From Leucobacter soli (GTDB lineage: Bacteria; Actinomycetota; Actinomycetes; Actinomycetales; Microbacteriaceae), in assembly GCF_910593785.1 (NCBI RefSeq), contig NZ_CAJVAP010000003.1:9522-73521 (forward strand): DNA of 64,000 nucleotides. The letters are read 5' to 3'. Below are positions 1 to 64,000 of the stretch, piece after piece; within the stretch, counting starts at the first letter, position 1, and each line of letters opens with the position of its first letter. The notes below the pieces were generated by a model. It searched no databases and was not told the DNA's origin. It saw nothing but the letters and a program-made list of their open reading frames with translations. The translations under genes and the position numbers were made by a program.

Positions 1-10
1 GCGCTGCGGC

Positions 11-36
11 GATCCCTGCGCCGAGGCGCAGGGATC
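11..36 (+). terminator. Hairpin, probable terminator of a gene left of the window
   Basis: Bases 11-21 and 26-36 are perfect 11-base complements around a CGAG tetraloop. There is no T-run after the stem, so it is at best an imperfect intrinsic terminator. It may end transcription of a gene lying before base 1. Confidence 0.4.
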
Positions 37-70
37 TCGGCATGACGCCATTCGACGGTGATCTCACTGT

Positions 71-110
71 TTGCGCACATCATCTGATCTAGATAAGGTA
101 TGCCTTAGTT
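71..110 (+). promoter_or_regulatory. Promoter with DtxR/IdeR-like iron box
   Basis: TTGCGC at 71-76 and TAAGGT at 94-99 are separated by 17 bases, a good sigma-70-type promoter. The -10 is the left half of the dyad TAAGG-TATG-CCTTA (94-107). That has the arm spacing of the left part of the actinobacterial DtxR/IdeR box (TTAGG-N4-CCTAA); I count 13 matches over the 19-base consensus. The overlap would suit iron-dependent repression of the two secreted-protein genes downstream. The regulator assignment is inference. Confidence 0.5.
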
Positions 111-198
111 GCTGGATCGGGGGCCATACGTCCGGAGTGCCAGCGCATCGAGACGCCACCCGGGTTCTCCCCGGCGGGCGGCAAACGAGAGGACGTCT

Positions 199-3100
199 AT
201 GTTCAAGCAGATGGTCGGCGGCGGGAAGGTCGCCGGTGTCGCGCTCGCCTCGCTGCTCACCGCAGGGATGCTGGTTCCGGTCGCGGCGCACGGCTCGGCG
301 GCGGTCGAGGAGGAGCCGGCGGCCTCGCCCTATCCCACGACCACGACCATGCACCTCGTCTCCACGGGGGTGTTCTCGGCCGAGCGCGAATTCTGCGACC
401 GGCAGGGCGATGACATCCCCGACCTGGCGACGAGTACCGCCAAGGGCCGGGGCACCGCGCTCTGGGAGGACTCCGAAGCACGCAGGAACGCCGACAACGT
501 GGCGGTGCCGAACTTCACGAATCAGCCGTGGTGGACCAGCGTCGCCCTGGCGAACGGCTCCTGCATCCAGGACACGAACGGCGATGGCCTCGACGACATC
601 CTGCAGCTCGGAGCCGCGACCGCACGAATCTTCTATCTGCACCTGTCGGCGGAGAGCAGCAGCGATTCCGCGACGAATACCGCGGCGCGGTTCATCAGCT
701 ACCAGTACCCCACTGGCAACCGAGACTTCGGCATCACCGCGGCGGGGAGCGCGGGCGATCTGGATCGCGACGGCCACGGGGACTTCGTCGTGTCCCAGCA
801 CCTGGTGAACGCCGAGGGGCGTACCGGGAACGGGCGCCTCTGGGTGCTGGCCGGGCGACCGTCGCCGACCGCACCGGTGCTGCAGACGATCAACATGGAC
901 GATGCCGCCGTCGCCGACCCCGTGAACGTCGCAGCGGTGATCACCGGAGAGGCCTCGGGCGATCAGCTCGGCACGGCGAAGAGCGCGGGCGATGCGAACG
1001 GCGATGGCATCGACGATCTGCTGGTGGCCTCGCAGGTCTCGCAGAAGGCGTGGCTGATCTGGGGCAAGGAGCGCGGGGATGCGGCCCGGCAGATCGATCT
1101 GGCGGATCTCGACCCGAGCGACGGCATGCTGCTCGCAGCGGCGAGCGGCGGCAGCGGCTTCGGCGCTGCGCTCTCGGTGGTCGACGACGTGAACGGCGAT
1201 GGAACGCAGGACTACCTCTTCGGGCGGGCGGCGACCGCCCCCGCCACCGTCGGTACCGCCGCTGCCACGGGCGGCGCGGTCGTGGTGTTCGGCGCCCCGA
1301 TCACGGGCGGCGACACCCCGGACCCGGCTGTCGTGGACACCGCTGCCAAGACGGTGACCGCGGGAGGGAGCACGCGCGGCTACGTGATCGAAGCGGAGAA
1401 GACGGGCGATGCGCTCGGCTTCTCGGTTGCGGGTGGCGGCGACTACAACGGCGACGGCCGATCCGACCTGCTGCTCGGAGCCCCGGGCTTCGACCCCGTG
1501 GTCAACGGAACGGTCTCGACCGATTCCGGCGCCGTGTACGTGGTGTACGGCAAGGCGGATGGCGCCGCACAGCCGCTCGCCGAACTGAGCGGGAGCACCG
1601 GCTACCGCATCGACGGCGAGCGCGGCGCCTCGCAGACGGCGACCCGGCCGAGCAGCTGGGGATCCTCGGTCGCGCGAGTGGGGGACATCGACGCGAACGG
1701 CGTCGAAGACTTCGCCTACACCGCGGCAGGATACTCGCCCGCCCAGGCGGGATCGTACGGCATCGCCTTTGCGGCGCTCCGCGGCGACATCGAGACGCGG
1801 GCCTCGCTGGACGCATCGGTGAGAGTGGGCGACACCGGTATCGCGGTGAGCGAGCGGAACGACGTCTTCGTCGCCGGCGATGCGTTCGACCTGCGCAGCA
1901 ACCTCCGGCTGAAGACGTTCAAGGGCTACGCGGGCGAACTCGCATTCTCCGTCGACGGGCAGACCGTGGCGGGTTGCGCCGCCGTGCGGACCGCCGAGCC
2001 GGTACGCGGTGCCGTGCATCAGTCCTTCGGATACTGCGAGGCGGGCATCGAGATCGCCGAGTACGGCACGCACAGCTTCGGCGTCGGGTTCGACGGCGAC
2101 GGACACGTGCGAAGCACGGACACGGAATCCATTCCCGTGTTCGTGATCGACACCAGCGAGACCGCACTGGAGGTGCGTCGCACCGCGAGCGGCAAGTCGC
2201 TGCGGCTGACCGCCGAGGTGGCGCCGGTCTCCTCCGAGAAGGTGGTGAACGAAGGATCGATCGTCTTCGCTTCGAACGGAGAAGAACTCGCCGAGGTCGA
2301 CGTCTCGGGCGGCACCGCGGTGCACACGATCCCGCTGCCGGAGGACGGCGACTACACCTTCACTGCCGGCTACTCGGGCTACACGGTGGACAAGGCCGAC
2401 GACACCGACGAGACCTTGAAACTGCTCGATGCCTCGGAGATCACCGTGTCGTACCTTGTCGTCTCGGATCCGGCGACCGCGGCCTTCCAGCTGAGCCGGG
2501 ACACCGCGGAATACGGCGAGAGCGTGACCGCGACCGTATCGACCGGCAGCGCCGGTGCGGTGCGCTTCAGCGTGGACGGCGGCGACCCGGTCGAGGCGCC
2601 GGTCGTGAGCGGTGTCGCCGAGCATCCGCTCACCGGCCTGGGCGTGGGAGAGCACACGATCACGGCGGTGCTCGTATCCGAGAGCGGCGATCCGGTACCC
2701 GCGGGCAGCGCGATCCTGACCGTGACGAAGGCGAGCACCGCGCTCTCCGGGGTCCGGCTGAGCACGACCCGAACCGTCTACGGTGCGGGCGGCGTGACGG
2801 CGAGCGTGCGGGTCACCGGAGCAGGCACCGGCACCGTGACCTTCGTGAACGGCTCGACGAAGCTCGTCACGGCGAAGGTGATCGACGGGCAGGCGTCGGC
2901 TGTGCTGCCGAGAGCACTGGCCGCGGGCACGCGAAAGATCTCCGCGCAGCTCGCCGCGACCGGCACGCACCTCGCGGCCTCCGGCGCGGTGAACACCGTG
3001 AAGGTGGCGAAGGCCAAGACCTCGAAGCTTGCGGTGAGCGGCAAGAGGTTCAAGAAGAACGGCAAGCCCATCGTCACGGTCGCGGTGAACAGGCTGAACA

Positions 3101-3309
3101 ACGGGCAGTACCCGGTCGGCAAGGTGCGGGTGCAGGTGGGCTCGTACAAGAAGACGGTCGCATTGCCGGCCTCCGCCAAGGGGAAGGTCACGGTGAAGCT
3201 CGGCAAGAAGTATCGGAAGAGCATCGCGGTGAAGGCGACGTTCTTGCCGAAGGATACGAAGAACATCTCGAAGTCGAGCTCGAAGCTGGCGAAGGTGAGG
3301 GCTCGTTGA
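199..3309 (+). CDS. Secreted FG-GAP/integrin-like and Ig-like repeat protein
   Basis: A 1036-residue exported protein. The first ~33 residues are a signal peptide: a positive start, a long hydrophobic stretch and an Ala-rich cleavage region. Residues ~120-510 carry at least six Asp/Asn-rich calcium-loop motifs of the DxNGDGxDD kind (near 125, 188, 265, 331, 415 and 496), the hallmark of FG-GAP/integrin-alpha beta-propellers. Residues ~560-940 look like tandem Ig-like beta domains, and the last ~100 residues are very lysine-rich, which could bind acidic wall polymers. ATG 199 is chosen for the GAGAGGA ribosome site just upstream. No LPXTG or membrane anchor is visible. The stop overlaps the next start (TGATG), so the two genes are translationally coupled. 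Ligand and function are unknown. Confidence 0.75.
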   Translation: MFKQMVGGGKVAGVALASLLTAGMLVPVAAHGSAAVEEEPAASPYPTTTTMHLVSTGVFSAEREFCDRQGDDIPDLATSTAKGRGTALWEDSEARRNADNVAVPNFTNQPWWTSVALANGSCIQDTNGDGLDDILQLGAATARIFYLHLSAESSSDSATNTAARFISYQYPTGNRDFGITAAGSAGDLDRDGHGDFVVSQHLVNAEGRTGNGRLWVLAGRPSPTAPVLQTINMDDAAVADPVNVAAVITGEASGDQLGTAKSAGDANGDGIDDLLVASQVSQKAWLIWGKERGDAARQIDLADLDPSDGMLLAAASGGSGFGAALSVVDDVNGDGTQDYLFGRAATAPATVGTAAATGGAVVVFGAPITGGDTPDPAVVDTAAKTVTAGGSTRGYVIEAEKTGDALGFSVAGGGDYNGDGRSDLLLGAPGFDPVVNGTVSTDSGAVYVVYGKADGAAQPLAELSGSTGYRIDGERGASQTATRPSSWGSSVARVGDIDANGVEDFAYTAAGYSPAQAGSYGIAFAALRGDIETRASLDASVRVGDTGIAVSERNDVFVAGDAFDLRSNLRLKTFKGYAGELAFSVDGQTVAGCAAVRTAEPVRGAVHQSFGYCEAGIEIAEYGTHSFGVGFDGDGHVRSTDTESIPVFVIDTSETALEVRRTASGKSLRLTAEVAPVSSEKVVNEGSIVFASNGEELAEVDVSGGTAVHTIPLPEDGDYTFTAGYSGYTVDKADDTDETLKLLDASEITVSYLVVSDPATAAFQLSRDTAEYGESVTATVSTGSAGAVRFSVDGGDPVEAPVVSGVAEHPLTGLGVGEHTITAVLVSESGDPVPAGSAILTVTKASTALSGVRLSTTRTVYGAGGVTASVRVTGAGTGTVTFVNGSTKLVTAKVIDGQASAVLPRALAAGTRKISAQLAATGTHLAASGAVNTVKVAKAKTSKLAVSGKRFKKNGKPIVTVAVNRLNNGQYPVGKVRVQVGSYKKTVALPASAKGKVTVKLGKKYRKSIAVKATFLPKDTKNISKSSSKLAKVRAR

Positions 3310-5645
3310 TGCGCATGCGAGCGATGAACGGGGCGACATCGAGCGCCCGGATCCTCCGCGCGACGGCGGTCGTCGCCTCGGCCGGTCTCGCCCTCTCCGC
3401 GGCGCTGATACCCGCCGCCCCGGCGGAGGCGGCGCAGGCAACGGTGAGGATCGTGTGGGTGTCGCAGGCGGACGCGCTCGGCCGGGTGGCGGTCAAGGTG
3501 AAATGCCAACCGACAGGCAAGCACAAGAAGAAGACGTGCACGGGCACTGTGCGGGCGAAGGTCGGGAGCCTCACGAGCGCGAAGACCAAGTTCGCGATCA
3601 AGGCGAAGAAGGCGAAGACGGTTCGAGTGAAACTGTCCGCGAAGCAGTTGCAGGCGATCCACGATGCGAAGGGCAACCAGCGGAAGGCGTCGTTCGTCGT
3701 GGTGGGCAGCGCGCCGAAGAAGAGCACGGTGAAGAAGACCCGCACGGTGAAGATCGCCGCGCCGTTGCGGGTGGTATTGATGGATACCCAGGCCTCGCAG
3801 GGGGGCGTCGGCGTCTCGATGACGTGCGTGTCGTCGAAGACGTGCAAGGGCAGCGCCTCGATCACGGTCGGGGGCAAGACGAGCGCGAAGACCTCGTTCT
3901 CGATCCTGCCGAAGCAGCTGAAGACCTACCGGCTGACGCTCAGCGCCGCGCAACTCGCGGCCCTGAACGGGGCGAAGGGCAGTGCGCTGGGGGCGAGGAT
4001 CACGGCGGCGGTGACGGCGCCGCTGCGCCTGCAGGTGATCGGGAGCGGATCTCTCGAGATCCCCGCCGATCCGACCGACCCGGGTGACCCGGTGGATCCG
4101 GTGGATCCGGGCGGCGGCCACGACCACGGCGACGGGGATGACGAGTCGCCGTATTCGCACGCCTACCGCGAGGGTGCATCGTGGACGCCATCCGAGTACG
4201 ACACGTGCACGGCCGCGGAGCACAACGAGTACGCGGTCATCGGGCCCGACGGCAAGCTGTACCCGGGGTGGCATCCGCCGGTGCACGAGCGAGCGGACGG
4301 TACGACGTGCGCATTCGGGCATGAGCACGGGGACGATCCGCGGAACTCCGACATCTACGCGTGGGCGATGGAGCAGTATGCGGCGGAGGCTGCGGCCGCG
4401 CCGAACAACCGCGAGATCGTGACCGTGGATAAGGCTGCCGGAGAGTACCTGGACGTGGCGACCGACCGTGCGCTGGGCCTGCCGTTCGGCTACGGGAGCG
4501 AGCGGTTGACGGAGTACTCGAACGCGAATCCGACGGGGCCGAACGTGCACCGCCATGAGGACGATCCCGGGCACAAGGTGATCGTCTCCAACAACCAGAA
4601 GCTGCGCGACGGGAGCAACACGGCGATCAAGTTCCCGAACACCTTCGGCGCGCCGACCGAGCTCGCGTGCGACTACCTGATGAAGATGCACCAGGGCTCG
4701 CACTCGAACGACCCGACGAAGAACAACACGCACGAGCTGTTCTACGCGGTCCAGTGCAACGACGGTACGAAGATCTTCGCCACGACGATGACGAACTACG
4801 GCAATGCGAACGAGCTGCACTCCTCGTGCACGCGACCGTTCTCAGGGGGTCAGTCCGCACCGACCGCGGTGCCCACAATCGGCTCGGATCTGCCGCGCGG
4901 CGATGGCGGGATGCGCCTGATCCCCACGGCCGACTGCATCTCGAAGTACACGACCAACGGCACCGGGGTCTACCGCACGAGCGATGCGGGGGCCGGCACC
5001 ACGGATGATCGCCGGGGCAGCCCGGCATCGCAGACCAACGGCTGGTGGTGGGCCGGGTACGAGCGGTGGCAGTCGTTCACCAGCATCACCGACGAGTCCG
5101 GCAAGGAGATCGTTCGCTACGAGCCCTGGTTCGGCCTGCAGAACCCCGTGCGCTACTACGTTTCGAACAGCGGGAAGAAGGCGGACGGCACTGCCGACAC
5201 CGCGGTCGCCCGACTGAACGACCTCGCATGGGAGGAGGGCTATCAGCTGGGGTGGCAGCCGTGGGCGAGCCAGCGCGCGGCATCGGAGACGAAGGTGGAT
5301 TGGAAGTCGCCCGACGCCTGGTTCAACGGCGCGATCCGGGACGCCTGGATCACTGCGGCGAAGGTCGACCATCAGTCCGGCTCGTCGAACGCGCTGTACA
5401 TCACGCCCTGGGGCAAGGGCGCGCGTGTGGAACCGTTCGAGGGCTCGCTTCGCATCTACGTGTCGCGAACCACGAACACCGGCTATGTGCTCAGCACGGT
5501 GCCGAGCCTCACGAGCCGCCATACGCGCACCGGGGAGGCGCTGAACCGAGATGCCTCGGCCTCGGCGCCGAAGTCGATGAACTTCTTCTACGACTACGGC
5601 AAGGACAAGGCCGGCAACCCGCTCGGCGTGCACGCGCCGAACTGA
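3309..5645 (+). CDS. Secreted histidine-rich protein of unknown function
   Basis: A 778-residue exported protein with a signal peptide over residues ~1-41, ending at an Ala-x-Ala site. Residues ~45-245 hold two similar Lys/Ser-rich beta-type segments. Then comes a Pro/Asp linker (PTDPGDPVDPVDPGG) and a His/Asp-rich stretch (HDHGDGDDE, near 271). The C-terminal ~500 residues contain a second HEHGDD motif, several cysteines and many aromatics. I do not recognise a named domain. The start overlaps the stop of the upstream FG-GAP gene; ATG 3315 is an alternative. The His/Asp motifs could bind metal, which would suit the iron-box-like promoter of the operon, but no function can be assigned. Confidence 0.7.
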   Translation: MRMRAMNGATSSARILRATAVVASAGLALSAALIPAAPAEAAQATVRIVWVSQADALGRVAVKVKCQPTGKHKKKTCTGTVRAKVGSLTSAKTKFAIKAKKAKTVRVKLSAKQLQAIHDAKGNQRKASFVVVGSAPKKSTVKKTRTVKIAAPLRVVLMDTQASQGGVGVSMTCVSSKTCKGSASITVGGKTSAKTSFSILPKQLKTYRLTLSAAQLAALNGAKGSALGARITAAVTAPLRLQVIGSGSLEIPADPTDPGDPVDPVDPGGGHDHGDGDDESPYSHAYREGASWTPSEYDTCTAAEHNEYAVIGPDGKLYPGWHPPVHERADGTTCAFGHEHGDDPRNSDIYAWAMEQYAAEAAAAPNNREIVTVDKAAGEYLDVATDRALGLPFGYGSERLTEYSNANPTGPNVHRHEDDPGHKVIVSNNQKLRDGSNTAIKFPNTFGAPTELACDYLMKMHQGSHSNDPTKNNTHELFYAVQCNDGTKIFATTMTNYGNANELHSSCTRPFSGGQSAPTAVPTIGSDLPRGDGGMRLIPTADCISKYTTNGTGVYRTSDAGAGTTDDRRGSPASQTNGWWWAGYERWQSFTSITDESGKEIVRYEPWFGLQNPVRYYVSNSGKKADGTADTAVARLNDLAWEEGYQLGWQPWASQRAASETKVDWKSPDAWFNGAIRDAWITAAKVDHQSGSSNALYITPWGKGARVEPFEGSLRIYVSRTTNTGYVLSTVPSLTSRHTRTGEALNRDASASAPKSMNFFYDYGKDKAGNPLGVHAPN

Positions 5646-5698
5646 TCGGGAGTTCGCGGCACGGCGCTCTCATCGAAGCCCTCGGCGAGCCTGAGTGA

Positions 5699-7126
<1,428 letters not shown>

Positions 7127-7162
7127 CGGATCCGATCCGAGTCACGGAACAGGGAGCACTGC

Positions 7163-7714
7163 GTGTCGAGGCGCCGACCGGAGGACGGGAGTGCGCGCAC
7201 CGCGCGCCCGACCGCCGGGCTCGGCGACTGGGCGGGGAGCCTCCGATTCAGCGGGTACACGCTGCTGATCGTCGGCCTCGTCGTGCTGGGCGCGCTGATC
7301 GTCAGCCCGACGCTCTCGACGTACGTGCAGCAGCAGCGCGAGATCGCCGAGCTGCGTCGGAGCGTGCAACTGCATCGCGACGCCGTCGCCGAGATCGATG
7401 CCGAGCGGCTGAAGTGGCAGGACCCGACCTACGTGCGGGCGCAGGCGCGCGGGCGCCTCTTCTACGTGATGCCGGGGGAGACCCAGCTCTCGGTCATCGA
7501 CGACACGATCGTGCCACCCGAGTCGACGGAGGAGACGAGCGACCAGCTGACGCGGATCAGCCAGAACTGGGCCCACGCGCTCGTCGGCTCCGCGCTCACG
7601 GCCGGGACGACGACCGCGACACCCGATGAGCTGCTGGATCTGATGCTCGGACGGACCCCGACCGAGACCCCCGTCCCCACCACCGACCGCAGCGAGGAAG
7701 AGAGCGACGGATGA
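7163..7714 (+). CDS. FtsB/DivIC-family septum formation initiator
   Basis: A 183-residue bitopic membrane protein. An Arg-rich cytoplasmic tail (~1-30) precedes one transmembrane helix (~31-53), a coiled coil (~54-85) and a short extracytoplasmic domain with the family motif around DPTYVRAQARGRLFYVMPGE. FtsB/DivIC proteins pair with FtsL in the divisome. The C-terminal ~60 residues are Thr/Pro/Glu-rich and probably disordered. GTG 7163 has a GGGAG ribosome site. Its stop overlaps the start of the DUF501 gene (ATGA at 7711), so the two are coupled. Confidence 0.85.
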   Translation: MSRRRPEDGSARTARPTAGLGDWAGSLRFSGYTLLIVGLVVLGALIVSPTLSTYVQQQREIAELRRSVQLHRDAVAEIDAERLKWQDPTYVRAQARGRLFYVMPGETQLSVIDDTIVPPESTEETSDQLTRISQNWAHALVGSALTAGTTTATPDELLDLMLGRTPTETPVPTTDRSEEESDG

Positions 7715-8193
7715 GCCGCCCGCCTTACGAGACCCCCACCGACGCCGACATCGCCGCGGTCAGCGAGCAACTCGGGCGAGAGGCCCGCGGTGTCGTCGGC
7801 ATCGCCGCCCGGGCGAGTGACGGCAGCCCGGCCGTCGTCGCGACCGCGCCGCGTCTGCCCGATGGGAGTCCGTTCCCGACCTTCTACTACCTCTGCCATC
7901 CCGAGGCCGTCGCGGCCGCGTCGCGACTCGAGGCGGTGGGCGTCATGGCGGAGTACAACGAACTGCTCGCCGAGGACGAGACCGTGCGGGCCCAGTACGC
8001 CGACGCGCACGCGCAATACATCGAGGACCGGGACAGCGTCGGTGAGGTGCCCGAACTGGCCGGAGTCAGCGCCGGGGGCATGCCGAACCGGGTCAAGTGC
8101 CTGCACGCGCTGATCGGGCATGCGCTCGCCGCCGGTCCCGGGGTGAACCCGATCGGCGATCTGGCGCTCGAACGTTCGGGACTGAGGCTGTAG
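7711..8193 (+). CDS. DUF501 family protein
   Basis: A 160-residue soluble protein of the actinobacterial DUF501 family, recognisable from its place directly after the FtsB/DivIC-like gene and from the conserved NRVKCLHALIGHALA stretch near residue 130. It overlaps the preceding stop by four bases. The biochemical role is not known. In many relatives an exopolyphosphatase gene follows; here a NADH dehydrogenase gene does. Confidence 0.85.
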   Translation: MSRPPYETPTDADIAAVSEQLGREARGVVGIAARASDGSPAVVATAPRLPDGSPFPTFYYLCHPEAVAAASRLEAVGVMAEYNELLAEDETVRAQYADAHAQYIEDRDSVGEVPELAGVSAGGMPNRVKCLHALIGHALAAGPGVNPIGDLALERSGLRL

Positions 8194-8248
8194 CGCGCGT
8201 CCCTCCTCGGAGCGCCGCGCCGCTTCGCGGATCATCGCCTTTGCATAT

Positions 8249-8285
8249 TAGACTGAGTCAGTCGGGCGGGAACGCCCGTGTTTTT
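8249..8285 (+). promoter_or_regulatory. ndh promoter -10 followed at once by a terminator-like hairpin
   Basis: TAGACT at 8249-8254 is a plausible -10 for ndh. About nine bases downstream lies a perfect hairpin, CGGGCG-GGAA-CGCCCG (8263-8278), followed by TGTTTTT to 8285. This may simply end the eno-ftsB-DUF501 transcript, or it may be a terminator in the ndh leader. Position alone cannot decide. Confidence 0.45.
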
Positions 8286-8341
8286 CGTGCCTGCCGTCGA
8301 GCGCAGGGGAACGCCTGAATGTGCTGCAAGGAGTGAACTTC

Positions 8342-9670
8342 GTGGCGAAGAAGATTCTCATCGTCGGTGGCGGATACGCCGGTTTCTACACCGCGTGGAA
8401 GCTGGAGAAGCTGCTCTACCCGGGCGAGGCGCAGGTCACGATCGTCGATCCGCTGCCCTACATGGCCTATCTGCCCTTCCTGCCCGAGGTGGCCGCCGGC
8501 TCGATCGAGCCGCGTCACGCGGTCGTCGCCCGCCGCCGGCACCTGAAGCGCACCCAGAACATCGCCGGCAAGGTCACGGCGATCTCCCACGAGAACCGGA
8601 CCGCTACGGTCACCCCCAACACGGGTGAGCCCTACGACTTCGAGTACGATCACATCGTCGTCACCACCGGCTCGGTGTCCCGCACCTTCCCGATTCCGGG
8701 CGTCGCCGACCAGGCGATCGGCCTGAAGACGATCGAAGAGGCCGTCGCGGTGCGCGATCGGCTCGTCGGCAACTTCGAGCGTGCGGCCTCGCTGCCCGCC
8801 GATTCCCCCGAGCGCGCCCGCCTGCTCACGGTGACCGTCGTCGGCGGCGGCTTCGCCGGCATCGAGACGATCAGCGAGCTGCGCTCCTACGCGACGTCGC
8901 TGCTGCGCCGCTACCCCGAGATCAGCTTCGACGAGACGCGGTTCCGCCTCGTGGAGGCGATGGGGCGCATCATGCCCGAGGTCTCCGAGAGGACCGCCGA
9001 CTGGGTGGTCCGGGACCAGACCCGCCGCGGCGTCGACATCCATCTCGATACCCAGCTGAGCTCGGCCATCGACGGCAAGATCGAGCTGTCGAACGGCGAC
9101 AAGTACGAGAGCGACCTGATCGTGTGGACCGCAGGCGTCATGCCGCGGCCGTTCCTCCGCGAGACCGACCTCCCGATCGGCCCCCGCGGTCACGTGATCG
9201 GCAGCCCGACGCTGCGGATCACGACGGAGGACGGCGAACCGCTCGCGGGCGCCTGGACCGCCGGCGACACCTCGCAGACGCCCGACATCTCCTCGACCCC
9301 CGGCCCCGGCGGCTTCTGCGTTCCCAACGCGCAGCATGCCGTGCGTCAGGGCAGGCTGCTCGCGAAGAACATCGCCGCGGACCTGCGCGGCGAGGGCGTG
9401 CGCGAGTACAACCACAAGAACCTCGGCGCCGTCGCGGGTCTCGGCGTGAACGTGGGCGTCTTCCAGTCGGGCAAGTTCGCGCTGAAGGGCTACTTCGCCT
9501 GGCTGGCGCACCGGTTCTACCACGGCCTCGCGGTCCCCACGTGGGAGCGCAAGTGGCGCGTGTTCGGAGCCTGGGTCGGTCATTTCTTCCTGAGCCGCGA
9601 CATCGTCAACATCGAGGCGGTGCAGGAGCCCCGCGCGATCTTCAAGGAGTTCGCGAGCCGGCCCAAGTAA
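8342..9670 (+). CDS. ndh: Type II NADH dehydrogenase (NDH-2 family)
   Basis: A 442-residue FAD-dependent oxidoreductase. An N-terminal Rossmann motif (GGGYAGFYTAWKLE) binds FAD and a second one near residue 170 (VVGGGFAGIETISEL) binds NADH. Further conserved parts are the MAYLPFLPEVAAG segment near the flavin and WTAGDTSQTPD near 310. NDH-2 enzymes pass electrons from NADH to menaquinone at the inner membrane face without pumping protons, and attach by a C-terminal amphipathic helix, consistent with the aromatic/basic tail here. GTG 8342 is preferred over GTG 8321 because AAGGAG (8328-8333) lies at the right distance. A terminator follows. Confidence 0.88.
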   Translation: MAKKILIVGGGYAGFYTAWKLEKLLYPGEAQVTIVDPLPYMAYLPFLPEVAAGSIEPRHAVVARRRHLKRTQNIAGKVTAISHENRTATVTPNTGEPYDFEYDHIVVTTGSVSRTFPIPGVADQAIGLKTIEEAVAVRDRLVGNFERAASLPADSPERARLLTVTVVGGGFAGIETISELRSYATSLLRRYPEISFDETRFRLVEAMGRIMPEVSERTADWVVRDQTRRGVDIHLDTQLSSAIDGKIELSNGDKYESDLIVWTAGVMPRPFLRETDLPIGPRGHVIGSPTLRITTEDGEPLAGAWTAGDTSQTPDISSTPGPGGFCVPNAQHAVRQGRLLAKNIAADLRGEGVREYNHKNLGAVAGLGVNVGVFQSGKFALKGYFAWLAHRFYHGLAVPTWERKWRVFGAWVGHFFLSRDIVNIEAVQEPRAIFKEFASRPK

Positions 9671-9683
9671 GCCGTTCCGCAGG

Positions 9684-9713
9684 AACCCCGTCGGCATCGC
9701 CGGCGGGGTTTTT
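9684..9713 (+). terminator. Intrinsic terminator of ndh
   Basis: AACCCCGTCGGC (9684-9695) pairs with GCCGGCGGGGTT (9699-9710) across an ATC loop with one G-T pair. The stem runs into TTTTT. It begins 14 bases after the ndh stop. Confidence 0.85.
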
Positions 9714-9796
9714 CCGTTTCAGCACCTCTGCGACCGAGGCCCGAAACGCGGGATCGGCGCGGCGCGAGTATGCGCGAGGGCCGTGCGGGCGGCTCG

Positions 9797-9802
9797 TAGA
9801 CT
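9797..9802 (+). promoter_or_regulatory. Leaderless-type -10 element
   Basis: TAGACT sits exactly six bases before ATG 9809 and no ribosome site is present. A transcript would start at or next to the start codon. Confidence 0.6.
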
Positions 9803-9808
9803 GGTCGC

Positions 9809-10765
9809 ATGGCGGCGGGTGGCATCGTGGCGGAGAATCCCGTCTGGATGGCCGTGGGGCGCGGCTACTTCGCGGTGCAGTCGCTCGCGGGGGCCCTCTG
9901 GTGGTTCGCGGTCTTCACCGTCGACGCGGTGCGCGAGGCCACGCTCGGCGGGGCGGATCCGCGGCTCGTCGCGATGCTGGACGTGCCGCTGTTCGTCGTC
10001 GCCTCGCTGCTCGCCGCGCTCGGGATCCGATGGGCGCCCCGGATCGCCGTGCCCTGGACGCTGCTCGTCGCCTTCGCGCTGGTGATCGGCGCGACGGCCA
10101 CCGGTCGTGCCGGATGGGGCGCGTTCGCGATGGTCGCGGCGAGTGCCGGATCGCTCGCCGCCTGGCTGCTGATGGAGCGAGGGAGGATCCCCGCCGAGCT
10201 CGCCCTGGTCGGACCGCTGTCCATCCGGGTCGCACGGTCGGCGAGCCCCGCGCGGCAGTTCCTCCGCACGCTCGCTCAGCTCGCGGTCTTCTGGGTGTTC
10301 TTCCTCGTCGTGCTCCCGGTGCTGATCGCGTGGTTCGAGGCCCGTTGGAACCTGCGGATCGACGCGTCCGAGTGGCGGGGCCCCGGGTTCGCCGTCGGTC
10401 TGATCCTGCTCGTGGCCGCGAGCGCGCTCGGCATCTGGGCGGCGATCGCCATGTCGACGCGCGGCGACGGCACGCCGTTGCCGTCGGCGACCGCCCGGCG
10501 GCTCGTCATCGCCGGGCCGTACCGGAACGTGCGGAACCCGATGGCGCTGGCGGGCATCGTGCAGGCGGTCGGGGTCGGGCTGATGCTGGGCTCCTGGCTG
10601 GTCGTCCTCTACGGAGTGTGCGGTGCGGCCTATTGGAACTGGCTCGTGCGTCCCATCGAGGAGGCCGATCTCGAGACCCGGTTCGGCGAGTCATTCCGCG
10701 CCTACCGCGACCGCGTGCGTTGCTGGCTGCCGGGCCCCGGGCCTCGCCCGGTGCGAGCGCGGTGA
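9809..10765 (+). CDS. Integral membrane methyltransferase, isoprenylcysteine-methyltransferase-like
   Basis: A 318-residue membrane protein with about seven or eight hydrophobic segments. The C-terminal third has the ICMT/PEMT-like pattern: GPYRNVRNPMALAG near residue 235, then EEADLETRFGESFRAYRDRV and WLPG at the end. Such enzymes methylate lipid or isoprenoid-linked substrates with S-adenosylmethionine at the membrane. The substrate here is unknown. It is a single gene behind its own leaderless-type promoter, convergent with the regulator gene that ends at 10787. Confidence 0.7.
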   Translation: MAAGGIVAENPVWMAVGRGYFAVQSLAGALWWFAVFTVDAVREATLGGADPRLVAMLDVPLFVVASLLAALGIRWAPRIAVPWTLLVAFALVIGATATGRAGWGAFAMVAASAGSLAAWLLMERGRIPAELALVGPLSIRVARSASPARQFLRTLAQLAVFWVFFLVVLPVLIAWFEARWNLRIDASEWRGPGFAVGLILLVAASALGIWAAIAMSTRGDGTPLPSATARRLVIAGPYRNVRNPMALAGIVQAVGVGLMLGSWLVVLYGVCGAAYWNWLVRPIEEADLETRFGESFRAYRDRVRCWLPGPGPRPVRAR

Positions 10766-10786
10766 CCGACGCCGTGCCGCTCCGCC

Positions 10787-12259
10787 TCAGACGGCGTGCT
10801 TCGAGAGGAACTCGTACATCTCGGTGTCGTCGACACCTGGGAAGGTGCCGGTCGGCAACGGCGACAGCACGTGGGCGTGCATGCGTGCGCTCGCCCAGGC
10901 GCGGCCGTCCCAGCGGTCGAGCAGTTCGCCGTCCGGGGTCCGGCAGCAGGCGGGGTCCGGGCAGGTCGAGACCGTGCGCGTCTGCGTATCCCTGCCCCGG
11001 AACCACTTGGCGTCGTCGAAACGCACCCCGCAGGTGAGCGAGAACGCTCCCTGCTCGGTCTCGCCCGTCTGCACGCTCGCCCAGTACGTGCCCGCGGGCG
11101 TGTCCGTGTACTGGTAGAACTCGCTCGTGCGGTTCGTGCGATCGAAGGCAGTGCGACCCGCCCACTTGCGGCAGATGACCTGGCCCTCGACCGACCCCGT
11201 GCCGTCCACCGGGTACGGCATGCCGTCGTTCTCGTAGCCGCGGAGCAGGGCGCCGGCCGCCTCCGTCCGGTAGAAGTGCACGCGCAGGTCCAGATGCCGG
11301 GTGGCGAGGTTCGTGAAGCGGTGCGCCGCGGCCTCGTGCGTCACGCCGAAGGCGTCGCGCAGATCCTCGATCGCGAGGTTGCGATCCTGCTTCGCCTGCT
11401 GGAGGAACGCCGCGGCCGGGGTCTCGGGCAGCAGGCAGGCCGAGGCGAAGTAGTTGATCTGCAACCGCTGCTGGAGGAACTCCGCGTAGCTCGCCGGGCG
11501 GTCGTGCCCCAGCACGCGGTGCGCCATCGCCTGCAGCGCGAGCGAGCGCAGGCCGTGCCCGCCGGGAATGGATGCCGGCGGCAGGTAGATGCGGCCGTTC
11601 TCGAGGTCGGTGATGCTGCGCGTGTTCGACGGCAGGTCGTCCACGAATATCAGCGTGAACCCGAGCAATTCGGCGAGCACGGCGACCTCGCGGTGGGTCA
11701 CCGCGCCGGTCGTGTGGCCGATCCTGGCCATGAGCTCTTCGGCGACCTTCTCGATGTCGGGGAGGTGGTTGTCGCGTTCGCGCATCCACAGCCGGATCTC
11801 GGTGTTCGCCCGCCTGGCCTCCTCGGGCGTGGCCGCCGCGGCGCGGCTGCGTCGAGAGAGCTCGCGGTGCAGCCCGACGAGGGATTCGAGGGCCTCGTCG
11901 CTCAGCGTTCGCGGCGTGCGGACCCGTGGGAGGTTCAGCTGCTGGTAGAGAAGGGACGACTGCGCCCGTTCGAGCTCGATCTCGAAGGCGCTGCGGCGAT
12001 CCGGCGGCTCGGGGCTGAGGAGCTCGGCGGGGTCGACGCCGAGTTCCCGGGCGATGGCCTGCAGGAGCGTCAGCCTCGGCTCCCGGCGACCGTTCTCGAT
12101 CAGCGAGAGCTGGCTGCCGCCGACTCCGACGCGCTCGCCGAGCGCATCGAGCGTGAGGCCCGCGCGCCCGCGGAAGTGGCGGATCCGCTTGCCGAGGAGC
12201 AGACGGTCCGTCGCGGCGTCGCCGGAGGGGGCAGGCTGGACGGGGGACTCTGGGGTCAT
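10787..12259 (-). CDS. ScfR/RamB-type XRE regulator of central carbon metabolism
   Basis: A 490-residue DNA-binding regulator. Residues ~15-75 form an XRE helix-turn-helix (GKRIRHFRGRAGLTLDALG, then SQLSLIENGRREP). The middle is the ImmA/IrrE-like domain of this family, but its usual HExxH is degraded to AHRVLGH, so it is probably a sensor fold and not a peptidase. The C-terminal ~200 residues carry the short-chain-fatty-acyl regulator domain, ending in a Cys cluster (CPDPACC). RamB-type proteins control acetate and gluconeogenic genes, and the next divergent gene is pckG. I prefer ATG 12259, because TATAGT lies six bases upstream, over TTG 12277. Confidence 0.82.
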   Translation of the reverse strand: MTPESPVQPAPSGDAATDRLLLGKRIRHFRGRAGLTLDALGERVGVGGSQLSLIENGRREPRLTLLQAIARELGVDPAELLSPEPPDRRSAFEIELERAQSSLLYQQLNLPRVRTPRTLSDEALESLVGLHRELSRRSRAAAATPEEARRANTEIRLWMRERDNHLPDIEKVAEELMARIGHTTGAVTHREVAVLAELLGFTLIFVDDLPSNTRSITDLENGRIYLPPASIPGGHGLRSLALQAMAHRVLGHDRPASYAEFLQQRLQINYFASACLLPETPAAAFLQQAKQDRNLAIEDLRDAFGVTHEAAAHRFTNLATRHLDLRVHFYRTEAAGALLRGYENDGMPYPVDGTGSVEGQVICRKWAGRTAFDRTNRTSEFYQYTDTPAGTYWASVQTGETEQGAFSLTCGVRFDDAKWFRGRDTQTRTVSTCPDPACCRTPDGELLDRWDGRAWASARMHAHVLSPLPTGTFPGVDDTEMYEFLSKHAV

Positions 12260-12261
12260 GG

Positions 12262-12278
12262 TTTGACTATATGTCAAA
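12262..12278. promoter_or_regulatory. Palindromic operator candidate over the regulator promoter
   Basis: On the plus strand, TTTGAC (12262-12267) and GTCAAA (12273-12278) form a perfect six-base dyad around TATAT. On the minus strand the dyad contains the TATAGT -10 (12266-12271) that lies six bases before the regulator ATG at 12259. A protein bound here would block regulator transcription and could also act on pckG, 113 bases away. I infer autoregulation. Confidence 0.5.
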
Positions 12279-12390
12279 AACGTCTATTCTTTACAGTCCG
12301 GATTCGCATCTCGGCCACCTGATGTTCACTCAGAATAGATCTCAGGCCGAATCTTGACGGTATTTCACTTCAACACGGAGAACGAACGGT

Positions 12391-14238
<1,848 letters not shown>

Positions 14239-14277
14239 CGCGGGCGCGCGCGTCGCGCCGCACTGATTTCACGGACC

Positions 14278-14311
14278 GTAGGCCCCGAGCGCTGCCCAGC
14301 TCGGGGCCTAC
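14278..14311 (+). terminator. Intrinsic terminator of pckG
   Basis: GTAGGCCCCGAGC (14278-14290) pairs perfectly with GCTCGGGGCCTAC (14299-14311) across an eight-base loop. ACTTTCTTC follows. It separates pckG from the tRNA gene. Confidence 0.85.
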
Positions 14312-14339
14312 ACTTTCTTCGTCCGTCAGAATGGTGAGG

Positions 14340-14413
14340 CCCCCCATAGCCCAACCGGCAGAGGCAGCCGACTTAAAATCGGCACAGTCTGGGTTCGAAT
14401 CCCAGTGGGGGGA
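14340..14413 (+). tRNA. tRNA with UAA anticodon (nominally Leu) but a short variable loop
   Basis: A complete 74-base cloverleaf: acceptor 14340-14346 with 14406-14412, a three-pair D stem, anticodon stem 14367-14371 with 14379-14383, a five-base variable loop 14384-14388, and T stem 14389-14393 with 14401-14405 around TTCGAAT. The anticodon loop CTTAAAA places TAA at 14374-14376, which reads UUA. The discriminator is A14413, and CCA is not encoded. Leucine tRNAs are normally class II with a long variable arm, so this class I body with a Leu anticodon is unusual. Identity by anticodon is Leu; the real charging is uncertain. Confidence 0.85.
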
Positions 14414-14519
14414 CGTCAGCTCGTTTGTAGGGTGCACAACAAACCAAGCCCCAGATCCTTGGATCGCGAGGCCCCGAATACCGGTCTCGAATGTCGGTGG
14501 CTGCTGCTGGAATGGGGGC

Positions 14520-16016
14520 ATGAGCAACCTCCCCGACGCCCTCACCGTCCAGCAGCGCGACGCGCTGGCTGCGGGTGTCGCCGCGGTCGAACGCATCGAC
14601 GCGATGATCCATCAGCTCGAGTATCTGAAGGCTGCGGGGCTCGCCTCGCTCTCCCGACTCGCGTCCCGTATCGCGAGTGATGAGGGGCACCCCGACCACG
14701 GTGAACTCGTGCATCGTGCCGTCGAGGCGGAAGTCGCGGTCGCGACCCGTACCGGGCAGGCCGCGGTGGCGTCGGCGATGGGGCACGCGGAGACTCTCAC
14801 GTCCGATTACCCGGCTCTGACAGGTGCGCTTCGCGACGGGGCCGTCTCGTTCAGACATACGCAGGTCGTAGTCGATGCCGGCGACATCATCGCCGAGCCC
14901 ACGGCACGTGCGGTGTACGAGGCAGAGATCGTGCCGCTCGCCGAGCGTATGACCGCCCCTCAGCTCCGGGCGCACGCGAAGCGCGTGGCCGAGTACTAGG
15001 CGGGCCGCGATATCGACGAGCGCCATCGCGACGCACGCCGTGGACGGGGTGTGCGGGTGATCGATCTCGACGACGGGATGGCGAGACTGGTCGCGACGAT
15101 CGGCGCGGTCGAGGCGTACGCGATCAGGGACCGTCTCGCACAGCTCGCGCACCTCGTGCAGGGCGGGCAGGGCAGGAAGCGCGGGCAGGGCAGGGCCGTG
15201 GGGCCTGGTATTCCCTCCGATCCTGCGGCAGATGATCGGACCCTCGCGCAGATTCAAGCCGACGTGCTCACCGAGCTGACGCTCGCACCAGCAGCACTTC
15301 CCGCAGCACTCCTGTCTCGCACCGGGGCTTCCACTCCCGCTGATGCCGCCGCTCCCATCACCGGCCGGGTGCAGGTCAGCATCCCCGTCCTCAGGCTCGC
15401 AGGCTCAGGGGACTCGGACGCCACGCCCTACGCCGGCCCCGCGGAACTCGCAGGGTACGGCCCGATCGATACCGCGACCGCACGCCGCCTCGCCGGCGCC
15501 GTCCTGGCGTGGGAACGTGTCCTCACCCACCCCGTCAGCGGTGCGGTACTCGCGGTCGACCGGTACCGGCCCAGCGAGGATCTCCGCCGCTTCCTCGGAG
15601 CACGCGACCAGCACTGCCGCTTCCCGGGCTGCACACGCAGGCTCGACCACTGCGACATCGACCACACCGTCCCCGCCTCCCACGGCGGGCCGACCGCGCT
15701 CGAGAACACCGGGCATCTCTGTCGAAGGCACCACACCCTGAAACACTTCGAGCTCTTGAGCAGCACAGCTTGGCAGCCGACCCAGCGTGCCGGCGGGGTG
15801 TACGAGTGGCGCAGCCCGGCCGGCAGGCGATACACCGATATCCCGACCAGCCGCGTAAGGTTCCGGCCCTGCCCAGCACCCGAACACGCGACTGCGCACA
15901 CGGCCGAGTCCCAACAGGGCGGCACCGACCCATCCTGCGACGCCGACCCATCGACCGGCACCGATCCACCGGCCGGCACCGATCCACCGGCCGGCACCGA
16001 TCCATCCGCCTTCTAG
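14520..16016 (+). pseudogene. DUF222/HNH endonuclease gene interrupted by an in-frame TAG
   Basis: The frame from ATG 14520 meets TAG at 14997-14999 and then continues in the same frame to 16016. The DUF222 helical domain straddles the stop: before it lies RAHAKRVAEY, after it GRDIDERHRDARR and VRVIDLDDGMARL, which family members carry as one stretch. The C-terminal HNH nuclease part is intact (DHCDIDHTVPASHGGPTALEN, then HLCRRHHTLKH). So a single nonsense change, perhaps TGG to TAG, splits a ~498-residue protein. A 3' fragment from GTG 15051 could still be made. DUF222-HNH proteins are multi-copy in Microbacteriaceae and their role is unclear. The short GTDPPA repeats at the end are low-complexity. 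Confidence 0.8.
15957..16004 (+). repeat. 18-base tandem repeat at the end of the HNH gene
   Basis: GGCACCGATCCA recurs at 15957, 15975 and 15993 with an 18-base period, giving a Gly-Thr-Asp-Pro-Pro-Ala protein repeat. Confidence 0.75.
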
Positions 16017-16036
16017 CGACCCGATAGGCTCGACCC

Positions 16037-16150
16037 ATGCTTTTCGCCAAGTTCGTGCTCATCGCGGTGATCGTCACCGTGATCGTCTTGGCGCTGATCC
16101 TGCGCGTGAAGCGCCGCCGCGCCGCGCGCCTCAAGCGGAACCCTCGATAG
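16037..16150 (+). CDS. 37-residue single-pass membrane protein
   Basis: The predicted peptide starts MLFAKFVLIAVIVTVIVLAL and ends in an Arg/Lys-rich tail (KRRRAARLKRNPR): one transmembrane helix with a strongly basic cytoplasmic end. The gene status rests on the -10-like TAGGCT (16025-16030) exactly six bases before ATG, the leaderless pattern used by several genes here. No family is recognised and the function is unknown. Confidence 0.55.
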   Translation: MLFAKFVLIAVIVTVIVLALILRVKRRRAARLKRNPR

Positions 16151-16189
16151 ACACGGTGCGGTGTTCCCGCCCGTGGTTAGACTTCAGTC

Positions 16190-17515
16190 ATGAGGCTCGA
16201 TCTTGCGGCACCGGAACTGCTCGCCGCAGCAGCCGATCAGCCGTGGCGAAACCCCGAGGCCTACTGGCCGCGGTTCGGCGAGGCGACGGCTGAGCACTCC
16301 GCGCCCGTCGTGGCACTCGGCCTCGAAGCGCTGGCGTGGAACGCCCACGACATGCTCCGCCGCGCCGGCGGCCTGCCGATCCGCGTCGCCAGCAAGTCGA
16401 TCCGAGTGCGCGGCGTGCTCGACGCCGTGCTCGCGCTGCCCGGCTATCGCGGCGTGCTCGCCTATACGCTCGCCGAGGCGGTCTGGCTCAGCGAGACCAT
16501 CGACGACATCGTGGTCGCCTATCCGAGCGCGGACCTGCCGGCACTCTCCGCGCTGGCTGCGGACGAGCGCGCCGCCGCCCGGGTCGCGATCATGGTCGAC
16601 GACGTGGAGCAGCTCGACGTCGTCGACCGGGCCGCCCCGCCGGGGCGCCGCCGTCCGATCCGCGTCTGCCTCGACTTCGACGCGTCGTGGCGCAGCCGCG
16701 CGCTCGGCCGCATCGGGGTCCTCCGTTCTCCCGTCGCCACGCCGGAGGCGCTGCGCCGCCTCGCGGAGACCGTGCTCGCGCGACCCGGCTTCGAACTGGT
16801 CGGCATCATGTCCTACGAGGCCCAGATCGCCGGGGTGGGCGATGCGCCGGCCGGGAAGCCCGCCGAGGGGGCGCTCCTGCGAGCCGTGCAGCGGGCGAGC
16901 GGCGCGGAGCTCGCCGAGCGACGGGCCGCGGCGATCGCCGCCGTGCGGGCCATCGCCCCGCTCGAGTTCGTCAACGGCGGCGGCACCGGATCGATCGAGC
17001 GCACGGTCGCCGAGCCTGCGGTGACGGAGGTCGCAGCCGGCAGCGGGCTCTTCGGCCCGCACCTCTTCGACCACTACCGGTCCTTCGACCCCGCCCCGGC
17101 GGCGGCGTTCGCGCTCGACGTCGTACGGCGGCCGGACTCGGACACGGCGACCCTGCTCGGCGGCGGCTGGACGGCTTCCGGCCCGGCGGGTCGGGATCGA
17201 CTCCCGCAGGTCGTGTGGCCGCCCGGCCTGCGCTACGCCCCGAGGGAGGGCGCGGGCGAGGTGCAGACTCCCGTCATCGGCGCCGCCGCGCGCGGGCTGA
17301 GGATCGGGTACCGGGTCTGGCTGCGCCACACGAAGTCGGGCGAGCCGATGGAGCACACGAACGAGATCGTGCCGGTCCGCGTCGGATTCGGTGCCGGCGG
17401 CGGGACCGGCGGCACGGGAGCGGGCGGCACGGGAACGGGCGGCGGCGCGGCTGGACCCGCCGTCGCGGACGATCCGCTGCCGACCTATCGAGGAGAGGGG
17501 CGCTGCTTCCTATGA
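16190..17515 (+). CDS. Amino acid deaminase/aldolase-like PLP enzyme (alanine-racemase fold)
   Basis: A 441-residue fold-type III PLP enzyme related to D-threonine aldolase and D-serine dehydratase. The N-terminal barrel carries the PLP-lysine strand RVASKSIRVRGVLD (Lys near residue 67). Later conserved parts are VCLDFDASWR, VGIMSYEAQIAGVG and FVNGGGTGSIE. The end, LPTYRGEGRCFL, is typical of the actinobacterial subfamily. A glycine/threonine-rich insert lies just before it (~residues 402-425). TAGACT (16178-16183) is six bases before ATG. The stop overlaps the next ATG (ATGA), coupling it to the FAD oxidase gene. The substrate is unknown; a D-amino acid or hydroxy-amino acid is likely. Confidence 0.75.
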   Translation: MRLDLAAPELLAAAADQPWRNPEAYWPRFGEATAEHSAPVVALGLEALAWNAHDMLRRAGGLPIRVASKSIRVRGVLDAVLALPGYRGVLAYTLAEAVWLSETIDDIVVAYPSADLPALSALAADERAAARVAIMVDDVEQLDVVDRAAPPGRRRPIRVCLDFDASWRSRALGRIGVLRSPVATPEALRRLAETVLARPGFELVGIMSYEAQIAGVGDAPAGKPAEGALLRAVQRASGAELAERRAAAIAAVRAIAPLEFVNGGGTGSIERTVAEPAVTEVAAGSGLFGPHLFDHYRSFDPAPAAAFALDVVRRPDSDTATLLGGGWTASGPAGRDRLPQVVWPPGLRYAPREGAGEVQTPVIGAAARGLRIGYRVWLRHTKSGEPMEHTNEIVPVRVGFGAGGGTGGTGAGGTGTGGGAAGPAVADDPLPTYRGEGRCFL

Positions 17516-18816
17516 CCGCGAGATGGCGCAACTGGGCGCGGACGGAGCGCTCGAGCCCGGTGCTCGAGGTCGCACCGCGGAGCGTCGACCAGGTCGTGCT
17601 CGCCGTGCGGCGCGCACTCGAGACCGGGCACACGGTCAAGGCGATCGGTGCATCGCACAGCTTCACCGCGATCGGTGCGACGGACGGAGTCCGGCTCGAC
17701 CTGAGCCGACTGCGCGGGCTGGTCGATGTGGATCTCGACCGGGGGCGGGTCACGCTCTGGGCCGGCACGCACCTCTGGGAACTGCCGGCGATCCTGAACC
17801 CGCTCGGGCTGGCGCTCGAGAACATGGGCGATATCGATCGCCAGTCCATCTCCGGCGCGACCAGCACCGGGACGCACGGCACGGGCGTCGGCTTCGGCGG
17901 GCTGGCGACCGCCGTGGTGGGAGCGACGCTCGTCACCGGCACGGGCGAGGTGCTGACCGTCGACGAGCATCAGCATGCCGAGCTGCTGCCCGCCGTCGCA
18001 CTCGGTCTCGGGGCCCTCGGCATCCTCGTCACCATGACGATCCAGTGCGTGCCGCGCTATCTGCTGCACGCGGTGGAAGAGCCGGCCCCGCTCGACGAGG
18101 CGCTCGACACCTTCGTCGAGCGCACCGGTGCGGCGGACCACTTCGAGTTCTACTGGTTCCCGCACACCACCGGGACCCGGACCAAGACGAACACGCGCCT
18201 GCCGCTCGAGGCCGGGGCGAGGCCGCTCGGCGCCGCGGCGCGCGCGCTCGACGAGGAGCTCGTGAACAACGCGCTGCTCGGCGCCGTGGTCGGTTTCGAG
18301 CGCTGGGCACCCGCGACGACTCCGGCGATCAACCGAGCCATCGAATCCGTCTCGAGCCGGCGCGACTACTGCGACGAGTCGCATCGCGTCTACGTCACCC
18401 GCCGGCGGGTGCGCTTCCGCGAGATGGAGTACGCCCTGCCGCTCGACGCGGTGCCGGCGGCGCTGCGCGAACTGCGGGAGATGATCGAGCGCCGCCGCTT
18501 CCGCGTCTCGTTCCCCGTCGAGGTGCGGGCCGCGGCGGCGGACGGGCTGACCCTCTCCACCGCGCACGCGCGGCGGAGCGGCTACATCGCCGTGCACCGC
18601 TACTGGCGGGATCCGGATCAGGAGTACTTCCGGGAGGCCGAGGCGATCCTCGCCGCGCATGCCGGCCGCCCGCACTGGGGCAAACTGCACACGCGCACGG
18701 CGGAGCAGCTGCGCGAGGTGTATCCGCGCTTCGACGACTTCCTCGCGGTGCGCGACGTGCTGGATCCGGATCGCGCATTCGCGAACCCCTATCTGAACCG
18801 GGTGCTCGGCCGATAG
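17512..18816 (+). CDS. FAD-linked D-arabinono-1,4-lactone oxidase family protein
   Basis: A 434-residue flavoenzyme of the VAO/PCMH fold, aldonolactone-oxidase subgroup. The N-terminal FAD domain shows IGASHSFTAIGATDGVRLDL near residue 45 and the phosphate-binding SGATSTGTHGTGVGFGG near 118. The C-terminal ALO domain retains the HWxK catalytic motif (PHWGKLH near 387). Relatives oxidise sugar lactones or alditols with O2 or another acceptor. It is coupled by ATGA to the PLP enzyme gene, so the two probably act in one small pathway. Substrate unknown. Confidence 0.8.
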   Translation: MTARWRNWARTERSSPVLEVAPRSVDQVVLAVRRALETGHTVKAIGASHSFTAIGATDGVRLDLSRLRGLVDVDLDRGRVTLWAGTHLWELPAILNPLGLALENMGDIDRQSISGATSTGTHGTGVGFGGLATAVVGATLVTGTGEVLTVDEHQHAELLPAVALGLGALGILVTMTIQCVPRYLLHAVEEPAPLDEALDTFVERTGAADHFEFYWFPHTTGTRTKTNTRLPLEAGARPLGAAARALDEELVNNALLGAVVGFERWAPATTPAINRAIESVSSRRDYCDESHRVYVTRRRVRFREMEYALPLDAVPAALRELREMIERRRFRVSFPVEVRAAAADGLTLSTAHARRSGYIAVHRYWRDPDQEYFREAEAILAAHAGRPHWGKLHTRTAEQLREVYPRFDDFLAVRDVLDPDRAFANPYLNRVLGR

Positions 18817-18916
18817 CCGCCGGCCGAGTGCGGCCGGGTGCGGCAGGGCACGCCGGCGCGATGCATCGGCGCGGTGCATTCAGGAGGCTCACCGTCGCCG
18901 AAGTTAGGATGCAGTC

Positions 18917-19486
18917 ATGACTGGATCACTCATCTCGATTCTCGTGATCGTCGGCATCGTCGTGGTGCTCGGCATCTACGTGTGGGCCACCTACAACTCG
19001 CTGGTGACCTTGCGCGTGCGAGTCGATGAGGCATGGAGCGACATCACCGTGCAGCTCAAGCGGCGAGCCGATCTGATCCCGAGCCTCGTGGAGACGGTGA
19101 AGGGCTACGCGGCCCACGAGAAGAGCGTCTTCGAGGCGGTGACCCAGGCGCGGGCCGAGACCATATCCGCCTCGGGGCCCGCCGAGGCCTCGGTGGCCGA
19201 GAACCACATGCAGCAGGCGCTGAAGAGCATCTTCGCGGTCGCGGAGGCCTACCCGCAACTGCAGGCGAGCCAGAACTTCCTGCAGCTGCAGAGCGAGCTC
19301 GTCGATACCGAGAACAAGGTCCAGGCCGCTCGACGCTTCTACAACGGCGGAGTGCGCGAGCTGAACACGAAGATCCAGATCTTCCCGAACAACCTCTTCG
19401 CGAAGATGTTCGGCTTCACGACGCGCGAGTTCTTCGAGGTCGAAGACGTGGCGGCGATCTCGGAGCCGCCCCGCATCCAGTTCTAG
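18917..19486 (+). CDS. LemA family protein
   Basis: A 189-residue protein. One N-terminal transmembrane helix (~5-28) precedes the LemA helical bundle, with the family motifs YNSLVTLRVRVDEAWSDI, LKRRADLIPSLVETVKGYA and, near the end, ARRFYNGGVRELN and PNNLFAKMFGF. LemA proteins are membrane-anchored helical proteins often encoded with HtpX-like M48 proteases, as here (12 bases to the next start). TAGGAT lies six bases before ATG, so the transcript is probably leaderless. Molecular function unknown; membrane-stress or protease-partner roles are suggested by context. Confidence 0.9.
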   Translation: MTGSLISILVIVGIVVVLGIYVWATYNSLVTLRVRVDEAWSDITVQLKRRADLIPSLVETVKGYAAHEKSVFEAVTQARAETISASGPAEASVAENHMQQALKSIFAVAEAYPQLQASQNFLQLQSELVDTENKVQAARRFYNGGVRELNTKIQIFPNNLFAKMFGFTTREFFEVEDVAAISEPPRIQF

Positions 19487-19497
19487 GCGGCCGCGCC

Positions 19498-20367
19498 GTG
19501 TACCGCGCGATCCGTCGCAACAAGGTCAACAGCGTCCTCATCATCCTGCTCTTCATCGGCATCATCGGGGCGCTGGGCTGGCTCGCCTCCGCCATCTACG
19601 GCTCCTCGGCCATCGTCGTATGGGTGCTGGTCTTCGCCGCCGGATACGCGCTGTTCCAGTACTTCGCCGCCGGCCGGCAGGCGATCTCGATGAGCGGGGC
19701 GCAGCGGATCGGACCGACTGATCACCCACGGCTCTACCGCATCGTCGAGAATCTGTCGATCACGACCGGCACGCCGATGCCCGAGGTCTACATCGTGCAG
19801 GATCCGGCGCCGAACGCGTTCGCCACGGGGCGCGACCCCGAGCACGCCATGGTCGCCGCGACGACCGGCCTGCTCGACATGATGACTGATGCCGAGCTGG
19901 AGGGCGTCATGGCGCACGAGCTCGGGCACGTGCGGAACTACGACATCCGCGTCTCGATGATCGTCTACGGCCTCGTCGTGGCGGTCGGCATGGTCTCGGA
20001 CCTGCTCGTCCGGATGGCCTTCTTCGGCAGGAACAGCAACAGCAACCCTGTTGTCATGATCTTCGGGCTGGTCGCCATGCTGGTGGCGCCGCTCGTCGCC
20101 AGCCTGGTGCAGCTCGCCGTCTCCCGGCAGCGGGAGTACCTGGCCGACGCCACCGGAGCGCTGACCACTCGGCACCCCGAGGCGCTCGCGAGCGCGCTGC
20201 ACAAGCTGAGCGAGTACGGGCGCCCGCTGCAGAAGCAGCACAGCAGCATGGCGCATCTCTGGATCGCCGACCCGCTGAAGCCGGGTCTCGCGCAGCGCCT
20301 CTTCGCGACCCATCCGCCGATCCCGGATCGGATCCGGCGTCTGCTCGATATGGGCGGGAAGTTCTAA
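19498..20367 (+). CDS. M48 family membrane zinc metalloprotease (HtpX-like)
   Basis: A 289-residue protein starting at GTG 19498. Two N-terminal membrane helices (~12-55) are followed by the zinc site HELGH near residue 140 and a second membrane hairpin (~155-210). A downstream REYLADATGA near 213 supplies the third zinc ligand. HtpX-type proteases degrade damaged membrane proteins with the active site in the cytoplasm. It follows lemA closely, probably in one operon. The final codons and stop are part of a 43-base sequence duplicated 93 bases downstream, and the stop lies in a hairpin loop. Confidence 0.87.
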   Translation: MYRAIRRNKVNSVLIILLFIGIIGALGWLASAIYGSSAIVVWVLVFAAGYALFQYFAAGRQAISMSGAQRIGPTDHPRLYRIVENLSITTGTPMPEVYIVQDPAPNAFATGRDPEHAMVAATTGLLDMMTDAELEGVMAHELGHVRNYDIRVSMIVYGLVVAVGMVSDLLVRMAFFGRNSNSNPVVMIFGLVAMLVAPLVASLVQLAVSRQREYLADATGALTTRHPEALASALHKLSEYGRPLQKQHSSMAHLWIADPLKPGLAQRLFATHPPIPDRIRRLLDMGGKF

Positions 20368-20486
20368 CCGCCCATTCACCGGTGTCGAGGGCGACACCGG
20401 CGGCATCGGCGCGCAACGCGATGCGTTGCTCGAGCGCCTGGCCTGGGCGGGAAGTTCTAACCGCCCATTCACCGGTGTCGAGGGCG
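20351..20486 (+). repeat. 43-base direct repeat including the protease stop codon, with hairpins
   Basis: Bases 20351-20393 are repeated identically at 20444-20486 (offset 93). Each copy forms the hairpin TGGGCGG...CCGCCCA with the TAA stop (or its copy) in the ten-base loop. Between the copies lie two more perfect hairpins: CCGGTGTC/GACACCGG (20379-20400) and GCAACGC/GCGTTGC (20413-20429). The array may act as terminator or RNA stabiliser. Confidence 0.85.
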
Positions 20487-20552
20487 GTGCGGTCCGGTGC
20501 GCTCCGCAGAAGGGCATAGGGTGGAGGGAGCCCGAAGGAGGTCGCCCGCCCC

Positions 20553-22037
20553 GTGTCAACGATGTTCAGATCTCTCGGGGTGCGCAACTACCGCATCTGG
20601 TTCATCGGAGCTCTGGTCTCGAACGTCGGGGCCTGGATGCAGGCCACGGCGCAGAACTGGGTCGTGCTGACCGAGCTCAGCGACAACGACGCCGTCGCCG
20701 TCGGGGTCACGATGGCGCTGCAGTTCGGGCCCCAGCTGCTGCTGGTGCCGCTCAGCGGCGCGGTGGCCGACCGCTTCGACCGCCGACGCGTGCTGTTCGT
20801 CACGCAGTCGCTGCTCATGCTGCTCGCACTCGGCCTCGGCCTCATGCTGGTCTTCGGGCACGCCGAGCTGTGGCACCTCTACGCCTTCGCGCTGGGGCTC
20901 GGTATCGTCAACGCGTTCGACACGCCGGCGAGGCAGGCCTTCGTGTCCGATCTGGTCTCCGCTGATCAGCTCTCGAACGCGGTCGCGTTGAACTCCGCCT
21001 CCTTCAACTCGGCGCGGCTGCTGGGTCCGGCCGTCGCCGGTCTGCTCATCGCGGCGATCGGCTCAGGGTGGGTCTTCGTGATCAATTCGGTCTCGTTCAT
21101 CGCGATGCTGCTCGCGCTCGCGCTCATCCGGGTCCGGCACCGCGGCGCAGTGGCGGTGAGCGGCGGATCGCAGGCGAGTCAGCTGGTGGCGGGATTCCGC
21201 TACGTGCGGCGTCGGCACGATCTCGTCGTCATCATGATCATGGTCTTCGTGATCGGCGCCTTCGGCATGAACTTCCCGATCTACTCGTCGACGATGGCCG
21301 TCGAGTTCGGCCGTGGCGCGGGGGAGTACGGCGTGCTCTCGTCGATCCTCGCGATCGGTTCGCTCGCCGGTGCGCTGATGGTCGCGCGTCGGCCGGCCGC
21401 ACGATTCCGCGCGGTGGTCACCGCAGCGGGCGGCTTCGGCGTGTCGGGCACGATCGCCGCGCTGATGCCCACGTTCTGGACCTTCGCCATCTCGCTCGTG
21501 CTGCTCGGGTACTGCACCTCGACGCTGCTCTCGACGGCGAACGGCTTCGTGCAGACGACCAGCGAGCCCGGCATGCGCGGCCGCGTGCTGTCGATCTACT
21601 TCGCCATCCTCATGGGCGGCACGCCGGTCGGAGCCCCCGTCGTCGGCGCCGTCGCCGATGCGCTCGGCGCGCGGTGGAGCCTCTGGACCGCGGCGCTCGC
21701 CGGAGTCGTCGCCTTCGGCGTGGGGCTGGGCTGGCTGATCGTCGGCCGTCGACTCCGAGTGCATGTGCACCTCGGTGCCGCCGGGCATAGACGGCCGCGC
21801 CTCACCGTGACGCACGCCGGCCGCCGGCACGACGACGAGGATCCGGCGGAGCAGCTCGAGACGCTGACCGCGCCCCTGTCAGTGCTGCGCCGGAACCCGG
21901 TGATCCTGTCGGAGCCGAGCTCCGCGCCGCAGAGCGGAGCCCTCAGCGAGGGACTCACCGGCCCGATCGGCAGCATCGGGGCGCCCGGCGACGACCCTGA
22001 GCGCGAGGAACCGGGGGATCGGCGGGGCATGCCCTAG
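20553..22037 (+). CDS. MFS transporter, EntS/MFS_3 type
   Basis: A 494-residue major facilitator protein with 12 predicted membrane helices. The loop-2 motif appears as GAVADRFDRRRVLF near residue 70. The opening FRSLGVRNYRIWFIGALVSNVGAWMQ divides into the typical start of the MFS_3 group of drug and siderophore exporters. The C-terminal ~85 residues are hydrophilic and charged, unlike compact family members. GTG 20553 has GAAGGAGG upstream. Substrate unknown. Its TAG stop overlaps the TAGGCT -10-like element of the next operon. Confidence 0.83.
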   Translation: MSTMFRSLGVRNYRIWFIGALVSNVGAWMQATAQNWVVLTELSDNDAVAVGVTMALQFGPQLLLVPLSGAVADRFDRRRVLFVTQSLLMLLALGLGLMLVFGHAELWHLYAFALGLGIVNAFDTPARQAFVSDLVSADQLSNAVALNSASFNSARLLGPAVAGLLIAAIGSGWVFVINSVSFIAMLLALALIRVRHRGAVAVSGGSQASQLVAGFRYVRRRHDLVVIMIMVFVIGAFGMNFPIYSSTMAVEFGRGAGEYGVLSSILAIGSLAGALMVARRPAARFRAVVTAAGGFGVSGTIAALMPTFWTFAISLVLLGYCTSTLLSTANGFVQTTSEPGMRGRVLSIYFAILMGGTPVGAPVVGAVADALGARWSLWTAALAGVVAFGVGLGWLIVGRRLRVHVHLGAAGHRRPRLTVTHAGRRHDDEDPAEQLETLTAPLSVLRRNPVILSEPSSAPQSGALSEGLTGPIGSIGAPGDDPEREEPGDRRGMP

Positions 22038-22040
22038 GCT
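22035..22040 (+). promoter_or_regulatory. -10-like element overlapping the MFS stop codon
   Basis: TAGGCT starts with the TAG stop of the MFS gene. It would drive the glycosyltransferase operon with a leader of ~50 bases that carries an AGGAGG ribosome site. Confidence 0.4.
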
Positions 22041-22097
22041 GGTTCGGTCGAGGCGAGATCGAGGTACGGTCGACGCAGGAGGAGGCGAGCGCCGAAC

Positions 22098-23087
22098 ATG
22101 GCAGAACCGCAGACGCAGCCGTCTCTCACCGTCCTCGTCCCGATGTACAACGAGGAGGCGGTGCTCGAGCTCTTCTACGAGGAGCTGAACCGGGTCATCG
22201 AGACGATCCCGGGGATCGATTTCACCTACCTCTTCGTCGACGACGGCTCGCGCGACGCCTCGCTCAGCATCGTCAAGAACTTCGCGACGAACGATCCGCG
22301 GGTGACCTACCTGGCCCTCAGTCGGAATTTCGGCAAGGAGCGCGCGCTGCTCGCCGGCTTCGACCACGTCACGACGGACGCGGTCGTGGTGATCGATGCG
22401 GATCTGCAGGATCCGCCGGCGCTGATCGCCGAGATGGTGGACTACTGGCAGCAGGGCTACCAGGACGTCTACGCGCAGCGCCGCAGCCGCAAGGGCGAGA
22501 CCTGGCTGAAACGGGCCACCTCGAACGCCTACTATCGCGTGCTGCAGTCGGTCACCCGGGTGGAGATCCAAGCGAACACGGGGGACTTCCGCCTGCTCGA
22601 CCGGGCCTGCCTCGACGCGCTGACGCGCTTCCGCGAGACCGAGCGCAACACGAAGGCGCTCTTCTCCTGGATCGGATTCCGGAAGCAGGCGATCCTCTTC
22701 GATCGAGAGCCGCGGGCCGCGGGCCGGAGCAAGTTCAACTATCGTCGGCTCACGAACCTCGCCGTCGACGGCATCACCTCGTTCACGACGACACCGCTGC
22801 GGGTGTCGGGCTTCTTCGGCTTCATCGTCTCGCTGGTGGCATTCGTCTATCTGCTCGTGATCGTCCTGCAAGCGCTGCTCTTCGGATCGGACGCCGCAGG
22901 CTACCCCTCGCTGATGGCGGTGATCCTCTTCCTCGGTGGCGTGCAGCTGATGTCGCTCGGGGTGATCGGCGAGTACGTGGGCCGGATCTTCAACGAGACG
23001 AAGGACCGGCCGAACTACCTGATCGGGGAGAGCAATCTGCCGGGGGGCGTCGACCACGACGGCGGCCCGGGCCGGTCCGGCCGGTGA
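22098..23087 (+). CDS. GtrB/DPM1-type family 2 glycosyltransferase
   Basis: A 329-residue GT-A fold transferase. The nucleotide-sugar site shows VDDGSRDASL near residue 47 and the metal-binding DADLQDPP near 101; family motifs NTGDFRLLDR and GRSKFNYRRL follow. Two C-terminal transmembrane helices (~235-300) anchor it. Relatives (GtrB, ArnC, DPM1) transfer a sugar from UDP or GDP to undecaprenyl phosphate on the inner membrane face. Its last codons overlap the next gene (gtrA-like). A three-gene operon follows the GtrB-GtrA-Gtr order of polymer or wall glycosylation systems. Confidence 0.88.
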   Translation: MAEPQTQPSLTVLVPMYNEEAVLELFYEELNRVIETIPGIDFTYLFVDDGSRDASLSIVKNFATNDPRVTYLALSRNFGKERALLAGFDHVTTDAVVVIDADLQDPPALIAEMVDYWQQGYQDVYAQRRSRKGETWLKRATSNAYYRVLQSVTRVEIQANTGDFRLLDRACLDALTRFRETERNTKALFSWIGFRKQAILFDREPRAAGRSKFNYRRLTNLAVDGITSFTTTPLRVSGFFGFIVSLVAFVYLLVIVLQALLFGSDAAGYPSLMAVILFLGGVQLMSLGVIGEYVGRIFNETKDRPNYLIGESNLPGGVDHDGGPGRSGR

Positions 23088-23545
23088 GCGGCGCTCGGAA
23101 GCCGCTGCGCTTCGTCCTGGTCGGGCTCGCCAACACGGCGATCGACTTCGGCCTGCTCTTCGCGCTGCGGGCGCTCGGCGTGCCGCTGGTGCCAGCAAAC
23201 ATGATCTCGACCGCGGTCGCGCTCGCCTTCAGCTTTTTCGCGAACCGCAGTTTCACGTTCCGTGCGGCCGGCAGCGGGAGCGCGGCGCGGCAGGCGGTGG
23301 CGTTCCTCGTGGTGACCCTCGTCGGACTGTGGGCGCTGCAGCCGCTGGTGCTGCTCGGCGGCACCGCGCTGCTCGGCGGAGTCACGGGCGAGGGCCCGGC
23401 GCTCTTCCTGGCGAAGATCGCGGCCACCGCGGTCTCGATGGTCTGGAACTATCTTCTGTACGATCGAGTGGTGTTCCGGAGCCGGCGGTCCGATCGATCG
23501 GACGCGCCGCAGACCGATCCGGATCCCGACGAGCGAGGAGCATGA
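23084..23545 (+). CDS. GtrA family flippase
   Basis: A 153-residue protein with four membrane helices. It has the GtrA signatures RFVLVGLANTAIDFGLLFAL at the N-terminus and FANRSFTFR in the middle. GtrA proteins are thought to flip prenyl-phosphate-linked sugars across the membrane. The GTG start overlaps the upstream glycosyltransferase stop, and its own stop overlaps the ATG of the next gene (ATGA), so all three are translationally coupled. Confidence 0.88.
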   Translation: MSGARKPLRFVLVGLANTAIDFGLLFALRALGVPLVPANMISTAVALAFSFFANRSFTFRAAGSGSAARQAVAFLVVTLVGLWALQPLVLLGGTALLGGVTGEGPALFLAKIAATAVSMVWNYLLYDRVVFRSRRSDRSDAPQTDPDPDERGA

Positions 23546-25158
23546 TGACGAGCGAGACCCAGCCGATCCGAGCGGGATGGACCTCGTCGAGGCTCGTGCT
23601 CGCCGTCACGAAGCACCCGGTCGGCTTCTGGGCGGCGCTGATCGTCGTCTTCGCACTCGCGCGCCTCGCCACCTGGGGCTACCCGTTCGACAGCGACCAT
23701 TGGATCTTCTACTACGTCGGCCACAACTGGATCGTCGACGGCGGCGACCTCTACGTCGACGCGTGGGATCACAAGCCGCCCATGATCTTCCTCATGAACG
23801 GCATCATGGCCGCGCTGCTGGGCGACAGCATCGTGCTGCACCGGATCTGGCTGACCGCCTTCGCGATCCTCGAATGCTGGCTCTTCTACCTGCTGGCGAA
23901 GCGGGTGCTGCCCGGGATGCTGGATCGCGCCGACGCCGCCGACGCGTCGCGCGCCGCGGATCGCCCGGGCTCCCGCACCGCCCGCATCATCGACCGCGAG
24001 GTCGCCGTGAAGCTGACGCTGCTCGCCTACGTCTTCTTCCGCAACCTCTCGCAGTTCACCGACAGCGGCAACAACACCGAGGGCTACGGCGTCATCCTGG
24101 TGCTCCTGCTCGTGCTGGCCTACCTGAAGTTCGCCGACACCGGTCGACTGCACTGGCTCGCCCTCGCCGGCCTCTCCTGCGGCGTGCTCTTCTGGTTCAA
24201 GGGCAACTTCCTGATCTTCGGCGGCATCATCGGACTGCTCCTGCTCATACACGGGTGGAGGACGCGGGGCCGGGCGGGCGGCCGCCTGATCCTGCAGGTC
24301 GTCGTCTACGTCGCGCCGATCGTGCTCGTCGCGCTGGCCTGGTTCGCCTACTTCGCGGCTCGCGGCACCTTCGACGACTTCTGGCTCGCCTCCTTCGGCT
24401 TCTCCGCGCTCTACGCGACGAGCGCCTGGGCCGGCAAGGTCAGCGCGAACATCCTGCTCATCGTCACCACCGCGGCGCTCATGGTGCCCGCGCTCATCCT
24501 CTTCGTCGTCTACCTGCGAGACATCCGGGCGCAGTGGAAGTCGCAGAGCTACCAGCTGGTCGGAGCCATGTTCCTCGCGGGGTACGTGCTGATCGGGCTG
24601 GTGGGATCCTTCTACCCCTACTACCTGCTCATCACGATGCCGTTCACCGTGCTCGTGATGATCTTCGCGATGCTGCGGGTCTCGAGCCTCGGCAAGGTGT
24701 GGCGCGTGATCCTGATCGCCGGGCTCGTGTTCACGCTCGTCGCCAACTACGCGATCTCGACCCGCCAGCTGCTCAACAACTTCACCGGCTCCGCCGCGGT
24801 CGATGCGCAGCAGAAGATGGCGGCCGCCGAGTACATCCAGGAGCACACGGAGCCGGAGGAGCGGATCCTCTCCTACGACTACGGCGCGACCTTCTACCAG
24901 CTCGCGCAGCGCAAGGCGCCGAGCCGCTTCGTCTCGGCGAGCGTGCTGCTGCTCGACTTCCGCGACGGTTTCGGGCTCGGATTCAACGATGAGGTGATCG
25001 CGGGCATGGAGGCGCACGGCGTGCGCTACGTCATGCTGAGCGGCATCAATCGCGAGCTCTACGAGACGAACACGCAGATGAGCGACTACCTCGCGGAGCA
25101 CTTCCGCACCGCCGAGACCTTCGGCGACGTCGAGGTGCTGGAGCGCGTCGACGAGTAG
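23542..25158 (+). CDS. Polytopic membrane glycosyltransferase, GT39/ArnT-like
   Basis: A 538-residue membrane protein with about ten helices. The first outer loop holds acidic pairs (DSDHW near residue 50 and YVDAWDHKPP near 73), the pattern by which GT-C enzymes of the PMT/ArnT type bind a prenyl-linked sugar and acceptor. The C-terminal ~100 residues are a soluble extracytoplasmic domain. It is coupled to the gtrA-like gene. By analogy with Gtr systems it should attach the flipped sugar to a wall polymer, teichoic acid or protein outside the membrane. The acceptor is unknown. Confidence 0.75.
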   Translation: MMTSETQPIRAGWTSSRLVLAVTKHPVGFWAALIVVFALARLATWGYPFDSDHWIFYYVGHNWIVDGGDLYVDAWDHKPPMIFLMNGIMAALLGDSIVLHRIWLTAFAILECWLFYLLAKRVLPGMLDRADAADASRAADRPGSRTARIIDREVAVKLTLLAYVFFRNLSQFTDSGNNTEGYGVILVLLLVLAYLKFADTGRLHWLALAGLSCGVLFWFKGNFLIFGGIIGLLLLIHGWRTRGRAGGRLILQVVVYVAPIVLVALAWFAYFAARGTFDDFWLASFGFSALYATSAWAGKVSANILLIVTTAALMVPALILFVVYLRDIRAQWKSQSYQLVGAMFLAGYVLIGLVGSFYPYYLLITMPFTVLVMIFAMLRVSSLGKVWRVILIAGLVFTLVANYAISTRQLLNNFTGSAAVDAQQKMAAAEYIQEHTEPEERILSYDYGATFYQLAQRKAPSRFVSASVLLLDFRDGFGLGFNDEVIAGMEAHGVRYVMLSGINRELYETNTQMSDYLAEHFRTAETFGDVEVLERVDE

Positions 25159-25270
25159 GTGCGGGCGGCCCCGCGCCGAGTCGCTGGAAACCGCCCGCGC
25201 GAGTAGGCTGGGTGGGTACGCTGACGGCCGATCCGCCGTTCTTCTTCTTCAACATCGGAGTCGATACACC

Positions 25271-26734
25271 GTGAGTGATTTCCTGTCCGCCCAGACCCGC
25301 ACCGAGACCGATTCGCTCGGCAGCGTCGAGATCCCCGCCGCGGCCTACTGGGGCGTTCATACCGCCCGCGCTCACGAGAACTTCCCGATCTCGCGACGCC
25401 CCGTCTCGGTCTACCCCGACTTCGTGCGCGCCTTCGCGTGCGTGAAGCAGGCGGCGGCGCGCGCCAACCTCGAAATCGGCGCCCTCGACGAGCAGCGCTC
25501 CACGCTGATCGACCGGGCCTGCGAGGAGATCAAGACCGGCATGCTGCTCGACCAGTTCGTCGTCGGCGTCGTGCAGGGCGGCGCCGGAACCTCGACGAAT
25601 ATGAACGCGAACGAGGTCATCACGAACCGCGCGCTCGAGCTCGCCGGCCACGCGAAGGGCGACTACGCCTTCATCAACCCGAACGATCACACCAACCGCA
25701 GCCAGTCGACGAACGACACCTATCCGACCGCGATCAAGGTCGCTCTCGCCTTCTCACTGACCAGCCTGCTCGAGGAGCTGGCGCTGCTCGCCGACTCCTT
25801 CGCGGCGAAGGGCCGGGAGTTCTCCCACATCATCAAGGTGGGCCGTACCCAGCTGCAGGACGCCGTGCCGATGACGCTCGGGCAGGAGTTCAACGCCTTC
25901 GCGGTGACACTGCGCGAGGACATCGAGCGCCTCACCGAAGCCGTGACGCTGCTGCGCGAGGTCAACATGGGCGCCACGGCGATCGGCACGGGCATCAATG
26001 CACCGCGCGGGTACAAGGAGGCGGTCATCCGCCATCTGCGCGACATCACGGGTCTCGAGCTGGTCACCGCCGGCGACCTGGTCGAGTCGACCAGCGACAC
26101 CGGCGTGTTCATCACCTTCTCGGGCGCGCTCAAGCGCAGCGCGCTCAAGCTCTCGAAGATCTCGAACGACCTCCGCCTGCTGTCCTCCGGCCCGCAGGCC
26201 GGCCTCGGCGAGATCAACCTGCCGGCGCGCCAGGCGGGGTCCTCCATCATGCCGGGCAAGGTCAACCCCGTGATCCCGGAGGCGGTCTCGCAGGTCGCTT
26301 ACGCGGTCGCGGGATCCGATGTGACGGTGTCGATGGCGGTGGAGGCCGGGCAGCTGCAGCTCAACGCCTTCGAGCCGATCATCGCCCACTCGCTCTTCCA
26401 GTCGATCACCTGGCTGGAGCGCGCCTGCCAGACGCTTCGCCTCAACTGCGTCGACGGCATCACCGCGAACGAGGATCGTCTCGCCGACACCGTCTCGCGC
26501 TCGGTCACGGTCATCACCGCGCTCGCGCCGGTGATCGGCTATGCGGAGGCCGCGAAGCTCGCGAAGGAGGCGCTGGCCACCAACGAGAGGGTGTCGGAAC
26601 TCGTCACCTCGCGCGGGCTGCTCGATCAGTCGCAGCTCGACGATATCCTGCAGCCGGCGCGCCTCGCGGGCCTCGAGCCCGAGACCGGCGCCATGGACAT
26701 CGTGACCGCGCCCGAGGTGGTCGAAGGGGAGTGA
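25271..26734 (+). CDS. aspA: Aspartate ammonia-lyase
   Basis: A 487-residue member of the fumarase/aspartase superfamily that deaminates aspartate to fumarate. The flexible active-site loop signature GSSIMPGKVNPVIPE is near residue 323. The opening TETDSLGSVEIPAAAYWGVHT and the SQSTNDTYPTA and GRTQLQDAVP motifs are aspartase-like; the N-terminus resembles aspartase more than class II fumarase, though FumC cannot be excluded. GTG 25271 is preceded by a CGGAG ribosome site. TAGGCT at 25204-25209 is the likely -10, giving a leader of ~55 bases. Confidence 0.85.
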   Translation: MSDFLSAQTRTETDSLGSVEIPAAAYWGVHTARAHENFPISRRPVSVYPDFVRAFACVKQAAARANLEIGALDEQRSTLIDRACEEIKTGMLLDQFVVGVVQGGAGTSTNMNANEVITNRALELAGHAKGDYAFINPNDHTNRSQSTNDTYPTAIKVALAFSLTSLLEELALLADSFAAKGREFSHIIKVGRTQLQDAVPMTLGQEFNAFAVTLREDIERLTEAVTLLREVNMGATAIGTGINAPRGYKEAVIRHLRDITGLELVTAGDLVESTSDTGVFITFSGALKRSALKLSKISNDLRLLSSGPQAGLGEINLPARQAGSSIMPGKVNPVIPEAVSQVAYAVAGSDVTVSMAVEAGQLQLNAFEPIIAHSLFQSITWLERACQTLRLNCVDGITANEDRLADTVSRSVTVITALAPVIGYAEAAKLAKEALATNERVSELVTSRGLLDQSQLDDILQPARLAGLEPETGAMDIVTAPEVVEGE

Positions 26735-26746
26735 GCCCGGCGGGGA

Positions 26747-27613
26747 TCAGGCCTGCGTGCAGGTGCTGGTGAGCGCCCCGATGCCCTCGATCGTGACGGT
26801 CACCTCGGTGCCGGGCACGAGGTAGAGCGGCGGCTTGCGCGAGCGCCCGGCGCCGCCCGGGGATCCGGTCGAGATGAGCGTGCCGGGGAGCAGGGTGAGC
26901 GACTGCGACAGCGAGGCGATGAGCTGGGCCACGGTGCGGATCATGTACCCGGTCGTCGAGTCCTGAACGCGCAGCCCGTCGACGTCGGTGGTGAGGTGCA
27001 GTGCTTGCGGGTCCGGGATCTCGTCGGCGGTCACGACGACGGGGCCCACCGGGGTGAAGCCGTCGAAGGACTTGCAGCGCGACCACTGCGGCTCGAGGAA
27101 CTGGATGTTGCGGGCCGTGATGTCGTTGATCGCCGTGTAGCCGAAGACGTGATCGAGGGCTGCCTCGGCGGACACGTTCTTCGCTGCGCGACCGATGATC
27201 ACGCCGAGCTCGCCCTCGTAGTCGACCTCCTCGCTGAGGTGGGTCGGCAGCGGCACGTCCCGGCCGTGGCCGTTGAGCGAGTTCGGGAACAGCGAGAACA
27301 GCACCGGACCCGAGTCGTTGTCGAGGTTCAGCTCGCTCGCGTGCTCGTCGTAGTTGAGGCCGACGGCGAGCACGATCGGCGGATCCAGCACCGCGGAGGC
27401 GTAGGCGACGTCCTCGAGTGGGAGCCCGCGGTCTTCCGGCAGCGCGTCGAGCGCGGCGCGCACGCGGGCGGTCGCCTCGGGGCCGGCCTCGATCAGCTCC
27501 TGCAGGGTGGCGAAGCTCTCGCCCAGGTCCCGCAGCGGTACGAAGCTCTCGCCCCTCACCGCCACGAACTCCGGCTGCCGACTCCCTGCCCGGGTCACAT
27601 GCGCAAACTTCAC
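26747..27613 (-). CDS. Fumarylacetoacetate hydrolase (FAH) family protein
   Basis: A 288-residue FAH-fold hydrolase or isomerase. Conserved parts are VGLNYDEHASEL near residue 95, the metal-binding VDYEGELGVIIGRAAKNV near 130, then FGYTAINDITARN, SCSGF-like cores replaced here by SFDGFTPVGP, and STGSPGGAGR near the end. Members cleave C-C bonds or decarboxylate acylpyruvates and catechol breakdown products. GTG 27613 follows TAGCCT at exactly six bases (minus strand 27625-27620), a leaderless pattern. It is convergent with aspA. The true substrate is unknown. Confidence 0.8.
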   Translation of the reverse strand: MKFAHVTRAGSRQPEFVAVRGESFVPLRDLGESFATLQELIEAGPEATARVRAALDALPEDRGLPLEDVAYASAVLDPPIVLAVGLNYDEHASELNLDNDSGPVLFSLFPNSLNGHGRDVPLPTHLSEEVDYEGELGVIIGRAAKNVSAEAALDHVFGYTAINDITARNIQFLEPQWSRCKSFDGFTPVGPVVVTADEIPDPQALHLTTDVDGLRVQDSTTGYMIRTVAQLIASLSQSLTLLPGTLISTGSPGGAGRSRKPPLYLVPGTEVTVTIEGIGALTSTCTQA

Positions 27614-27774
27614 TCATCCAGGCTACCGACTTCTGGCGGAGCATGCCCGTCGGGTATCGACTATCGAATACGGAAACCGTGGTCTGGATCCCACAACTCC
27701 CGGTGCGGCGGTGTGCTTCCTCTGAGAGCGAACGCGCCGCGACAAAGCCGGCGGAACCCGGAAGAATGGGGCGT

Positions 27775-28146
27775 ATGAGTGAAGCACCGCTGACCAAGCC
27801 CGAGATCGACTTCCCCGAGGGCCCGGCCCCGACCGAGCTCGAGATCGTCGATCTCGTCGAAGGCACCGGCGCAGAGGCGCAGGCGGGATCCACCGTCGAG
27901 GTGCACTACCTGGGCGTCGAGTACGACAGCGGCGAGGAGTTCGACAGCTCGTGGGGCCGCGGTGAGACCATCAACTTCCCGCTGCGCTCGCTGATCCAGG
28001 GCTGGCAGCTGGGCATCCCGGGCATGAAGGTGGGCGGCCGCCGCAAGCTGACCGTGCCGCCGGCTCAGGCGTACGGCACCGCGGGCGGGCATCCGCTCTC
28101 GGGCAAGACGCTGATCTTCGTGATCGACCTCAAGAACGTCGGCTGA
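27775..28146 (+). CDS. FKBP-type peptidyl-prolyl cis-trans isomerase
   Basis: A 123-residue cytoplasmic single-domain FKBP. It carries the family motifs GSTVEVHYLGVEYDSGEEFD, LIQGWQLGIPGMKVGGRRKL and the closing strand KTLIFVIDLKNVG. It speeds proline isomerisation during protein folding. The upstream AAGAAT, seven bases before ATG, resembles the leaderless signals of neighbouring genes. A strong terminator follows. Confidence 0.93.
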   Translation: MSEAPLTKPEIDFPEGPAPTELEIVDLVEGTGAEAQAGSTVEVHYLGVEYDSGEEFDSSWGRGETINFPLRSLIQGWQLGIPGMKVGGRRKLTVPPAQAYGTAGGHPLSGKTLIFVIDLKNVG

Positions 28147-28164
28147 TCGCTGAGCCGTATCATC

Positions 28165-28197
28165 GCGCACGGGTCCGGGAACGGGCCCGTGCGCTTT
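28165..28197 (+). terminator. Intrinsic terminator after the FKBP gene
   Basis: GCGCACGGGTCC (28165-28176) pairs with GGGCCCGTGCGC (28183-28194) with one G-T pair, and is followed by TTT. Confidence 0.8.
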
Positions 28198-28298
28198 GCT
28201 CTCAGCACTGACTGAACCCGCCGTTTCCTGAGAACCCGCTGAGTGGTAGGTTCGGTTCCGTGCGCGTGCGCAGGGCATGCGCGGAAACGGAGCACCAG

Positions 28299-29777
28299 GT
28301 GGCAGAGACAGAGTCGTCGACGACTGCGAAGTCGGCGCAACGGGGGCAGGGGGAGCCGTCCGGCGCACTCGACCGCTACTTCGAGATCAGCAAGCGCGGC
28401 TCGACGTTCGGCCGCGAGGTGCGCGGCGGCATCGTGACCTTCGTCACGATGGCCTACATCGTGATCCTCAACCCGATCATCCTCACGACGACGACCGACG
28501 TCGCGGGCACCCGACTCGAGTTCGGCCAGGTGGGAGCCGTGACGGCCCTGACCGCGGGCGTGATGACGATCCTCTTCGGCATCGTGAGCCGTCTGCCCTT
28601 CGCCTTCGCGGCCGGCCTCGGCATCAATGCGTTCCTGGCCTTCACCGTCGTCGGCCAGGTCACCTGGCCCGAGGCGATGGCGCTCGTCATGATCAACGGC
28701 GCACTCATCGTGCTGCTCGCCGCCACCGGCCTGCGCCGCATGATCTTCGACGCGGTTCCGATGGAGCTCAAGATCGCCATCACGGTGGGCATCGGCCTCT
28801 TCATCGCCTTCATCGGGTTCGTGAACGCGGGCTTCGTCACCTCCAGCGCCTCTCCGCCGGTCGGACTCGGCGTCTTCGGGTCGGTCGCCACAGTGCCGAC
28901 GCTGCTGTTCATCGTGACCCTGGTGATCACCGGCATCCTCGTGGCGCGCAAGGTCAGAGGCGGCCTGCTGATCGGTCTCGTGACCGGCACGGTGCTCGCC
29001 GTCGTCGTCGAGGCGATCTGGCACCTCGGCGCGCGCGGGACCGACGAGGCCGGCAACGTCGTGAACCCCGGCGGTTGGGGCCTCACCGTCCCCGAGCTCA
29101 CCGGGAACCCGTTCCAGGTCCCCGATCTGAGCCTGGTGGGCGCGGTCAGCTTCGACTTCGGCAAGGTCGCCGTCATCGCGGTCGTCATGCTCGTGTTCAG
29201 CCTGCTCTTCATGAACTTCTTCGACGCCATGGGCACGTTCACCGGGCTTTCGCGTGAGGCCGAGCTGGCCGATGAGAAGGGCAACTTCCCCCGGCTCAAG
29301 TCCGCGCTGGTCGTCGAGGGCGTCGGGGCGCTCGCCGGCGGCTTCACCTCCTCCTCTTCGAACACGGTGTTCATCGAGTCGGGATCGGGCATCGGCGAAG
29401 GCGCGCGGACGGGCTTCGCGAACCTCGTCACCGGCGTGCTGTTCCTGCTCGCGATGTTCCTCACGCCGATCGCGGAGATCGTGCCTACCGAGGTCGCGGC
29501 GGCGGCGCTGGTCGTGGTGGGGGCGATGATGATGACCCAGATCAAGTCCATCGACCTCGCCCGCTTCGACGTCGCGCTGCCCGTCTTCCTGACGGTCACC
29601 GTGATGCCCTTCACCTATTCGATCGCCAACGGCATCGGCGCCGGCTTCATCTCGTGGGTGCTGATCCGCACCTTCTCGGGCAAGGGGCGCGACGTGCACT
29701 GGCTGCTGTGGACGGTCGCCGCCGGCTTCGTGATCTACTTCGCCAGGGGACCGATCGAGATGCTCCTCGGCGCGTAG
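28299..29777 (+). CDS. NCS2 family purine permease (adenine/guanine/hypoxanthine type)
   Basis: A 492-residue proton symporter of the AzgA-like NCS2 group with 12-14 membrane helices. Supporting motifs are FVTMAYIVILNPIIL at the first helix, GLGINAFLAF, NFFDAMGTFTGLSREAEL near residue 310 and TSSSSNTVFIESGSGIGEG near 350. It imports purine bases for salvage. GTG 28299 has GGAG at the right distance. GTG 28260 lies seven bases after TAGGTT and could be a leaderless start adding 13 basic residues. It is convergent with the molybdenum-cofactor genes. Confidence 0.88.
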   Translation: MAETESSTTAKSAQRGQGEPSGALDRYFEISKRGSTFGREVRGGIVTFVTMAYIVILNPIILTTTTDVAGTRLEFGQVGAVTALTAGVMTILFGIVSRLPFAFAAGLGINAFLAFTVVGQVTWPEAMALVMINGALIVLLAATGLRRMIFDAVPMELKIAITVGIGLFIAFIGFVNAGFVTSSASPPVGLGVFGSVATVPTLLFIVTLVITGILVARKVRGGLLIGLVTGTVLAVVVEAIWHLGARGTDEAGNVVNPGGWGLTVPELTGNPFQVPDLSLVGAVSFDFGKVAVIAVVMLVFSLLFMNFFDAMGTFTGLSREAELADEKGNFPRLKSALVVEGVGALAGGFTSSSSNTVFIESGSGIGEGARTGFANLVTGVLFLLAMFLTPIAEIVPTEVAAAALVVVGAMMMTQIKSIDLARFDVALPVFLTVTVMPFTYSIANGIGAGFISWVLIRTFSGKGRDVHWLLWTVAAGFVIYFARGPIEMLLGA

Positions 29778-29786
29778 CGCGCACGA

Positions 29787-30290
29787 TCAGCCATCGGAAG
29801 GCGCTCCGTGCTCACCGCGCGGGGCGCCTTCCCGTTGCCCGAGCAGGTGCTCGAGCAGCGGATCGAGGATCGCCAGGCCGTCGTTCACCCCGCCGGGCGA
29901 GCCCGGCAGCGTCATGACGAAGGTGCCGCCGGCGAAGCCGGCCACGCCGCGGGTGAGCAGTGCGCTCGGCAGGGTCGCCGCGCCGCGCCGGCGAAGCTCT
30001 TCGATGAGGCCGGGCAGCTGCTGCTCGAGCAGCGGCGCGATGACCTCGGGGGTGCGGTCGTCGGGGGAGACCCCGGTGCCCCCGGTGACGAGGATCACGG
30101 CCGGCCGCTCGGCGAGCATGGCGCGCACGGCGTCGCCGACCGGGGCACCGTCGGCGACGACGGTCTGCGCCGGGGCGGCGAAACCGCGTTCGAGGAGCCA
30201 GGCGCGGATGATGGGCCCCGTGGTGTCGGGCCGCTCGCCGGCGGCGGCCCGCGTCGAGGCGACTACCACGCGCGCATCGCGCCCGGTCAT
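29787..30290 (-). CDS. MogA/MoaB-type molybdopterin adenylyltransferase
   Basis: A 167-residue protein with the MoCF-binding fold: [16 protein letters not shown] near the start, [16 protein letters not shown] near residue 75 and [13 protein letters not shown] near 135. MogA/MoaB adenylylates molybdopterin before MoeA inserts molybdate. ATG 30290 overlaps the moaC stop (ATGA), so I reject longer upstream starts. It is the last gene of the minus-strand molybdenum operon. Confidence 0.88.
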
Positions 30291-30781
30291 TCGAGCTGCC
30301 AATCGCCGCTCTTGCCGCCCGACTTCGCGAGTACGCGCACCCCGCTGATCACGGCGTGACGGTCGACGGCCTTGATCATGTCGTAGAGGGTGAGCGCGGC
30401 GACGCTCGCCGCGGTGAGCGCCTCCATCTCGACGCCGGTCACCCCGCGGACCGAGGCGGTCGAGACGATGCGCACGCGGTCCCCCCGGGCCTCGAAGTCG
30501 ACGGAGAGTTTGGTGAGCGGAAGGGGGTGGCAGAGGGGGATCAGCTCCCACGTGCGCTTCGCCGCCATGATGCCGGCGATGCGCGCCGTGCCGAGGGCTT
30601 CGCCCTTGGGGAGGTCACCGGCCATGAGGCGATCGACCACGTCGGCGCGGGTCTCGAGGGTGGCCTCGGCCCGCGCGGTACGGGAGGTGACGGCCTTCTC
30701 GGTGACGTCGACCATGTGCGCACTGCCGTCCGCTCGCAGGTGGGTGAGGTCGGGCGCGGTGGTGGGGTGCGTGTCAGTCAT
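30287..30781 (-). CDS. moaC: Cyclic pyranopterin monophosphate synthase MoaC
   Basis: A 164-residue enzyme of the first stage of molybdenum-cofactor synthesis, acting with MoaA. Family motifs are [18 protein letters not shown] near residue 23, [18 protein letters not shown] near 75 and [14 protein letters not shown] followed by LYDMIKAVD near 120, which holds the catalytic Asp and Lys. It overlaps moeA by eight bases upstream and mogA by four downstream. No moaA is in the window. Confidence 0.95.
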
Positions 30782-32039
30782 CGATCCTCCAGATCTCGAT
30801 CGGGGCTCCGGCGGGGAGGTGATCCACCCCTACCGGGAGATGCGCCAGTACTTCGGCGGACGCGAGATCCGCGAGCAGGTGGGAACTCGGCGGAGTCACA
30901 TGCACGCGCCCGGCCTCATCGACGCGCCCGCGCCTCAGCTGGTGCTTCTGCGGCGGCGAGTCGACCGCGTGGGCGAGCGGCAGGTGCTCGGAGGGGCGCA
31001 GTGCCGGCCGGCCGGCGTGCGCGCGGAGCAGGGGGAGCAGGAAGAGTTCGGCCGAGAGGGCGGAGCTGACCGGGTTCCCGGGGAAGCACAGCGCGGGCAG
31101 GCTGCCTCCGCCGGGGAGGGCGAGGCCGCCGCAGCCCTGCGGGCCGCCCGGCTGCAGGGCGAGTCCGGTGAACTCCGCGCCGAGACCGGCGAGCGCTTCT
31201 CGCACGACCTCGTAGGCCCCGGCGCTGATGCCGCCCGAGGTCACGAGGACGTCGGCGGTGGAGCCCTCTTCTACCACGAGCCGTCGCAGCGCGTCGGGCG
31301 AGTCCGAGACTCTGCAGACCTCGACGTCGGCGCCGGCTCCGCGCAGCGCGCTCGCGAGCAGCGGCGTGTTCGCGTCGTAGATGCGCCCCGGGGCGAGCGG
31401 CTCGCCGGGGGCGGAGACCTCGTCGCCGGTCGAGACGAGCAGGATCCGCGGCTTCGGCCGCACGGGCACGCTGCGCACGCCGGCGTTCGCGAGGAGGCCG
31501 ATGCGAGAGGGCGTGAGACGCACTCCGGCATCGAGCAGGATCGCCCCGGCCGGCAGGTCGGATCCGGCCGTGCGCACGAACTCCGCCGGCGCGGGCGCCG
31601 CGACGAAGCGCACCGATCCCTGCGGCGCCGGGTCGCCGGCGCGCCGGAGCTCGCCGAAGCGCGGCGGGTCGGCGAGCTCGATCGGGATCACCGCGTCCGC
31701 GCCGATGGGTATGGCCGCGCCCGTCATCACCGGAGCGGCGGTGCCGGGTTCGTGCTCGATCGGAGGATCGCCGGCCGCGGTGGTGCGGCCGAGCCGGAGC
31801 TCGAGGGCTCCCTCGATGGGGGGCGGCGGGAAGTCGGCGAGCCGCACCGCGTAGCCGTCCATCTGCGAGTTGTCGAACGGCGGCAGGGGGATCTCGGAGA
31901 CGAGGCTCGTCGCCGTCGCCCGGCCGGCGAGCGCGGGGTCGTCGATGGGCAGGTGCTCGGCCGGAGCGGCGGCGAGTCGCGCGAAGACGGGGTCGAGCAG
32001 CGCGTGCACCACGCGCGTGTGCTCGGCGACGGTGCGCAC
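30774..32039 (-). CDS. moeA: Molybdopterin molybdenumtransferase MoeA (first copy)
   Basis: A 421-residue enzyme inserting molybdate into adenylylated molybdopterin. It shows [14 protein letters not shown] near residue 55, [25 protein letters not shown] in the MoCF-binding domain and [14 protein letters not shown], then [15 protein letters not shown] near 340. The start is GTG 32039, two bases after the moaD stop. A second moeA lies at 38078; the two sequences differ clearly, so this is not a recent duplication. Confidence 0.93.
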
Positions 32040-32041
32040 GA

Positions 32042-32287
32042 TCAGCCGCCCGCGAAGGCGGGGAGCACGTCGACCCGCGTCCCCGCGATCTCGCCCCCGT
32101 CGCGCCGCACGGTGCCGTCGACGAGGAACGAGCCGGTGCGGAGCACCCGCCGCATCTCCTCGCCGTAGGCGTCGGCCAGTTCGCCGCGCAGCGCGTCGAG
32201 CGTCGCCTCGGCGAGCTCGCGCTCCTCCTCCTCGCGGCCGGCAGCCTCCGCGGCCGCGGCGAAGTATCTGACGGTGATGCGGGACAT
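32042..32287 (-). CDS. MoaD/ThiS-family sulfur carrier
   Basis: An 81-residue beta-grasp protein ending in Gly-Gly (VDVLPAFAGG), the terminus that is adenylylated and thiocarboxylated to carry sulfur for molybdopterin synthase. The neighbours favour MoaD over ThiS. ATG 32287 is preceded by TACGAT exactly six bases away (32299-32294 on the minus strand), so it may head its own leaderless transcript inside the operon. MoaE is not present here. Confidence 0.85.
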   Translation of the reverse strand: MSRITVRYFAAAAEAAGREEEERELAEATLDALRGELADAYGEEMRRVLRTGSFLVDGTVRRDGGEIAGTRVDVLPAFAGG

Positions 32288-32346
32288 ACCGCCATCGTAC
32301 CCCGCCCGTCCGCCCGTTCCCCGCCCGTTCCCGGTGCGGCCCCGGG

Positions 32347-33156
32347 TCAGTTCGCGGTGCGCCCGCGCAGCGCGACGAGCACGGCGATCGAGACGACGAT
32401 CAGGATCAGGGAGAGCGTGAGCGCCGTGTCCTGGGTAACACCGGCACCGTTGAACGCCGTGTAGATCGCGAGCGGCACGGTGCGCGTCGTCCCGGCGGCG
32501 TTGCCGGCGAACAGCGCGGTCGCGCCGAACTCGCCGAGCGCGCGAGTGAAGCAGAGGATGGTGCCGGCGGCGAGACCCGGCGCGACCATCGGGAGCGTGA
32601 CGAGGAAGAGGGCGCTCGTCGGCTTCGCTCCGAGCGTCGCCGCGGCCTCCTCGTACGCGGGGTCGAGGCCCCGCAGCGCGCCCTCGACCGAGATCACGAG
32701 GAAGGGGAGCGCGACGAAGGTCTGGGCGATCACCACCGCGACAGTCGTGAAGGGGATCCGGATGCCCAGCTCGGAGAGCGCGTCGCCGAGCACGCCGCCC
32801 CGGCCGAGCAGCGAGAGCAGCGCGAGGCCGCCGACGAGCGGGGGCAGGACGAGCGGCAGGGTGACGACCGCGCGCAGGAGCGCGGCGGTCGTCCCCGTGG
32901 TCCGCGAGATGACGATCGAGAGCGGGACGCCGAGAACGAGGCAGATCCCGGTGGAGATCAATGCCGTGACCACGGAGAGACCGAGGGTGCTCGCCGTCTC
33001 GGGCGCGGCGAGCGTGCGGGGCAGCGCCGCCCAGTCCATGCGCGAGAGCAGCGCGAGCAGCGGAAGCACCAGCACCGCCCCGCCGATGACGGCGGGGACG
33101 ATGATGGTGCCCGGAACCCCCCGGTGGATCGGGCGGGTGCCACCCGACCCGGTCAC
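32347..33156 (-). CDS. modB: Molybdate ABC transporter permease ModB
   Basis: A 269-residue inner-membrane permease with six predicted helices and the EAA loop EEAAATLGAKPTSALF near residue 165, which docks the ATPase. Its start overlaps the modA stop by four bases. The expected ATPase gene modC is missing: the next gene is moaD, about 60 bases on. Either modC lies elsewhere or a shared ATPase is used. Confidence 0.92.
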   Translation of the reverse strand: MTGSGGTRPIHRGVPGTIIVPAVIGGAVLVLPLLALLSRMDWAALPRTLAAPETASTLGLSVVTALISTGICLVLGVPLSIVISRTTGTTAALLRAVVTLPLVLPPLVGGLALLSLLGRGGVLGDALSELGIRIPFTTVAVVIAQTFVALPFLVISVEGALRGLDPAYEEAAATLGAKPTSALFLVTLPMVAPGLAAGTILCFTRALGEFGATALFAGNAAGTTRTVPLAIYTAFNGAGVTQDTALTLSLILIVVSIAVLVALRGRTAN

Positions 33157-33980
33157 GCCGGGCCGAAGCCGAGCTGCTCGAAGAGCGACTGCGCCTCGTC
33201 GGAGAGCATGAAGTCGGCGAACGCCTGGGCGGCATCCGGCGACCCGGATCCGGCGAGCGGGGCGATCACATAGCTGCCCGCGGCCTCGATCGAGCCCTCG
33301 ATCTCGATGCCCTCGACGGCGCCGTCGGAGCGCAGCACGTCGGAGCGGTAGATCAGCCCGGCGTCGGCCTCGTCGTTGCTCACCTTGGTGAGCACGGCCG
33401 TCACGTTCTGCTCCTCGCTGACGGGCTCGAGTGCGACGTCGTCGCGCTCGAGGAGCTGCTGCGAGGCGGCGCCGCAGGGCACCTCGGGCGCGCAGACGAC
33501 CACGATCGGCAACTCGCCGTCGGGGCCGGGCTTCACGAGGTCGGCCAGCGTCTCGATGCCCAGCGGGTTGCCCGGGGCCACGGCGATCTGGAGGCTGCTC
33601 GTCGCGAAGATCACGGGATCGGAGGCCAGCAGGCCCTCCTCGGCGACCTTGTCCATATTGTTCTCATCGGCCGAGGCGAAGACGTCGACGGGCGCGCCGC
33701 CGATGATCTGCGTCGCCAGGGTGGACGATCCATCGAAGGTGAGGCCCTCGAAGGTCACTCCGGGATGCAGCTCCTGGAACGCGGCGGTGAGCTGCTCGAA
33801 CGCCGGCTGCAGCGAGGCCGCGGCCGAGACGGTGAGCGTGCCCGTGAGCTCGCTCGCCGGGGCCGGCTCCGCGTCTCCGCCCGTCGACGCGTCCGGCGCG
33901 CTCGCGCAGCCGGCCAGCAGCGCCAGAGCGAACCCCGCAGCGGCGAGGCCCCGGATCGTGCGGGTCGTCGTGGTGTTCAT
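33153..33980 (-). CDS. modA: Molybdate-binding lipoprotein ModA
   Basis: A 275-residue extracytoplasmic binding protein. The signal peptide ends in the lipobox LLAGC (Cys near residue 25), so it is membrane-tethered. The mature part has the ModA pattern: TVSAAASLQPAFEQL, GSSTLATQIIGGAPVDVFAS near residue 105 and NDEADAGLIYRSDVL near 210. An AGGAGG ribosome site precedes ATG. It is coupled to modB. Confidence 0.93.
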   Translation of the reverse strand: MNTTTTRTIRGLAAAGFALALLAGCASAPDASTGGDAEPAPASELTGTLTVSAAASLQPAFEQLTAAFQELHPGVTFEGLTFDGSSTLATQIIGGAPVDVFASADENNMDKVAEEGLLASDPVIFATSSLQIAVAPGNPLGIETLADLVKPGPDGELPIVVVCAPEVPCGAASQQLLERDDVALEPVSEEQNVTAVLTKVSNDEADAGLIYRSDVLRSDGAVEGIEIEGSIEAAGSYVIAPLAGSGSPDAAQAFADFMLSDEAQSLFEQLGFGPA

Positions 33981-34041
33981 GCGTCCTCCTGGTGTGGGCC
34001 GGCGCTGATCGGATGGCCACCGGCGGGTTCGGCTGCGGTGA

Positions 34042-34437
34042 TCAGCGAGCAGTCTCGATGATCACCGTGGTGGCTTTGACGATGGCGGTCGCCCGCGAAC
34101 CGATCTCGATCCCGAGCTCGTCCAAGGCCTCCGCGGTCATCAGCGAGACGACGCGATTCGGGCCGCACTGCAGCTCGACCTGCGCGACGATGCCCGAGCG
34201 CTCGACGGCGGTGACGATCCCGGTGAACCGGTTGCGCGCGCTCCGTCGCACCGGCTCGTCGTCGTCCCGCGGCGGCGCGAGTTCGAGCGTGCGCTGGGCG
34301 AGGGAGGCGCCGGATACGACCTGCCGCCCGCTTTCGTCGATGCTCGCCTCGAGTAGACCATCGGTAGCCCACCGACGGATCGTGTCGTCGCTCACGCCGA
34401 TCAGGCGCGCCGCTTCGCTGATCCGGAAATACGTCAT
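34042..34437 (-). CDS. HTH plus TOBE (Mop) molybdate-responsive regulator
   Basis: A 131-residue protein. Residues 1-45 form an excisionase/MerR-like helix-turn-helix (RISEAARLIGVSDDTIRRWA). Residues ~65-131 are one TOBE/Mop oxyanion domain (ARNRFTGIVTAVERSG, then KATTVIIETAR). It resembles a minimal ModE-like sensor that binds molybdate and DNA. It lies 61 bases upstream of modA on the same strand, so it probably regulates the operon. TAAGCT lies seven bases before ATG 34437, consistent with a leaderless transcript. Confidence 0.8.
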   Translation of the reverse strand: MTYFRISEAARLIGVSDDTIRRWATDGLLEASIDESGRQVVSGASLAQRTLELAPPRDDDEPVRRSARNRFTGIVTAVERSGIVAQVELQCGPNRVVSLMTAEALDELGIEIGSRATAIVKATTVIIETAR

Positions 34438-34553
34438 GAAGCCCAGCTTACATCCGTGCCTGCGTGTGTCTGACCGGATTCTCGACGCATATGCGCACGC
34501 CTGAAGAGTTGCGAATCGCCGCGTGCCCCCGCCGCTGCCCGCGCCTCGCCTCA

Positions 34554-34582
34554 TTGACTTCCCCGATGGCCCGGGTTACCGT
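34554..34582 (+). promoter_or_regulatory. Promoter of the amide-channel operon
   Basis: TTGACT (34554-34559) and TACCGT (34577-34582) are 17 bases apart, the best sigma-70-type pair in the window. Transcription would begin near 34589, giving a leader of about 95 bases. Confidence 0.6.
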
Positions 34583-34624
34583 CGGGGTATCGGCGGCACT
34601 CGGCAAATGCCCCGGCGGATCAGG

Positions 34625-34645
34625 ACCGAAGCATTTCGGTGCTTC
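34625..34645 (+). promoter_or_regulatory. Two mutually exclusive small hairpins in the amiS leader
   Basis: ACCGAA-GCAT-TTCGGT (34625-34640) and GAAGCA-TTTCGG-TGCTTC (34628-34645) share bases, so only one can form at a time. They lie between the promoter and the AGAGGAG ribosome site. A switch is possible but unproven. Confidence 0.35.
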
Positions 34646-34683
34646 CTTCCTCTTCACGCAGTGCTGCGAGAGGAGATGCTGAC

Positions 34684-35316
34684 ATGGGCAGCGTGGGATT
34701 GCTGTACGTCGGAGCCGTTCTGTTCATCAACGGCCTCATGCTGATCGACGTCGTGCCGGGGAGATCCGCGGCCGCGATGAACCTCTTCGTCGGGGGAATG
34801 CAGGTGATCTTCCCGACCATCATCATCATGCAGTCGGGCGGGGACCCGGCGGTGGTCCTCGGGGCCTCCGGCCTGTACCTGTTCGGTTTCACCTACCTGT
34901 ACGTCGCCTGGAACATCCTGACCGGTGCGAGCGGGGAGGGGCTCGGATGGTTCTCCCTCTTCGTCGCCGGCTGCGCGGTCGTCTACGGGATCCTGCAGTT
35001 CACCCTGTTCGACGACCCGGTGTTCGGCGTGATCTGGTTCTCGTGGGCCGTGCTCTGGTTCCTGTTCTTCCTGGTGCTCGGGCTGGGCAAGGAGCAGCTG
35101 ACGCGCCGAACGGGCTGGTTCACGCTGCTGCTCGGCATCTTCACCGGCGCGATTCCCGCACTGCTGCTGCTCAGCGACGGCTACGCGACCGGGGCGACCG
35201 AGGGCATCATCGCTGCGGTGCTCGGGGCGGTGCTTCTGGCGATCTCGTGGGTGCTCGGCCGGCCGGTCGAGCGAGCGGCGCCGGCGCACGTCACGGACCC
35301 AGCGATACCCCACTGA
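34684..35316 (+). CDS. AmiS/UreI family amide or urea channel
   Basis: A 210-residue membrane protein with about seven hydrophobic helices. It has the AmiS/UreI opening GLLYVGAVLFINGLMLI and, near residue 75, GLYLFGFTYLYVAWN. Family members are channels passing short amides or urea into the cell. An AGAGGAG ribosome site precedes ATG 34684. It begins an operon with a FmdB zinc-ribbon gene and a formamidase gene, so short-chain amides, especially formamide, are the likely cargo. Confidence 0.85.
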   Translation: MGSVGLLYVGAVLFINGLMLIDVVPGRSAAAMNLFVGGMQVIFPTIIIMQSGGDPAVVLGASGLYLFGFTYLYVAWNILTGASGEGLGWFSLFVAGCAVVYGILQFTLFDDPVFGVIWFSWAVLWFLFFLVLGLGKEQLTRRTGWFTLLLGIFTGAIPALLLLSDGYATGATEGIIAAVLGAVLLAISWVLGRPVERAAPAHVTDPAIPH

Positions 35317-35367
35317 TCTTCCACTGCGAGCAGTCGTCGCGCGGTGGTGACGAAAGGAGCGGCCCGG

Positions 35368-35658
35368 ATGCCGAGTTACAGCTACCGATGCGTCGAGGGC
35401 TGCCGCTTCGAGGCGATCTACCCGATGGCAGAGGTGCCGCAGGAGACGGAATGCCGCGACTGCGGGGCGGTCGCCCGCCGCGCCATCACGGCGCCCCACC
35501 TCTCGGTGGCGGACAGCTCGGCGTTCCGCCTCATGGACGGGGCGGCGCGGAGCGCCCATGAGCCGGAGGTGGTGACGAGTCTGCCCTCGGCGGCCGGCCC
35601 CGCACGCCGTCGATCGGTCACGCACAACCCGCTGCACGCGAAGCTGCCGCGCTCCTAG
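35368..35658 (+). CDS. FmdB-type zinc-ribbon protein
   Basis: A 96-residue protein opening MPSYSYRCVEGCRFEAIYPM, with CVEGC (C-x3-C) and CRDC (C-x2-C) near residue 34 forming the putative zinc ribbon of the FmdB family. FmdB was first described as a putative regulator beside formamidase genes, the context found here. The C-terminal half is low-complexity. ATG 35368 is chosen for the AAAGGAG site upstream. Confidence 0.78.
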   Translation: MPSYSYRCVEGCRFEAIYPMAEVPQETECRDCGAVARRAITAPHLSVADSSAFRLMDGAARSAHEPEVVTSLPSAAGPARRRSVTHNPLHAKLPRS

Positions 35659-35728
35659 CGCGGCGGCAGGAAGTCCGGCGGCGATGCCGCCGCCGCAACA
35701 ACAAGGAGAAGAAGGAAGGTCGAGGGCG

Positions 35729-36982
35729 ATGCCCGAACACATATTCAAACTGGATTCCAATAAGAAGTTCGTCGACCAGGAGAAACTCGGTCACAACCGC
35801 TGGCACCCGGAGATCCCGCCGGTCGCGACGGTGAAGCCCGGCGACAGCTTCCGGGTCGATTGCCGTGAATGGTTCGACGGCGCGATCAAGAACGACGACT
35901 CGGCGCAGGACATCCTCGACGCCCCCCTGCTCACGGTGCATACGCTCAGCGGACCCTTCGCCGTCGAAGGGGCGAAGCCGGGCGACCTGCTGATCGTCGA
36001 CATCCTCGACGTCGGCCCGATCCCGCAGGAGGACTCCGGGCCGCTCGCCGGCCAGGGCTGGGGATACACCGGCATCTTCGCGACTCGGAACGGCGGCGGC
36101 TTCCTGACCGAGCAGTTCCCGGACGCCTACAAGGCGGTCTGGGACTTCAACGGGCAGACGGCGACATCGCGGCACGTTCCCGGAGTTTCCTTCACCGGCC
36201 TGATCCATCCGGGCCTCATGGGCACCGCGCCTTCGGCGGAGCTGCTCGCGACCTGGAACGCACGTGAGGGCGCACTCATCGCGACGGACCCTGATCGGGT
36301 TCCGCCGCTCGCTCTGCCGCCCGAGGCCGAGCACGCCGTGCTCGGAGGACTGGACCGCGGAGAATGGGCGAGGGTCGGATCCGAAGCCGCGCGAACCGCT
36401 CCGCCGCGCGAGAACGGCGGCAACCAGGACATCAAGAACCTGAGCAAGGGGACGCGGATCTTCTACCCGGTGTTCGTCGACGGGGCGAACCTCTCGGTGG
36501 GCGACCTGCACTTCTCCCAGGGCGACGGTGAGATCACCTTCTGCGGTGCGATCGAGATGGGCGGGTTCATCGACCTGCGCGTCGACCTCATCAAGGGCGG
36601 GATGGACACCTACGGCGTCTCGGAGAACGCGATCTTCATGCCGGGCAACGTCGATCCGCAGTTCAGCGAGTGGCTGGCCTTCTCGGGGACCTCGGTGACC
36701 CTCGACGGCGAGCAGAAGTACCTCGACTCGCACCTGTCGTACCAGCGCGCGTGCCTGCACGCGATCGACTACCTCACGAAGTTCGGCTACAGCCCCGAGC
36801 AGGCCTACCTGCTGCTGGGAGCGGTGCCGATCGAGGGCCGTCTCTCCGGTGTGGTCGACATCCCGAACTCGTGCTCGACGGTCTACATCCCGACCTCGAT
36901 CTTCGACTTCGACGTGCGGCCTTCGGCGTCGGGTCCCGTGCAGATCGACCCGGGGATCGGCGCACCGCGCGCGGCGGCGTGA
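35729..36982 (+). CDS. fmdA: Formamidase (acetamidase/formamidase family)
   Basis: A 417-residue cytoplasmic amidohydrolase that splits formamide to formate and ammonia. Family features are the HNRWHPEIPP opening, VDCREWFDGAIKNDDSAQDI near residue 50, SGPFAVEGAKPGDLLIVDIL near 75, FTGLIHPGLMGTAPS near 155 and FSQGDGEITFCGAIEM near 262. GAAGGAAGG precedes ATG 35729. It ends the amide channel-zinc ribbon-formamidase operon. The product formate links it to the fdhD gene next door. Confidence 0.9.
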   Translation: MPEHIFKLDSNKKFVDQEKLGHNRWHPEIPPVATVKPGDSFRVDCREWFDGAIKNDDSAQDILDAPLLTVHTLSGPFAVEGAKPGDLLIVDILDVGPIPQEDSGPLAGQGWGYTGIFATRNGGGFLTEQFPDAYKAVWDFNGQTATSRHVPGVSFTGLIHPGLMGTAPSAELLATWNAREGALIATDPDRVPPLALPPEAEHAVLGGLDRGEWARVGSEAARTAPPRENGGNQDIKNLSKGTRIFYPVFVDGANLSVGDLHFSQGDGEITFCGAIEMGGFIDLRVDLIKGGMDTYGVSENAIFMPGNVDPQFSEWLAFSGTSVTLDGEQKYLDSHLSYQRACLHAIDYLTKFGYSPEQAYLLLGAVPIEGRLSGVVDIPNSCSTVYIPTSIFDFDVRPSASGPVQIDPGIGAPRAAA

Positions 36983-37114
36983 CACCGCGTCGCCGCCGGC
37001 CGGTGCCGCGAACCTGCCTCCGGGTTCCGCCTCAGGCGTGACCCGGGGCCGGGTTCACGGCCGCCTCTCCGCAGGGCTGCGGGATCGGTGGGTGCGGAGA
37101 TCGGCGGAGTCGGA

Positions 37115-38008
37115 TCAGTCCGTCGTGTCGTCGGCTGTGTCGTCGTCCGTCGCATCCTCAGGTGCGGCGCCGACGATCCGGTCGGGCCGGGAGTAGACGA
37201 CCATCGACGGGCCGCGCAGGAAGCCGACGAGCGTGAGCCCGGACTCCTCGGCGAGATCCGCCGCCAGCGACGAGGGCGCCGACACCGCCGCGAGCATCGG
37301 GATCCCGGCCATCAGCGCCTTCTGGGTGAGCTCGAAGCTCGCGCGTCCCGAGACCATGAGCACGCAGGATCGTGCCGGCAGGCGACCGTTCATGAGGGCC
37401 CAGCCGACGACTTTGTCGACCGCGTTGTGGCGGCCGACGTCCTCGCGCAGTACGAGCAGTTCCCCGGTCCGCCCGTCGAAGAGTCCGGCGGCATGCAGGC
37501 CGCCGGTGCGATCGAACACCCGCTGCTGGGCGCGCAACGCCTCCGGGAAGCCCGCGAGGGCGGCGGCGTCGATCTCGAGCTGATCGTCGGCGACGGTGAA
37601 GTGCGTCTGCGTGTGCACGGCGTCGATGCTCGCCTTGCCGCACAGGCCGCAGGAGCTCGTCGTGTAGAAGTTCCGCTCGAGGCTCGGGTCGGGCGGAGCG
37701 ACGCCTGGAGCGAGCGACACGTCGAGGATGTTGTAGGTGTTGCCCTGTTCGTCCGATCCCTCGTACTCGGCTCCCGCGCAGTAGCGCGCCGTGGAGAAGT
37801 CCTCGCCCCGATGGATCACGCCCTCGGAGACGAGGAAGCCTGCGGCGAGCTCGACGTCGTGACCGGGCGTTCGCATCGTCACCGCGAGCGAGCGGCCGAA
37901 GACGCGGATCTCGAGCGGCTCCTCCACGGTGAGATAGTCCGCGCGCCGGGTCGGCGAGCGCCCGACGGTGAGACGGGTGACGCGGCGGCGATCGGCGATG
38001 CGGGACAC
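37115..38008 (-). CDS. fdhD: Formate dehydrogenase accessory sulfurtransferase FdhD
   Basis: A 297-residue protein that passes sulfur from a cysteine desulfurase to the molybdenum cofactor of formate dehydrogenase. It has the essential Cys pair in [13 protein letters not shown] near residue 130, the [19 protein letters not shown] motif near 200 and [16 protein letters not shown] near 225. The start is GTG 38008. The C-terminal ~20 residues are a run of Asp and Thr. It is divergent from the second moeA. No formate dehydrogenase gene is in the window. Confidence 0.95.
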
Positions 38009-38077
38009 GCTTCTTGGATAGCATCGAATGCGGGAGAGAGCAAACGAGGAGCCGACTGCTCGGGGCGGAGGTGCGGG

Positions 38078-39340
38078 ATGGCCGATGCGGCCGGGTCGTC
38101 GATGGTGACGGCCGAGGAGCACCTCGCATGGATCCTCGACCGGGTTCCGGCACTCGCCCCCCGGAGTCTGCCCGTGGGCGAGGCGCACGGGCTCACCCTC
38201 GCCGGCGACGCGAATGCGTGCCATGATCTGCCGCTCTGGGACAACTCCGCGATGGACGGCTACGCGCTGCGTGCGGCGGACGTCGCGGCAGCGGGCCCCG
38301 CATCGCCGATCGCGCTGCGGGTGCTCGGCGAGGTGGCGTCCGGGAGCGCCGAGGACCCGCAGATCGGTCCAGGAGAGGCCGTACGGATCATGACCGGGGC
38401 GCCGGTGCCTGCGGATGCGGACGCCGTGGTGCCCGTCGAGCACACGCGGGGGGATCGCGCGGACGACCCGTGGGCGGTCGAGCGGGTCGAGGTGATCCGC
38501 CGGGCGGATCCCGGCGCGAACATCCGGATCCGCGGCGAGGACACCGCAGCCGGGGCGGTGCTCGCGCGGGCCGGAGACCTCCTGACCGCGAATCGAGTGG
38601 CTGCGCTCGCCGCCGCGGGCGAAGCCGCTGTGCTCGTCCGCCCCCGCCCGAGGGTTGCCGTCGTCGCCACCGGCTCAGAGCTGCAACCGGCCGGCGCGCC
38701 GCTGCGCCGAGGCCAGATCCCCGAATCCAACTCGATGCTCGTCGCCGGGCTGCTCGCGGAATGCGGGGTCGCAGCGGAGGCGGTGCAGGTGCACGGCGAC
38801 GACACCGACGCCTTCGCCCGGGTGCTCGCCGAACTCGCATCCCAGGTGGACGCGATCATCACCACGGGCGGCGTCGGGCCGGGCCGGCACGACATCGTGC
38901 GGATCGCCGTCGAGGCCGAGCCGGAGGTGCGCGCCGTGCGGGTCGCGGTCAAGCCCGGTCAGCCGCAGTGCACGGGCCGCCTTGCCGGCGGCGCCTGGAT
39001 ATTCGCCCTGCCGGGCAATCCCGTCAGCGCCGCGGTGAGCTTCGAACTCTTCGTCCGGCCGGCACTGCTGCGGATGCAGGGCCGCGGCGAGGTGCAGCGG
39101 ATGCGCCTGCCCGCCGTCGCCGCGAGTTCCTGGCGCGGATCCGCGGGGCGCCTCCAAGTGCTTCCGGTGCGGATCGACCGCGAGCCGGGCGGCCTCGTCT
39201 GTCGGCCGAGCGTGAACCCGCGCGGCGTCTCGCACGCGGTCGGCGGCAGCGGCGCCGCGAACGGGTATGCGCTCGTGGGGCCCGAACGCGGCGACGTCGC
39301 CGCCGGCGATCCGGTCGACGTGATCGTGCTGGAGCCGTGA
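38078..39340 (+). CDS. moeA: Molybdopterin molybdenumtransferase MoeA (second copy)
   Basis: A 420-residue MoeA paralogue with [16 protein letters not shown] near residue 60, [19 protein letters not shown] near 105, VVATGSEL near 200, [16 protein letters not shown] near 265 and [16 protein letters not shown] near 310. GGAGG lies six bases before ATG 38078; ATG 38102 is an alternative. Its stop overlaps the mobA start (TGATG). Two MoeA types often serve different cofactor forms; pairing with mobA suggests this one feeds the guanylylated cofactor used by formate dehydrogenases. Confidence 0.92.
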
Positions 39341-40002
39341 TGACGGTGAGCGGGAGGTCGGAGCCGCTCGCGGCGATCGTGCTGGCCGGTGGCCGGGGAT
39401 CGCGCATGGGAGGGCGGGACAAGGCCGGGCTGCGGCTCGCCGGCGAACGGATGGTCGACCGTGTCGTCGCCGCGGCTCGCCGCGCGGGGGCGGATCCCGT
39501 GGTCGTCGCGGGCCCGGCGCACGCGGCGCCCGAGGGGTGCCTCGTCGCGCGAGAGGATCCTCCCTTCTCCGGACCGCTCGCCGCGCTCGCAGCCGCGCTC
39601 GACGCGCTCCCGCCCGCAACGTCGGCATGGCACGGCGGTTCGGTGCTGCTGCTCTCCTGCGATCTCGTGCGTCCTGCCGCCGTCGTGGCGCGGCTCCGGG
39701 AGGCGGCGATCCAGGAAGACGCGGACGCGACCGTGCTGCGCGATCCCGACGGGCGGGAGCAGTGGCTCGCCGGCTGCTACCGGCTCCGCGAGCTTCGGGC
39801 CGGGGTGGCGGCGCTGGGCAGCGAGACCGCCGACCGGCCGCTGCGACTGGCGTTCGGCGGACTGCGGGTGGGCTACCGGTCTGCCGAGGCCGCGTTGATC
39901 GCCGACGTCGACACGCCGGAGGACCTCGAGCGGGCCCGCGCCGCCGGCGCGCCGGAGGGGGAGGCCGCGGAGAGCGACTCCGAAGGGGATCGTCGACAGT
40001 GA
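39340..40002 (+). CDS. mobA: Molybdenum cofactor guanylyltransferase MobA
   Basis: A 220-residue nucleotidyltransferase adding GMP to the molybdenum cofactor. The nucleotide loop LAGGRGSRMGGRDKAGL is near residue 13, PPFSGPLAALAAAL is near 68, LLLSCDLVRPAAV is near 105 and ADVDTPEDLERA is near the end. It is coupled to moeA upstream and followed by a DUF6457 gene. MGD-type cofactor is what formate dehydrogenases need. Confidence 0.92.
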   Translation: MTVSGRSEPLAAIVLAGGRGSRMGGRDKAGLRLAGERMVDRVVAAARRAGADPVVVAGPAHAAPEGCLVAREDPPFSGPLAALAAALDALPPATSAWHGGSVLLLSCDLVRPAAVVARLREAAIQEDADATVLRDPDGREQWLAGCYRLRELRAGVAALGSETADRPLRLAFGGLRVGYRSAEAALIADVDTPEDLERARAAGAPEGEAAESDSEGDRRQ

Positions 40003-40024
40003 ATCAGGAGAAGAAGGAGACACC

Positions 40025-40357
40025 ATGTCCGAGACCAAGCATCTTCCGCCGGAGGCACTGAACGACTGGCTCGCCGCCGCAGCCGCAGAGCTGGGCCTCG
40101 ACCCCTCGGCGGTCGATATCGCCACGGTGCTGAACGTGGCGCGCGACGTCGCCCATGACGTCGCCCGCCCGGCCGCCCCGCTGAGCACGTTCCTGCTGGG
40201 CGTCGCCGTCGGCGCCGCGGGAGGCTCTGCTGTGGACTCCGCCGCCGGCGCTGCTGCCGGCACCGCGGCGGGGGACGGGCGCCTCGCGGAGCTCGCCGAG
40301 CGGCTCACCTCGCGCGCGGCGGCATGGAAGCGGGCCCAGGCCGAGCCGGAGGCTTAG
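40025..40357 (+). CDS. DUF6457 domain protein
   Basis: A 110-residue protein. Its opening helix LNDWLAAAAAELGLD and the segment NVARDVAHDVARPAAPLSTFLLGVAVG match the small DUF6457 domain found beside or fused to MobA in actinobacteria. A GGAG-rich site precedes ATG. It probably assists MobA, but no activity is known. Its end overlaps the convergent methyltransferase gene by four bases. Confidence 0.8.
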   Translation: MSETKHLPPEALNDWLAAAAAELGLDPSAVDIATVLNVARDVAHDVARPAAPLSTFLLGVAVGAAGGSAVDSAAGAAAGTAAGDGRLAELAERLTSRAAAWKRAQAEPEA

Positions 40358-41586
40358 CCGAAGGCTGCGGCCGGCACGCGATCGGCGAGCAGCGCGACGT
40401 GCGCATCCGCGCTTTCCGCCAGCTCGGCACGGGTGAGAATCAGGGTCGCGGTGTTCGGCCCCGCGAGGCGGAGGCGCCGGCGCAGCGCGGCGGGGTCGAC
40501 CGGTACGCCGCGCTTCTTGATCTCCAACCGACCGATCCCGCGCGCGGCGAGGGCGCGACGCAGTGCCTTCTCGCCGGCCGGCAGGACCTCGCGCACGCGG
40601 AAGGCCTGCGCGAACGGCGTCGGGCGGGCCTCGTCGGCGGTGAGATAGGCGATCCCGTTGCCGACCATCCCGGCGCCGAGATCCTCGGCGAGCCGTCCGA
40701 TCAGTCGGGCACGGATCACCGCGCCATCCGGCTCGTAGACGTACTCGCCGAGCCGGCGTGCTCCGACGTCGGCAGCATCGGCCGCGGCGGTCAGCTCGTG
40801 CGACTCGTCTCCGCGGATGACGAGCGCGGCGCGGCGCACTCCCGGTCGGGAGACCTCGCCGAACCAGAGCCCGGTCTCGACGAGCTGTCCGTCCACGGAC
40901 ACCCACTGAGCCTCCGCCCCGTCCGGGATCAGCTCGCGGTCGAAGCCGGGCCCCAGCTTCACGCCGGTGGGCAGGCGATCCGCCAGGCCGAACGCGAAGT
41001 CCAGCGACGGGGAGTAATCGCCCGGGGAGGAGAGGCGGCGGGTGTCGCGGTGGCCGGAGGTGCGGCGGGCCGGGTCGAGGAACGCGCCGTCGGCGTCGCC
41101 GATGCCCACGGACTCCGCGTCTCCGACGGTCACCTCGATGCCGAGATTGTGCGCGGCGATCGCAGCCGTGAACGGGTCGATCTCGACCGGACGCACATCG
41201 ATCCCCGCAGCCTGCAGCGCGAGGGACTCGGTTCCGATCCCGCAGCCGAGGTCGATGACGCGTCGGCATCCCGCTGCGGCGAACCGACGGGCGTGCAGAT
41301 CGGCCACCGCGGCGCGGGTCGCCTGCTCCAAGCCGGCAGGCGTGAAGAGCATGCTCGCGGCGCGCTCGCCGAACTTCGCCCGCGCCTTCTCCCTCAGTCC
41401 GGCCTGGGTCAGCGCGGCGGCGACCAGATCCGGGGCCGCGCCCGCCGAGCGGAGCTCCGCGCCGGCCCGATCGAGCGAGCGCCCGTCGGCGAGTGCGTCC
41501 TCGACGGCGCGCAGAAGCTCTCGGCCCTCTTCGGCGAGGAGGGCCTCCCAGCCCGGGAGCGGCCGGCCGGCCGGTTCAGCTGTAAT
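40354..41586 (-). CDS. THUMP-like class I SAM-dependent methyltransferase with non-canonical start
   Basis: The methyltransferase core has RVIDLGCGIGTESLALQAAG (SAM-binding motif I) and AFLDPARRTSGHRDTRRL, and a C-terminal THUMP-like domain ends at RLEIKKRGVPVDP and beyond. The first ATG in frame is 41352. However, the family's N-terminal helical segment is encoded upstream in the same frame (GWEALLAEEGRELLRAVEDA and LREKARAKFGERAASM), back to a TGA at 41592-41590. In that interval there is no ATG, GTG or TTG; ATT at 41586 is the best candidate. It overlaps the stop of the DUF4190 gene upstream, so coupled re-initiation is plausible. A short protein from 41352 is the alternative. Confidence 0.68.
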   Translation of the reverse strand: MTAEPAGRPLPGWEALLAEEGRELLRAVEDALADGRSLDRAGAELRSAGAAPDLVAAALTQAGLREKARAKFGERAASMLFTPAGLEQATRAAVADLHARRFAAAGCRRVIDLGCGIGTESLALQAAGIDVRPVEIDPFTAAIAAHNLGIEVTVGDAESVGIGDADGAFLDPARRTSGHRDTRRLSSPGDYSPSLDFAFGLADRLPTGVKLGPGFDRELIPDGAEAQWVSVDGQLVETGLWFGEVSRPGVRRAALVIRGDESHELTAAADAADVGARRLGEYVYEPDGAVIRARLIGRLAEDLGAGMVGNGIAYLTADEARPTPFAQAFRVREVLPAGEKALRRALAARGIGRLEIKKRGVPVDPAALRRRLRLAGPNTATLILTRAELAESADAHVALLADRVPAAAFG

Positions 41587-41902
41587 AGCTCATCCGGTCG
41601 AGCTCCGAGAACAGCGACCCCATCGAACCGATCGCCAACGCGATGATGCTCACGTAGATGAGGATGAACAGCACGAAGGATGCCACGTAGACGTAGCCGA
41701 TGATCAGTCCCGTGAGTGCGATGCCGCGCCCACCGTCGCCGTTGCGCTTGATCTGGTTGATCGCCAGATGCCCGAAGACGATGGCGGCGATGGGCTGGAT
41801 GAAGGCGAGGATCACGGAGACCAGCGCGAACGCATTGGTCTGGCCGACGGTCGTCGCCTGCGGACGGACGGGCTGGGGCGCGTTCGGGTAGGGTGCGGTC
41901 AT
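41576..41902 (-). CDS. DUF4190-type two-helix membrane protein
   Basis: A 108-residue protein. After a short Pro-rich start come two transmembrane helices flanking the DUF4190 core FGHLAINQIKRNGDGGRGIA. AGGAG lies eight bases before ATG 41902. The family has no known function. It is tandem with a paralogue upstream and overlaps the methyltransferase gene downstream. Confidence 0.78.
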   Translation of the reverse strand: MTAPYPNAPQPVRPQATTVGQTNAFALVSVILAFIQPIAAIVFGHLAINQIKRNGDGGRGIALTGLIIGYVYVASFVLFILIYVSIIALAIGSMGSLFSELDRMSYYS

Positions 41903-41913
41903 CTTCGTCGCTC

Positions 41914-42372
41914 CTAGTAGGTGGTGGTCGCGGCGAGGGTGATCGCCAGCATCAGAGCGATCGCCCAGATCACCCAGAACCCGACCTCGATGTAGCCCAG
42001 GACGAGCGCCGCGATCGCCATGCCGCGCCCGCTCTCGCCCGTGCGCTTGATCTGCCCGAGGCTGATGTGTCCGAGCACGACCGGCACCACGAAGGGCAGC
42101 ACGAACGCCGAGATCAGCGCGATGATCGAGAGCGTATTGGTGCGCGGGGCGGCCGGGTACTGCGGAACGCCCTGCGCGGCGTACTGCGGCGCACCGTACT
42201 GCGGGGCCGTGTACTGCGGTGCACCGTACTGCGGGGCCGCAGGAGCGGCGTACTGCGGGGCGGCCGGAGGCGCGTACTGCGGCTCCGGGGCGGGTGCCTC
42301 CGGGTACTGCGGTGCGGCCGCGGGCGGGGCGGGCGTCGGCTGCTCGGCGCCGGGATCGGTGGGATTCGACAT
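41914..42372 (-). CDS. DUF4190-type membrane protein with Pro-Gln-Tyr repeats
   Basis: A 152-residue protein. Residues ~20-90 are a repeated Pro-Gln-Tyr region (units such as APQYGAPQYTAPQYGAPQYA), probably disordered and cytoplasmic. Two transmembrane helices then flank the DUF4190 core LGHISLGQIKRTGESGRGMA. It is a paralogue of the next gene, 12 bases away. Function unknown. Confidence 0.78.
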   Translation of the reverse strand: MSNPTDPGAEQPTPAPPAAAPQYPEAPAPEPQYAPPAAPQYAAPAAPQYGAPQYTAPQYGAPQYAAQGVPQYPAAPRTNTLSIIALISAFVLPFVVPVVLGHISLGQIKRTGESGRGMAIAALVLGYIEVGFWVIWAIALMLAITLAATTTY

Positions 42373-42575
42373 GCGTCCTTCTCGATTGGGTGGTCGCGGC
42401 GAGGCTCGTGGCCGCCGCACGGCCGACTGGGTAGCAGGGATCCCAGTATTTCACAGTAGTCATTTCACAGCAGCCTCAGATCGTGGCGTTCCTCGGGATC
42501 GCCCGTGCGGGCTCGGCCGTGATCTTCCGAGGGCGGCGCTGTTCGCTCTGAGCGCGTTCGCGGCGATGCGATCCA

Positions 42576-42617
42576 TTGGCACTCGCCTTGCGAGAGTGCC
42601 AGCTCTGGCTCTAGACT
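42576..42617 (+). promoter_or_regulatory. CIRCE operator over the groES promoter
   Basis: TTGGCACTC-N9-GAGTGCCAG (42576-42602) matches the HrcA-binding CIRCE element with one arm mismatch. Within it TTGCGA (42589-42594) is 17 bases from TAGACT (42612-42617), a -35/-10 pair, so HrcA binding would block the promoter. Heat shock would relieve it. Confidence 0.88.
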
Positions 42618-42678
42618 CGCTACCAGCGCGCCCGCCCGGGGCGCCACCTGGTACTTACCCCGAAGAAAGAGGTCACAC

Positions 42679-42975
42679 GTGTCGGTGAACATCAAGCCGC
42701 TCGAAGATCGAATCGTCATCAAGCAGGTCGAGGCGGAGCAGACCACCGCCTCCGGTCTCGTGATCCCGGACAGCGCCAAGGAGAAGCCCTCGGAGGGCGA
42801 GGTGCTCGCCGTGGGCCCGGGTCGCATCGATGACAACGGCAACCGCGTGCCGCTCGACGTCAATGTCGGCGACATCGTGCTCTACTCGAAGTACGGCGGC
42901 ACCGAGGTCAAGTACGGCGGCGACGAGTTCCTCGTCCTCTCGGCGCGCGACATCCTCGCGATCGTCGAGCGCTAG
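42679..42975 (+). CDS. groES: Co-chaperonin GroES
   Basis: A 98-residue cochaperonin lid for GroEL. It has the [20 protein letters not shown] opening and mobile loop, and [20 protein letters not shown] near the end. The start is GTG 42679. CIRCE control and the terminator directly after show it is a single-gene unit here; groEL is not adjacent. Confidence 0.97.
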
Positions 42976-42994
42976 TCGACCGACGAGCGTCCAC

Positions 42995-43030
42995 GGGGCC
43001 GGTGCTGCTGCACCGGCCCCGTTTCTTTTT
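42995..43030 (+). terminator. Intrinsic terminator of groES
   Basis: GGGGCCGGTGC (42995-43005) pairs perfectly with GCACCGGCCCC (43010-43020) across TGCT, followed by GTTTCTTTTT. Confidence 0.92.
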
Positions 43031-43064
43031 CTCCTCCGTCGCCCGGTACCCCTAGGCTGGTGCG

Positions 43065-44015
43065 GTGGAGCAACGTCTGGGCTATATCTACGGCATCGCC
43101 GCATACCTGTGCTGGGGCGCCTTCCCGCTGTACTTCGCGCTGCTCGCCGACATCGATCCCTATGAGGCGGTGCCGTGGCGCGTCCTCACCGCGCTCGTCT
43201 TCTGCGTCCTCGCGGTCACCGTGATGCGCGCTTGGTCGCCGGTCTTCGAGATCCTCCGATCGGCGCGGATGTTCGGCTGGTTCATCCTCGCCTCCCTCCT
43301 GCTCTACGCGAACTGGCAGATCTTCGTCGTCGGCGTCGTTACGGAGCGGATCCTCGAGACGGCGCTCGGCTACTTCATCAATCCGCTCGTCACGATCCTC
43401 ATCGGTGTGATCGTGCGCAAGGAACGACTCACCCGCCTGCAATGGATCGCGGTCGGCATCGCGGGGATCGGGGTGATCATCAGCGCGATCGCCTACGGCC
43501 AGTTCCCGCTCATCGCCCTCAGCCTCGCATTCACGTTCGGGTTCTACGGCGCCGTGCGCAAGCAGACCAGCCAGCATGTGGACGCGCTCACCGGCCTCAC
43601 CGTCGAGACGATGATCGCCTCCGCGATCGCGATCCCGCAGCTGATCGTGATCCTGCTGCTCGCCGGACGCCTCGGCGCCTTCGAGCACGGCCCCGCCATC
43701 ACGACACTGCTGCTGCTCAGCGGTGTCGTCACCGCGATCCCGCTGCTGCTCTTCGCCGCGGGCAATCGCCGCCTGCCGCTCTCGCACATGGGCTTCATCC
43801 AGTTCACCACCCCGATCCTTGCGTTCCTCACCGGGTACTTCATCTTCCACGAGGAGATGCCCCTCGCCCGCTGGATCGGATTCGCGGCGGTCTGGGTCGC
43901 CCTGATCGTGCTGCTCGTCGACATGGTGCTCTCGATCAGGCGCGTCCGCAGGACTCCGGCCGGAGCGGAACCGCCGCTGACCACCGGCGAGATCGCGACG
44001 CATCCTGTGCTCTAG
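43065..44015 (+). CDS. rarD: RarD/EamA family transporter
   Basis: A 316-residue, ten-helix drug/metabolite transporter. It has the RarD features GYIYGIAAYLCWGAFPLYFA at the start, LLYANWQIFVVGV and TALGYFINPLVTILIGV near residues 80-115, and GFIQFTTPILAFLTGYFIFH near 245. RarD-type proteins are EamA permeases with unsettled substrates. TAGGCT lies exactly six bases before GTG 43065 (leaderless pattern). Confidence 0.88.
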   Translation: MEQRLGYIYGIAAYLCWGAFPLYFALLADIDPYEAVPWRVLTALVFCVLAVTVMRAWSPVFEILRSARMFGWFILASLLLYANWQIFVVGVVTERILETALGYFINPLVTILIGVIVRKERLTRLQWIAVGIAGIGVIISAIAYGQFPLIALSLAFTFGFYGAVRKQTSQHVDALTGLTVETMIASAIAIPQLIVILLLAGRLGAFEHGPAITTLLLLSGVVTAIPLLLFAAGNRRLPLSHMGFIQFTTPILAFLTGYFIFHEEMPLARWIGFAAVWVALIVLLVDMVLSIRRVRRTPAGAEPPLTTGEIATHPVL

Positions 44016-44053
44016 CCGCGGGAATAGTCGCCGACCCCGGACGATTACACTAG

Positions 44054-45625
<1,572 letters not shown>

Positions 45626-45726
45626 ACCGCCGGCGGCGTAGATCCGGCGCTCGTCGCCGTCGCCGGGCATCGGCGACCATGCCCTACAGTGGACGAGGGG
45701 GAAACGAGTATGAAGGAGTTCGCCCG

Positions 45727-47130
45727 ATGGCAGATGGCCTCAGTCCGATCCGCGCCCGGAAACGATTCGCCCGACCGCTAGCCCTCGCTACGGCCCTGCT
45801 GCTCGGTGCGATGGGGCTTGCCGCGCCGAGCGCGGCGCAGGCGGCGAATCCGTCGCCGCCCAGCGGCCCGTATTCCGTGAGCGGGAAGATCACCTTCGCT
45901 GCGACGGATCCGGCGGCCCCGGTCGCCAGCTTGCTGCGCAAGGTCGACTACAACGAGGCCGACGCGACACGCAGCGGGCTCTATCTGTCGCTCTCCGTCA
46001 CGCAACCGGACTACTCGGTGAAGAGCTGGGACTACGGCGAGCACGGCAACGTGATCGTCAACACCGCCACCGGCGAGTGGACGGTGAACAACGTCGCGAA
46101 CGGCACATATCGCCTCAATCTCGGTGTGACTCTTCCCAACAACGGTTATGCGCGAGGCCTCTCGACGACGGTCACGGTGAACAACGGGCACGTCGCGGTC
46201 GGCACCACGACGATCAAAGCGGAAGCGCATCTCGTCGGCACCTTCGGCTCGTGCGAATCGGCGGCGCTGCGACCGAGCAAGATGATCGCCGAGAATCTGG
46301 CGACCGGCAAGACCTATCAGCTCGAGCCCGGCCAGCGCGGCGAGACGCTGCCGACGCCGCAGTGCGGCGCGGGCGCCTCGGCCGACTTCGGCATGTGGGA
46401 TCTCTACAACGCGCCCGCAGGCGACTACTACGTCTACGCCGAGCAGAGCGGGGTGCGCGAGTACTACACGAGCCAGCAGACCGGCAGCCAGGATCGCTCC
46501 GAGGCTTCGACGGTGACGCTGAAGTACTGGGAGGGCAACCACACGAGGTTCCTCTACGGCTTCTCCAAGCCGATCGTTTCGAAGACACCGCAGGTCACGA
46601 CCGCCAGTTCGAGCGCAGCGGCCCAGACGGTGAAGGTCGGCACGACGCTCAAGGCGAAGACCGGCACCTGGACCGCGGGGTCGACGCTGAAGTATCGGTG
46701 GAACCGCAACGGCACGCCCATCGGGGGAGCCACGAAGTCGAGCTATACCCTGAAATCAACGGACCTCAAGAAGAAGATCTCGGTCACGGTCACCGGCACC
46801 AAGAAGGGGTACTGGCCGGCGGCCCGGGCCTCAGTCGCGACGAAGGCGGTCAAGACCGGAACGTTGACGACCGCGAAGCCGAAGATCTCGGGCACCAAGA
46901 AGTCGGGTAAGACCGTGAAGGTGAAGCGGGGCAGTTGGACGAGCGGCACGAAGTTCAGCTACCGCTGGTACCGCAACGGCAAGACGATCGGCGGCGCGAC
47001 GAAGTCGAGCTACACGCTCAAGTCGAAGGACGCCGGCAAGAAGATCAAGGTGAAGGTCACCGGAAAGAAGAGCGGGTACGCGACGACGTCGCGCACCTCG
47101 TCGTACACCGCGAAGATCGCGAAGCGCTGA
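45727..47130 (+). CDS. Secreted Ig-like repeat protein
   Basis: A 467-residue exported protein. The signal peptide spans ~1-39 (ending SAAQAAN). Residues ~45-290 form a beta-rich unknown domain. The C-terminus has two tandem copies (near 320-385 and 400-467) of the actinobacterial repeat with YRWYRNGKTIGGATKSSYTL and KVTGKKSGY motifs. Such repeats occur on wall-targeting proteins. GAAGGAG precedes ATG 45727, and TACAGT at 45685-45690 is a possible -10. A perfect 14-base hairpin follows. Function unknown. Confidence 0.75.
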   Translation: MADGLSPIRARKRFARPLALATALLLGAMGLAAPSAAQAANPSPPSGPYSVSGKITFAATDPAAPVASLLRKVDYNEADATRSGLYLSLSVTQPDYSVKSWDYGEHGNVIVNTATGEWTVNNVANGTYRLNLGVTLPNNGYARGLSTTVTVNNGHVAVGTTTIKAEAHLVGTFGSCESAALRPSKMIAENLATGKTYQLEPGQRGETLPTPQCGAGASADFGMWDLYNAPAGDYYVYAEQSGVREYYTSQQTGSQDRSEASTVTLKYWEGNHTRFLYGFSKPIVSKTPQVTTASSSAAAQTVKVGTTLKAKTGTWTAGSTLKYRWNRNGTPIGGATKSSYTLKSTDLKKKISVTVTGTKKGYWPAARASVATKAVKTGTLTTAKPKISGTKKSGKTVKVKRGSWTSGTKFSYRWYRNGKTIGGATKSSYTLKSKDAGKKIKVKVTGKKSGYATTSRTSSYTAKIAKR

Positions 47131-47137
47131 CCGCGAC

Positions 47138-47172
47138 CGCTCCGGGCCCGGGCCTCGTCCGGGCCCGGAGCG
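47138..47172 (+). terminator. Hairpin terminator after the Ig-repeat gene
   Basis: A perfect 14-base stem (47138-47151 with 47159-47172) surrounds a seven-base loop. There is no T-run, so efficiency is uncertain. Confidence 0.6.
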
Positions 47173-47197
47173 CGGCGGGGGCGGGTAGGCTGGTCCG

Positions 47198-48319
47198 GTG
47201 AGCAACCAGATCGAGATCGGCCGCGGAAAGCGCGCACGGCGCGTCTACACCTTCGATGAGATCGGGATCGTGCCCACGCGGCGCACCCGCGACCCCGAGG
47301 TCGTCAGCACCGACTGGTCGATCGATGCGTTCAAGTTCGGCATCCCGGTGCTCGGCGCACCGATGGATTCCGTCATGTCGCCCGCGACCGCGATCGAGCT
47401 GGGCCGTCTCGGCGGCGTCGGCGTGCTGAACCTCGAGGGGCTCTGGACGCGATACGAGGATCCGCAGCCCGTGCTCGACGAGATCGCGGAGCTCGGCGAC
47501 GACGCGACGGCGGTACGGCGGATGCGCGAGCTCTACGCCGAGCCGATCAAGCCCGAGCTGATCGGTGCGCGACTCGGTGAGATCCGGGAGGCCGGCGTCA
47601 CCGTGGCGGGAGCGCTCTCGCCCCACCGCACGGCAGAGCTCAGCGACGCCGTGATCGGGGCGGGCGTCGACCTGTTCGTGATCCGCGGCAACACGGTCTC
47701 CGCGGAGCACGTGTCGGTCGCCGGCCGGGAGCCCTTGAACCTCAAGCAGTTCATCTACGAGCTCGACGTCCCCGTCGTCGTCGGCGGTGCGGCCACCTAT
47801 CAGTCGGCGCTGCACCTCATGCGCACGGGAGCGGCCGGGGTGCTCGTCGGCTTCGGCGGCGGCGCCTCCTCGACCACCCGCAAGACACTGGGGATCCGGG
47901 CGCCCATGGCCTCGGCGATCGCCGATGTCGCGGGGGCGCGGTCGGACTACCTCGACGAATCCGGCGGACGCTACGTGCACGTGATCGCCGACGGCGGGCT
48001 CGGCACGTCGGGCGACCTGATCAAGGCGATGGCGTGCGGCGCCGACGCCGTGATGCTCGGAGCGGCGCTCGCGCGCGCGACCGATGCGCCGGGCAAGGGC
48101 TGGCACTGGGGCCAGGAGGCGCATCACGACGACCTGCCGCGCGGCAAGCGGATGCGCGTCGGCGCGGTGGCTCCGCTCGCCGAGGTGATCGCCGGTCCGG
48201 CGCACATCGCGGACGGGACGGCCAACCTCATGGGCGCGCTCCGGCGGGCCATGGCGACCACCGGGTACAGCGAGCTCAAGGAATTCCAGCGGGTCGACAT
48301 CGTCTACGCCGAGCGGTAG
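47198..48319 (+). CDS. guaB3: GuaB3 family IMP dehydrogenase-related protein
   Basis: A 373-residue TIM-barrel protein without CBS domains, typical of GuaB3. Motifs include GKRARRVYTFDEIGIVPTRR at the start, GAPMDSVMSPATAIELGRLG near residue 55 and HVIADGGLGTSGDLIKAMAC near 260. At the position of the IMPDH catalytic-Cys loop (GxGxGSxCTT) it reads GFGGGASSTTRKT, with Ser225 where Cys would be, judged by eye. It is therefore unlikely to be an ordinary IMP dehydrogenase. TAGGCT is exactly six bases before GTG 47198. Confidence 0.9.
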   Translation: MSNQIEIGRGKRARRVYTFDEIGIVPTRRTRDPEVVSTDWSIDAFKFGIPVLGAPMDSVMSPATAIELGRLGGVGVLNLEGLWTRYEDPQPVLDEIAELGDDATAVRRMRELYAEPIKPELIGARLGEIREAGVTVAGALSPHRTAELSDAVIGAGVDLFVIRGNTVSAEHVSVAGREPLNLKQFIYELDVPVVVGGAATYQSALHLMRTGAAGVLVGFGGGASSTTRKTLGIRAPMASAIADVAGARSDYLDESGGRYVHVIADGGLGTSGDLIKAMACGADAVMLGAALARATDAPGKGWHWGQEAHHDDLPRGKRMRVGAVAPLAEVIAGPAHIADGTANLMGALRRAMATTGYSELKEFQRVDIVYAER

Positions 48320-48343
48320 GACCGGGCAGAGCGGGAAGAGCCG

Positions 48344-50092
48344 ATGAACACGCGGAAGCTGGGGCCGGCCGAGCGCGCGGCCGCCATCTCGGTGCTCCGG
48401 GATCCGGATCACGAACTCGACGTGCTGGTCATCGGCGGCGGCATCACCGGCACCGGGGCCGCCCTCGACGCCGTGACCCGCGGGCTCTCCACCGGCCTCG
48501 TCGAGGCCCGGGACTGGGGCTTCGGGACCTCCAGCCGCTCCTCGAAACTGGTTCACGGCGGGATCCGCTACCTCGAGCAGCTGAACTTCTCGCTCGTGCG
48601 CGAGGCGCTGGTCGAACGCGGGCTGCTGCTGCAGCGGATCGCGCCGCACCTCGTGCGACCCGTGCGATTCCTCTACCCGGTCACCGCACCGGTCATCGAG
48701 CGCGCCTACGTCGGCGCGGGCATGCTGCTCTACGACCTCTTCGCACGGACCGGCGGCCGCCCGCCCGGCGTACCGTGGCACCGGCACCTCTCGCGTCGGA
48801 GGCTCGTCCGCGACGCGCCGGGTCTCGATCCGCGCGCCTTCCGCGGCGGGCTCGTCTACTCGGACGCGCAGGTCGACGACGCGCGCTACGTCGCGATGGT
48901 CGCCCGGACGGCCGCCGCCTACGGTGCGCACGTGGCCGGCCGCGTGCGGGTCGAGGGCTTCCTACGCGTCGGCGAGCGCGTGGTGGGCGTCACCGCCCGC
49001 GACCTGATGACGGACGAGGTCATCGAGATCCGTGCGAAGCAGGTCGTGAACGCGACCGGGGTCTGGACGAGCGACGTGCAGGCGATGGTGGGGGAGCGGG
49101 CCACGTTCCAGGTGCGGGCCTCGAAGGGCGTCCACCTCGTGGTGCCGAAGGATCGCTTCCGCTCGAAGCACGGGCTGCTGCTGCGCACCGAGAAGAGCGT
49201 GCTGTTCGTGATCCCGTGGGGGCGCCACTGGCTGATCGGCACCACCGACACCGATTGGCGGCTCGATCGGGCCCATCCCGCCGCGACGGCCACCGACATC
49301 GACTACCTGCTCGAACGCGTGAACCGCGTGCTGCGCACCCCGCTCACCCGCGAGGACGTCGAGGGCGTCTACGCCGGGCTGCGGCCGCTCCTCGCCGGCG
49401 AGAACGAGGAGACCTCCAAACTCTCTCGCGAGCACCTTGTGGCGCAACCGGTGCCGGGACTCGTGATGGTCGCGGGCGGCAAGTTCACGACTTATCGCGT
49501 GATGGCGAAGGATGCGATCGATGCGGCATCCGACGCGCTCGAATCCTCCGGGATGACCGGCCGCGTGCCGGCCTCGATCACCGCGGAGGTGCCGCTGCTC
49601 GGCGCCGAGGGCTTCCGAGCCGCCTGGAACCGGCGCACGCGCATCGCCAGGGCCTTCGGCATGCATCCGAGTCGCGTCGAGCACCTGCTCGGCCGCTACG
49701 GCTCCCTCGCCCACGAGGTGCTCGACCTGATCGCGGAACGCCCCGAGCTCGCCGAGCCCCTGCCGGGGGCCGACGACTACCTCGCTGCCGAGATCGTCTA
49801 CGCGGCGGACTCGGAGGGAGCGCTGCACCTCGACGATGCGCTCGCCCGGCGCACGCGCATCTCGATCGAGGCGTGGGATCGCGGCGTCGCGGCGGCGCCG
49901 GTGGCCGCGGGCCTGATGGCCGAGGTGCTCGGGTGGTCGAAGGCGCGCACGCGCGATGAGGTGCGGAAGTACCTCGCCCGGGTCGAGGCGGAGCGCGCGA
50001 GTCAGGAGCAGCTCAGCGACGAGGCCGCGGATCGCGTGCGGCTCAGCGCGCCCGAGCCCGGCGGTCAGGCTGCGGTCAGGGGCTCCGGATAG
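48344..50092 (+). CDS. glpD: Glycerol-3-phosphate dehydrogenase/oxidase
   Basis: A 582-residue membrane-associated FAD enzyme oxidising glycerol-3-phosphate to dihydroxyacetone phosphate and passing electrons to quinone (or oxygen in some relatives). The Rossmann motif LVIGGGITGTGAALDAVTRG is near residue 28, SSRSSKLVHGGIRYLEQ near 62 and WLIGTTDTDW near 300; VAGGKFTTYRVMA is near 380. The C-terminal cap domain is complete. Its TAG stop lies in the loop of a GCTCCG/CGGAGC hairpin and also starts the TAGGAT element of the SURF1 gene. Confidence 0.93.
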   Translation: MNTRKLGPAERAAAISVLRDPDHELDVLVIGGGITGTGAALDAVTRGLSTGLVEARDWGFGTSSRSSKLVHGGIRYLEQLNFSLVREALVERGLLLQRIAPHLVRPVRFLYPVTAPVIERAYVGAGMLLYDLFARTGGRPPGVPWHRHLSRRRLVRDAPGLDPRAFRGGLVYSDAQVDDARYVAMVARTAAAYGAHVAGRVRVEGFLRVGERVVGVTARDLMTDEVIEIRAKQVVNATGVWTSDVQAMVGERATFQVRASKGVHLVVPKDRFRSKHGLLLRTEKSVLFVIPWGRHWLIGTTDTDWRLDRAHPAATATDIDYLLERVNRVLRTPLTREDVEGVYAGLRPLLAGENEETSKLSREHLVAQPVPGLVMVAGGKFTTYRVMAKDAIDAASDALESSGMTGRVPASITAEVPLLGAEGFRAAWNRRTRIARAFGMHPSRVEHLLGRYGSLAHEVLDLIAERPELAEPLPGADDYLAAEIVYAADSEGALHLDDALARRTRISIEAWDRGVAAAPVAAGLMAEVLGWSKARTRDEVRKYLARVEAERASQEQLSDEAADRVRLSAPEPGGQAAVRGSG

Positions 50093-50095
50093 GAT
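50090..50095 (+). promoter_or_regulatory. Leaderless -10 overlapping the glpD stop codon
   Basis: TAGGAT begins with the glpD TAG stop (50090-50092) and ends six bases before GTG 50102. Confidence 0.55.
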
Positions 50096-50101
50096 CGGAG
50101 C

Positions 50102-50968
50102 GTGAGTGAAGGACGACGCGCGCGCCCCCACTACGAAGGAGACCCGACGGTCCTTCGCGTGATGCTGCGGCCCCGTTGGATCCTGGGTCTGCTCCTCGCG
50201 CTCGTGGTCGCGGGGGTGTTCGCCTGGCTGGGGCGCTGGCAGCTCGAGCACTCCGTCCAGCTCGAGCACGAGGACTCTGCGCTCAGCGAGACCGTGCGCC
50301 CGATCGCCGACGTCGCGACCCCTGGCTCCCCGGTGACCGATGCGGCCGCCGGCATGGTCGTCGAGGCCCGCGGCGACTTCGTCGACGGCGACTTCCTCGT
50401 CGTCGATCAGCGCCGGAACGGCGACGAACTGGGCGCCTGGGTGACCGGTCACTTCGCGGTCGAGGGCGGCGGCGGGCTCGCCGTCGCGATCGGTTGGGCG
50501 CCGACGGCGGCCGAGGCAGAGCGCGCCGCCGAGGCGTTCGCAGAAGGGCTCGACCCGATGCCCGGGGAGCTGGTGATCGAGGGCCGGTTCATGCCGTCGG
50601 ATCCGACGCTCGTGCCCAAGCCGGACGAGGATCCGATGCAGCTCACCACGATGGCGCCGGCGCAGCTCATCAACCTCTGGGCGCCGTTCGAAGGCCCGTC
50701 CTACGCCGGCTTCCTGGTGCTGCACTCGGGAGACGCGTTCGACGGGATCGGCCTCGCGGCCATCGAATCGGTGCCACCGCTGCCCGCCGAGACGATCAAC
50801 TGGCTCAACCTGTTCTACGCCGCCGAGTGGATCGTGTTCGCCGGGTTCGCCGTCTTCTTCTGGTTCCGCCTGGTCCGGGACGATTGGGAGAAGACCCACG
50901 AGCTCGCGCTTCTGGTCTCGGCGGAGCAGGATCCCGCCGCGCAGAATCAGGGTGCGGACGAACAATAG
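50102..50968 (+). CDS. SURF1 family protein
   Basis: A 288-residue membrane protein with helices near residues 20-42 and 240-262 and a large loop between them, the SURF1 topology. Supporting motifs are LGRWQLEHSVQLE after the first helix, VDQRRNGDELGAWVTGHF and INWLNLFYAAEWIVFAGFAV. SURF1 helps assemble cytochrome oxidase (aa3). It is leaderless by the TAGGAT pattern. Its stop TAG is part of the -10 element for the next gene. Confidence 0.88.
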   Translation: MSEGRRARPHYEGDPTVLRVMLRPRWILGLLLALVVAGVFAWLGRWQLEHSVQLEHEDSALSETVRPIADVATPGSPVTDAAAGMVVEARGDFVDGDFLVVDQRRNGDELGAWVTGHFAVEGGGGLAVAIGWAPTAAEAERAAEAFAEGLDPMPGELVIEGRFMPSDPTLVPKPDEDPMQLTTMAPAQLINLWAPFEGPSYAGFLVLHSGDAFDGIGLAAIESVPPLPAETINWLNLFYAAEWIVFAGFAVFFWFRLVRDDWEKTHELALLVSAEQDPAAQNQGADEQ

Positions 50969-50971
50969 AAT
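50966..50971 (+). promoter_or_regulatory. Leaderless -10 overlapping the SURF1 stop codon
   Basis: TAGAAT begins with the SURF1 TAG stop (50966-50968) and ends seven bases before ATG 50979. This decides the DUF3817 start. Confidence 0.5.
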
Positions 50972-50978
50972 GGGAACC

Positions 50979-51491
50979 ATGGTTCTGCAGCCCAAACCGG
51001 CCGACTATCCGCGTATCCGCAAGGCGCTGAAGCTCTACAAGGTCACCTCGGTGATCACGGGCGTCATGCTGCTGCTGCTGTGCGCCGTGATGGTGATGAA
51101 GTACGCCTTCAACGTGCAGCTCTTCCTCTTCACCCCCGACGGCTTCGCCAAGTTCGAGCCGCTCGCACCGGAGGGGATCGAGGCGGACTTCCAACCGCAG
51201 GGCTTCGACCTGTTCAAGGCGATCCTCATCGCCCACGGCTGGTTCTACGTCCTCTACCTCTTCTCGAACTTCCTGATCTGGAGCCCGATGCGGTGGTCCT
51301 TCCTCCGCTTCCTGCTCCTCGCGCTCGGCGGCGTGATCCCGCTGATGTCGTTCTTCCTCGAGGTGCAGACCGCGCGCGAGGTGAACGCGTTCCTCGACTC
51401 GCACGACGGCGTCGCCGCGGCAGCCTCCGGCGCCGAAGCCTCCGACACCCCCGATCCCTCTCCCGCCGCCACGGAAGGCACCAACGCATGA
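50979..51491 (+). CDS. DUF3817 family membrane protein
   Basis: A 170-residue protein with three hydrophobic helices and the DUF3817 pattern [15 protein letters not shown] near residue 18 and [19 protein letters not shown] near 75. The Ala/Pro-rich tail is variable. ATG 50979 is preferred over ATG 50970 because TAGAAT is seven bases upstream. The stop overlaps the guaA start (ATGA), a linkage common in actinobacteria. Function unknown. Confidence 0.82.
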
Positions 51492-53065
51492 CCGCCACCA
51501 CTACGCACCGCCCGGTGCTCGTCGTCGACTTCGGTGCGCAGTACGCGCAGCTGATCGCCCGCCGCGTGCGCGAGGCCGGCGTCTACAGCGAACTCGTGCC
51601 GCACACCGTGACCGCTGAGGAGATCCGCGCCAAGGAGCCGCTCGGGATCGTGCTCTCGGGCGGCCCGTCCTCGGTCTACGAGGCGGGTGCACCCAGCTTC
51701 GACGATGCGATCTTCGAACTCGGGATCCCCGTGCTCGGCATCTGCTACGGCTTCCAGGTGATGGCCCGCGCCCTCGGCGGCGAGGTGGGCAACACCGGCG
51801 ACCGCGAGTACGGCGCGACCGACGCGACCGTCGTCGGCGGGGGCGGCGCGATCCTCGGAGGTCAGCCCGAGCAGCAGAACGTGTGGATGAGCCACGGCGA
51901 TGCCGTGCAGCAGGCGCCCGAGGGCTTCGAGGTGCTCGCCCGCACCGCAGTGACGCCGGTCGCCGCGTTCGGTTCCGTCGAGAAGCGCATGTACGGCGTG
52001 CAGTGGCACCCCGAGGTGAAGCACTCGGATCACGGCCAGCGCATCCTCGAGAACTTCCTGCACCACGTGGCCGGCATCGCACCCGACTGGAACGCGGGCA
52101 ACGTGATCGCCGAGCAGGTCGCGGCGATCCGCGAGCAGGTCGGCAGTGCCCGCGTCATCTCGGCGCTCTCGGGCGGAGTGGATTCGGCGGTCTCGACCGC
52201 ACTGGTGCACGAGGCGATCGGCGACCAGCTGACCGCCGTGTTCGTGGATCACGGCCTGCTGCGCAAGGGCGAGCGCGAGCAGGTGGAACGCGACTACGTC
52301 GAGTCGACGGGCGTGCACTTGATCACGGTCGACGCGGCCGATACGTTCCTCGGTCACCTCGCCGGCGTCACCGATCCCGAGGAGAAGCGCAAGATCATCG
52401 GCCGCGAGTTCATCCGCTCCTTCGAGCAGGTGCAGCGCGATCTCGTCGCCGAGGCGAAGGCCGAGGGCGAGCCGATCAAGTTCCTCGTGCAGGGCACGCT
52501 CTACCCCGACGTCGTCGAGTCCGGGGGAGGCGCCGGCACGGCGAACATCAAGAGCCATCACAACGTCGGAGGCCTGCCCGACGACCTCGATTTCGAGCTG
52601 ATCGAGCCGCTGCGCACGCTGTTCAAGGACGAGGTGCGCGCCATCGGCCGCGAGCTCGGCATCCCCGAGGCGATCGTCGGTCGTCAGCCGTTCCCCGGGC
52701 CGGGACTCGGCATCCGCATCGTCGGCGAGGTGACCCGAGACCGGTTGGAGACGCTCCGGGAGGCGGACGCGATCGCCCGCGCCGAGCTGACCGCTGCGGG
52801 TCTCGACCAGGAGATCTGGCAGTGCCCGGTGGTGCTGCTCGCCGACGTCCGATCGGTGGGCGTGCAGGGCGACGGCCGCACCTACGGCCACCCGATCGTG
52901 CTGCGCCCGGTGTCGTCGGAAGACGCGATGACCGCCGATTGGACCCGAGTGCCCTACGACGTGCTCGCGCGCATCTCCAACAAGATCACGAACCAGGTGC
53001 CCGAGGTCAACCGGGTCGTGCTCGACGTGACGTCGAAGCCGCCCGGGACGATCGAGTGGGAATGA
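51488..53065 (+). CDS. guaA: GMP synthase (glutamine-hydrolysing)
   Basis: A 525-residue two-part enzyme making GMP from XMP, ATP and glutamine. The N-terminal amidotransferase has the nucleophile in [10 protein letters not shown] near residue 85 and [10 protein letters not shown] near 170. The PP-loop ATPase shows [14 protein letters not shown] near 222. The dimerisation domain ends at KPPGTIEWE, the normal GuaA terminus. ATG 51488 overlaps the DUF3817 stop. Its last 16 bases, including the stop, begin a 70-base tandem repeat. Confidence 0.97.
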
Positions 53066-53205
53066 CGCAGTCATTCCCGCGAGCGATCAGTGCTGCGTGG
53101 AACTCGATCGCGTGAGCGCGATCGAGTGGGAATGACGCAGTCGTTCCCGCGAGCGATCAGTGCTGCGTGGAACTCGATCGCGTGAGCGCGATCGAGTGGG
53201 AATGA
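53050..53205 (+). repeat. 70-base tandem repeat starting inside the guaA end, hairpin array
   Basis: Copies at 53050-53119 and 53120-53189 differ at one base (A/G at 53073/53143); a third begins at 53190 and stops after ~16 bases. Each copy repeats the last guaA codons and stop (ATCGAGTGGGAATGA). Two hairpins alternate: GGGAATGAC-GCA-GTCATTCCC (53058-53078, stop codon in the stem; again at 53128-53148, where the base change leaves a G-T pair) and ACTCGATCGCG-TGAG-CGCGATCGAGT (53102-53127, again at 53172-53197). Confidence 0.92.
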
Positions 53206-53210
53206 GCAAA

Positions 53211-53250
53211 CGGTAAAGGCCGGCCCCTCGGGGCCGGCCTTTACCGTTTC
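53211..53250. terminator. Bidirectional terminator between guaA and the Bax-inhibitor gene
   Basis: A perfect 17-base inverted repeat (53211-53227 with 53230-53246) contains AAA on one arm and TTT on the other and is followed by TTTC. It can serve both convergent genes. Confidence 0.93.
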
Positions 53251-53265
53251 CGTCGATCGCGCGAG

Positions 53266-54099
53266 CTAGTTGCTGCGGAAGATCGCGATGATGCGGAGGA
53301 TCTCGACGTAGAGCCAGATCAGCGTGACCATGAGGCCGAAGGCCGCCGACCAGCCCCACTTCTCGGGCACGCGGTTCTTCACGCCGTTCTGGATCAGCTC
53401 GAAGTCCATCACGAGCGAGTAGGCGGCGAGGAACACGGCGAGCAGGCCGACGATGATTCCGAGGGGGATGCCCCAGAGGGTGACGTCGCGCATGCCGAAC
53501 ATCGTGTCGGTGGCGCCGAACATCATCATGCCGAAGTTGATCAGCGAGAACACCAGGTAGCCGGCCATCGCGATGAGCACGATCTTGGTCATGCGCGGGC
53601 TGGTGCGCACCTTGCCGCTGCGGAAGAGCAGCAGCGTCACGCCGAAGACGGCGAAGGTGCCGATGATCGCCTGCGAGACGATGCCGGGCCACTGCGCTTC
53701 GAAGATGCCGGAGATGCCCCCGAGGAACAGGCCCTGCGCGGCGGCGTAGAGCAGGATCAGCGGAACACTGGGCTCCTTCTTGAACGCGTTGACGAGGCCG
53801 AGCACGAGGCCGGCGATCATGCCGGGCCACATGAGCACGGGTACCATCCAGCCGACAGCGCCGAGCGCGAGCACGATGAGGAACAGCACCACCGTCTTCG
53901 AGATCGTGTTCTCGTAGGTCATCGGGCTGCCGCTGCCGGCAACCGGGGGCACCTGGTCGCCGGAGCCCGCGGTCGCGGGCTCATCGACGCCCGGCCGGTG
54001 GAGTTCTGCGGCGGGCTGGTTGTAGATGCGGTTCAACTCCTCGGCGGTGAGGGTCTTCCCGTTCAGCGCGGGGTTGTTGGTCAGCGCGGGGTTGCTCAT
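53266..54099 (-). CDS. Bax inhibitor-1/YccA family membrane protein
   Basis: A 277-residue protein. A soluble Asn/Pro-rich start (~1-65) leads to seven membrane helices. Family traits are GLFLGGISGIFEAQWPGIV near residue 130, VTLLLFRSGKVR and the C-terminal VMDFELIQNGVKNR with two acidic-residue-containing helices after it. BI-1 relatives act as pH-sensitive calcium leak channels. AAAGGA lies before ATG 54099. It is a single gene, convergent with guaA. Confidence 0.88.
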   Translation of the reverse strand: MSNPALTNNPALNGKTLTAEELNRIYNQPAAELHRPGVDEPATAGSGDQVPPVAGSGSPMTYENTISKTVVLFLIVLALGAVGWMVPVLMWPGMIAGLVLGLVNAFKKEPSVPLILLYAAAQGLFLGGISGIFEAQWPGIVSQAIIGTFAVFGVTLLLFRSGKVRTSPRMTKIVLIAMAGYLVFSLINFGMMMFGATDTMFGMRDVTLWGIPLGIIVGLLAVFLAAYSLVMDFELIQNGVKNRVPEKWGWSAAFGLMVTLIWLYVEILRIIAIFRSN

Positions 54100-54281
54100 C
54101 AGAATCCTTTCGCGGCGCGGGCCGTAGTGCTTCAAGACTATCGAGCGGGGGAGCCGTGCGCCCTGAGCATTCCCGGTGGATCGCGGAATGTTCGCTGAGG
54201 GCTGGATCCTGCTCCGCGCCTGCGCAGCACCCCTCCGGCTGCCCGGAGGCGGGTAGGGATGATCTTTGAGACAATGGTGCG

Positions 54282-55316
54282 ATGCGAGAAGCTCCCGCCC
54301 ATGCGATCCCCACCGTTCTGGTCTTCGCTACGGGCGGCACGATCGGGATGCGGCGCACCGAGAAGGGGCTCGCACCGGATCCGCGGTTCCCCGACGCGCT
54401 CGAGGAGATGGTCGCGGAGATCTGCGGGCCGATCGGAGCGCAGTCGCGGATCAACCATCTCAACCCGCCGATCGACAGTGCGAACGCCGACGTGGACACG
54501 GCTCCGCGGATCGCCCGCACGGTGGGCGCGCGTGCCCGCACCGCGCGCCCGCGAGGCATCGTGATCACCCACGGCACCGATACGCTCGCCTTCACGGCCG
54601 CGCGTCTCGCCTTCGAACTCGCCGAGCTCGGCGTCCCGGTGGTGCTGACCGGCAGCCAGTTGCCGTACGGAGCGGAGGGCAGCGACGCCGGGCCGAACCT
54701 CGCGCTCGCCATTCGCACCGCGCTCCGCGCGAAGCCGGGCTCGCCGGTCTCGATCGCCTTCGGCGGCAAGCTGCTGCCGGCCGTGCGGGCGACGAAGCAC
54801 CAGGCCGAAGAGCTGGAGGCGTTCCGGGCGGAGCGCCCGCTGGCGCCCGGAGCGACGGGCGTCCCCGGGCCCGCAGATACGGGCGGTTCGCCCGCGGGCG
54901 CCGCGCGCGTGATCCCGTTCCGCTTCACCCCTGCGGTGACCGCCGACGATCTGCGGGCGGCGGTCGGGGGCCAGCCCGACGGCCTCGTGCTCGAGTGCTA
55001 CGGCAGCGGCAACGCACCGACAGGCCGGCCGGGCATGACGGCGGCGCTGCGCGAGATCTGCCGGGAGATCCCCGTCGTCGCCGTCACGCAGTGCGCTACC
55101 GGCGCGGTAGATCTCGATCGCTACGCGGTGGCGCATGAGCTCGCCGCGGCGGGCGTCATCGACGGCGGGGATCTGACGATCGAGGCGGCGCTCGCGAAGC
55201 TCGGTTTCGCGCTCGATCGCGGCGCCCGCGGTGCGGCGCTGCGCACGCTGATGGCCGAGAACTTCGTCGGGGAGCGGACCACCGCCGTCCAGCCCGATGT
55301 CGGATCCCGAACCTAG
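54282..55316 (+). CDS. L-asparaginase
   Basis: A 344-residue amidohydrolase of the bacterial asparaginase fold. The first catalytic Thr is in FATGGTIGMR near residue 17, the second in ITHGTDTLAF near 94, with TGSQLPYGAEGSDAGPN near 122. It converts asparagine to aspartate and ammonia; no signal peptide is present, so it is cytoplasmic. GACAAT is six bases before ATG 54282. An Ala/Gly/Pro insert near residues 185-205 is non-conserved. Its TAG stop overlaps the TAGACT element before pcrA. Confidence 0.87.
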   Translation: MREAPAHAIPTVLVFATGGTIGMRRTEKGLAPDPRFPDALEEMVAEICGPIGAQSRINHLNPPIDSANADVDTAPRIARTVGARARTARPRGIVITHGTDTLAFTAARLAFELAELGVPVVLTGSQLPYGAEGSDAGPNLALAIRTALRAKPGSPVSIAFGGKLLPAVRATKHQAEELEAFRAERPLAPGATGVPGPADTGGSPAGAARVIPFRFTPAVTADDLRAAVGGQPDGLVLECYGSGNAPTGRPGMTAALREICREIPVVAVTQCATGAVDLDRYAVAHELAAAGVIDGGDLTIEAALAKLGFALDRGARGAALRTLMAENFVGERTTAVQPDVGSRT

Positions 55317-55319
55317 ACT
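55314..55319 (+). promoter_or_regulatory. -10-like element overlapping the asparaginase stop codon
   Basis: TAGACT begins with the TAG stop (55314-55316) and ends nine bases before the pcrA ATG at 55329. The spacing is longer than the usual six or seven. Confidence 0.4.
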
Positions 55320-55328
55320 GATACGACG

Positions 55329-57923
55329 ATGAGCGACTTCGAACTCCTTTCCCCCGACGGCGGCGCACTCAGCAGTCCATTCGACTCCGTCCGCGGTGGC
55401 GCTGGCGGCGCGAGCGGTGCGCGTGGCGCCGATCCGCTGCTCGACGGGCTGAACCCGCCGCAGGCGCGCGCGGTCGAGGCGCGCGGCCCGGCGCTGCTGA
55501 TCGTCGCGGGTGCGGGGTCGGGGAAGACCCGCGTGCTCACGCATCGGATCGCGCACCTCATCCGCAACAAGGAGGCCTGGCCCAGCCAGATCCTCGCCAT
55601 CACGTTCACGAACAAGGCGGCCTCCGAGATGCGGGAGCGCGTCGCGGGGCTGCTGGGCGATGCGGCCGAGGGGATGTGGATCTCGACCTTCCATTCGGCG
55701 TGCGTGCGGATCCTGCGCCGGGAGGCCGAACGCTTCGGCTACGTCGCGGGCTTCACCATCTACGACAGCGCCGATTCGCGCGCGCTGCTCAAGCGCATCA
55801 TCAAGGAGACGGAGGCCGACAGCTACGGCTTCACCCCGGCCAACACGAGCGCGAAGATCTCGCGCCTCAAGAACGAGCTGAGCGACGCCGACACCTACGC
55901 GGCGACGGCGAACGAGGCCGATCCGCGGGAGCGGATCTTCGTCGAGATCTTCCGCACCTACGAGCAGGAGCTGCGCCGGGCCAACGCCTTCGACTTCGAC
56001 GACCTGATCGGGCAGACGGTGCACCTCTTCCGGTCGCATCCCGACGTCGCGGCGATCTACCAGCGCCGGTTCCGGCACATCCTGGTCGACGAGTACCAGG
56101 ACACCAACCACGCGCAGTATTCGCTGATCCGGGAGCTCACCCGGTCGGTGGATCCCGATACCGCTGATCGCCTGGTTCCTCCGGTGCGGGAGCGCGAGGT
56201 GGACGGCACGGGCGCGATCCCCGGCGCCTCCTTGACCGTCGTCGGCGACTCCGATCAGTCGATCTACGCCTTCCGCGGAGCAGACATCCGCAACATCGTC
56301 GAGTTCGAGCGCGACTTCCCGGGTGCTGAGGTCGTGAAACTGGAGCAGAACTACCGCTCGACCCAGAACATCCTCTCCGCTGCCAACGCCGTGATCGGCA
56401 ACAACTTCGACCGGCAGGAGAAGAACCTCTTCACGACCGAGGGCGACGGCGAGAAGATCACCGGCTTCACCGGCTATTCGCAGCACGACGAGGCGCGCTT
56501 CGTCGCGGAGGAGATCGAGGACCTGCACCGTGCCGGGCTGGCCTACGGCGACATCGCCGTGTTCTACCGCACCAACTCGCAGACGCGCGCGCTCGAGGAA
56601 CTGCTGATCCGCTCCGCGATCCCTTACCGCGTGCTCGGGGGCACCAAGTTCTACGAACGGGCCGAGATCAAGGACGCGATGGCGTACCTGACCAGCCTGG
56701 CGAACCCCTACGACCCCATCGCCTGGTCTCGGCTGCTCGGCGTGCCGAAACGCGGCATCGGACCGATGGCGGAAGCGCAGCTGGCGGTGTTCCAGGAGGC
56801 GCAGGGCATCTCGTTCCACGAGGCGATGCTGCGCGCCGACGAGATCGGCTTCGGCCCCAAGGTGCGGGGCGCGATCCTCGGCCTCGGAGAGCTGCTGCGC
56901 GCCGCCCGAATGGCGGCGGGCGGGGGCGGCACGGAGGATCCGGAAGTCGAGAAGAAGCCGACGCCCGTCGCCGACGTGCTGAAACTGATCCTCGACGAGA
57001 CCGAGATGATCGAGAAGCTGCGGGCGAAGCGCGACCCGCAGGACGAGGCCCGGGCCGAGAACCTCGAGGAGCTCGTCTCCGTGGCGCGCGAGTTCGACGT
57101 GCGCAACCCGGGGGCGGGGCTGCTCGAGTTCCTGACCGAGGTCTCGCTCGTCGCCGCCGCAGACGAGCTCGACGATCAGAGCGGCACGGTGTCGCTCATG
57201 ACGCTCCACACGGCGAAGGGGCTCGAGTTCCCCGCCGTCTTCATCACCGGGGTCGAGGAGGGGCTTCTGCCGCACCAGATGTCGGTCGACGAGATCGGCG
57301 GGATCAACGAGGAGCGGCGGCTGATGTACGTGGGCATCACGCGGGCGCGGAAGCGCCTGTACCTGACGCTGGCATCGACCCGGGCGACCTACGGGGACAT
57401 CGGGGTCGCCATGCCCTCCCGGTTCCTGCAGGAGATTCCCGATTCGCTGATCGACTGGCGGCAGACGCCCGGCGAGGTCACGAGCCGCGGGGGTACGGAA
57501 TCGCGGGCGCTCAATGCGCCGCGGGGCGAGGGTCGCTCCGGCTCGCGATCCTCCCGCTCGTCGGGGCGTCCCGAATCGTCGGTGGTGTTCGGGCGCGGCG
57601 GAGGATCCGGTGCGGCCGCGGTCGCCGAGCCTGCGAGCGGAAACATGCAGTCGGCGCTCGACAAGTGGCGCGAGCGCAAGCGGCTGGCGAAGGAGGCGCA
57701 GGCTGCCGGCGGCGGGTTCCCGAACCTGGTCGGCACCTCGATCCGCGACAACGGCGACCTCGAACTGGCGCCCGGCGACCGGATCCGCCATGAGGACTAC
57801 GGCGAGGGCCGGGTCACGGGGATCACCGGCGAAGGATCGAAGCGCGTGGCGCACACCGTCTTCGACTCGGTGGGGGAGCGGAAGCTGCTGGTGAAGCTCT
57901 CGCCGATCACGAAGGTCGAGTGA
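55329..57923 (+). CDS. pcrA: UvrD/PcrA-type ATP-dependent DNA helicase
   Basis: An 864-residue superfamily 1A 3'-5' helicase for repair and replication. Motifs in order are the Walker [16 protein letters not shown] near residue 61, [15 protein letters not shown], motif [14 protein letters not shown] near 250, [17 protein letters not shown] near 305, [29 protein letters not shown] near 620 and [17 protein letters not shown] near 665. The C-terminal PcrA tail ([17 protein letters not shown]) is a small SH3-like domain that binds RNA polymerase in relatives. The first ~40 residues are a Gly/Ala-rich extension. Confidence 0.95.
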
Positions 57924-58001
57924 GCACCCGGCAGAACTCGTCGTCGCTCATTGTCCGGACCGCTCCCCGGAACGCTGGGACCGCATCCGGATCGCTGGTG
58001 G

Positions 58002-58007
58002 TAGGCT
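58002..58007 (+). promoter_or_regulatory. Candidate -10 element for sucCD
   Basis: TAGGCT lies 80 bases before the sucC start, after the pcrA stop. The leader ends with AAAAGGAA just before the start codon. No clear -35 is seen. Confidence 0.35.
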
Positions 58008-58086
58008 GGATCCTCGGTCGAATCTATTTCGACATCGAGACATTTTCGCCTCGCAGCCACCACTTCACTACCCAAAAGGAATACAC

Positions 58087-59253
58087 GTGGATCTGTACGA
58101 GTACCAGGCACGAGATCTGTTCGAGCGATACGGGGTGCCGGTGCTCGCGGGCATCACCGCGGACACTCCCGAGGAGGCCCGCGCGGCAGCCGAGAAGATC
58201 GGCGGCGTGGTCGTCGTCAAGGCCCAGGTGAAGACCGGCGGCCGAGGCAAGGCCGGCGGCGTCAAGGTCGCGAAGACCCCCGACGAGGCGTATGCGGCCG
58301 CCGAGGCGATCCTCGGCCTCGACATCAAGGGCCACGTCGTGAAGCGCGTCATGGTCGCGGCCGGCGCCGACATCGCGCAGGAGTTCTACTTCTCGGTGCT
58401 GCTGGATCGCGCCAACCGCTCGTACCTCTCGCTCTGCAGCGTCGAGGGCGGTATGGAGATCGAGCAGCTCGCGGTCGAGAAGCTCGAGGCGCTCGCGCGC
58501 ATCGAGGTGGATCCGGGTACCGGCATCGACGCGGCCAAGGCCGAGGAGATCGCACGCGCGGCACGGTTCCCGGAGGAGCTGGTCGCGAAGGTCGTCCCCG
58601 TGTTCCAGAAGCTCTACGAGGTCTACTCGGGCGAGGACGCCACGCTCGTCGAGGTGAACCCTCTCGTGCTCACCGGCGCCGGCGACATCATCGCGCTCGA
58701 CGGCAAGGTATCGCTCGACGAGAACGCCGACTTCCGTCAGCCCGAGCACGAGGCGCTGGCCGACAAGGGCGCCGAGGATCCGCTCGAGGCGAAGGCGAAG
58801 GCTCAGGATCTCAACTACGTGAAGCTCGACGGCGAGGTCGGCGTGATCGGCAACGGTGCGGGCCTCGTGATGTCCACGCTCGACGTCGTCGCCTACGCGG
58901 GCGAGAATCACGGCGGCGTGAAGCCGGCGAACTTCCTCGACATCGGCGGCGGAGCCTCGGCCGAGGTGATGGCCGCGGGTCTCGACGTGATCCTCGGGGA
59001 CCCGCAGGTCAAGGCGGTCTTCGTGAACGTCTTCGGCGGCATCACCGCCTGCGACGCGGTCGCGAACGGCATCGTCGGCGCGCTCGAGAAGCTGGGCGAT
59101 ACCGCCAACAAGCCCCTCGTCGTGCGCCTCGACGGCAACAACGTCGAGGAGGGGCGTCGCATTCTGAACGAGGCGAACCACCCGCTGGTCGTGCAGGCCG
59201 CCACCATGGACGAGGGCGCCGACAAGGCTGCCGAGCTGGCGAACGCCGCCTGA
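58087..59253 (+). CDS. sucC: Succinyl-CoA synthetase beta subunit
   Basis: A 388-residue ATP-grasp subunit of the TCA-cycle enzyme coupling succinyl-CoA and ADP (or GDP) to succinate, CoA and NTP. It begins [18 protein letters not shown] and has [18 protein letters not shown] near residue 40, [18 protein letters not shown] near 190 and [19 protein letters not shown] near 305. AAAAGGAA precedes the start. sucD follows after 29 bases in one operon. Confidence 0.97.
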
Positions 59254-59282
59254 TCCTTTTCGAGACTACGGAGAATAGCAAC

Positions 59283-60185
59283 ATGTCGATCTTCCTCAAC
59301 AAGGATTCCAAGGTCATCGTCCAGGGCATCACCGGCGGCGAGGGCACCAAGCACACCGCGCGCATGCTCGCCGCGGGCACGCAGATCGTGGGCGGCGTGA
59401 ACGCCCGCAAGGCCGGCACGACCGTGTCGCACGTGAACGCCGCAGGCGAGACCGTCGAGCTGCCCGTGTTCGCGACCGTCGCCGAGGCGATGGCCGAGAC
59501 CGGCGCCGACGTGTCGGTCGCCTTCGTGCCGCCGGCCTTCACCAAGGACGCGGCCGTCGAAGCCATCGACGCCGGCATCGGCCTGCTCGTGATCATCACC
59601 GAGGGCGTGCCGGTCAAGGACTCGGCCGAGCTCTGGGCGCACGCCAAGGCCACCGGCGGCAAGACCCGCATCATCGGCCCGAACTGCCCGGGCATCATCA
59701 CCCCGGGCGAGGCGCTCGCGGGTATCACCCCGGCGACCATCACCGGCAAGGGCCCGATCGGCCTGGTCTCGAAGTCGGGCACGCTGACCTACCAGATGAT
59801 GTACGAGCTGCGCGACCTCGGCTTCTCCACCGCCATCGGCATCGGCGGCGATCCCGTCATCGGCACGACGCACATCGATGCGCTCGCCGCGTTCGAGGCC
59901 GACCCCGAGACCCGGGCGATCGTGATGATCGGCGAGATCGGGGGCGACGCCGAGGAGCGCGCGGCCGAGTTCATCAAGGCGAACGTGACGAAGCCGGTCG
60001 TCGGCTACGTCGCCGGCTTCACCGCTCCCGAGGGCAAGACCATGGGCCATGCCGGCGCCATCGTCTCGGGCTCGGCTGGCACCGCGCAGGCCAAGAAGGA
60101 GGCGCTCGAGGCCGCCGGCGTGAAGGTCGGCAAGACTCCGACCGAGACCGCTGAGCTGCTGCGCGCAGCATTTGCAGCACTGTAA
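59283..60185 (+). CDS. sucD: Succinyl-CoA synthetase alpha subunit
   Basis: A 300-residue CoA-binding partner of SucC. The N-terminal CoA domain has [20 protein letters not shown] near residue 11. The active-site His that is phosphorylated lies in [13 protein letters not shown] near 255. [17 protein letters not shown] near 138 and [10 protein letters not shown]-like [15 protein letters not shown] near 162 are also conserved. CTACGGAGAAT precedes ATG. The stop TAA is in the left arm of a hairpin, and a strong palindromic region follows. Confidence 0.97.
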
Positions 60186-60270
60186 ACGCGAAGCGTTTAC
60201 GCGCAAATCTGCGCCGGCGCCACCGCGCCGGGCGTTCGCACAGCTGTAAACCGCAGGTTTACAGGCGAAC
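60163..60270 (+). terminator. Nested and tandem hairpins over the sucD stop
   Basis: GTAAACGC-GAA-GCGTTTAC (60182-60200) contains the sucD TAA. Outside it GCGCAG(C)ATTTGC (60163-60175) pairs with GCAAATCTGCGC (60203-60214) with one bulge. A second perfect hairpin CTGTAAACC-GCA-GGTTTACAG (60244-60264) sits inside GTTCGC/GCGAAC (60234-60270) and repeats the CTGTAAAC of the sucD end. No T-run follows. The remaining gap to 60483 shows only a weak GAGGGG site near 60374. Confidence 0.75.
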
Positions 60271-60483
60271 CCGTGCCGGCGGGTCGCAGTTCGGGAGGAC
60301 TTCGCAGTCCGGGCTGATCGTTTCGGGCCGTCGGATCCTCCCGAACTCCGATCTCAGCCAGAACTGCGGCGAGGGGTGCGCCGCATGGTGATGAGTCCGC
60401 CCGCCGGGGCGACCGAGAGCGGAGTGCCGTTTCGGCAGCGCGCCGAGGCCCGGCCGTCGGAGGCGATCGATACCCTTGATGCG

Positions 60484-62109
60484 ATGAGAGCAGTGCTGAC
60501 GGCGGTGATCGCCGCGATCGAGGCCGCCGCCGTGGCGCTCGCGGGGTTCGTGCTGGTCGCCGTGCCCGTCGTGCTCGTCTGGTGGCTGACGTTCGAGCTC
60601 GGCGCCGACCCGAGCGAGGTCTTCGACATCGCGGCCGCCGGGTGGCTGCTGGCGCACTTCGTCCCGCTATCGCTCGAGCTGAGCCCCGAAGCGGCACTCG
60701 GCTTCGGGCTCGATCCCGAGGCGCTGAGCTTCACGCTGTCGCTCGCGCCCCTCGGCCTGACGCTGCTCACCGTGCTGCTCGCCGTGCTCGCCGGCCGGCG
60801 CTTCGCACGGCGGGGCGGCGTCGGCGCGGCGGGCATCCTCGGCGGACTGATCGGGTTCGCGGCGGTCGCCTTCGTCATCGCGCTGCTCGGTGAGCCGCTG
60901 CGCGGTTGGCCGCTCTGGGCGACGGTGCTCGTGCCGACGCTCTGCTACGGGCTCGGCTCGGCGCTGGGCTACCTGGTCGCGGCCGCGCACCACGAGCACG
61001 CGTGGTGGCAGTCGCTCGTGCGACGGCTGCAGCGCCGGCTCGAGCCGCTGAACTCGTTGTGGGCCGCAGCCCTCCCCACCCGCGCCGCGGAGACGCTACG
61101 TCTCGCCGCCGCCGCGCTCGCCGCAGTGGTCGGGCTCGGCGCGTTCGGCGTCGCCGTCGCGATCGTCGCGGGCTATGTCGACATCATCGCGCTCAGCCAG
61201 AGTCTGCACCTCGATCTGCTCGGCCTGCTCGTCGTGTTCGTGCTCAGCGCGGTGCTGCTCCCCGTGGCCGGCATCTGGTCGGTCGCCTGGCTCTCGGGCG
61301 CGGGCTTCTCGATCGGTGCGGGCACGTCGGTGACCCCGTTCGAGACCCTGCTCGGCCCGCTCCCCGCGTTCCCGCTGCTCGGCGCCGTGCCGCAGGGCTG
61401 GGGCTGGGCCGGCGGCTTCGCCCCGGCCCTCGTCGTGCTCACGGGGGTCGGCGTCGGAGCCTTCGCCGCCAAGCGCAGCTCGTTGCGCCACAGCTCCCTC
61501 GGGGCGTCGATCGCGGTGCCCATCCTCGCCGCCTCCCTCGTCGGATGCGCAGTGGCCGGCCTCGCCTCGCTCGCGAGCGGATCGCTCGGCCCCGGACGCC
61601 TCGCGATCGCGGGCCCGGATCCGTGGGCGGTCGGAGGCCTGATCGCGCTCGAACTCGGGCTCGGTCTCGTCCCGGGCGTGCTGGCCGCACGGCTCGACCT
61701 CGACCGTCTCCGCGCTTCCGCCCTGCCTCAGCGACGCACTGCGGCGGATAGCACGGAGACGGATGGTGCCGAGGCGGATGGCACGGGCCGGCGCAGCATC
61801 GTCGCGGATCGCATGCGTGCTCGGGGCGACACGGTCCCGACTGACTACACAGTCTCCCCAAGCGACACGGCACCTCTGGCTGACACGGTCCCACTGGGCG
61901 ACACGGCGCCACTGGGTGACACGGCGTCCCCGGGCCGCGAGGCGGGGATAGGGGACGACTCCGTCGGGCTCGGCGATGACGACGATGCCGTGCTGCGCGC
62001 CTTCTCCTGGGACGGCCTCGATCATGAAGGCTCTTCGGCCGCCGAGAGGTCGACACGCATCGACTCGCCGTCCGGCCGGATTTGGCGGCGACTCCGGCGT
62101 CCGCGCTAG
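60484..62109 (+). CDS. DUF6350 family polytopic membrane protein
   Basis: A membrane protein of ~541 residues with about ten helices. It has the DUF6350 position after sucCD and features such as FELGADPSEVFDIAAAGWLL near residue 35 and GYLVAAAHHEHAWW near 165. The last ~110 residues are hydrophilic with an Asp-Thr-rich repeat (TAPLADTVPLGDTAPLGDT). ATG 60484 is chosen because TACCCT is seven bases upstream; starts at 60376-60391 with a GAGGGG site would add up to 36 residues. Function unknown. Confidence 0.72.
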   Translation: MRAVLTAVIAAIEAAAVALAGFVLVAVPVVLVWWLTFELGADPSEVFDIAAAGWLLAHFVPLSLELSPEAALGFGLDPEALSFTLSLAPLGLTLLTVLLAVLAGRRFARRGGVGAAGILGGLIGFAAVAFVIALLGEPLRGWPLWATVLVPTLCYGLGSALGYLVAAAHHEHAWWQSLVRRLQRRLEPLNSLWAAALPTRAAETLRLAAAALAAVVGLGAFGVAVAIVAGYVDIIALSQSLHLDLLGLLVVFVLSAVLLPVAGIWSVAWLSGAGFSIGAGTSVTPFETLLGPLPAFPLLGAVPQGWGWAGGFAPALVVLTGVGVGAFAAKRSSLRHSSLGASIAVPILAASLVGCAVAGLASLASGSLGPGRLAIAGPDPWAVGGLIALELGLGLVPGVLAARLDLDRLRASALPQRRTAADSTETDGAEADGTGRRSIVADRMRARGDTVPTDYTVSPSDTAPLADTVPLGDTAPLGDTASPGREAGIGDDSVGLGDDDDAVLRAFSWDGLDHEGSSAAERSTRIDSPSGRIWRRLRRPR

Positions 62110-62112
62110 ACT
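62107..62112 (+). promoter_or_regulatory. -10 element overlapping the DUF6350 stop codon, promoter of the thiamine operon
   Basis: TAGACT starts with the TAG stop at 62107-62109. Transcription would begin near 62119, just ahead of the TPP riboswitch. Confidence 0.5.
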
Positions 62113-62123
62113 GCATAACGCAA

Positions 62124-62212
62124 TCCACGGGAGTCCGCACGCGGCGGGCTGAGAGGGAGCACGCGTGCTCCGACCGTTCAACCTGAACTGGATCATGCCA
62201 GCGGAGGAAGGA
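62124..62212 (+). promoter_or_regulatory. TPP riboswitch (THI element)
   Basis: The conserved pieces appear in order: CCACGGGAGTCCG (62125-62137), GGGCTGAGAGGGAG holding the CTGAGA pyrimidine-sensor bulge, and CCTGAACTGGATCATGCCAGCGGAGGAAGG ending at the ribosome site (key parts ACCTGAACTGGATCATGCCA and GCGGAGGAAGG). It overlaps the thiB Shine-Dalgarno region, so thiamine pyrophosphate probably blocks translation of thiB; no separate terminator stem is clear. Confidence 0.93.
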
Positions 62213-62217
62213 ACCCT

Positions 62218-63369
62218 ATGCGCACGCATACCCGCACACCTCGTTCGTCGTTCGCGCTCCCGCGACTCTCCCGGAGGGCCGCGGCCGCGCTGCTCGCCAC
62301 CGGCCTCGCGGTGGCCCTCCCCGCCTGCGCCGGTGATCCCGGCGCACCCGCCGGCGAGGGCGGCGGCACCGCGGAATCGACCGCGGTCACGCTCGTCGTC
62401 CACGACAGCTTCGGCGATCCCGAGGCCTTCAGCGCCGCTGCGAGCGCGGCGACCGGATACGACGTCGAGGTCGTCACCGCCGGCGACGGCGGCGAGCTCA
62501 CCAACAAGCTGGTGCTGACCAAGGGTGCGCCGATCGCCGACGCCTTCTTCGGCGTGGACGACACGTTCGCTTCCCGGTTGATCGACAACGGGGTGGTGGA
62601 GTCGTTCCTGCCCGATCCGCTGCCCGCGCGCGCAGCCGAGCTCGGCGCCCAGCTGGTGCCCGGGCACACCGGCGACGCGGCGAGCGTCTCGGCCTTCCCG
62701 ATGATCCCGATCGATCTCGGCGCAACCTGCATGAACATCGACAGCGGTTGGTTCGCGGAGAACGACCTGACGCCGCCGCAGAGCTATGAGGATCTGGCCG
62801 ATGCGCGGTACCGGGGTCTCACGGTCGTGATCGATCCGACCGCCTCCTCGACCGGTGCGGCGTTCCTCACGGGCACCGTCGCCGCCTACGGGGAGACGGG
62901 ATACCTCGACTACTGGAAGCGGCTCGTCGACAACGACGTGCGGATCGAGTCGGGCTGGACCGAGGCCTACAACGGCCAGTTCACGCAGGGCGGCGAGGGT
63001 GGTACCCACCCGGTCGTGCTCTCGTACAGCACCTCGCCGGCCTGGACGCTCAGCGAAGACGGCGAGACCTCGACGACCGAGGCGCTGCTCGGCACCTGCA
63101 CGACGCAGATCGAATACGCGGGCGTGCTCGCCGGCGCAGCGAACCCCGCGGGTGCGCAGGCCGTGGTCGAGTACCTCCTCTCTCCCGAATTCCAGGCCAC
63201 CATCCCCGAGACGATGTACATGTACCCGGTCGACGCCGACATCGAGCTGCCGGAGGAGTGGGAGCGCTTCGCCGCGCTGCCGACGGAGCCGCACGACCTG
63301 ACCCCGGCGCAGATCGGCGCCGACCGCGAGACGTGGCTCAAGGATTGGAGCGACGCCGTCGGATGGTGA
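62218..63369 (+). CDS. thiB: Thiamine ABC transporter substrate-binding lipoprotein
   Basis: A 383-residue extracytoplasmic binding protein. The signal peptide ends at VALPACAG, so Cys near residue 38 is the lipid site. The mature part follows the ThiB/iron-binding fold: TLVVHDSFGDPEAF, VTAGDGGELTNKLVLTKGAP near residue 85, GATCMNIDSGWF and DPTASSTGAAFLTGTVAAYG near 205. TPP-riboswitch control and the permease gene after it make thiamine or thiamine phosphates the likely cargo. GGAGGAAGG precedes ATG. Its stop overlaps the next GTG. Confidence 0.9.
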   Translation: MRTHTRTPRSSFALPRLSRRAAAALLATGLAVALPACAGDPGAPAGEGGGTAESTAVTLVVHDSFGDPEAFSAAASAATGYDVEVVTAGDGGELTNKLVLTKGAPIADAFFGVDDTFASRLIDNGVVESFLPDPLPARAAELGAQLVPGHTGDAASVSAFPMIPIDLGATCMNIDSGWFAENDLTPPQSYEDLADARYRGLTVVIDPTASSTGAAFLTGTVAAYGETGYLDYWKRLVDNDVRIESGWTEAYNGQFTQGGEGGTHPVVLSYSTSPAWTLSEDGETSTTEALLGTCTTQIEYAGVLAGAANPAGAQAVVEYLLSPEFQATIPETMYMYPVDADIELPEEWERFAALPTEPHDLTPAQIGADRETWLKDWSDAVGW

Positions 63370-64000
63370 TCGAGCGGGACGGGCGGGCCGGCAGGCTGCA
63401 CGGCCGAGGCCGCCGGTTGCACGGCCGGGCGGCGGGCCGCCGGGTGCGATCCCGGCCGCTCGCCGTCGTCGCGTGGACGCTCGCCGTTGCCCTGCCGCTC
63501 GGCTTCCTGACACTGTTCTTCCTCTGGCCGGTGCTCGCCCTCGTCGCGACCGGGTTCACGGAGGGCACGGCGGAGGGCGCCCGTCTCGACCTCACCGGCA
63601 TCCCCGAAGTCTTCTCCGAGCCGCGCACCTGGCGGGTGATCGGCCAGACGCTCGCCCAGGCCGGCGCCGGGACGATCCTCTCGCTCCTGCTCGGTGTTCC
63701 GGCCGCGTTCGTGCTCTACCGCCTCCGATTCCCGGGCCGCGGCCCGCTGCGCGCGCTGCTGACGGTGCCGTTCGTGCTGCCGACCGTGGTCGTCGGCGTC
63801 GCCTTCGCCGCACTGCTCGGCCCGGGCGGCCCGCTCGCCTGGCTGGGCCTCGACCAGGGTTTCGTCGCGATCGTGCTCGCTCTCGCCTTCTTCAACGTCA
63901 CCGTCGTCATGCGCACCGTCGGCGGCTTCTGGGCGCAGCTCGATCCGCGCCCCGAGCAGGCCGCCCGCATGCTGGGCGCCGGGCCGGCCCGCGTCTGGTG
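63366..64000 (+). CDS. thiP: Thiamine ABC transporter permease, cut by the window end
   Basis: The reading frame opens at GTG 63366 (GTGA overlap with the thiB stop) and runs without a stop to base 64000, giving 211 residues of a longer protein. After an Arg/Gly-rich cytoplasmic tail (~1-38) come membrane helices and the binding-protein-dependent permease pattern, with VPFVLPTVVVGVAFAALLGP near residue 140 and the EAA loop EQAARMLGAGPARVW at the end. Full ThiP proteins have two such halves. It forms the channel for the ThiB-bound substrate. Confidence 0.87.
   Translation, partial: MIERDGRAGRLHGRGRRLHGRAAGRRVRSRPLAVVAWTLAVALPLGFLTLFFLWPVLALVATGFTEGTAEGARLDLTGIPEVFSEPRTWRVIGQTLAQAGAGTILSLLLGVPAAFVLYRLRFPGRGPLRALLTVPFVLPTVVVGVAFAALLGPGGPLAWLGLDQGFVAIVLALAFFNVTVVMRTVGGFWAQLDPRPEQAARMLGAGPARVW

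What the first reader, a model, noticed from the sequence alone, without database searches (positions are those of the whole stretch)
14340..14413. Class I tRNA body carrying a UAA (Leu) anticodon
Every stem closes properly, yet the variable loop has five bases. Bacterial leucine tRNAs are class II with a long variable arm, which leucyl-tRNA synthetase and the serine/tyrosine systems help discriminate. The gene also starts with C1 and does not encode CCA. It may be charged with another amino acid, act as a non-translating tRNA, or be a specialised decoder of the rare UUA codon, the codon known for developmental control in Streptomyces.
Basis: partly seen in the sequence, partly recalled or inferred. 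Interest (0 to 1): 0.6.

Follow-up and report, generated by a model that had tools for sequence, protein, structure and literature searches.

The report
Short-arm leucine tRNA reading UUA
This gene makes what appears to be the cell's only tRNA for the rare leucine codon UUA, but without the long side arm that bacterial leucine tRNAs are supposed to have; the same short-arm form is widespread in actinobacteria and in phages, and the evidence points to it carrying ordinary leucine.

Summary
In detail: window 14340-14413 (+) is a well-formed class I tRNA with anticodon UAA, a 5-nt variable loop, C1-G72, A73 and no encoded CCA.

It is most likely the genome's only UUA decoder, charged with leucine by its single LeuRS. 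The other leucine tRNAs (CAA, CAG, UAG, GAG) are class II. Of 46 tRNAs only the five with leucine anticodons combine U8, A14, A15, U48, GGNAGA and A73, the published LeuRS signals.

It is no oddity. Pattern scans with the anticodon left free (capped) gave leucine anticodons in 168 of 168 hits read, all six kinds. In 398 phylum genomes a class I UAA pattern is in 73, a class II UAA pattern in 180, both in none. In a closed genome (IMCC26103) every UAA tRNA found is class I; its UUA sites face Leu in 15 of 27 cases, other leucine codons in 65 of 93.

A foreign amino acid, a non-translating tRNA and a bldA-like switch are not supported. Possibly new is the pattern: the two classes replace each other at UAA, and in some actinobacteria UUR is read by class I and CUN by class II tRNAs. 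Charging and expression were not measured.

The parts
14340..14413 (+). class I tRNA-Leu(UAA) gene
14349..14365 (+). D-arm GCCC-AACCGGCAG-AGGC with A14, A15, G18G19, A20a (numbering mine) and a non-standard 13-22 (C-A), the layout of the class II leucine tRNAs of this genome
14374..14376 (+). anticodon UAA
14384..14388 (+). 5-nt variable loop ACAGU ending in U48 (A15-U48 Levitt pair inferred)
14413..14413 (+). discriminator A73
14278..14311 (+). terminator-like hairpin between pckG and the tRNA gene; suggests the tRNA is transcribed on its own
   Evidence: pattern match only; no sigma-70 consensus promoter found in 14230-14520
12391..14238 (+). neighbour pckG (GTP-type PEP carboxykinase), found beside the tRNA gene in 22 of 29 loci of the genus (own included) and not in the one order locus compared

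Best explanation
The gene encodes the cell's ordinary, and apparently only, UUA-decoding leucine tRNA, built on a class I body. The single bacterial LeuRS charges it, because bacterial LeuRS reads A73 and the tRNA core (A15-U48, G18G19, A20a, U8:A14) and does not need the long variable arm. It belongs to a conserved class I tRNA-Leu family that holds the UUA place, and in some lineages the UUG and CUR places too, in many actinobacteria and in phage and plasmid tRNA arrays. Shown here: structure, sole-decoder status by gene content, presence of the signals, leucine anticodons throughout the hits read, mutual replacement with class II UAA. Inferred: leucylation itself, expression, and the origin of the body.
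For: (1) Own genome: 46 tRNA matches; leucine tRNAs are class II CAA, CAG, UAG, GAG plus this class I UAA. Exactly these five of 46 distinct tRNA sequences carry U8, A14, A15, U48, A73 and GGNAGA together (one ARAGORN call in the window, tRNA-Gly at 1174-1261, was dropped as false). PMC9976931 (passages): A73, A15-U48, G18G19 and A20a matter for E. coli LeuRS, U8:A14 for the Aquifex enzyme; the long arm is not crucial and E. coli variants without it stay active. (2) One LeuRS over the family cut-off. (4) 228 distinct members: U8 228, A73 226, U48 226, variable loop 5 nt in 217; acceptor, anticodon and T pairs each stand in 214-228 of 228, all but one with several pair types (the script's score filter dropped none). 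(5) Class I UAA pattern in 73 of 398 phylum genomes, class II UAA pattern in 180 of 398, overlap empty. (6) Closed genome IMCC26103: 38 tRNAs found; UAA x2 and CAA class I, UAG and GAG class II; 45 of 198 leucine codons in 8 kb are UUA; UUA sites face Leu in 9 of 14 (Mfd), 1 of 4 (enolase), 3 of 6 (Ppx), 2 of 3 (MazG), together 15 of 27, other leucine codons 65 of 93. [quoted passage not shown]
Against: No charging, expression or proteome data. The pattern fixes A14, A15, G18G19, A20a and A22, so these are not independent conservation. A full viral scan for a base other than A at position 35 found 11 stretches: Gln(UUG) x4, His(GUG) and Asn(GUU) tRNAs with this D-arm, two with an 8-nt anticodon loop, three not called as tRNA; the six named ones have a non-A discriminator by inspection. 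Two of 228 members do not read as A73, both from the genus itself (L064, L071), and two lack U48. At 12 of 27 UUA sites the homologue has another residue (V 3, I 2, M 2, Y 2, E, T, R), a lower Leu share than at other leucine codons (15 of 27 against 65 of 93, not tested for significance). The genome is a draft (98.7% complete). The class II pattern is loose: its reversed control hit 4 of 398 genomes, the class I control none. PMC4932002 (passages) counts CAA among anticodons that might misread UUA.
Confidence: 0.92

Rival explanations
1. The tRNA is charged with an amino acid other than leucine and recodes UUA, fully or in part.
For: It lacks the class II arm of bacterial leucine tRNAs and has C1-G72, a pair seen in this genome's proline tRNAs; UUA is very rare, so recoding would be tolerable. 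In the closed relative UUA sites face Leu less often than other leucine codons do (15 of 27 against 65 of 93).
Against: 168 of 168 free-anticodon hits read are leucine; LeuRS signals intact; UUA sites in IMCC26103 face Leu, Ile, Val or Met in 22 of 27 cases, Leu by far the commonest; no UUA reassignment in the abstract of a 250,000-genome screen. Proline tRNAs here have G15 and C48, this one A15 and U48.
Confidence: 0.03
2. A non-translating or decayed tRNA gene.
For: No encoded CCA; no UUA in 41 called ORFs of the window.
Against: Full-length high-scoring match; matches at E below 1e-18 in 35 of 36 genus relatives, the exception being 72% complete; stems kept by many pair types; only UUA decoder found, with an in-frame UUA in ligA between its conserved domains. 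Some relatives do encode CCA.
Confidence: 0.02
3. A bldA-like developmental switch working through scarce UUA codons.
For: UUA is the rarest codon: 46 of 249,560 in a lax ORF set, 16 of 196,645 in a strict one; one gene copy.
Against: UUA/UUG against CUA/CUG is 0.051 against 0.028 or 0.027 against 0.015, so no special avoidance; UUA in ligA; the Streptomyces-like family f21 has the class II UAA pattern in 23 of 23 genomes and the class I pattern in none (family name inferred). PMC4255298 (passages) says the developmental significance of bldA may not extend beyond Streptomycineae.
Confidence: 0.05
4. Origin by transfer: the class I leucine body arose in phage tRNA arrays and replaced the chromosomal class II UAA gene, rather than losing its arm in place. 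(About origin; compatible with the best explanation of function.)
For: All six leucine anticodons occur in viral contigs; class I and II occur in different species of one genus (g83: G197 and G114; g135: G190 and G204).
Against: pckG linkage in 22 of 29 genus loci speaks for long vertical inheritance there; the D-arm keeps the layout of class II leucine tRNAs; no tree was built.
Confidence: 0.3

Closest known systems
Bacterial class II tRNA-Leu(UAA), for example bldA of Streptomyces
   Same: UAA anticodon and UUA decoding; the own genome's class II leucine tRNAs share A73, A14, A15, U48 and the GGNAGA D-loop with it
   Different: 5-nt variable loop instead of a long arm; different acceptor and D-stem; no sign of a regulatory switch
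Human mitochondrial tRNA-Leu(UUR)
   Same: leucine tRNA for UUR codons without a long variable arm; identity by A73 and A14 (PMC9976931, passages)
   Different: mitochondrial, charged by the mitochondrial LeuRS, weak anticodon stem; no homology claimed
tRNA-Leu(TAG) with short variable loop in a mobile mycobacterial tRNA cluster (PMC6582537, 2019, passages)
   Same: leucine tRNA with a short variable loop in an actinobacterium
   Different: extra copy in a tRNA cluster beside a normal UAG gene; here the sole chromosomal UUA decoder. Its sequence was not seen or compared
Streptomyces hybrid tRNA-Pro with alanine anticodon, charged by ProRSx (recalled, no call)
   Same: actinobacterial tRNA whose body and anticodon seem to disagree
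   Different: that one mistranslates with a duplicate synthetase; here one LeuRS and the signals agree with leucine

Membership tests
tRNA (Rfam RF00005), class I | cloverleaf with a 4-5 nt variable loop | tested here: met
   one D-stem position (13-22) is C-A
bacterial tRNA-Leu, class II | long variable arm of ten or more nt | tested here: not met
   5 nt; own class II leucine tRNAs have 13-17
substrate of bacterial LeuRS | A73, A15-U48, G18G19, A20a (E. coli) and U8:A14 (Aquifex) | tested here: met
   letters present, against PMC9976931 (passages); the tertiary pairing is inferred
substrate of bacterial LeuRS | is leucylated | not testable with these tools
   needs biochemistry
sole UUA decoder | no other UAA-anticodon tRNA in the genome | tested here: met
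   46 matches read; class II UAA pattern absent; genome 98.7% complete
class I tRNA-Leu family as described here | AGCCCAA-N or NN-GGNAGAGG D-arm, short variable loop ending in U48, A73, leucine anticodon | tested here: met
bldA-like regulatory tRNA | UUA avoided and confined to dispensable genes | tested here: not met
   no excess avoidance and UUA in ligA; 855 kb of 2.87 Mb examined with a home-made ORF caller
bldA-like regulatory tRNA | growth-phase dependent accumulation | not testable with these tools
   no expression data

The most novel reading that the evidence does not exclude
Bacterial leucine tRNAs come in two interchangeable structural classes. In some actinobacteria the UUR codons are read only by class I leucine tRNAs while class II tRNAs keep the CUN codons, so one LeuRS serves two tRNA architectures; the short form has apparently replaced the long one more than once, even within a genus, and phages carry it for all six leucine anticodons. 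This general rule was not found in the open papers searched here (nine searches; most listed papers were not opened).
Probability: 0.55. Interest if true: 0.65.

Novelty: new variant of a known kind. Interest (0 to 1): 0.5.

Why it matters
A review of unusual tRNAs still places tRNA-Leu in class II (PMC7609411, passages). A widespread natural leucine tRNA without the arm is a ready test of what LeuRS needs. It also matters for tRNA classifiers that treat a missing arm as a warning sign (tRNAscan-SE 2.0 does so for a human and a fungal case, PMC8450103, passages), and it offers close relatives that differ in the class of their UUA tRNA. It puts bldA in context: Streptomyces-like genomes have the class II form where many other actinobacteria have the short one; which came first is not shown here.

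Tried and rejected
A different anticodon reading: ARAGORN and Rfam agree on the cloverleaf, and UAA sits in a 7-nt loop. A hidden class II UAA gene in the own genome: none among 46 matches, none by pattern. UUA sites in pckG across the genus: no UUA codon there, so uninformative. The UUA in own ligA: it lies just outside the stretches that the solved homologues align, so it shows use but not meaning. Similarity over 24 non-helix positions: Leu(CAA) is nearest (21 of 24), but Tyr, Trp, Thr, Lys and Gly reach 19 and Leu(UAG) only 18, so this crude count does not settle the origin. The 145 genomes with neither pattern: 80 of them were searched again with a looser class I pattern, 13 matched, six of these checked by ARAGORN as short tRNA-Leu(taa); the other 67 of the 80, and 65 not searched again, stay unresolved, so class I is at least 86 of 398. 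A mycobacterial class I Leu(CAA) as query: 293 phage records matched, 25 rows shown, and the phages with tRNA-Leu-CAA named in PMC10865867 (passages) were not among those rows.

Full report
What is there. Window 14340-14413 (+) is a complete class I tRNA gene with anticodon UAA. It has C1-G72, a 9-nt D-loop AACCGGCAG, a 5-nt variable loop ACAGU, A73 and no CCA. It lies 3' of pckG, behind a terminator-like hairpin at 14278-14311; no sigma-70 consensus promoter was found in 14230-14520. pckG lies near the tRNA gene in 22 of 29 loci of the genus, own included (the 30th locus, L066, is from another genus of the order and has none within the 1.5 kb held).

Gene content. The draft genome (2.87 Mb, 98.7% complete) has 46 tRNA matches. 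Its leucine tRNAs are class II for CAA, CAG, UAG and GAG (variable arms of 13-17 nt) and this class I gene for UAA. No class II UAA tRNA was seen. By standard decoding rules a C34 anticodon does not pair with the A of UUA, although PMC4932002 (passages) counts CAA among possible misreaders; so UUA decoding rests on this gene. There is one LeuRS over the family cut-off (the weaker hits fit related synthetases, not checked).

Why leucine. PMC9976931 (passages read) says that E. coli LeuRS relies on A73, A15-U48, G18G19 and A20a, that the long arm is not crucial and variants without it stay active, and that U8:A14 matters for the Aquifex enzyme. Of 46 distinct tRNA sequences of this genome exactly five carry U8, A14, A15, U48, A73 and GGNAGA together: the four class II leucine tRNAs and this one. 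Trp and Gln share A15 and U48 but not A73.

The family. A DNA pattern for the D-arm, the T-loop and the short distance between them, with the anticodon left free, was run on IMG/VR and on the GTDB species genomes. Viral: 85 of 85 hits have leucine anticodons. Genomes: 83 of 83, in Nocardia, Gordonia, Rhodococcus, Mycobacterium, Corynebacterium, Microbacterium, Amycolatopsis, Nonomuraea and others, and now and then in other phyla, several of these in dense tRNA clusters. Against this, a viral scan for a base other than A at position 35, which was not cut short, found 11 stretches: Gln(UUG) in four, His and Asn in one each, all six with a discriminator other than A by inspection, two with an 8-nt anticodon loop, and three not called as tRNA by ARAGORN. 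A scan for A35 followed by a pyrimidine found none. Among 228 distinct members drawn from all these sources plus relatives, A73 stands in 226, U48 in 226, U8 in 228, and every acceptor, anticodon and T pair is kept in 214-228 of 228, all but one by several pair types (no member was lost to the script's score filter). A14, A15, G18G19, A20a and A22 were part of the pattern and count for nothing here.

Distribution. 35 of 36 genus relatives have a DNA match at E below 1e-18, and 20 of 23 other order members one at 1.1e-9 or better. Of the genus, 28 relatives' loci were read and all carry UAA; of 20 further loci fetched from the order, 16 read UAA and 4 CAA. In 398 phylum genomes the strict class I UAA pattern is in 73 (reversed control 0) and a class II UAA pattern in 180 (reversed control in 4 genomes). 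The two sets do not overlap, where about 33 shared genomes would be expected if independent; related genomes are not independent, so this figure is only a guide. Four of four class II loci checked are called tRNA-Leu(taa) of 83-88 nt. All 23 genomes of family f21, which I take for Streptomycetaceae from size and sequence, have the class II pattern; 11 of 11 of the own family and 22 of 24 of f22 have the class I pattern. Of 145 genomes with neither, 80 were searched with a looser class I pattern and 13 matched. Two genera hold both states in different species.

A closed genome as test. For Actinobacteria bacterium IMCC26103 (CP015604.1, titled complete) 38 tRNA genes were found; UAA (two) and CAA (one) are class I, UAG and GAG class II. 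UUA makes up 45 of 198 leucine codons in 8 kb. I aligned four of its proteins with the best solved homologue each. UUA sites face Leu in 9 of 14 (Mfd, Mycobacterium smegmatis; the rest V 2, M, E, Y), 1 of 4 (enolase; I, V, I), 3 of 6 (Ppx; Y, T, M) and 2 of 3 (MazG; R), together 15 of 27; other leucine codons of the same proteins face Leu in 65 of 93. The UUA share is somewhat lower, but Leu is by far the commonest residue and 22 of 27 are L, I, V or M. So UUA most likely means leucine there, and only class I tRNAs were found to read it. In a Corynebacterium (L341) and a Mycobacterium (L373) draft all 16 tRNA matches of 80 nt or more were read: the leucine ones are UAG, CAG and GAG; the UAA tRNA is class I in both, and CAA is class I in the Mycobacterium (the Corynebacterium CAA gene was not fetched). 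PMC8629427 (abstract) names only arginine codons as new sense reassignments in bacteria.

Special role? In 855 kb, 671 ORFs of a lax home-made set hold 46 UUA codons of 24,250 leucine codons, in 41 ORFs, some of which are probably not genes; a strict set of 472 ORFs holds 16 of 19,694. The window's 41 ORFs, chosen for high GC3, hold none of 1,620, and no window ORF of the lax set has one either. UUA/UUG against CUA/CUG is 0.051 against 0.028 or 0.027 against 0.015, so UUA is not avoided beyond composition. ligA carries one between conserved domains, which argues for need in normal growth.

Literature. Nine searches of the open library, with passages read in some of the papers listed, gave one explicit report of a short-arm bacterial leucine tRNA, an extra tRNA-Leu(TAG) in a mycobacterial tRNA cluster (PMC6582537, passages). 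[quoted passage not shown] PMC7609411 (passages) lists tRNA-Leu in class II. Subscription papers and tRNA databases could not be searched, so prior notice there is quite possible, the genes being present in mycobacteria.

Verdict. Real and unusual by the textbook, but functionally ordinary: a leucine tRNA on a class I body. The surprise is how general it is.

Noticed in passing
window 14520-16016 (+): A DUF222 gene directly downstream of the tRNA is split by an in-frame stop codon; no match to it in the short flanks held of the 29 other loci compared (28 genus, 1 order).
   Followed up: partly
genus genomes G004:C1:961848-961883 and G033:C1:3333672-3333708: Copies of the tRNA's 3' half (94% and 92% identical) lie about 42 kb from the intact gene, as if it were an attachment site of integrated elements.
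   Followed up: no
window 62117-62226 (+): TPP riboswitch, 56.1 bits, at the start of a solute-binding protein gene.
   Followed up: partly
window 1174-1261 (-): ARAGORN calls an 88-nt tRNA-Gly(gcc) that Rfam does not report; probably false.
   Followed up: partly
L289, L291, L296, L297 (Gln), L295 (His), L287 (Asn): Viral tRNAs with the same D-arm but other anticodons and, by inspection, a discriminator other than A.
   Followed up: partly
L288 and L293: Viral tRNA with this body and an 8-nt anticodon loop, read by ARAGORN as a four-base anticodon ttaa.
   Followed up: no
L064 and L071: Two genus members read as C1-A72 and C73, apparently one G fewer on the 3' acceptor strand.
   Followed up: no
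L079 (Curtobacterium plasmid): A plasmid carries a class I tRNA-Leu(UAA) among other tRNA genes near a MobF relaxase gene.
   Followed up: no
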